Shown in pieces: positions 1-23,234 of a DNA stretch of 23,234 bases (the first letter of the stretch is position 1; the number at the start of each line of letters is the position of its first letter). The stretch is from positions 1-23,234 of the IMG/VR virus record IMGVR_UViG_3300003582_000006. The stretch is one strand, 5' to 3'. The translations under genes were made by a program, and so were the position numbers. The notes under the pieces are model-generated. The model searched no databases, was not told where the DNA came from, and was given only the letters and a program-made list of their open reading frames with translations. Source of the stretch: a virus.

Positions 1-1620
1 CGATGTATCTGTGATAGTTAATGTCGCATCATCTTTCGTGACGAAGATGTCACCACCGAAGGTTGCGGAGAGGCTACCACTATTATTCTGTAAAACTAAT
101 TGATTAATCCAAGAAATCCCTGCATCTGCCACCCCTGCTATTGCAGTTCTAAATCTAACAGCACCGTCAGAAAACATTATTGAATTGGCTTCATCACTTG
201 CGTTTGTACTAATATATTTCCATGTATCCGTAGAACTGGAATGATAAGCATTAGCACTTACCCATGTTTTAGTCCCGTCTGCTTGAGTAGTTTCACTACT
301 TAACCCTGCTGTACCACCAACCTGCAATGCACTAACTGTTGATGTCCATGTGGCGAGGTTTTCGGTTTCGATGCCTACGTTGGCGTTATTAGCTATCGTT
401 AGGGCATCTGTGAATGTTGGAGTTGTGTCAAGTGATGCAAGTGCCCCAACTTTAAACACAAATGTCCCATGAAGCATTGCTATCGCATTTGATTCATCCG
501 TAGATATTGTTTTGAAAGAACCATCATGATATAAATTATTCGTTAGATATAAATGGCGTGATGCCGCAGGTGTTGCATGAGCAAAGAGTGCCGCATTTCC
601 ACCAATCTGCAAGGCTCTCCATCCTGATTGCCACACTTCAAGGCTCGCATTGCCTATACCTACATTCGCATCATTCGCTATTGTGAGGGCAGTAGTTAAA
701 TTACCTGCCGTGTCTGTATCTACTGAACCTGATGTAATAACATCAAATATATGAGTTCCATTAACTTGTAGGTATCTACTCGCTTGATCCGTTGAAATAT
801 ATTTGTACAAACCGTCAAAATACATATTCTGTGATAAAATGAGTGCCTTAGATGCCCCTTGAGTAGTTTGGGCAACCAATGAGGCATTACCACCAATCTG
901 TAATGCTGTCCAATCTGTATGCCACGCTTCAAGGCTCGAATTGCCAATGCCTACATTACCATCTGAACTTCCACCCGCTCCACCAAAGAAAACATTGCCA
1001 CCCCCAAAGGATATATCTGCTGTGCCTTCCTGATCTATTGCAAGAGTATTTAATGCTCCTTCATCATAATTGAATGCAGTAGCACCACCAACAATTATCT
1101 TCGCTTGGTCTACTGAAAATTGAAGGTATGTATCTGCATCACCATCATGAGTAAGTTTGTTGGCAATATTTAGATCACCACCAATAGAGATAACACTATT
1201 AATTGTATCAACAGTAAATACATCGTCAGCATCACCATCTTTTCTTATCAATAGTGCTTCAGCATTATCAGTATCAATCAATAATGTGCCCTGAATTACT
1301 TCGTCTATAGCTATGGAAGATGATCCTGATATAGCAAGATCACCATCACTATTAATGCTAGCAACTTCGGCATCATCAGAATCTGTGATGCTTAATTTTT
1401 CAACACCAGCATTATCACCCAGCTTAATTGTAGCCGTTCCACTATCAGGCTCCCAGACATCAAATTGAGCTGAACCGACTATGTTTATTTTCAATGCATC
1501 GCTTGAGCTTTCCCAGATGGCATTCAAGATGTCTTGACTGGATGGAACTACTGATACACCGATGGTGCTATTTACCAGTACATCATTTAATATTTCTTGT
1601 ATGCTTGCTTGTAATGCCAT
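1..1620 (-). CDS. Fibre-like structural protein with tandem repeats (partial, C-terminus outside window)
   Basis: The frame is open for 540 codons from an ATG at 1618-1620 to the left edge with no stop, so the gene is cut by the window. The N-terminus (MALQASIQEILND) is followed by glycine-, serine-, threonine- and aspartate-rich sequence with short beta-strand-like steps and few charged clusters, as in phage fibre and spike stalks. From about residue 222 it contains three repeats of about 95 residues, each opening with NVGI and carrying a W...ALQ(I/V)GG core. NVGIG...-type motifs are common in phage tail fibres and appendage proteins. No adhesin tip, chaperone or peptidase domain is visible; if present it lies beyond the edge. 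It sits directly after head genes, so a capsid-borne fibre is possible as well as a tail fibre. The fibre-like nature is fairly sure; the location in the virion is inference. Confidence 0.75.
   Translation of the reverse strand, partial: MALQASIQEILNDVLVNSTIGVSVVPSSQDILNAIWESSSDALKINIVGSAQFDVWEPDSGTATIKLGDNAGVEKLSITDSDDAEVASINSDGDLAISGSSSIAIDEVIQGTLLIDTDNAEALLIRKDGDADDVFTVDTINSVISIGGDLNIANKLTHDGDADTYLQFSVDQAKIIVGGATAFNYDEGALNTLAIDQEGTADISFGGGNVFFGGAGGSSDGNVGIGNSSLEAWHTDWTALQIGGNASLVAQTTQGASKALILSQNMYFDGLYKYISTDQASRYLQVNGTHIFDVITSGSVDTDTAGNLTTALTIANDANVGIGNASLEVWQSGWRALQIGGNAALFAHATPAASRHLYLTNNLYHDGSFKTISTDESNAIAMLHGTFVFKVGALASLDTTPTFTDALTIANNANVGIETENLATWTSTVSALQVGGTAGLSSETTQADGTKTWVSANAYHSSSTDTWKYISTNASDEANSIMFSDGAVRFRTAIAGVADAGISWINQLVLQNNSGSLSATFGGDIFVTKDDATLTITDTS
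91..957 (-). repeat. Three tandem ~95-residue repeats inside the fibre gene
   Basis: In translation, repeat A spans about 957-667 (97 codons), B 666-382 (95 codons) and C 381 to about 91. Each starts NVGI, continues with SLE.W or NLATW, then ALQIGG or ALQVGG, later Y or K followed by IST(D/N), and A and B end in ALTIAN(D/N)A. Repeats A and B are the closest pair and C is more diverged. The pattern suggests duplication of a beta-rich stalk module. The outer boundary of C is approximate. Confidence 0.75.
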
Positions 1621-1636
1621 GGAAATTAATCCTTAT

Positions 1637-2092
1637 TTAAAAATTTTCTATGCACTTCAATAATTGAGCTTTATTCATACTATTATCATATGGAACATCT
1701 TTCTTGTCCATATAATCTTTTAGTCTAGCAACTGTCCATCCCATTGATGGGAGTTCACCATCAGATACATCTTCATTGGTGTTATCTGGTACTGGAATGT
1801 CTTTCTCTATGGCTGGCACTTCATCTGTTGATTCTGTGGCATCTCCCACCTCAGGCTCTGGTGTGGCTAGAGATCTCTGTTGTTTTTCTATTGCTATGCC
1901 GGCCACCTTTGTTTCATACTCTCCTTTTTTCAACATTTTGAATACCTTTGGAAAATCGATGTTTAATCGTTTGGCTTCATCATCATCTGCTTCAAAAAAG
2001 CAAGTCTCAGGATGATCTGTATTACAAGTGATCTGACCATTTTGGTAATTTTTCTGAAGATTTGGAATCCCTAGAAATTGCATATATTTCAT
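1637..2092 (-). CDS. Small phage protein with C-terminal HeH/LEM-like domain
   Basis: This 151-residue protein starts at an ATG preceded by AAAAGGAT. The N-terminal ~55 residues carry a short Cys-containing stretch (ITCNTDHPETCFF). The middle (about 70-115) is acidic and rich in P, T and E, so probably a flexible linker. The last ~35 residues (GWTVARLKDYMDKK...KAQLLKCIENF) fit the helix-extended-loop-helix pattern of HeH/LEM or SAP-like domains, which phages often encode near their head genes. It lies between the 90-residue protein and the fibre gene, downstream of an intrinsic terminator, and is probably a minor virion or assembly protein. The domain call is by motif pattern only; the role is inferred from position. 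Confidence 0.6.
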   Translation of the reverse strand: MKYMQFLGIPNLQKNYQNGQITCNTDHPETCFFEADDDEAKRLNIDFPKVFKMLKKGEYETKVAGIAIEKQQRSLATPEPEVGDATESTDEVPAIEKDIPVPDNTNEDVSDGELPSMGWTVARLKDYMDKKDVPYDNSMNKAQLLKCIENF

Positions 2093-2112
2093 TTTAATAT
2101 CCTTTTAAGATT

Positions 2113-2160
2113 AAAAAATATTGACAGGGAATTACTTTGTAGCACTAGTCCCTGTCAATA
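2113..2160 (-). terminator. Rho-independent terminator after the 90-residue gene
   Basis: A perfect 12-bp inverted repeat (TATTGACAGGGA at 2119-2130, complement at 2149-2160) encloses an 18-nt loop. Read on the minus strand, the hairpin is followed by a run of six T at 2118-2113. It lies just past the stop of the gene at 2174-2446. Confidence 0.85.
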
Positions 2161-2173
2161 GTTAGTTATTTAT

Positions 2174-2446
2174 TTATGATGCTTCAGCCAATTTTCTGAT
2201 CCATAGGACAATCAGTTTATCACCAGTTGTAGCAACACTACACTGAATATTACCATCAGAAGTAATAGATGTTGTTGATGTCCTATCTGTTGGAATTCCA
2301 GTAGTGGTTGCAATTTCTATTACTGACCATAATTTATCAGTGGTCAATATGCCTGTTACAGCCATGTTGGTATCTGCTCCTGCCCCAGCAACTGTTGCTG
2401 ATCTAAAAGCCTTTGTGTTCATTTCATTTAAGACAAAATCTGCCAT
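2174..2446 (-). CDS. Small virion-region protein of unknown function (possible head decoration)
   Basis: This 90-residue protein starts MADFVLNEMNTKAFRS. It is rich in Thr, Ala and Ile, has no cysteine and no transmembrane segment, and has an alternating beta-like pattern. A purine-rich GAGAG stretch precedes the ATG. It is bracketed by two intrinsic terminators, one upstream (after the capsid gene) and one downstream. A small gene right after the major capsid gene is often a decoration or head-completion protein, but I recognise no family, so that role is a guess from position. Confidence 0.7.
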   Translation of the reverse strand: MADFVLNEMNTKAFRSATVAGAGADTNMAVTGILTTDKLWSVIEIATTTGIPTDRTSTTSITSDGNIQCSVATTGDKLIVLWIRKLAEAS

Positions 2447-2465
2447 GATGCTCTCTTTTCTTTAT

Positions 2466-2513
2466 TTTTAAAAATTAAACTAGACAAGCACGTGATGAAT
2501 CGTGCTTGCCTAG
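2466..2513 (-). terminator. Rho-independent terminator after the major capsid gene
   Basis: A 13-bp stem (2480-2492 with 2501-2513, one G-T wobble) has an 8-nt loop. On the minus strand it is followed by TTTAATTTTT. It lies between the capsid stop codon at 2540-2542 and the next gene, so it probably limits read-through beyond the capsid gene. Confidence 0.8.
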
Positions 2514-2539
2514 CACGCCATACATAACCAAGGAGGAGA

Positions 2540-4102
2540 TTATGTTGTCAAATTGTATCCGACTACAGCCACAGCTTCATCAGATGCCATTGTGAATAGT
2601 GATGTGAAATCCACTCTTCTGGAAACAACAACTTGAGTCTGCTGTGTAGCAATATCACGGTCACTTTCCGCAATGGGTGATCCTTTATCAGCACCCCAGA
2701 ATCCACGCCTGTTTACTAGCAGGATATTAGATTTTGTCTCAGTGACACCATCCTGATATCCAGTAGCATTCAGATCCTGTTTCATCCATTCAGATACGAT
2801 AATTGGAGCACCATCAACCTTTGCCAATTCACCTTTTAGGACAGTTGCATTTGGCCCGAATTTATCCAGTGTCTCAACCTGAGTCAAAGACAGCATCTGA
2901 ATAAATGCAGAGATCCCAGCAATCCAAGCAAGTTCATTAGGCATAACACCATATTTGCCCATGCCTTTTCTCATGGTACGCAATTTGGTTACAGACAAAG
3001 TAGAGATGTCTGTGGCACCAGATCCTGTAGGTGCGGCACCTGTGGCTGTCCCACCTTCTGAGCGCAATCCATCATAGGATCTATTAATATCACTTGAAGT
3101 AGTCACATCACTATCAAAGTGAGTTGCTGTCTCATCACCATTGATAATAGAATCATCAGATGCCGATGCTATCGCATAAGCCAATTCATCCAGCACAATA
3201 GGCATCATTGCAACAATACCATCTTCATCCATTTCGTCAGAAAATAACATTCTCACAGCATGCTTGATAGCAGTGAATGTTTTCTTGGCTGAAGTTAAAT
3301 TCCTTGTAGAAATTTTCGTGCCTGTATCATCAGTGTTCTCACCCATCAAGTAGGCACGCACCGCTGAAGATTGTAATGGAATATCAAATGAGCCTGATCT
3401 GTTAGGCAAAGTTACTCTAGGAAACAATGCTGAAACTTTCAATTCAAGATTGATACGATCAATAAACTGGCCGGACATCTGAGTTGTTACCCAGCTAGAA
3501 TTCGCTGTGGTGTCCATAGCTTTCAAATGACTACGCAGATCTGGCAATCGACGCAATTCATAATCCATCAGTTTGTAAGTCTCTGAATTGACTATTGAAT
3601 TGGCAAATTTCGCTTCATCAAATCCGTGCTTTCTGGTAGCATTATAAACACCCCAGATCATTAACATGTCATTCATTTTCATGACATCAGAAGGTAGCAT
3701 GTAGCCGTCACCCATAGACTTGTATCCAGTAGGTGTCCACTCAGTGTTTGTGCGATACATGGCCTTGCCTATAGGATCACCGTTGCCATATCCCCAGACA
3801 TTGGCCACTCTTGCCTGCTTCTCAGTAATTTCCTTACCTACACCGCCAATAGAGTCCCAGACTTCCATCTGTTTCTCCTCTTCAACTTCTGTAAGTTTCT
3901 CAACTTTAGCGGTCAACAGATCCTGAGCTGTTTTCATGCCTGTTAGTGCCATAGTAAGATCTTCTGTTGCTTTTGTTTGCTTTTCCTTTTGCTCTGACAC
4001 AGACTCAGCAACACCTGTTACGGCATCACTGATTTGAGCAAGGATGGCTGGCAACTGTTTTTCATCCAGTAAATTTGGATTAATAACTTTTACATTTTCC
4101 AT
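2540..4102 (-). CDS. Major capsid protein, HK97 fold, with N-terminal scaffold (delta) domain
   Basis: The 520-residue product fits the HK97-type phage capsid family. Residues about 12-80 form a charged, Glu/Lys-rich coiled-coil region typical of the delta scaffold domain that the prohead protease removes. The remainder holds the capsid fold: the extended segment with Q.SGQFIDRI, a central region with ENTDDT followed by KK.FTAIKHAVRM.FSDE, and a C-terminal part ending in SRRVDFTSLFTMASDEAVAVVGY. The protease gene immediately upstream supports cleavage during head maturation. I cannot see whether an HK97-style Lys-Asn crosslink exists. The gene is followed by an intrinsic terminator, as expected for a strongly expressed gene. 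Confidence 0.92.
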   Translation of the reverse strand: MENVKVINPNLLDEKQLPAILAQISDAVTGVAESVSEQKEKQTKATEDLTMALTGMKTAQDLLTAKVEKLTEVEEEKQMEVWDSIGGVGKEITEKQARVANVWGYGNGDPIGKAMYRTNTEWTPTGYKSMGDGYMLPSDVMKMNDMLMIWGVYNATRKHGFDEAKFANSIVNSETYKLMDYELRRLPDLRSHLKAMDTTANSSWVTTQMSGQFIDRINLELKVSALFPRVTLPNRSGSFDIPLQSSAVRAYLMGENTDDTGTKISTRNLTSAKKTFTAIKHAVRMLFSDEMDEDGIVAMMPIVLDELAYAIASASDDSIINGDETATHFDSDVTTSSDINRSYDGLRSEGGTATGAAPTGSGATDISTLSVTKLRTMRKGMGKYGVMPNELAWIAGISAFIQMLSLTQVETLDKFGPNATVLKGELAKVDGAPIIVSEWMKQDLNATGYQDGVTETKSNILLVNRRGFWGADKGSPIAESDRDIATQQTQVVVSRRVDFTSLFTMASDEAVAVVGYNLTT

Positions 4103-4137
4103 TTCAGTTTTCCTCTGTGTTTCTAATTATGAGCATT

Positions 4138-4959
4138 TTATGCTTCTGGATTTATTAAATTATTAAGACTTGTGACATCATCACAGATCTTATTGAGAAT
4201 GTCCATATCCACTTCAATACTTTTGACTGGCTCTGTATCCTCATTTGCTTCTAGTAAAATTTCAAGTGCTTCCATTCCTGATTTCATTCCTTGGATAGCA
4301 CTCTTGATGATTGTTTTATTCTTTTTACTCAAAACAGCACCAGCCTTTGCGTGGAATGATTCTATGTCTTCCAATGCCTTGATATATCGTTCTCTGTCTT
4401 CAGCATCCGGCTCGATAGCTTTAAACACTTCATCATATCCATCAACATTATATCCGGCTGATTTAGCACAAAGCATTAATTCATCAAACTCTCTGCGTGC
4501 TGTTGCCGATGCTAATGCTGGGATAGGTACTATTGAAAATTCTAAAAGTTCTGATTTAGTATGAGTACGGCCTGTTTGTTTTGGCAGTACCGGATCAGTG
4601 GATATTTCAACAACACTGAATCCGATGGAGCCAGCATTCAGGAATCCATTACGCACTTTGTCGGCAACCATAATGGCAAAGGCATCACCAGAATCCTCAT
4701 CAAAGATAACATCAGCATCAATATACTTATCCGTTTGCTCAATTGTTTCAATATCAATCTTCCCTATGGGCATCATTCCCTGTTGAGAATATCCGTGCCC
4801 AAATAGTACAATAGGATTTTTCTTGAAATTATCAAGCCCCATTCCACTAGACTCTACCACTTCACCATGTCTGTCAACTTTTCTCTCTGTCAATCTAAAC
4901 TTTACTGATCCATTATCATTGATTTTTGTAACTACTGCTATGCCTGTAGATTTTTCCAT
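4138..4959 (-). CDS. Prohead serine protease, HK97 (S78) family
   Basis: This 273-residue protease should cleave the scaffold domain of the capsid protein and itself during head maturation. The N-terminal ~150 residues hold the domain: an ERKVDRHGE strand near the start, His55 in VLFGHGY, Ser111 in NAGSIGFSV, and an acidic candidate in ELLEFSIVPIPA (Glu137 or Glu140). These match the His/Ser/acid arrangement of the family. The remaining ~110 residues are helical and charged and probably act as the scaffold-like tail. It starts 3 bp after the portal-fusion stop and lies 35 bp before the capsid gene, the usual portal-protease-capsid order. Confidence 0.92.
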   Translation of the reverse strand: MEKSTGIAVVTKINDNGSVKFRLTERKVDRHGEVVESSGMGLDNFKKNPIVLFGHGYSQQGMMPIGKIDIETIEQTDKYIDADVIFDEDSGDAFAIMVADKVRNGFLNAGSIGFSVVEISTDPVLPKQTGRTHTKSELLEFSIVPIPALASATARREFDELMLCAKSAGYNVDGYDEVFKAIEPDAEDRERYIKALEDIESFHAKAGAVLSKKNKTIIKSAIQGMKSGMEALEILLEANEDTEPVKSIEVDMDILNKICDDVTSLNNLINPEA

Positions 4960-4962
4960 TTG

Positions 4963-7071
4963 TTAAAGTCCTTTTTTCTTAGTTGGAATGGTGAAACACC
5001 TTTCATTGATATCTGATGGGAATGCTGGGTCACCGGAATATCCGGCACCGACAGGAAATGGTTGCCCAACTTTCCTGATTGCTCCACCTGAAGCACTATG
5101 GGAATCCCTCACAGCATCATCTCCCTGTGTAACCCATCGATTGTATTTGACTTTCATTTGCTTCATGGAAGTCATCCGGCCAAAGTTTCCTGATCTCACA
5201 GTTTCTGTTCGGGCAATCCTTGTGGATCTCATTTCTTTATTGTTATTAAAATAGTCTTTTATCAATCCCTGAGTTTGGGCAATAGATAGTCCTTCATCAA
5301 TAGCTGTAGCAAGGATCTGATTCACTTCCTTATATGTAGTGCCATTAACCAATTCAGCATATTTATGTGTTCGGGCTTGGACATGCCTTACTGCTGAAGG
5401 ATCAGTGGAATTAAATACTCCACCCAATTCCTCAGACATCTGCCCACCGGCAAATTCAAATGAACCAAATATAAATGGCTCACCGGCATCCTCGAATTTT
5501 TGTACCCATTTCTCTTGATTGATATTCACTGTTGCTGGATCATATTTTATTATCTTAAAAGCATTTAGATTTGAAACAACCTCATTACGCTGTTGATTGA
5601 ATAATGCTATTAATTTCTTTGAAAACTTTCCTACAAACTTATTTTCAATTTGAGCAATAACTGATCCTGCTTTAATGATATGAACAGAATCATCAGCATC
5701 ATTCATTAGTTTAGATACAACACCCAGTGTTGCTACAAGATCTGCTGATACATTGTTGCCTTGATGGCTGGCAATATATTCTTTGATACTTTTACCTAAC
5801 TGGATATGTTTCTCATCATCTACAACCACTTCTGTTGTTCCTATAGGCATTACATTGGCTGGCAGATACATTAAATCCATAGCTGGATTATCATCACGTG
5901 GGAGTTTCAATACGAATTCTCTTATATCATTAGGAGATACCCCACCATCCTTGAAAGCAGTATTATATCTTTTCATGAGCTCATTCCGGTCTTGCTGTAG
6001 CTCAACAATCTCAGAAACATCAAATCCAAATAAAATTTTCTCATTCGGAGTTAATAGTGGCATCATGAATTTCTGCATTATAGCAGAGATCTTAACTATT
6101 TTTGGCAGTAGAGTTTCAGTCCATAATAATTTAGCTTGGACATCAGCATTCGCAAGCACTGAGGCATCAGAAAAGTCCATCAAGTATATTGGTGGTACTC
6201 CATAGACTTCTCGCACAGTATCCTTAGTCCATTTACGCTGTTCAATATATTGCATATCCTCTGCTGAAAATCCTACTCTATCCCATTTCATGCCGTGATC
6301 AAGAAAGATAACTTTGCCAGCATTCAATGCTCCAACATATTTCTTAGCAAACTCACCTTGGTATCTTGCCCATTGATGATCTCCTAGTCCCTGATCTGTA
6401 GAGACAACACCGGAAGGTCTGCTGTTATTTTTTAATGTACTATCATTAACAGCCATTGCTTTTAGATCTAATTTAATATCCCCAAATGATGCTCTCATCG
6501 GGGATAGGCCTCTGTAGTCAGAAGTGGGATGGAAGTATCTTAAATACAATATGTTTTCAGCAGGAATCTTTATTCTTTTAGATCCATTTGTAAATTCATA
6601 GTGATCAATTTGTTTTGTGGCTGAAGGGAAGATCTTCATTTTATCCGGCCTTAAAGGAATTAAGCAAACCAGCTTAGATCCCTCAAAGATTTTCAATACA
6701 AATGATTCACCAGTCATATCTAAATAGCCTATGACTGCTTCCCAGAAATCATATACTGTCTGCCATGGATTGGGATTTTTAAAGATCTCAAATGCTGGAT
6801 CATCAGTCAATATAGTTTCCTCTTGATCATCATTCTTTGTATAGATCTTCACTGGCACTGAGGCAAATTTATTAGATATAACTGATATACATTTGTGTAC
6901 TGTAGATTGGATTTGATAAATATTCTGATAATCCATAGAATGCTCATCAGGCATAACACCATATTGATCCATAGGATTATATGTTATATTGCTGAACTGT
7001 CCATTCTCATTGGCTTTCATGTCAATACCTTGAGCCTGTAAAGCAGTATTGATTATTGATAATATATTCAT
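4963..7071 (-). CDS. Portal protein fused to a Mu F-like minor-head domain
   Basis: At 702 residues this is far longer than a usual HK97-type portal (about 400-450). Residues about 35-420 carry portal features: KCISVISNKFASVPVKIY, the NPWQTVYDFWEAV helix, DYRGLSPM, and REVYGVPPIYL. After a helical linker, residues about 565-695 match the Phage Mu F/SPP1 gp7 minor-head domain: RIARTETVRSGNFGRM, W...GDDAVRDSH, PFPVGAGY and a terminal INERCF. In most phages these are two adjacent genes. The portal forms the dodecameric DNA gate at the packaging vertex; the MuF domain is normally a few-copy internal head protein and here would be fixed at portal stoichiometry. The ATG overlaps the stop of the preceding membrane-protein gene (TAATG). 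Confidence 0.9.
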   Translation of the reverse strand: MNILSIINTALQAQGIDMKANENGQFSNITYNPMDQYGVMPDEHSMDYQNIYQIQSTVHKCISVISNKFASVPVKIYTKNDDQEETILTDDPAFEIFKNPNPWQTVYDFWEAVIGYLDMTGESFVLKIFEGSKLVCLIPLRPDKMKIFPSATKQIDHYEFTNGSKRIKIPAENILYLRYFHPTSDYRGLSPMRASFGDIKLDLKAMAVNDSTLKNNSRPSGVVSTDQGLGDHQWARYQGEFAKKYVGALNAGKVIFLDHGMKWDRVGFSAEDMQYIEQRKWTKDTVREVYGVPPIYLMDFSDASVLANADVQAKLLWTETLLPKIVKISAIMQKFMMPLLTPNEKILFGFDVSEIVELQQDRNELMKRYNTAFKDGGVSPNDIREFVLKLPRDDNPAMDLMYLPANVMPIGTTEVVVDDEKHIQLGKSIKEYIASHQGNNVSADLVATLGVVSKLMNDADDSVHIIKAGSVIAQIENKFVGKFSKKLIALFNQQRNEVVSNLNAFKIIKYDPATVNINQEKWVQKFEDAGEPFIFGSFEFAGGQMSEELGGVFNSTDPSAVRHVQARTHKYAELVNGTTYKEVNQILATAIDEGLSIAQTQGLIKDYFNNNKEMRSTRIARTETVRSGNFGRMTSMKQMKVKYNRWVTQGDDAVRDSHSASGGAIRKVGQPFPVGAGYSGDPAFPSDINERCFTIPTKKKGL

Positions 7072-7307
7072 TAATATAATCCACCAAGGTAACTAGCCAT
7101 TGTAACAAGACTGAACCAGATAGTAATAAATACAGACATGATAATAAAAAAAGACATTAATCCATATCCATAATAGACCTGTAATTTAAGTACCCATGAG
7201 GCATCCCCAACTTTATTATGAGGTGTTATGATAGAAATGGAGATACACCATACAGCAAATATAAAAAATAAAGTCACCAAGCACGTGAATATTACATTTA
7301 TCATCAT
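7071..7307 (-). CDS. Small two-helix membrane protein between terminase and portal
   Basis: The 78-residue product has two strongly hydrophobic segments (about residues 4-27 and 48-71) joined by a short polar loop (HNKVGDASW). It overlaps the large-terminase stop (ATGA) and the portal start (TAATG), so it is translationally coupled to both. Size and topology resemble class II holins and other small phage membrane proteins, but I see no family-specific motif and no endolysin nearby. It could also be a superinfection-exclusion or membrane-anchoring factor. The gene looks real because of the tight overlaps; the function is unknown. Confidence 0.75.
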   Translation of the reverse strand: MMINVIFTCLVTLFFIFAVWCISISIITPHNKVGDASWVLKLQVYYGYGLMSFFIIMSVFITIWFSLVTMASYLGGLY

Positions 7308-9028
7308 CCTGTCGCCATCCTTAATTTAGCACCAAGTATAACTCGATTGATTAAACATTCCAAAGCATCTGGGGCATCCTTATATGGGTGGAAAGGATAC
7401 TGCCATAGTTGATTCATTAAGTCCATATAATTCCCTTCAGCAGACTCCCAATCCATCCTGAACAAAACTTGATGATTTGTGTATGTGGGCTCACTACCTT
7501 CTATCCTTGAGTCTTTATTCTTTGTATTTGTAATAGGCTGTACAGGCACGATGATAGGATGGAAATCAGGATCTGGTTTGCCATCCTTCAATTTACCATC
7601 ACCCATGATCAATCTTGTCATCTCTCTGGCCATAGCATCTATGCCGTCAATGAATAAAGATTGCTGAGCATTGTCCTCACATCCAAAAGACACATATTTA
7701 TGCCGGATCTGCTTACCCACTATCAACTTATATGATTGTGTAGGTCTGCGCACTGCAATCTCTGTATCTGTTATCAGGATCTTACCGGCATACATTCCCT
7801 CAAACATATAGTATCCGGTGATGATTGGTGCTTGGCATCCTTTCTTATTCTTACCCATAGCAGGATCACAATATCCATAAGCAACACCTTGGGTAGAATC
7901 AAAATATTTCATATCAAAGTATCCGCAATTAGCAGGCAAGAATAATTGATTCTCTTTTGATAATGGCTCCAGATCATACTGAGCTGAATATGATACAATC
8001 CCTTTCTTGGCTAGCAGATCTGCTAAAATTTTCTCTGTATATCGCTTTGGGAATCTCAATGTGCCATCTTTTTTTCTTACTGGCTTAACAGATACTTTGA
8101 ATGGCTTTAGGCCTTGCTTAATCAATTTGGGATTCATTTTCTTTTCAATGTAATAATATATATCCTGAGGATGCCACCGTGTCCCTGTTACATGGATCTT
8201 CCCACCTGGATTTAATAGATCAAATATGTCTTGGAAAGTCAATTGAGTTTTAAGTCTTTCAGCATCAGAATCTCTATCATCTTCATCAGCAATATCATCT
8301 AGGAAAATCAGGTCATAGTGCTGGGATGTTACTTTTGTTTCTTTCCCAACAGCATCAATTGTTCCAGTCTTGTTGGCTGTATCTGTTCTACACCCTAGTA
8401 TTATAGAGTTGGCCTGCCATCGTGTAGATCCAGTGTACCAATCACCACAGAAGTATCTCAATCTGGCATTCTTTCTTATCTGTGCTTTAATCTCTGATAA
8501 TACTTTATATGCATTAGTCGCACTGTTCATCATTATTAATATTGAAATATTAGGATTTTTAATGATATGAGCAATAGCCCCAGACACTGTTCTGGTTGTT
8601 GTCTTGTAAGATCCTCTGGGATCTAATTCCATAGTGGATTCATCACCCATTACGCTGTCCATCATCGGTCTGTTCATATCTTCAAGTAATAATGAATATT
8701 TCAAAATGACTTTTGCTATGTAGAATGGATCTTTATCAATGAGGTATTTTACTGCCGTCTCAAATTTGGATGTCTGGTCAGAATGTAATAGGCTATATAT
8801 CTCATCAGCAGTGAATTCTAAATTATTAGGGATGATATAATCCTCAAGGTTGTCACCTTTGATCATATTCCTATTCTTGGGCAATGGTGCTTGTATGACT
8901 GGTATAAAGTTTGGTGGGACAGATATGGTTCTATGTCGTGCCAATTTCTCTGCCTCTTTCAGATACTGATAGAGGATCATCAGCCATATTATCTCTAGCC
9001 AATGCCAAGCGCATTGCTGTGGTGACAT
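7304..9028 (-). CDS. terL: Terminase large subunit (packaging ATPase and nuclease)
   Basis: This is the motor that translocates DNA into the prohead and cuts the concatemer. The ATPase half shows a Walker A variant (DPRGSYKTTT, about 136-145), Walker B (YDLIFLDD, about 238-245) and a coupling motif (VTGTRW, about 280-285). The nuclease half shows YCDPA (about 387-390), an acidic CEDNAQQS stretch and a C-terminal KDAPDALECL, as expected for the RNase H-like fold. Length (574 as given) is normal. The start is uncertain: the first ATG overlaps the small-terminase gene by about 98 bp with no clear ribosome site, and the in-frame ATG at residue 17 (8978-8980) is an alternative. Either way translation is coupled to the small subunit. 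Confidence 0.93.
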   Translation of the reverse strand: MSPQQCAWHWLEIIWLMILYQYLKEAEKLARHRTISVPPNFIPVIQAPLPKNRNMIKGDNLEDYIIPNNLEFTADEIYSLLHSDQTSKFETAVKYLIDKDPFYIAKVILKYSLLLEDMNRPMMDSVMGDESTMELDPRGSYKTTTRTVSGAIAHIIKNPNISILIMMNSATNAYKVLSEIKAQIRKNARLRYFCGDWYTGSTRWQANSIILGCRTDTANKTGTIDAVGKETKVTSQHYDLIFLDDIADEDDRDSDAERLKTQLTFQDIFDLLNPGGKIHVTGTRWHPQDIYYYIEKKMNPKLIKQGLKPFKVSVKPVRKKDGTLRFPKRYTEKILADLLAKKGIVSYSAQYDLEPLSKENQLFLPANCGYFDMKYFDSTQGVAYGYCDPAMGKNKKGCQAPIITGYYMFEGMYAGKILITDTEIAVRRPTQSYKLIVGKQIRHKYVSFGCEDNAQQSLFIDGIDAMAREMTRLIMGDGKLKDGKPDPDFHPIIVPVQPITNTKNKDSRIEGSEPTYTNHQVLFRMDWESAEGNYMDLMNQLWQYPFHPYKDAPDALECLINRVILGAKLRMATG

Positions 9029-9518
9029 TTTTCAAGTCATGTAAATCATTTGTATGGAGATGCTCAATTTGCCCTTCGACTTTCAATGTCATCTGCTCAT
9101 TATAACCGAAGGCAGTTTTCAAATGGAATAATAAAGCACCAAGGTTGTGGTCATCGAAAATGTGCCAATCCAATTTATCCTGTAGCTTTAAATGCAATTT
9201 GCCTTTGGCTAGTTCAACTTCATTTTTAAAATCAGGATTTTCTTTGACCCATGAGGCAAATGTTGTAGGAGTTATACCGATGGCATAGGATGCTTGACTG
9301 TAGGATGCTCCTCTGCTTATTAATCTTACTGCAATTTCACGCTTGGTGGTATTAATTTTTTCTTTCTCAAACGCATCAAATTTGCGTGGTTGTAATTCGA
9401 TAACTCCATTCTTTTTAAGAGTTACGGCAAATGATTCGTCAGTTGCAAACTGGTTGAGTATACGCTCAGTATCATCTTTTCGATCATATTTCTTTCCATT
9501 TCCGTTGCTTCCCGACAT
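8931..9518 (-). CDS. terS: Terminase small subunit (DNA-recognition)
   Basis: This 195-residue protein should recognise the packaging site and load DNA onto the large subunit. I start it at the ATG at 9516-9518, which has AAGGTGGT directly upstream. A longer frame begins at a TTG at 9572 but has no ribosome site. A helix-turn-helix is visible at about residues 62-95 (ISRGASYSQASYAIGITPT, then FASWVKENPDF), followed by a helical oligomerisation region and a polar tail that overlaps the large-subunit gene. Position immediately before the large terminase supports the call. The AT-rich region upstream could hold the packaging site or a late promoter. Confidence 0.82.
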   Translation of the reverse strand: MSGSNGNGKKYDRKDDTERILNQFATDESFAVTLKKNGVIELQPRKFDAFEKEKINTTKREIAVRLISRGASYSQASYAIGITPTTFASWVKENPDFKNEVELAKGKLHLKLQDKLDWHIFDDHNLGALLFHLKTAFGYNEQMTLKVEGQIEHLHTNDLHDLKNVTTAMRLALARDNMADDPLSVSERGREIGTT

Positions 9519-10060
9519 GACCACCTTATTTAAATTACGCTGTAATTTATAATAGGTCACCCTATACTTCAAAGGAAAATATTAATCTCGCACACGCAAT
9601 GGCCTCATCATGGAAGGATCACACCTACACCCATATCTATACACAATACCACAATTTGAATCTTTTCCACCATATTCTAAACACAATAATATCAAAAAGG
9701 GCAGTTTTCACTGCCCCTTAAAAAATTACTACCATGATAATATTGGACTTACATTTATTAAAAAAAAATATAACCCTTATATAATAATAATTTAATTTAA
9801 TTTATATATATATATATACTCTATCATTAAAAATATTCTATTTGTATAAAAAAAATTGCAACTTACTATAGCTTTATTTGAGAAATCTTTTTTATCACCC
9901 TTCCACACTAATAAAAACAATCACTTACATTTTCTCATTCGCACACTTTTGATATTATCCACTTTTGGAATTTACAATAATTATATATTTTATTCCACCG
10001 GCCATTATCCGCCTTAAAAAATATTAACTATGTAAATCGAGTTTCTGGCAGTTTTCAGGC
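9519..10060 (-). other. AT-rich intergenic region upstream of terminase
   Basis: I find no gene here. It contains the terminator at 9693-9720, a (TA)n run at about 9803-9818 inside very AT-rich sequence, and two motifs resembling DnaA boxes (TTATCCACT at 9955-9963 and TTATCCGCC at 10005-10013). A late promoter, packaging site or origin would be plausible here, but I cannot identify any of them with confidence. The only minus-strand start with a fair ribosome site encodes 16 codons, which I do not call. Confidence 0.5.
9693..9720 (-). terminator. Rho-independent terminator separating early and late genes
   Basis: The stem GGGCAG/CTGCCC (9699-9704 with 9711-9716, extendable by A-T pairs around a one-base bulge) has a 6-nt loop. 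On the minus strand it is followed by TTTTT. It should stop transcripts coming from the early genes and methyltransferase before the terminase gene. No T-run follows on the plus strand. Confidence 0.75.
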
Positions 10061-10255
10061 CTACCAGAATATCATTTTAAAATTAAGTTTAACAATATCA
10101 ACACCCATGCCATTGATATTCTCATATTTGAAAACTCACAATTCCTTGAATTCTCTTTCCAAATTCTCAATATCATTGTTTATTCCGGCTATTTTACTTT
10201 TTAAAATATTTTTAATAACACCCAAATATTCAGAGTGTTTGTCTTTGCTGACCTT
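10061..10255 (-). pseudogene. Decayed reading frame, 3' remnant of an unknown gene
   Basis: Downstream of the PAPS-reductase fragment, in a different frame, 38 codons read like a charged helical protein (start VSKDKHSEYLGVIKNIL, end DIENLEREFKEL) before TGA at 10136-10138. The same frame continues after that TGA with another protein-like stretch (VFKYENINGMGVDIVKLNF) to TAG at 10061-10063. There is no start codon with a ribosome site, and an upstream in-frame TAA closes the frame at the joint. It looks like the tail of a second gene left by a deletion. I recognise no family; spurious coding is possible. Confidence 0.4.
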
Positions 10256-10472
10256 TTACGCATCCGATACAGTTATTATTATTATATCCAAGTTTGTACA
10301 TCATCGGAATTTCTATCCCTGCTCGGTCGATAATAGCCAAACAATTTTCTTTACTTAAATCATTATCAATCAATGGCGTTGAAATATTTATTTCTGGGTT
10401 ATTTTCTTTGAATCTGGTTATCCTTTTACGCTCTGAATTATCAAACCCCCAAACCGGGGTGTCGTTGTAGTA
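10230..10472 (-). pseudogene. Fragment of a phage PAPS-reductase-like (PP-loop) gene
   Basis: Directly after the methyltransferase stop, and in its frame, 74 uninterrupted codons encode the C-terminal half of a phosphoadenosine phosphosulfate reductase-like protein. Recognisable pieces are PVWGFDNSERKRITRF, TPLIDNDLSKENCLAI, RAGIEIPMMYKLGY and NNNCIGCVKG. In intact relatives the PP-loop SGGKDS motif lies upstream and a GYWN...DFPE segment follows CVKG. Here the first is absent and the second is replaced by six unrelated codons and TGA. There is no start codon or ribosome site. This family uses adenylated intermediates in sulfur chemistry; in phages it is linked only speculatively to nucleic-acid modification. 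I infer a gene truncated at both ends, probably recently because the core still reads cleanly. Confidence 0.75.
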
Positions 10473-11057
10473 TTAAAATAATTCTTGCTGTGATATTGCT
10501 GTTTCATATCGTTTCATTCCTGCTTCGAAGTAGTCCGGATCGATTTCGCATCCTGTGAGGTCGAATTTTTCTTTATGGCAGGCAATAGCGATAGACATTG
10601 AGCCGAGATGTGTATCGAGTATTTTATCGCCTGGTTTGGCGTAATTTTGTAAGAGCCATTGATATAATTTTACGGGTTTTTGAGTGGGATGCATTCGGTG
10701 GTCTGAATTGTAGAAGCATTGGAAAATATTTGCATTATATCTTAAACTCGACCAAGCATATTCGCATCTCGCAAACTGGTTGTTCATGAACTGTTTTTTA
10801 TCCCAAATCACAAAATGTTTATTGATAGGTAAATCAAAATAATTCCCGCCCCAAACGATTTGATTTTTACTCACTCTGAATAATTCTGTAAAATACTCTT
10901 TGTCTGGCTTGAAATTCCAATTTTTATCTAAAGTGGTGTTTCGGCCTTTTATAGTCCCATCCCCATACGGCGGATCGACTATAGCTAAATCGAAGTAGTT
11001 GTCGGGGTATCGAGCCATTAGGGTCATGTTGTCCTCACAGGTCGCATCGAATCTCAT
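10473..11057 (-). CDS. DNA N6-adenine/N4-cytosine methyltransferase, beta motif order
   Basis: The 194-residue product has DPPYG (motif IV) at about residues 28-32, an IVWGGNYFDLP segment, HPTQKP (motif X-like) at about 122-127, and a SAM-binding motif I region near the C-terminus (KILDTHLGSMSIAIAC), followed by TGCEIDPDYF. Motif IV before motif I gives the beta order. Motif I reads DTHLGS rather than the usual D.F.GSG, a form I believe occurs in other phage methylases. The recognition site cannot be read from sequence. The last residues QQELF resemble a sliding-clamp-binding pentapeptide. No restriction enzyme is next to it, so it looks like an orphan protective or regulatory methylase. Its CpG content is visibly higher than that of the portal gene, suggesting separate acquisition. 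It overlaps the preceding gene by ATGA. Confidence 0.9.
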   Translation of the reverse strand: MRFDATCEDNMTLMARYPDNYFDLAIVDPPYGDGTIKGRNTTLDKNWNFKPDKEYFTELFRVSKNQIVWGGNYFDLPINKHFVIWDKKQFMNNQFARCEYAWSSLRYNANIFQCFYNSDHRMHPTQKPVKLYQWLLQNYAKPGDKILDTHLGSMSIAIACHKEKFDLTGCEIDPDYFEAGMKRYETAISQQELF

Positions 11058-11290
11058 CCCACCTCACCAACCTGCCATACTCGGATGACTCCATATCGTG
11101 GAGGTATCCCTCTCCATTCATGATCATTACAATCACGGGCAAAGGCAATGCCTCCTTCATTTACAGCATATATATTTTTGGGGCATGTTTGATCTTCAAT
11201 AACAGGCATTGATAATGCTACAATTGTAACAGCCATTATCATCCCAACTAAAACACCCAGACCAAATCTTAAGTCTTTGCTCATACTCAT
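11054..11290 (-). CDS. Small membrane-anchored or exported protein, unknown function
   Basis: The 78-residue product has one N-terminal hydrophobic segment (about residues 9-30) after KDLRF, then a polar domain with two cysteines (QTCPKN and RDCNDH). It could be a single-pass membrane protein facing the periplasm, or a secreted protein; no clear lipobox is present. Two starts are possible: the ATG at 11288-11290, which overlaps the upstream stop, or the ATG at 11282-11284, which is better spaced from AGGA. It overlaps the methyltransferase start by ATGA. No family recognised. Confidence 0.65.
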   Translation of the reverse strand: MSMSKDLRFGLGVLVGMIMAVTIVALSMPVIEDQTCPKNIYAVNEGGIAFARDCNDHEWRGIPPRYGVIRVWQVGEVG

Positions 11291-11427
11291 TTCCTATCTG
11301 AAATTTCTTGATGTTGACTTGTAATCCACTTATCAAGTGTATTTAATATTTCCAGCTTTTTTTCATCACTTAATTTTTGATACTCTGCTGTGATTCTAAA
11401 CACTTCAGGTATATCACTATTTGACAT
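11287..11427 (-). CDS. 46-residue helical protein of unknown function
   Basis: I start this at the ATG at 11425-11427, which has AAAGGAG six bases upstream, rather than at an upstream ATG at 11493 that would translate through a 9-bp hairpin. The product starts MSNSDIPEVF and is mostly amphipathic helix (EYQKLSDEKKLEILNTLDKW) with a polar tail. It ends in an ATGA overlap with the membrane-protein gene. No family recognised. The conserved-looking ribosome site and coupling make it likely to be real. Confidence 0.6.
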   Translation of the reverse strand: MSNSDIPEVFRITAEYQKLSDEKKLEILNTLDKWITSQHQEISDRK

Positions 11428-11452
11428 CTCATTCTCCTTTTGATTTACTATA

Positions 11453-11482
11453 GGGCTGGATAGTGTCGCTTCCATCCAGCCC
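11453..11482 (-). promoter_or_regulatory. 9-bp hairpin in the leader of the 46-residue gene
   Basis: GGGCTGGAT (11453-11461) and its complement (11474-11482) form a perfect stem with a 12-nt loop. No T-run follows on the minus strand, so it is not a standard terminator. It ends 25 nt upstream of the 46-residue gene's start and may protect the mRNA 5' end or modulate translation. Confidence 0.5.
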
Positions 11483-11556
11483 CAATGACACATTTTTATA
11501 GGTTTGAGTTAATTCTCCAATTTACTTGATGTCCATAGGCATCTTATCTCCTTGTT

Positions 11557-11826
11557 TCACTCCGGTATCTCCATCCATTTGATAATTTGTTTTGTCAGAT
11601 ATTGACCATCGCTACCAAACCAGAAACCATTTTCATTATATTTTGTAGTTTGGTAGCCTATCCCAACTTTTGCCAAAATAACTTGCCCATGCTCAGGCAA
11701 CTTATCAGCAGGATTATGCCATCGTGGGAAATTCTTATCAATCCATTTAAAAAATGAATGATTTTTAAGCCACCATTCCCCAACATCACCAGTGTCTTTT
11801 TCAAATCTTTCAATTAGATCCCTCAT
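11557..11826 (-). CDS. DUF551-like small protein
   Basis: The 89-residue product ends in a DUF551-like module: WHNPADKLPEHGQVILAKV, a variable middle, then IIKWMEIPE. DUF551 modules (typically W...D.LP..G..VL, ending in W.P.P) are common in phage and prophage accessory regions and have no established biochemical role. The N-terminal ~35 residues are charged and aromatic. The start ATG overlaps the upstream gene's stop (ATGA), and that neighbour also ends in a DUF551-like module, so the two may derive from an old duplication. Confidence 0.65.
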   Translation of the reverse strand: MRDLIERFEKDTGDVGEWWLKNHSFFKWIDKNFPRWHNPADKLPEHGQVILAKVGIGYQTTKYNENGFWFGSDGQYLTKQIIKWMEIPE

Positions 11827-12344
11827 CCCTCAACCCCTTCCGGTGGTATTATATGTTTCCAGTAGCAAGGATTATCAAAGATACTGCCATCATTATTTTT
11901 AAACAGTTCAGTATCTTTGATTCTTGAGGCTACTTCCCAATAACTCACTGTCTTCCCTTCACCACAAACAGTTTGGCATGTTAAGACTTCTATATCAGGC
12001 CTTGGCCTGCTATCTGGGAATTTATGCCATTGGTTTGAATCATTATTCACCACCCAATTCCCTTCCTTTTCGAGCCACAGTGCATAGGCTTTGTAATTTT
12101 GAGACCATACCATCCCAGTAGCTTCAAAATATTTATCCCTCTGAGTTTTAAAGTCAAACTTTGTTTCCATGCCTTTCTTGAAATGATTTTTAATGAAGTC
12201 AGCACCAAGCAGAACAGCTTTAATAAATATGCTTTTTAATGGGTATTTTAATGCTGGTGCTGTATTTTTATATATTTTTGTAAATTCCTTTCCAGCATAT
12301 CCTTTTATCTCATCCCTGCTGGGATATGTGATTTGTACTTTCAT
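11823..12344 (-). CDS. Phage accessory protein with C-terminal DUF551-like module
   Basis: The 173-residue product has an N-terminal ~100-residue region of unknown type, rich in Lys and aromatic residues (YKNTAPALKYPLKSIFIKAV). The C-terminal portion resembles DUF551: QWHKFPDSRPRPDIEVLTC, a variable loop, then YWKHIIPPEG. The start overlaps the upstream stop (TAATG) and the end overlaps the 89-residue gene (ATGA), placing it in a coupled accessory operon. Function unknown. Confidence 0.6.
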   Translation of the reverse strand: MKVQITYPSRDEIKGYAGKEFTKIYKNTAPALKYPLKSIFIKAVLLGADFIKNHFKKGMETKFDFKTQRDKYFEATGMVWSQNYKAYALWLEKEGNWVVNNDSNQWHKFPDSRPRPDIEVLTCQTVCGEGKTVSYWEVASRIKDTELFKNNDGSIFDNPCYWKHIIPPEGVEG

Positions 12345-12586
12345 TATAACTTATCCATGAATTCTTGAAGTTCTCTTTTTGAATAAGAGATTTTTTCTTC
12401 AAGCTGTTTTATTTTATCCTGAGGATTTCTTATTTCAAAATTCGCAACCCCCCATACATATTTTCCATTTCTCTGCAATGCTTCAAGTTCTTCAGGCTTA
12501 AACCATATATCTTGATAATCACATCTGATCCAAAACCCCAATGTTTTAGCCTTATCAATCATTTCTTGTATTTTTGGTTCAGGCAT
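12344..12586 (-). CDS. Small coiled-coil phage protein, unknown function
   Basis: I start this at the ATG at 12584-12586, preceded by GAAGGAG with six bases between. The frame can be extended by five codons to a GTG at 12601, but that GTG lies upstream of the ribosome site. The 80-residue product begins MPEPKIQEMIDKAKTLGFW. A short mixed segment with aromatic residues is followed by a C-terminal charged helix (IKQLEEKISYSKRELQEF) that should form a coiled coil. Its start overlaps the end of the 56-residue gene upstream. No family recognised. Confidence 0.65.
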   Translation of the reverse strand: MPEPKIQEMIDKAKTLGFWIRCDYQDIWFKPEELEALQRNGKYVWGVANFEIRNPQDKIKQLEEKISYSKRELQEFMDKL

Positions 12587-12587
12587 T

Positions 12588-12758
12588 TCAATCTCCTTCA
12601 CTTATATTACTCAACATTAAAACAAATTGTTTGTTTGTCTCTAAACTATTTTCAATATGTAATAGGAATGCTTTTAAAGCTACTTTCATTTCAGTAATAT
12701 AATCCACCACAGCATCATCTACTACATGCTTATTGCCTTTGATGTATATTGTTTTCAT
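12588..12758 (-). CDS. 56-residue protein of unknown function
   Basis: This small gene fills a stretch that would otherwise look empty. The ATG at 12756-12758 overlaps the upstream stop (ATGA), and the frame ends TGA at 12588-12590, just past the next gene's ATG. The product begins MKTIYIKGNKHVVDDAVVDY and continues as an amphipathic helix (ITEMKVALKAFLLHIENSLE), ending LSNISEGD. The upstream gene's last codons (ATATTGAAATG) give only a weak ribosome site, so it probably relies on translational coupling. No family recognised; the exact fit between two neighbours supports it. Confidence 0.65.
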   Translation of the reverse strand: MKTIYIKGNKHVVDDAVVDYITEMKVALKAFLLHIENSLETNKQFVLMLSNISEGD

Positions 12759-13165
12759 TTCAATATATCCATAATCTTGGCATGCTGTGCATTGGTAACT
12801 TCCTGCTCCTTGCCATCAATAATAATTTTTCTGATAAATAGGATTTCAGCCATATCATTGGTACTGGTGAATCTTTTAATAATTGTAGATCCGTCATCCA
12901 TCAAAAAAGCCCCTGATCCATCAGGGCATATTCTTATTTTCCAACCCATTTCATACAATCGCTTTTTGACTCTATCGAACAGATTCACATTCACTTCAGC
13001 ATGCTGATCTTCCAGCCTTTTGATAGTTTCATCACTACATGTATGGTGCTGTAGAAAATCTTCAATATTTTCAAATATGCATTTATCCATGTGACCCATA
13101 AATTCACCATGATCCCACACAGCAAAAGATCCTTTTTTGATTCTGTCTGTATTTATTATTATCAT
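12755..13165 (-). CDS. Phage protein of unknown function
   Basis: The 136-residue product starts MIIINTDRIKKGSFAVWDHG. It contains His- and Cys-bearing stretches (LQHHTCSDE), a helix (VNLFDRVKKRLYEMGW), and a beta-like segment (CPDGSGAFLMDDGSTIIKRF). No catalytic motif is apparent. It overlaps the upstream gene's end by 4 bp and the 56-residue gene's start by 4 bp, so it belongs to the coupled accessory operon. No family recognised. Confidence 0.65.
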   Translation of the reverse strand: MIIINTDRIKKGSFAVWDHGEFMGHMDKCIFENIEDFLQHHTCSDETIKRLEDQHAEVNVNLFDRVKKRLYEMGWKIRICPDGSGAFLMDDGSTIIKRFTSTNDMAEILFIRKIIIDGKEQEVTNAQHAKIMDILK

Positions 13166-13725
13166 TTCAATATCTCCTTGCAGAGTTGTTGTATAATGCC
13201 ATTGATTCTTTTATCATATATGCCACCATTTACAAAATAAGAAAACCCATCCTCAGTCACCAGTGGTTTGTGGAATTGTTTTTGATAATCTCTTAAATAA
13301 CTATCAAATTCTTTTTCAGTACAATTAGATGTATATTGCATCCCACTACCACCAATATATTTCAGTCCTCTAATTTCACACCATTCCTTGAATGATTTAA
13401 CTTCAGGCAAAAATTCCTTTTCATAAGATATAACATAATTATCAAAGCCATTTCCATCAAGCATTACAGCACTCATTATTCCAGTAGGATTATCAGTGAT
13501 CCACCGTAGCTTTCTGACCTTACACCAATCAGGGATAGTCTTATGAATATCACTATTAAATGGCTCCCAGTGTGGTGTCCATCCTACATGATGACCATGC
13601 CATACTTCTCGCTTTGTTCCATCTTCATCCCCAATAATCTCCTGCACCATTGCTTCTGCTTCTGTGATAGATGCTGATGAAACCAGTTGACTTAACAGAT
13701 CAACTATTTGTCTTGCTTTACTCAT
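13162..13725 (-). CDS. Phage protein of unknown function
   Basis: The 187-residue product starts MSKARQIVDLLSQLVSSA, a helical segment that could mediate oligomerisation. It is followed by an aromatic- and His-rich region (REVWHGHHVGWTPHWEPF) and a Trp/Cys-containing part (IPDWCKVRKLRW). The second half (FKEWCEIRGLKYIGGSGM) ends with a helix. I see no metal or nucleotide-binding signature I can trust. Overlaps with both neighbours indicate translational coupling. No family recognised. Confidence 0.65.
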   Translation of the reverse strand: MSKARQIVDLLSQLVSSASITEAEAMVQEIIGDEDGTKREVWHGHHVGWTPHWEPFNSDIHKTIPDWCKVRKLRWITDNPTGIMSAVMLDGNGFDNYVISYEKEFLPEVKSFKEWCEIRGLKYIGGSGMQYTSNCTEKEFDSYLRDYQKQFHKPLVTEDGFSYFVNGGIYDKRINGIIQQLCKEILK

Positions 13726-14014
13726 CTGAAAACTCCATTACTTGGGTAACATTACCATCCGGCGGTGTTACTAGGGTTTTATGTACTTGTATCAATCCAC
13801 CAAGAGTCCAATCACATCCTCTGCCTTCTGCCCATCGGCCTATACATGAATAAAAGAATTTGTCCTGTGGATTTTTAATCCCAGCATCAATAAATTCTCC
13901 TAGTGTTTGACTCTCTTCACAGCAGGGACATTTAAATTTCCACTGCTTAATATCCTCACCAAATAATTCTATGGCCTTTGCTCTCCACTGATCTAATGTG
14001 TATTCTTTCATCAT
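13718..14014 (-). CDS. Small zinc-binding phage protein resembling the VVA0879 family
   Basis: The 98-residue product begins with a helix (EYTLDQWRAKAIELFG) followed by W.F.CPCC (about residues 25-31), then C.GR and GRGCDWTLGGL. Three to four cysteines in this spacing suggest a structural zinc site. The overall plan (helix, CP.C, C.GR, GCDW, GL) matches what I recall of the VVA0879 family of phage proteins, whose function is unknown. It starts within the stop of the SMC-like gene (ATGATG context), so it is coupled to it. Confidence 0.65.
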   Translation of the reverse strand: MMKEYTLDQWRAKAIELFGEDIKQWKFKCPCCEESQTLGEFIDAGIKNPQDKFFYSCIGRWAEGRGCDWTLGGLIQVHKTLVTPPDGNVTQVMEFSDE

Positions 14015-15273
14015 ATCAAGGCCTTCTTGCTTTTCTTAACATACTTTTTCACCACTTTACATTCCCTCATGAGGATGGTTTTATCATCCTCTTTCTTTTT
14101 ACCTACTTGGGCAGTGATAATTTGAAATCCTGCTTCCAGCAATTCATTGACTAGCTTGGCTTGATTATCCTCATCGAGTCTTTCAAAATCATCAATAAAC
14201 CTGACCTTTAAATCAGGATTCATAGACATATGTAACTTTGCCACAATGATTTCCAGCTCTCCCTTGCTGAAATACTTATCTTGTATAGGTCTGCCATTTA
14301 GTAACAATCCACCATTGCCAGACACAGTAAGGCCATCAAACCCAAAGTCAAAGGCCTTGATGTATTTGATCTTTTCAGCATCAACTTCCTTTTGCTTTGC
14401 TTTGTTGTAAGCTAGATTTTTATTTATAGTATCCTGATTGGTTTTATTATTCATCCACTGGTTGTAGGCATCAGCTTTTCTGTTTGTTTCCTCAGCATCT
14501 TCAAATGCTTGATCAATTTTAGATCCGTCTTTTAATTCTTCAGGTTTGGGTTTTGCATTAAGAATTACCATGCCTTTAGCAATGCGGTCATGTAATGCTT
14601 TTTTTTGCTCTCGCAGATCCTCAATTCTGGATTCAGTATTTTCAATATCACGCTGTCTATCATGCTGAATCTGATTAAATTCAGAGATCTCCCTGCCTTG
14701 TTTACGCAATTTTTCAACATCAACATGCTCAATATTATCCGGCTCTTCACCAATATCACCCATGTCTTTGAGTTTACGATTAAAATATGTGAAATCAGAT
14801 TTGTACATTTTAGTATCAGCATCAAATGTGCTGGTATCAATCCCCAGACTTTGTGCTTGCGCTCTAGGATCTAAAGCACAGAAATGTTTAGCAGATACAA
14901 ATACAGTATCAAACAAAGTATCCAGCCACAATGGGTCAATTTCGCCCTCTATAGGTTTGAATGTAATGTGGTTGCCCTGCTTTGTGATATGATTTTTAAT
15001 AAGTACCTTCAGGTGCTTTTGCTCATCTTCCAGCAGGATCTCTATGTCTGCCGATGGCTTTTGAGATCCAATGAATCTGTATCTTTCACCGATGAGTTGT
15101 CCATCTTTATTCTTTTCAGCAATGCCTTTGAAACATGCCCATATGGATATGAGTCCAACAGTAGTTTTGCCAGATCCATTTACACCTACTAATTTGGTGA
15201 TGTCTTTGTTAAATTCTATCTCAAAATCTACAAACTTGTGTAGATTATTTATTTTTACTTGCTTGATTTTCAA
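14011..15273 (-). CDS. Rad50/SMC-like AAA ATPase involved in DNA metabolism
   Basis: The 420-residue product has Walker A GVNGSGKTT at residues 30-38, Walker B VRFIDDF at 357-363, and a short charged coiled-coil region (about 185-235). The signature motif before Walker B reads FSKGELEIIVAKL instead of LSGGQ-like, so it is degenerate but in place. This layout is that of RecF/SbcC/Rad50-type ABC ATPases, here with a miniature coiled coil. Phage relatives often act with an exonuclease in recombination or DNA processing; no SbcD-like partner is in the window. The start codon is TTG at 15271-15273, well supported by AAGGAG seven bases upstream. Confidence 0.85.
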   Translation of the reverse strand: MKIKQVKINNLHKFVDFEIEFNKDITKLVGVNGSGKTTVGLISIWACFKGIAEKNKDGQLIGERYRFIGSQKPSADIEILLEDEQKHLKVLIKNHITKQGNHITFKPIEGEIDPLWLDTLFDTVFVSAKHFCALDPRAQAQSLGIDTSTFDADTKMYKSDFTYFNRKLKDMGDIGEEPDNIEHVDVEKLRKQGREISEFNQIQHDRQRDIENTESRIEDLREQKKALHDRIAKGMVILNAKPKPEELKDGSKIDQAFEDAEETNRKADAYNQWMNNKTNQDTINKNLAYNKAKQKEVDAEKIKYIKAFDFGFDGLTVSGNGGLLLNGRPIQDKYFSKGELEIIVAKLHMSMNPDLKVRFIDDFERLDEDNQAKLVNELLEAGFQIITAQVGKKKEDDKTILMRECKVVKKYVKKSKKALI

Positions 15274-15598
15274 TTACTTTCTCCTTGTAATGTATTGTTG
15301 CTTTTCTAAATTCAATATGTGTCCAGCCATATAATCCCCACTCACGTGCTGTAGGATATTTTTCTCTAGCTGGGATGATACTGCCATTGATATTCTGCTC
15401 TTTAATAGTCCTTATGATTATGACTTCATAATGGACACCAGTAGTCCCATCGATAGGCTCACGCTCATATAATGCAACATTCCCATCTCTTGAAAGTTGG
15501 GTATGTTTAAATTGCTTTCTTATGAAACTTTTTTGTAAGGCAGGACAGCCACCCAGAGATGATGGATGACTGCCCTTTTTTGTCTGGTTAAGAGACAT
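15245..15598 (-). CDS. Conserved-type phage hypothetical protein
   Basis: The 117-residue product has a basic N-terminus (about 30 residues) and a C-terminal core with NGSIIPAREKYPTAREWG and YGWTHIEFRKA. That pattern recalls a family of small phage proteins of unknown function (I recall a core of YP....WG..GWTY). The ATG at 15596-15598 lies inside the end of the upstream gene with no clear ribosome site, so translation may depend on coupling. The first ~28 residues overlap an imperfect GC-rich stem and may be poorly conserved. It overlaps the start of the SMC-like gene by 29 bp. Confidence 0.65.
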   Translation of the reverse strand: MSLNQTKKGSHPSSLGGCPALQKSFIRKQFKHTQLSRDGNVALYEREPIDGTTGVHYEVIIIRTIKEQNINGSIIPAREKYPTAREWGLYGWTHIEFRKATIHYKEKVIENQASKNK

Positions 15599-15854
15599 TG
15601 TGATTTTTCAAAAAGGATCTGATAGATGAATCAGTGGTGTTAAGAATATCTCTTGTCTTATTAAGATATTCAATATTGATATCATTATATGCTATCACAG
15701 TACATTTATCTTTAAAACATTTGATAGCATCACCGCCATCCTGCTGGATAGTAAATTTGTGTCTGGAATCTCCAATGATCCGGCCTACAATATAAGTCCT
15801 CTCATTGGGTAGCACAACAATAAATTTCTTTTTGCTTTTGATTAATTTTTTCAT
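15588..15854 (-). CDS. Small basic phage protein, unknown function
   Basis: The 88-residue product starts with a basic patch (MKKLIKSKKKFIVVL) followed by beta-like segments (YIVGRIIGDSRHKFTIQ, CFKDKCTVIAYND), which could form a small SH3/OB-like barrel, and a C-terminal helix. A nucleic-acid or protein adaptor role is possible but unproven. It is coupled to the SprT-like gene upstream by an ATGA overlap, with AAGG within that gene's last codons as ribosome site. Confidence 0.65.
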   Translation of the reverse strand: MKKLIKSKKKFIVVLPNERTYIVGRIIGDSRHKFTIQQDGGDAIKCFKDKCTVIAYNDINIEYLNKTRDILNTTDSSIRSFLKNHNVS

Positions 15855-16426
15855 ACTGCGTTTGTCCTTATATTTTGATATGTAATTAAGCTATGATCAG
15901 TGATATGCTGATACATCATGCCACCACTCTTTTGTTGTTTGGTGTGCCTTATTTGGGTCAATTGTAATTCTGCACCACATCCATCACAAGTGTAGAGATA
16001 CAGTGGCTTTTGCCTTCTGTAATCAGGATATAATCTTTTGAATTCTGCAGTTCCAAGTTTCAATTTATTATATTCACCACCGGCAAATTTCATTAAATTC
16101 TGGAATCCCTCACCATGATCAGAATGGCCGTCAGTCCAGTATTGTACCGCATGGCACACTTCATGTAGCACAGTAGTCTTGATAAAATTATCTATATTAC
16201 AAAATGCTAATCTTTCATTATATCTTATTTCAAAATGTGTCTCCGGCCATGTCATGAAACTTACGCATCCGGCTCTAATATCTGTAACAAGTTCATTACC
16301 TATATGCCCTGCTTTAAAAAATTCAGGCAATTCTTTCTCATAGGTATCTGTGTTGAAATATTCCCTGAACATTTCCCAGTAATTTTCTGTGGCGTGGATC
16401 AATTGAGTTTTTGTAGTCATGCTCAT
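15851..16426 (-). CDS. SprT-like zinc metalloprotease
   Basis: The 191-residue product has an HE..H zinc motif (HEVCH, residues 88-92) with a third ligand candidate at His104 in HSDHGEGF, as in SprT/Spartan-type proteases. After the catalytic part comes a zinc-ribbon half (YTCDGCGAEL, about 144-153); a second CxxC is not obvious. Cellular Spartan proteases remove proteins crosslinked to DNA; phage and bacterial SprT roles are not established. The start could be the ATG at 16424-16426 overlapping the upstream stop, or the ATG at 16418-16420, better spaced from AGGAG. It lies in the replication/early cluster, consistent with a DNA-linked job. Confidence 0.85.
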   Translation of the reverse strand: MSMTTKTQLIHATENYWEMFREYFNTDTYEKELPEFFKAGHIGNELVTDIRAGCVSFMTWPETHFEIRYNERLAFCNIDNFIKTTVLHEVCHAVQYWTDGHSDHGEGFQNLMKFAGGEYNKLKLGTAEFKRLYPDYRRQKPLYLYTCDGCGAELQLTQIRHTKQQKSGGMMYQHITDHSLITYQNIRTNAV

Positions 16427-16758
16427 TTCTCCTGAGTAATATTAAATATTCTTTGGAGTTGATCAGCATCCAATGTGTACATTTTAAAATGGGTCAATCG
16501 GGCAACCAATTTCTTTTTCAACATTTCCAACACTACTTTTTTTCTCAATTCCGGTGTTGCTTCATATATAAATGCTCCATATATGAAGTCATCCCCAACA
16601 GCCCTTCCTGTTAATCTGTTGAATCTGTAGCCTGAAGATTTGATGACTATCATTGTTTTTGTTACCTTATAAACTTCAGTAATTTCCCTGCCAACTCTAG
16701 TGCTGAGGATAACCTCATCCCCAGCACCAAGGCCTTCTAGCCATGTTGTATTATTCAT
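16423..16758 (-). CDS. Phage protein with probable small beta-barrel domain
   Basis: The 111-residue product starts MNNTTWLEGLGAGDEVILST, with a GDEV turn, then TEVYKVTKTMIVIKSSGYRFNRLTGRAVG style beta strands that suggest a KOW/SH3-like barrel, and a basic C-terminal helical part (ATPELRKKVVLEMLKKK). I recall similar proteins in many phage early regions, with unknown function. It is coupled to the J-domain gene (TAATG) and to the protease gene (ATGA). Confidence 0.65.
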   Translation of the reverse strand: MNNTTWLEGLGAGDEVILSTRVGREITEVYKVTKTMIVIKSSGYRFNRLTGRAVGDDFIYGAFIYEATPELRKKVVLEMLKKKLVARLTHFKMYTLDADQLQRIFNITQEK

Positions 16759-17243
16759 TAGTTCAAGCCCTTTGTATCATCATTTTCAACAGTTTCACAA
16801 CCAAACATCATAGAGATCTCTGTGCTTGAATATCTGCGTTTGCTAGATCTTTTCCAACCATCTTGAGGATCATGCCAGTACCATTGTTTCTTTCCACGTG
16901 CCCATCTGAATTTCAATTCTTTCAAATAGTCTTTCACTGGTTTTGTATCTCCACTTACCCAGATCCAATTACCTTTGACTTCAATGTCAACAGGAAGGTG
17001 GGAAATTTTTTGAAGCATATCAACCACAGCCTGTTCTTTAGCATAGCTATAAGTGTATGACCATTTTGCTTCACTAGTAGCTTTCCAGCCATTTAAACTT
17101 TTCAAAGTTTCATGGTATTGATTATTAATCTCTTGCATCACAGCAGTGTCACCACCTTTGTCCGGATGATTTTTCATAGCTAGATCCCTGAAAGTCATCT
17201 TGACTTGAGCTGGTGTTTTCATGTTGGTAAAATAATTTGTCAT
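16758..17243 (-). CDS. J-domain (DnaJ-like) protein
   Basis: I start this at the ATG at 17241-17243 (161 residues); AAAGGAG lies seven bases upstream, whereas an ATG six bases earlier sits directly on the ribosome site. Residues about 5-50 form a J domain: KTPAQVKMTFRDLAMKNH, then the diagnostic HPD (26-28) in HPDKGGD, and MQEINNQYHE. The C-terminal part (WIWVSGDTKPVKDYLKELKF, then KKQWYWHDP) is an accessory domain seen with phage and plasmid J proteins. J domains stimulate DnaK ATPase, so this may redirect the host Hsp70 to a phage target, possibly in replication. It follows leader cassette copy 1, so it probably heads a transcript. Confidence 0.85.
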   Translation of the reverse strand: MTNYFTNMKTPAQVKMTFRDLAMKNHPDKGGDTAVMQEINNQYHETLKSLNGWKATSEAKWSYTYSYAKEQAVVDMLQKISHLPVDIEVKGNWIWVSGDTKPVKDYLKELKFRWARGKKQWYWHDPQDGWKRSSKRRYSSTEISMMFGCETVENDDTKGLN

Positions 17244-17335
17244 CGTCATCTCCTTTGTTTCTTTGTTTCTTAACCTACTCAATAATAAGGGTGATGCCCT
17301 ACACCATCCTAGTCTTTTTTAATTTTTTTTTCAAA
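17244..17335 (-). promoter_or_regulatory. Promoter/leader cassette, copy 1
   Basis: On the minus strand this reads: nine A, ATT, six A, GACTAGGA, a variable ~20 nt, CCCTTATTATTGAGTAGG, TTAAG, and an ACAAAGGAG ribosome site. It is nearly identical to stretches at 18680-18775 and 19397-19490. Conservation between different genes implies a promoter plus 5' leader. The stop codon of the upstream gene (17331-17333) lies at its left end. I cannot assign standard -35 and -10 boxes with confidence. Confidence 0.7.
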
Positions 17336-17936
17336 ATTTATTCCATTCTCTGACTCTGTCCGGATATATTTCACCAAAATTAGCCACAGCATCTTCCAGC
17401 CAAGTCATCTCTAATTGTAATTTTGGGATAACAAGTTTTGGAACATCTTCATCCTTACAAACAAAAAACACATCAGTTCTTCCACCCTCACCGCCTGCTC
17501 CGGCTCTGGTTACAATAGTCTCAAGATATTTCACACTAACAGCAAAATGATCTTTCATCCATTTCTCAAATTTTTTGTGCTCACCTTCTGCCTCATCCAT
17601 CACTGTGCCTGGCCAAACTACAATCTGGGTATAGCCTTCGATGTCAACATTTTCTCCATTGCCTAGTGTGATAGTATTGGGAGAATCCTCAATAACAACA
17701 GTTGGCTCCGGCTCATCTTCATCTTCACAATAATCATCCATGGCTTCAATCAGCACTGGAATAGTCTCATCATGAGGATTATTACCATTTGCCCAATTAG
17801 ATAAATGGCCTATGATATAAGCATCAGCAGATGATTCACAGCCTGTATCGTGTACTGCCTCTTCAATCTTTCCAATAGCATCATTAATTAATTCTGATGC
17901 TTCATTCAATAAATCTTTTCTTTCTTGCGTTTTCAT
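17331..17936 (-). CDS. Conserved-type phage protein of unknown function
   Basis: I start this at the ATG at 17934-17936, overlapping the upstream stop (TAATG) with TTGGAG nine bases before; an extension of 12 codons is possible but has no ribosome site. The 201-residue product has an N-terminal helical domain (DLLNEASELINDAIGKIEEA, then AYIIGHLSNWANGN), an acidic linker (YCEDEDEPEP) and a C-terminal domain with TRAGAGGEGGRTDVFFV and WLEDAVANFGEIYP. The GGRTD stretch and the aromatic ends recall conserved phage proteins of unknown role. No catalytic motif I can name. Confidence 0.7.
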   Translation of the reverse strand: MKTQERKDLLNEASELINDAIGKIEEAVHDTGCESSADAYIIGHLSNWANGNNPHDETIPVLIEAMDDYCEDEDEPEPTVVIEDSPNTITLGNGENVDIEGYTQIVVWPGTVMDEAEGEHKKFEKWMKDHFAVSVKYLETIVTRAGAGGEGGRTDVFFVCKDEDVPKLVIPKLQLEMTWLEDAVANFGEIYPDRVREWNKF

Positions 17937-18343
17937 TACTTTGTACTCCAAAATATAGTTGCTTGTTCCCAAATCTGATCAGCCATTTTTGAGGCTTCAC
18001 CATAATTCAAATTGATAGATCCTAAATCACAATCATCCTCTGGATAATCTTTAATTGTAGGAGATGAGCCATATGTATCTTTCACCCATGCCCATGCCAC
18101 TATAGTGTCGCCAATTCGATGCTCGAAAAATGCGATGTTCATTTGCTTGGTTGCCATCTTATTCTGTAACCAGATCACATATCCCTGCTCACGTCCATTT
18201 TCCCATCTAGCAATATTGACTTTAGCACTATATTCATTGAAATTATCACTCCATGAATTTTCAATATTCCTGCCCTGTAAAAATGCCAGTACAGCTTTGG
18301 CTTGATTTCCGGCTCCATCTTGTAAATAATTATTCATTTCCAT
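17936..18343 (-). CDS. Phage protein of unknown function
   Basis: The 135-residue product begins MEMNNYLQDGAGNQAKAVLA and is rich in Trp, Asn and acidic residues (NSWSDNFNEY, IVAWAWVKDTYG, YPEDDCDLGS). No transmembrane segment and no recognisable motif. The start follows the preceding stop immediately (TAAATG) and the end overlaps the next gene (TAATG), so it is the middle gene of a three-gene unit that starts at leader cassette copy 2. Confidence 0.65.
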   Translation of the reverse strand: MEMNNYLQDGAGNQAKAVLAFLQGRNIENSWSDNFNEYSAKVNIARWENGREQGYVIWLQNKMATKQMNIAFFEHRIGDTIVAWAWVKDTYGSSPTIKDYPEDDCDLGSINLNYGEASKMADQIWEQATIFWSTK

Positions 18344-18679
18344 TTAGTCAACCTGCTTCCATGAGTTATTTTCGTGACGGAAATTACATGTGTAACCATT
18401 AGATCCACAGTGGTGTTCATAGGTGTATCTGACTTCAATATAAATTGTAATCCCTTTAGGGTGTTCATACACGCCATATTTAACAGACATTTCCATATCT
18501 TTAAACATTGACTTGACACACTTCAATCCTGATACATCTATGGTTCGGTGTTCAATTAAATTTTTCCATTTACCATCAGTTGTAATATCCCCACCAGCTA
18601 ATTTTGGGGCAAAAAATATTTCTTGGGCATGTAACTTTGCATTAATTAGGGTTGCAATTTCTTGGTTTGTAAGTTTCAT
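18344..18679 (-). CDS. Phage protein of unknown function, first gene after leader copy 2
   Basis: I start this at the ATG at 18677-18679, the position used relative to AAAGGAGATGAAA in the leader cassette; longer frames start inside the leader itself. The 111-residue product opens with a helix (MKLTNQEIATLINAKLHAQE) and ends with a Tyr/His/Cys-rich segment (YTYEHHCGSNGYTCNF). Two cysteines and two histidines there could bind a metal, but this is only a suggestion. No family recognised. Confidence 0.65.
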   Translation of the reverse strand: MKLTNQEIATLINAKLHAQEIFFAPKLAGGDITTDGKWKNLIEHRTIDVSGLKCVKSMFKDMEMSVKYGVYEHPKGITIYIEVRYTYEHHCGSNGYTCNFRHENNSWKQVD

Positions 18680-18775
18680 TTTCATCTCCTTTGTTTCTTT
18701 GTTTGTTCTTAACCTACTCAATAATAAGGGTTGCAGATAACACAGTCCTAGTCTTTTTTAATTTTTTTTTCAAAA
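18680..18775 (-). promoter_or_regulatory. Promoter/leader cassette, copy 2
   Basis: Same elements as the other two copies, including the A-tract, AAAAAAGACTAGGACTGTGT, TTATCTGC, CCCTTATTATTGAGTAGG, TTAAG and AAAGGAGATGAAA. It shares the CCCTTATTATTGAGTAGG block with copy 1 and the CTGT.TTATCTGC block with copy 3, so the three form a graded family. Confidence 0.7.
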
Positions 18776-18778
18776 AAA

Positions 18779-19057
18779 TTACGATAATGACCCATTTCTT
18801 AAATAATGGGCTATCATCTGCCCTTCAGTATATCCGTGTGCTTCACAATACTCATACCAGCTATATCTGACTTTGTTTTTCAGCATCTTTCCAATAATCC
18901 TCATCCGGCTATCTTGCTCTGCAGTAGATCCTTTCACGCACTCTGAACCATACACTCCTGCCATTCCTTTCACAGCATATGCGTGTTTTATCTCCCTTCC
19001 GCACTTACTACAGTTGAACCAATAGCCCTCGAAATTTGCCACTTTTATGATACTCAT
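18779..19057 (-). CDS. Small zinc-ribbon phage protein
   Basis: The 92-residue product has CSKCG (residues 16-20) followed by AYAVKGMAGVYGSEC about 20 residues on, giving three cysteines in a probable zinc-ribbon arrangement. The second half is helical with basic and aromatic residues (MRIIGKMLKNKVRYSWYEY). A strong ribosome site (AAGGAG) precedes the ATG, nine bases after the upstream stop. A nucleic-acid or protein adaptor role is plausible; no specific family recognised. Confidence 0.7.
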   Translation of the reverse strand: MSIIKVANFEGYWFNCSKCGREIKHAYAVKGMAGVYGSECVKGSTAEQDSRMRIIGKMLKNKVRYSWYEYCEAHGYTEGQMIAHYLRNGSLS

Positions 19058-19066
19058 TTCATCTCC

Positions 19067-19396
19067 TTAATTCAAGTGGATTATAAAAAGTCCGCAACCG
19101 CAATTTTCCTTGGAGCAATTTTCTTCATCGATAATAGTTTCAATTGCATCCCATAAGTTAATAAAATTTAAATCTTGAGAATCACCAGTCATACAATCTA
19201 TCAATTCACCATCAATGCCCATTCTAAATTCACTTGTATTATTTTCAAAATCAATATGGATGCCGTGATCTTTAGGGTTGATGGATATATTTTTTTCCAT
19301 TCCAGCATCTAATAAAAATTTATTATTGTCATCTATAATGGTTTGTATTAAACCTGAAACTTCACTTATTATATTTTGAATTTTTAAATCTCTCAT
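19067..19396 (-). CDS. Phage protein of unknown function, first gene after leader copy 3
   Basis: I start this at the ATG at 19394-19396, placed relative to AAAGGAGATGAAA as in the other leader copies. The 109-residue, acidic product begins MRDLKIQNIISEVSGLIQTI, has a central beta-like portion (DHGIHIDFENNTSEFRMGI) and ends with a Cys cluster (ENCSKENCGCGLFIIHLN) that could bind metal. No family recognised. Confidence 0.65.
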   Translation of the reverse strand: MRDLKIQNIISEVSGLIQTIIDDNNKFLLDAGMEKNISINPKDHGIHIDFENNTSEFRMGIDGELIDCMTGDSQDLNFINLWDAIETIIDEENCSKENCGCGLFIIHLN

Positions 19397-19490
19397 TTTC
19401 ATCTCCTTTGGTTTTTTGTTTCCCCTTAACTACTCTTATATTAAGGAAGGCAGATAATACAGTCCTAGTCTTTTTTAATTTTTTTTTAAA
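19397..19490 (-). promoter_or_regulatory. Promoter/leader cassette, copy 3
   Basis: The cassette has the A-tract, AAAAAAGACTAGGACTGT, ATTATCTGCC, a variant CCTTAATATAAGAGTAG, TTAAG and AAAGGAGATGAAA. It is the most diverged copy in its middle block. The ~145 bp between it and the nuclease stop codon (19491-19635) hold no gene I can support, only AT-rich sequence and a weak 6-bp hairpin. Confidence 0.7.
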
Positions 19491-19635
19491 AAAATAATCT
19501 AAAAATATTTATAAGATATATATGGAAAGTGCTATACACACATAGGTTTTGTCGAGGGAAATGGAAGGATCATGCTACACACCATATAAATATATATCAG
19601 CCATGTGTAATATCCACTCTATGGCATTTGAGTGG

Positions 19636-20058
19636 TCATTTGGCCATTCGTACTTTCTTCAGAGAATGTGGAAAAGTACCATGAAATTTGTTATCATTAT
19701 CCCATTTTTCTAGCAGGTCATGGTATAAATAGGCCTTAACCTCATCAACTTTATACCATAAAATTTTATCAGTTCCATGGATGAAAACACAGATTTTTCC
19801 AACACCGCCAGCACCAATAATCTCTTTCAATCTATATATCTGCACTTTAGATATAGCAGTATCTAGCCTGATTATAGATCCTAATTTCACTGGTTTTACA
19901 ACCTTACATTCCACACCTATGAATCTACCATTTGAGCATATTAGCAGATCTGGGATGCCTGATTCTTGGTATTGATTCCCATGGATTTTGAATGCTTTTG
20001 TGCGTGGATGTTTCTGATAATACCTTTTCAGGAGTCTAACAAATTCCGGTTCTTTCAT
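19636..20058 (-). CDS. VRR-NUC-like PD-(D/E)XK nuclease
   Basis: The 140-residue product carries SGIPDLLIC (Asp37) followed by IGVECKV (Glu50 and Lys52), the PD...ExK catalytic core of restriction-like nucleases, with a Gln (Gln73, SKVQIYRL) after it as in VRR-NUC domains. Length fits stand-alone phage VRR-NUC proteins, some of which process branched DNA. The ATG overlaps the polymerase stop (ATGA), tying it to replication and suggesting a Holliday-junction or flap-type activity, which is inference. Confidence 0.82.
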   Translation of the reverse strand: MKEPEFVRLLKRYYQKHPRTKAFKIHGNQYQESGIPDLLICSNGRFIGVECKVVKPVKLGSIIRLDTAISKVQIYRLKEIIGAGGVGKICVFIHGTDKILWYKVDEVKAYLYHDLLEKWDNDNKFHGTFPHSLKKVRMAK

Positions 20059-23000
20059 GTCAATATTGTAATTTTTTTAACATCAATTTTCCTGAATGAA
20101 GGGATCTTGTTTCCATTGATTGCCACAACAGCACCCTTTCCATTCTCCAAGATATTAGATCTATACTTTGGCCATGTGAATCTATTTATGGATGCCATCA
20201 TCAGGCCAGTATCATCTTCAATAGTCAATATGCAAAACTCTGTGAGATCTAATCTTTTTGTGTATGTGGTGTTCTTTTTACCGGCCTCAAATATATCTCT
20301 TAAATTGATAGCTATGATTTTTGCTACCATTTTGATTGGCCCACTGAGTTCATCTACATCCCTGATTAATTTACAATCATATTGTTTCATCAAATCTTTG
20401 TATCCATCACCTATAGGATACAGATCATCCCATGGAACAACATCGATCCTTTCCAGATTGCTGGCCACTTTATCAGCAGGCATGCTACTATTATCATTTG
20501 TTGAAAATAAATCTGCCTGCCCTGAATTAAATGTAGGAAGGCAATCCAGCACGGCGAGAATCTGCTGAATTTTCTTTGGCACTTTCTGGGTATATATATC
20601 TTTGTTTTGGAAAGGCCTCATATCTAGGATCTTGTTTGCCATTCTAGCCCCAATGCCTTTGACATTAGAGAATCCCCCAATGATTTTACCATCCTTAAGT
20701 GAAAATGTTTTCTGGCTGTCATTTATATTAAGCACATCATATTTACCACCATACTCAACCCACTCACGCAATACTTTTTTTATCTTACCATCATCACTCT
20801 CATGAGCCAGTACAGCAGTATAATATTCAGCTGGATAATAATACTTTAAATATAAACACCAATAACTCATGATGCCATAGGATACACTGTGTGATTTATT
20901 AAATGCCCACGATCCGAATGTGTTCATCATATTCCACAATGTGTCAGCAATATCCTCCTCCATGCCATTTTTCAAAGCACCCTTGATGAATCCTTCCTTG
21001 AGTTTCCCAAAATATTCATCCCCCATAGACTTACTCATCCCGATCCGTGCGGTCATAGTATCTGACCAAGACATGGCACCAATGTATTTCATTATCATCA
21101 GCACCTGCTCCTGATATACTATAACACCGTGAGTTTCTGAGGCAATTTCCTCAAGTAGTGGGTGGATATATACAGCTTTTTTTGCTGTCTTTCGTTTGAA
21201 TCCTTTCTCATGTGCTCTGTAATCAAGATACATAGTTGTGCCACCACAATGTAATGCACCTGGTCTTGCCAGAGCAGAAATCTCTGATAAATTCCTGAAT
21301 TCATCCGGCCTAGTTTGGTTGCTGACAATTTGTACTGCCTCACCTTCCCATTGAAATACACCAGAGAATCTTTGATCCATCAACACTTTATATGGCTTAG
21401 GATCATCCAATGGCACATTATATAACCACTCATAGTCCTTTCCTATTAATTCCAGACAATCTTCAAATATAGCCAGTAATTTCAAACCAAGTATATCAAT
21501 CTTTAATAGATCTAATTTCTTGATGCCGTGCTTATCTACACACAACATCTCATCACCCTCTTTTGTCAAGCTAAAACTGCCAAATTTCGTCAGGTCTTTG
21601 CCTGACACAATCAGGCCACAAGCATGTACTGTAGATTGTCTGATTTGCCCTTCTAGGTTTTCACTAAATTTCAGCTGGGGATATTCATCAACAATCTTTT
21701 TAGCTTTATCAAACATTTCAATAGAGTCTTGAAGGCACATGCTCACACGTGCATCACCACTTGATCTCTCAATGATAAGGTTGCCAAGATCTTTAACATG
21801 CTGGTTAGGAATGTGGTATATTCTGCCAATATCCTGTAGGGCAACTTTTGGCTTAAAATATGACACTGCACCGATGGATGCTGTTTTGTCTCTGCCATAC
21901 TTGTCTCGCATGTATTTGAATACTAGATGCCTTTTGTTATCAGGGAAATCAACATCAATATCAGGAAGATCCGGCCTTGTGATATCTATGAATCTTTCAA
22001 AAAATAGTCCGTGTTTAATCGGGTCAACCTCAGTGATTGAAAGACAATAGCACACCAGAGATCCTGCTGATGATCCTCTGGCAGATCCTACAAGCATCCT
22101 TTTCTTTGCCCATACACACATATCAGCTATAACAAGAAAATAATCAACAAATCCTTTTTCATTGATTATAGACAATTCCCTTTTCATTCGGGCTTTATAT
22201 TCTTTGTTCAGTGGCAGGGATCTCCTTTTAAACCCAGCCCAACACTCATTCTTAAAATGTTTGAGTTTTGACTTTGTACCTTTGGGATATACAAATTTAA
22301 TAGATGTACCTTTTTGGATGGTAACATTACATTTCTTGGCAATCTCATTGGTGCTCCTGATTGCTTCTCTCCATTTAGATCCTAGCTTATCACGACACCT
22401 TTTTTCCATCTCATCCCCACTCCAGATATACATATCATCATACATTACCATCCTATTGGGATTGTTCATTTTACTGTGGGTATTGATACACAGCTTAATT
22501 TCTTGCCATTTAGCATCCTCTTTTTTAGGATAATGAGAATCAAGAGTAGCAACCAATTTAGCCTTTGCCATCACAGCAAGATCCACTATTGTTCTAATTT
22601 TCTCCTGCTGTTCTTGCTGATAATATGGAGTGACTTCAACATACATATCATCTAGGAATTTGTCTTTTAAACACCGCACGAATTTCAAACATGTATCAAA
22701 ATCTCTGTAGTGCTCACTGAGATAACCAGCACCGAGGCAACCTGTGGTCACAATCAGGCCTTCATGGTATTTAAATAAATGCTCTAAATCAATTCTAGGC
22801 TTTCTGTAAAATCCTTCAATGCCTGCAATTGATTGCAATTTATATAAATTTCTGAGGCCTGTATTATTTTTGGCTATAATAGTCATGTGATAAGTCATGC
22901 CTGATTTCACATGCAGGTCATCACACCAATAAAATTCACATCCCAGTAATGGTTTCATTTTATTTTTTACCATAGTGGTATAGAATTCTATATGCCCCCA

Positions 23001-23132
23001 TGTATTGCCATGATCTGTAATAGAGCATGTATCTAGGCCTATCTCTTTGAGATGGTCACAGATCTGCTGTGGTGTGCCATATCCGTCTAAAAATGAATAT
23101 GTAGTATGGACATGTATTGGCGTGTATTTCAT
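20055..23132 (-). CDS. dnaE: DNA polymerase III alpha subunit, DnaE type
   Basis: I start this at the ATG at 23130-23132, preceded by AAGGAG; a longer frame begins at 23222 but has no ribosome site. The 1025-residue product is close to cellular DnaE length. Domains in order: PHP (HVHTTYSFLDG at 7-17, ITDHGN, LLGCEFYW), palm with GSARGSSAGSLV (349-360), catalytic Asp391 and Asp393 in PDIDVDF and Asp546 in KIDILGL, fingers, a helix-hairpin-helix (VKGIGARMANKIL, about 824-836), a QADLF clamp-binding motif (872-876), and a C-terminal OB-like domain. There is no proofreading exonuclease domain, so it is not PolC-like. It is probably the phage replicase and may use the host sliding clamp. It is coupled to the VRR-NUC gene. 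Confidence 0.95.
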   Translation of the reverse strand: MKYTPIHVHTTYSFLDGYGTPQQICDHLKEIGLDTCSITDHGNTWGHIEFYTTMVKNKMKPLLGCEFYWCDDLHVKSGMTYHMTIIAKNNTGLRNLYKLQSIAGIEGFYRKPRIDLEHLFKYHEGLIVTTGCLGAGYLSEHYRDFDTCLKFVRCLKDKFLDDMYVEVTPYYQQEQQEKIRTIVDLAVMAKAKLVATLDSHYPKKEDAKWQEIKLCINTHSKMNNPNRMVMYDDMYIWSGDEMEKRCRDKLGSKWREAIRSTNEIAKKCNVTIQKGTSIKFVYPKGTKSKLKHFKNECWAGFKRRSLPLNKEYKARMKRELSIINEKGFVDYFLVIADMCVWAKKRMLVGSARGSSAGSLVCYCLSITEVDPIKHGLFFERFIDITRPDLPDIDVDFPDNKRHLVFKYMRDKYGRDKTASIGAVSYFKPKVALQDIGRIYHIPNQHVKDLGNLIIERSSGDARVSMCLQDSIEMFDKAKKIVDEYPQLKFSENLEGQIRQSTVHACGLIVSGKDLTKFGSFSLTKEGDEMLCVDKHGIKKLDLLKIDILGLKLLAIFEDCLELIGKDYEWLYNVPLDDPKPYKVLMDQRFSGVFQWEGEAVQIVSNQTRPDEFRNLSEISALARPGALHCGGTTMYLDYRAHEKGFKRKTAKKAVYIHPLLEEIASETHGVIVYQEQVLMIMKYIGAMSWSDTMTARIGMSKSMGDEYFGKLKEGFIKGALKNGMEEDIADTLWNMMNTFGSWAFNKSHSVSYGIMSYWCLYLKYYYPAEYYTAVLAHESDDGKIKKVLREWVEYGGKYDVLNINDSQKTFSLKDGKIIGGFSNVKGIGARMANKILDMRPFQNKDIYTQKVPKKIQQILAVLDCLPTFNSGQADLFSTNDNSSMPADKVASNLERIDVVPWDDLYPIGDGYKDLMKQYDCKLIRDVDELSGPIKMVAKIIAINLRDIFEAGKKNTTYTKRLDLTEFCILTIEDDTGLMMASINRFTWPKYRSNILENGKGAVVAINGNKIPSFRKIDVKKITILT

Positions 23133-23145
23133 TTTTTCTCCTTGA

Positions 23146-23234
23146 TCAAATCTGACATACCTGATTTTTTTGATTTTCTGCAATGCCTGCCTGCAACAAT
23201 TTGAGCCTGCAATATGTTGCAAATTCTGTTGTTT
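23146..23234 (-). CDS. C-terminal end of an upstream gene (partial, unknown)
   Basis: One minus-strand frame is open from the right edge to TGA at 23146-23148 and reads like a helical protein end (FATYCRLKLLQAGIAENQ, ending QVCQI). The polymerase ribosome site follows directly. A second frame, ending TGA at 23129-23131 over the polymerase ATG, is also open but is a less protein-like string of basic residues. With only 28 residues I cannot name it. Confidence 0.4.
   Translation of the reverse strand, partial: TTEFATYCRLKLLQAGIAENQKNQVCQI

Follow-up and report, generated by a model that had tools for sequence, protein, structure and literature searches.

Repeated intergenic cassettes of a phage as probable early promoters with a 5′ leader, duplicated together with small early genes

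What is the function of a noncoding block that recurs in front of several genes of the same phage? The window (the whole stretch of 23,234 nucleotides analysed here, from an uncultured phage) raises this question because it contains three intergenic blocks of ~95 nt on the minus strand, each ending at a start codon. The original prediction described them as promoter/leader cassettes with a series of shared elements, all of which are found where it had placed them:

17244–17339, minus strand: cassette copy 1, before a DnaJ-like gene; ATG at 17243, with an in-frame ATG at 17249 directly after the Shine–Dalgarno (SD) sequence
18680–18778, minus strand: cassette copy 2, before a 111-aa gene; ATG at 18679, alternative at 18685
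19397–19495, minus strand: cassette copy 3, before a ~110-aa gene; ATG at 19396, alternative at 19402
17307–17331, minus strand: box A of copy 1, A9-TT-A6-GACTAGGA, a UP-element-like A-tract plus TAGG at 17308–17311
18746–18770, minus strand: box A of copy 2, the same 25 nt as in copies 1 and 3
19463–19487, minus strand: box A of copy 3, the same 25 nt as in copies 1 and 2
17250–17274, minus strand: leader of copy 1, GTTAAG, an A/C-rich unstructured stretch and the SD sequence AAAGGAG at 17250–17256
18686–18713, minus strand: leader of copy 2, AAAGGAG at 18686–18692
19403–19430, minus strand: leader of copy 3, AAAGGAG at 19403–19409

Read 5′ to 3′, each cassette consists of a T-tract, A9-TT-A6-GACTAGGA, an 18-nt spacer, a TTAWTAT block (TTATTATTGAGTAG in copies 1 and 2, TTAATATAAGAGTA in copy 3), GTTAAG, an A/C-rich stretch, the SD sequence and the ATG; the sequence before the ATG is CAAAGGAGATG in copies 1 and 2 and CCAAAGGAGATG in copy 3. 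All copies have two in-frame ATGs that are 6 nt apart (ATGAAAATG or ATGACGATG), the second of which is better spaced from AAAGGAG. The part between the blocks, first described as variable and 15–20 nt long, is indeed variable in sequence, but its length is exactly 18 nt in each copy. Among the direct-repeat families of the window, the cassette ranks first; the exact sequence AAAAAAGACTAGGA occurs three times, and three matches were present in none of 100 dinucleotide shuffles, even when two mismatches were allowed. An in-frame upstream extension of the genes from TTG (MSRLR..KETKEM) in copies 1 and 2 was rejected as coding; it is absent in copy 3. Also, AAAAAAGACTAGGA is often one half of rho-independent terminators (AAAAAGACTAGGA..TCCTAGTCTTTTT); the other half is missing from the cassette, which led us to reject a terminator, and no terminator-like site was found at any of the three window cassettes.

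A profile built from the three window copies only was then sufficient to detect a fourth (copy 4; 14696–14793, minus strand) in a second contig, IMGVR_UViG_3300003582_000012 (G001, also L133; 16,797 bp), with a profile hit at 14694–14790, 45.6 bits and an E-value of 2e-13 in a search of G001; the best of 60 dinucleotide shuffles of G001 scored 8.1 bits. This further copy is more diverged and lies in a contig that is linked to the window: G001 was matched by a 28-nt probe from the right end of the window and has an exact 93-bp repeat in common with that end. The 93 shared bases are part of a ~167-bp tandem repeat before dnaE, where the contigs end. From the shared repeat, the cassette, paralogous genes, similar GC contents (37.0% in the window and 35.6% in G001) and gene orientation, we infer that the window joins G001/G005 and that G001 is probably the rest of the same phage; the cassette itself helped to link the contigs. 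Copy 4 is also present at 100% identity in the same-phage contigs G005 (25,122 bp) and G006 (12,246 bp), and no fifth full copy was found in the 48 kb of phage sequence. Another locus, L136, matches the leader pattern only, within other sequence, and was dropped. The tandem repeat (23142–23234 in the window, 1–300 in G001) is rich in TTGCAGGC/TTGCAACA-like words and is located just upstream of the dnaE-like gene; it is a candidate replication origin with iterons.

The position of copy 4 is informative because it takes up most of the 101 nt that separate the tail block from the early genes; the tape measure and minor tail proteins are encoded upstream of the last tail-block gene. The first early gene (~195 aa, DUF7678) precedes genes for a SNF2-type helicase, a primase and nucleotide metabolism, and the promoter for the early block is expected in the 101-nt gap or inside the gene before it. 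A terminator-like hairpin with a T-run (GGCAGGGTCA..TGATCCTGCC-TTTTTT) is located between the first and second early genes (14044–14110 in G001). The identified genes of the window are all on the minus strand and encode the dnaE-like polymerase (20055–23132), small early proteins and a methylase, then the terminase, portal, protease and capsid proteins; at its left end is a long open frame, in which we noted a 113-nt direct repeat (560–963; 76% identical).

The tail/early junction position of copy 4 supports a promoter with a leader as the best reading of the cassette, as originally proposed; a structured leader, or a phage sigma factor or polymerase as the reason for the poor boxes, finds no support here (vide infra). 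We consider it probable that every cassette is self-contained, with an early promoter and a 5′ leader, and that duplication copied it along with small early genes; that it acts as a promoter, where transcription starts and that host polymerase is used are all what we infer from the sequence. The phased A-tracts (A9-TT-A6) would be a UP-like element that is bound by the alpha C-terminal domains of the host RNA polymerase; TAGG would occupy the −35 region, and the −10 would be TAWTWT, which follows TAGG at 20 nt. Transcription would start at a purine in the (TA)GGTTAAG block, ~30–40 nt before the start codon. The leader that results would be short, rich in A and C and free of structure, and its near-ideal AAAGGAG should allow good translation of the mRNA. 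Copy 4 would start the early operon, and copies 1–3 would provide extra local starts further down the replication-gene operon.

The candidate −10 elements in the window are:

17282–17287, minus strand: TATTAT in copy 1, TAnnnT register
18721–18726, minus strand: TATTAT in copy 2, TAnnnT register
19438–19443, minus strand: TAATAT in copy 3, TAnnnT register

This is the sole register in which the T, A and final T of a −10 are found in all four copies (TATTAT/TATTAT/TAATAT/TATTTT), and a TAnnnT register in all four is also found in 13% of column shuffles. UP elements occupy the region from −60 to −40, with subsites at −45 to −37 and −58 to −45 (PMC2613000); if TAWTWT is the −10, A9-TT-A6 is located at −56 to −40 and, in that frame, provides an A/T-rich stretch within the UP-element region. 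That no good −35 and −10 boxes can be fitted, as noted from the start, agrees with our scores: the best joint match over the four copies, TTKAAA-17-TAGGWY, scores 31/48, a value reached by 43% of column shuffles, and the pair with TAWTWT as the −10 scores 27/48, neither being above column shuffles; both spacings are exactly 17 nt. As the candidate boxes are not significant alone, we base the promoter assignment on where the cassette lies, how it is built and what leader it has.

Transcription could, however, start further upstream in the same cassette, that is, TTKAAA-17-TAGGWY could be a host promoter, with the TTAWTAT/GTTAAG block in a ~70-nt leader or operator. Having the best joint match with its 17-nt spacing exact in all four copies, and with copy 1 listed as promoter-like (9/12), this alternative is a real possibility, although a doubtful one: in copies 2 and 3, TAGGAC is without the T at −7, the shuffles score equally as often as just stated, and the fixed spacing to the second block is left unexplained.

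In an ungapped alignment of the four copies, identity is 20–25/25 in box A, 6–14/18 in the spacer and 12–20/20 in box B; for copy 4 vs the window copies, the values are 20/25 in box A and 8–9/18 in the spacer. The distance from the A-tract/box A to the end of GTTAAG is a constant 63 nt in 4/4 copies, and the GTTAAG-to-SD stretch varies by up to 3 nt among copies. In copies 2 and 4, GCAACCC has apparently moved by one base, and a second one-base shift restores the distance to TATTWT. Two blocks at a fixed distance with free sequence between them would suit a bipartite DNA site that is read by one protein complex.

TAGG is likewise invariant in 4/4 copies, always 20 nt from TAWTWT, and nothing resembling a TTGACA −35 is present there. 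This allows an activator-dependent promoter, in which a phage protein on GACTAGG/CATTAGG (~−36) would replace the −35 contact in a MotA-like manner, by analogy with the T4 middle promoters that swap the −35 for a phage box (PMC2988021). We regard this alternative as unlikely: among the genes of the 48 kb, none was recognised as MotA/AsiA-like or as a sigma factor, and copy 4 precedes the first early gene, so it must fire without new phage proteins unless a virion protein helps. The original prediction had offered the phage's own sigma factor as a reason for the poor boxes; this finds no support, as a search of the 48 kb of phage sequence for sigma-70 region 4 gave no match (controls positive). 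For a single-subunit RNA polymerase, we obtained no PF00940 match in the 48 kb, a search in which the control also matched nowhere, and none in Pfam scans of the main early ORFs. A related and distinctly unlikely reading is that an unrecognised phage factor, perhaps virion-borne, binds TAGG at its fixed distance from the −10 along with the phased A-tract and so redirects the host RNA polymerase, in a phage for which no transcription factor is known.

Could the conserved unit instead be RNA, that is, a leader that controls translation or stability by its structure or by a bound protein, with no promoter? In copy 4, conservation is highest in the SD region and the A/C-rich leader, and the second early gene of G001 has the leader half only (AAAAAGAAACAAAGGAG), directly after the terminator-like hairpin and T-run. 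However, we found no conserved secondary structure: the alifold consensus is −0.88 kcal/mol, and the mean of column shuffles is −0.87 kcal/mol, so the structured form of the shared RNA leader that had been suggested to control translation finds no support. Single folds have z-scores from −2.4 to +1.4 with differing structures; between box A and GTTAAG, every copy has a fold of its own; and the leaders from the proposed start have minimum free energies of 0 to −0.8 kcal/mol (z +0.7 to +1.3), no better than shuffles. Because such a leader would also leave the A-tract and the fixed spacing unexplained, we judge it very unlikely.

The genes behind the window copies bear on how the cassettes arose:

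16758–17243, minus strand: follows copy 1 and encodes a DnaJ-domain-like protein (PHROG 15863, 1.5e-30; the Pfam DnaJ match, E 0.001, falls short of the cut-off)
18344–18679, minus strand: follows copy 2 and is paralogous to the early gene that comes second after copy 4 (E 3e-10; 27% over 111 aa)
19067–19396, minus strand: follows copy 3 and is paralogous to the early gene that comes first after copy 4, in the C-terminal part of the latter (E 2e-7)

The downstream genes had been described as unrelated; this is correct among the three in the window (no hits in an all-against-all comparison, and no BLASTP hit for those of copies 2 and 3), but two of the three have paralogs behind, or next after, copy 4. 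The all-against-all comparison (59 ORFs) thus gives two early-gene paralog pairs between the window and the copy-4 locus, in the same gene order; because the copy-3 and copy-2 genes are paralogs of the first and second copy-4 genes, cassettes and small genes appear to have been duplicated together. Most simply, an early segment of two genes would have been duplicated along with the control region in front of it, after which the cassette would have reached the second gene and the DnaJ-like gene as well. A leftover of recent duplication with no regulatory role would also have paralogous genes travelling with the cassettes; we find this highly improbable, as the noncoding cassettes are 78–83% alike (copy 4 vs copies 1 and 2), whereas the neighbouring paralogous proteins have diverged to 24–27% identity. 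Cassettes that stay ~80% alike next to such proteins point to retention by selection or gene conversion, although the conservation may partly reflect recent duplication because four copies in one phage are not independent.

Mobile regulatory cassettes of the T4 type, the PeSLs (promoter early stem-loops), were reportedly described by Arbiol in 2010 and Comeau in 2014 (cited in PMC4503421). In PeSLs, an early promoter is joined to a stem-loop terminator; like them, the blocks described here, with a putative promoter, are repeated between small variable phage genes and move with genes. The window cassettes differ in having no stem-loop terminator and in including a leader and Shine–Dalgarno sequence. 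The SAS/ESAS elements of cluster K mycobacteriophages (13-bp GGGATAGGAGCCC, 3–7 nt before the start codon, with 17-bp inverted repeats upstream) are also repeated noncoding sequences just upstream of the start codons of unrelated nonstructural genes and include AGGAG (PMC3203893); however, the cassette has CAAAGGAGATG rather than GGGATAGGAGCCC and an A-tract with a long conserved upstream module, and the copies have no inverted repeat in common (the 17-bp ESAS type is absent). T4 early promoters share the A/T-rich UP-like element upstream and the early genes, but they match −35, TGn and −10 well and the cassettes do not (PMC2988021). T4 middle promoters, in which a TGCTTtA MotA box precedes a good −10 by 12 ± 1 bp, share the use of a non-host-like element instead of a −35 with a −10 downstream (PMC2988021), but the aligned cassettes have no TGCTT, a spacing of 20 rather than 12 nt, and no recognised MotA/AsiA. 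The cassette works like a mobile early promoter cassette, although it matches the full definition of no named family; it looks like an ordinary phage strategy in which a good start signal is copied along with small genes.

No independent relatives were found: every contig found is the same phage (99.9–100% identity). A phage DNA search gave no relatives; the cassette DNA had short weak matches only to phages; scans of viral contigs gave only the same phage or unrelated chance matches; scans of genome contigs gave no independent relative; and nhmmer with the four-copy model had no match over 122 unrelated loci (1.15 Mb). Bare AAAAAAGACTAGGA was discarded as a marker for the cassette, as it matches at least 120 viral stretches, many of them rho-independent terminator halves. 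The large terminase subunit of the phage has nine records of relatives among sequenced phages; for a lineage with so few, the cassettes are a concrete starting point for the early transcription programme. They are also a clear case of promoter–leader blocks spreading with small genes; nothing known is overturned.

Elsewhere in the window, a 0.9-kb AT-rich intergenic stretch (9573–10472) separates the methylase from the terminase small subunit and has a strong terminator-like site (9719–9696); 9722–9813 is 78% similar to 9144–9235 of G001, in the intergenic stretch preceding the primase. The early region of G001 (528–3791) carries genes for ThyX, a class-III aminotransferase and proteins that resemble a sulfotransferase and a thymidylate kinase; this metabolic combination is unusual and may serve DNA modification.
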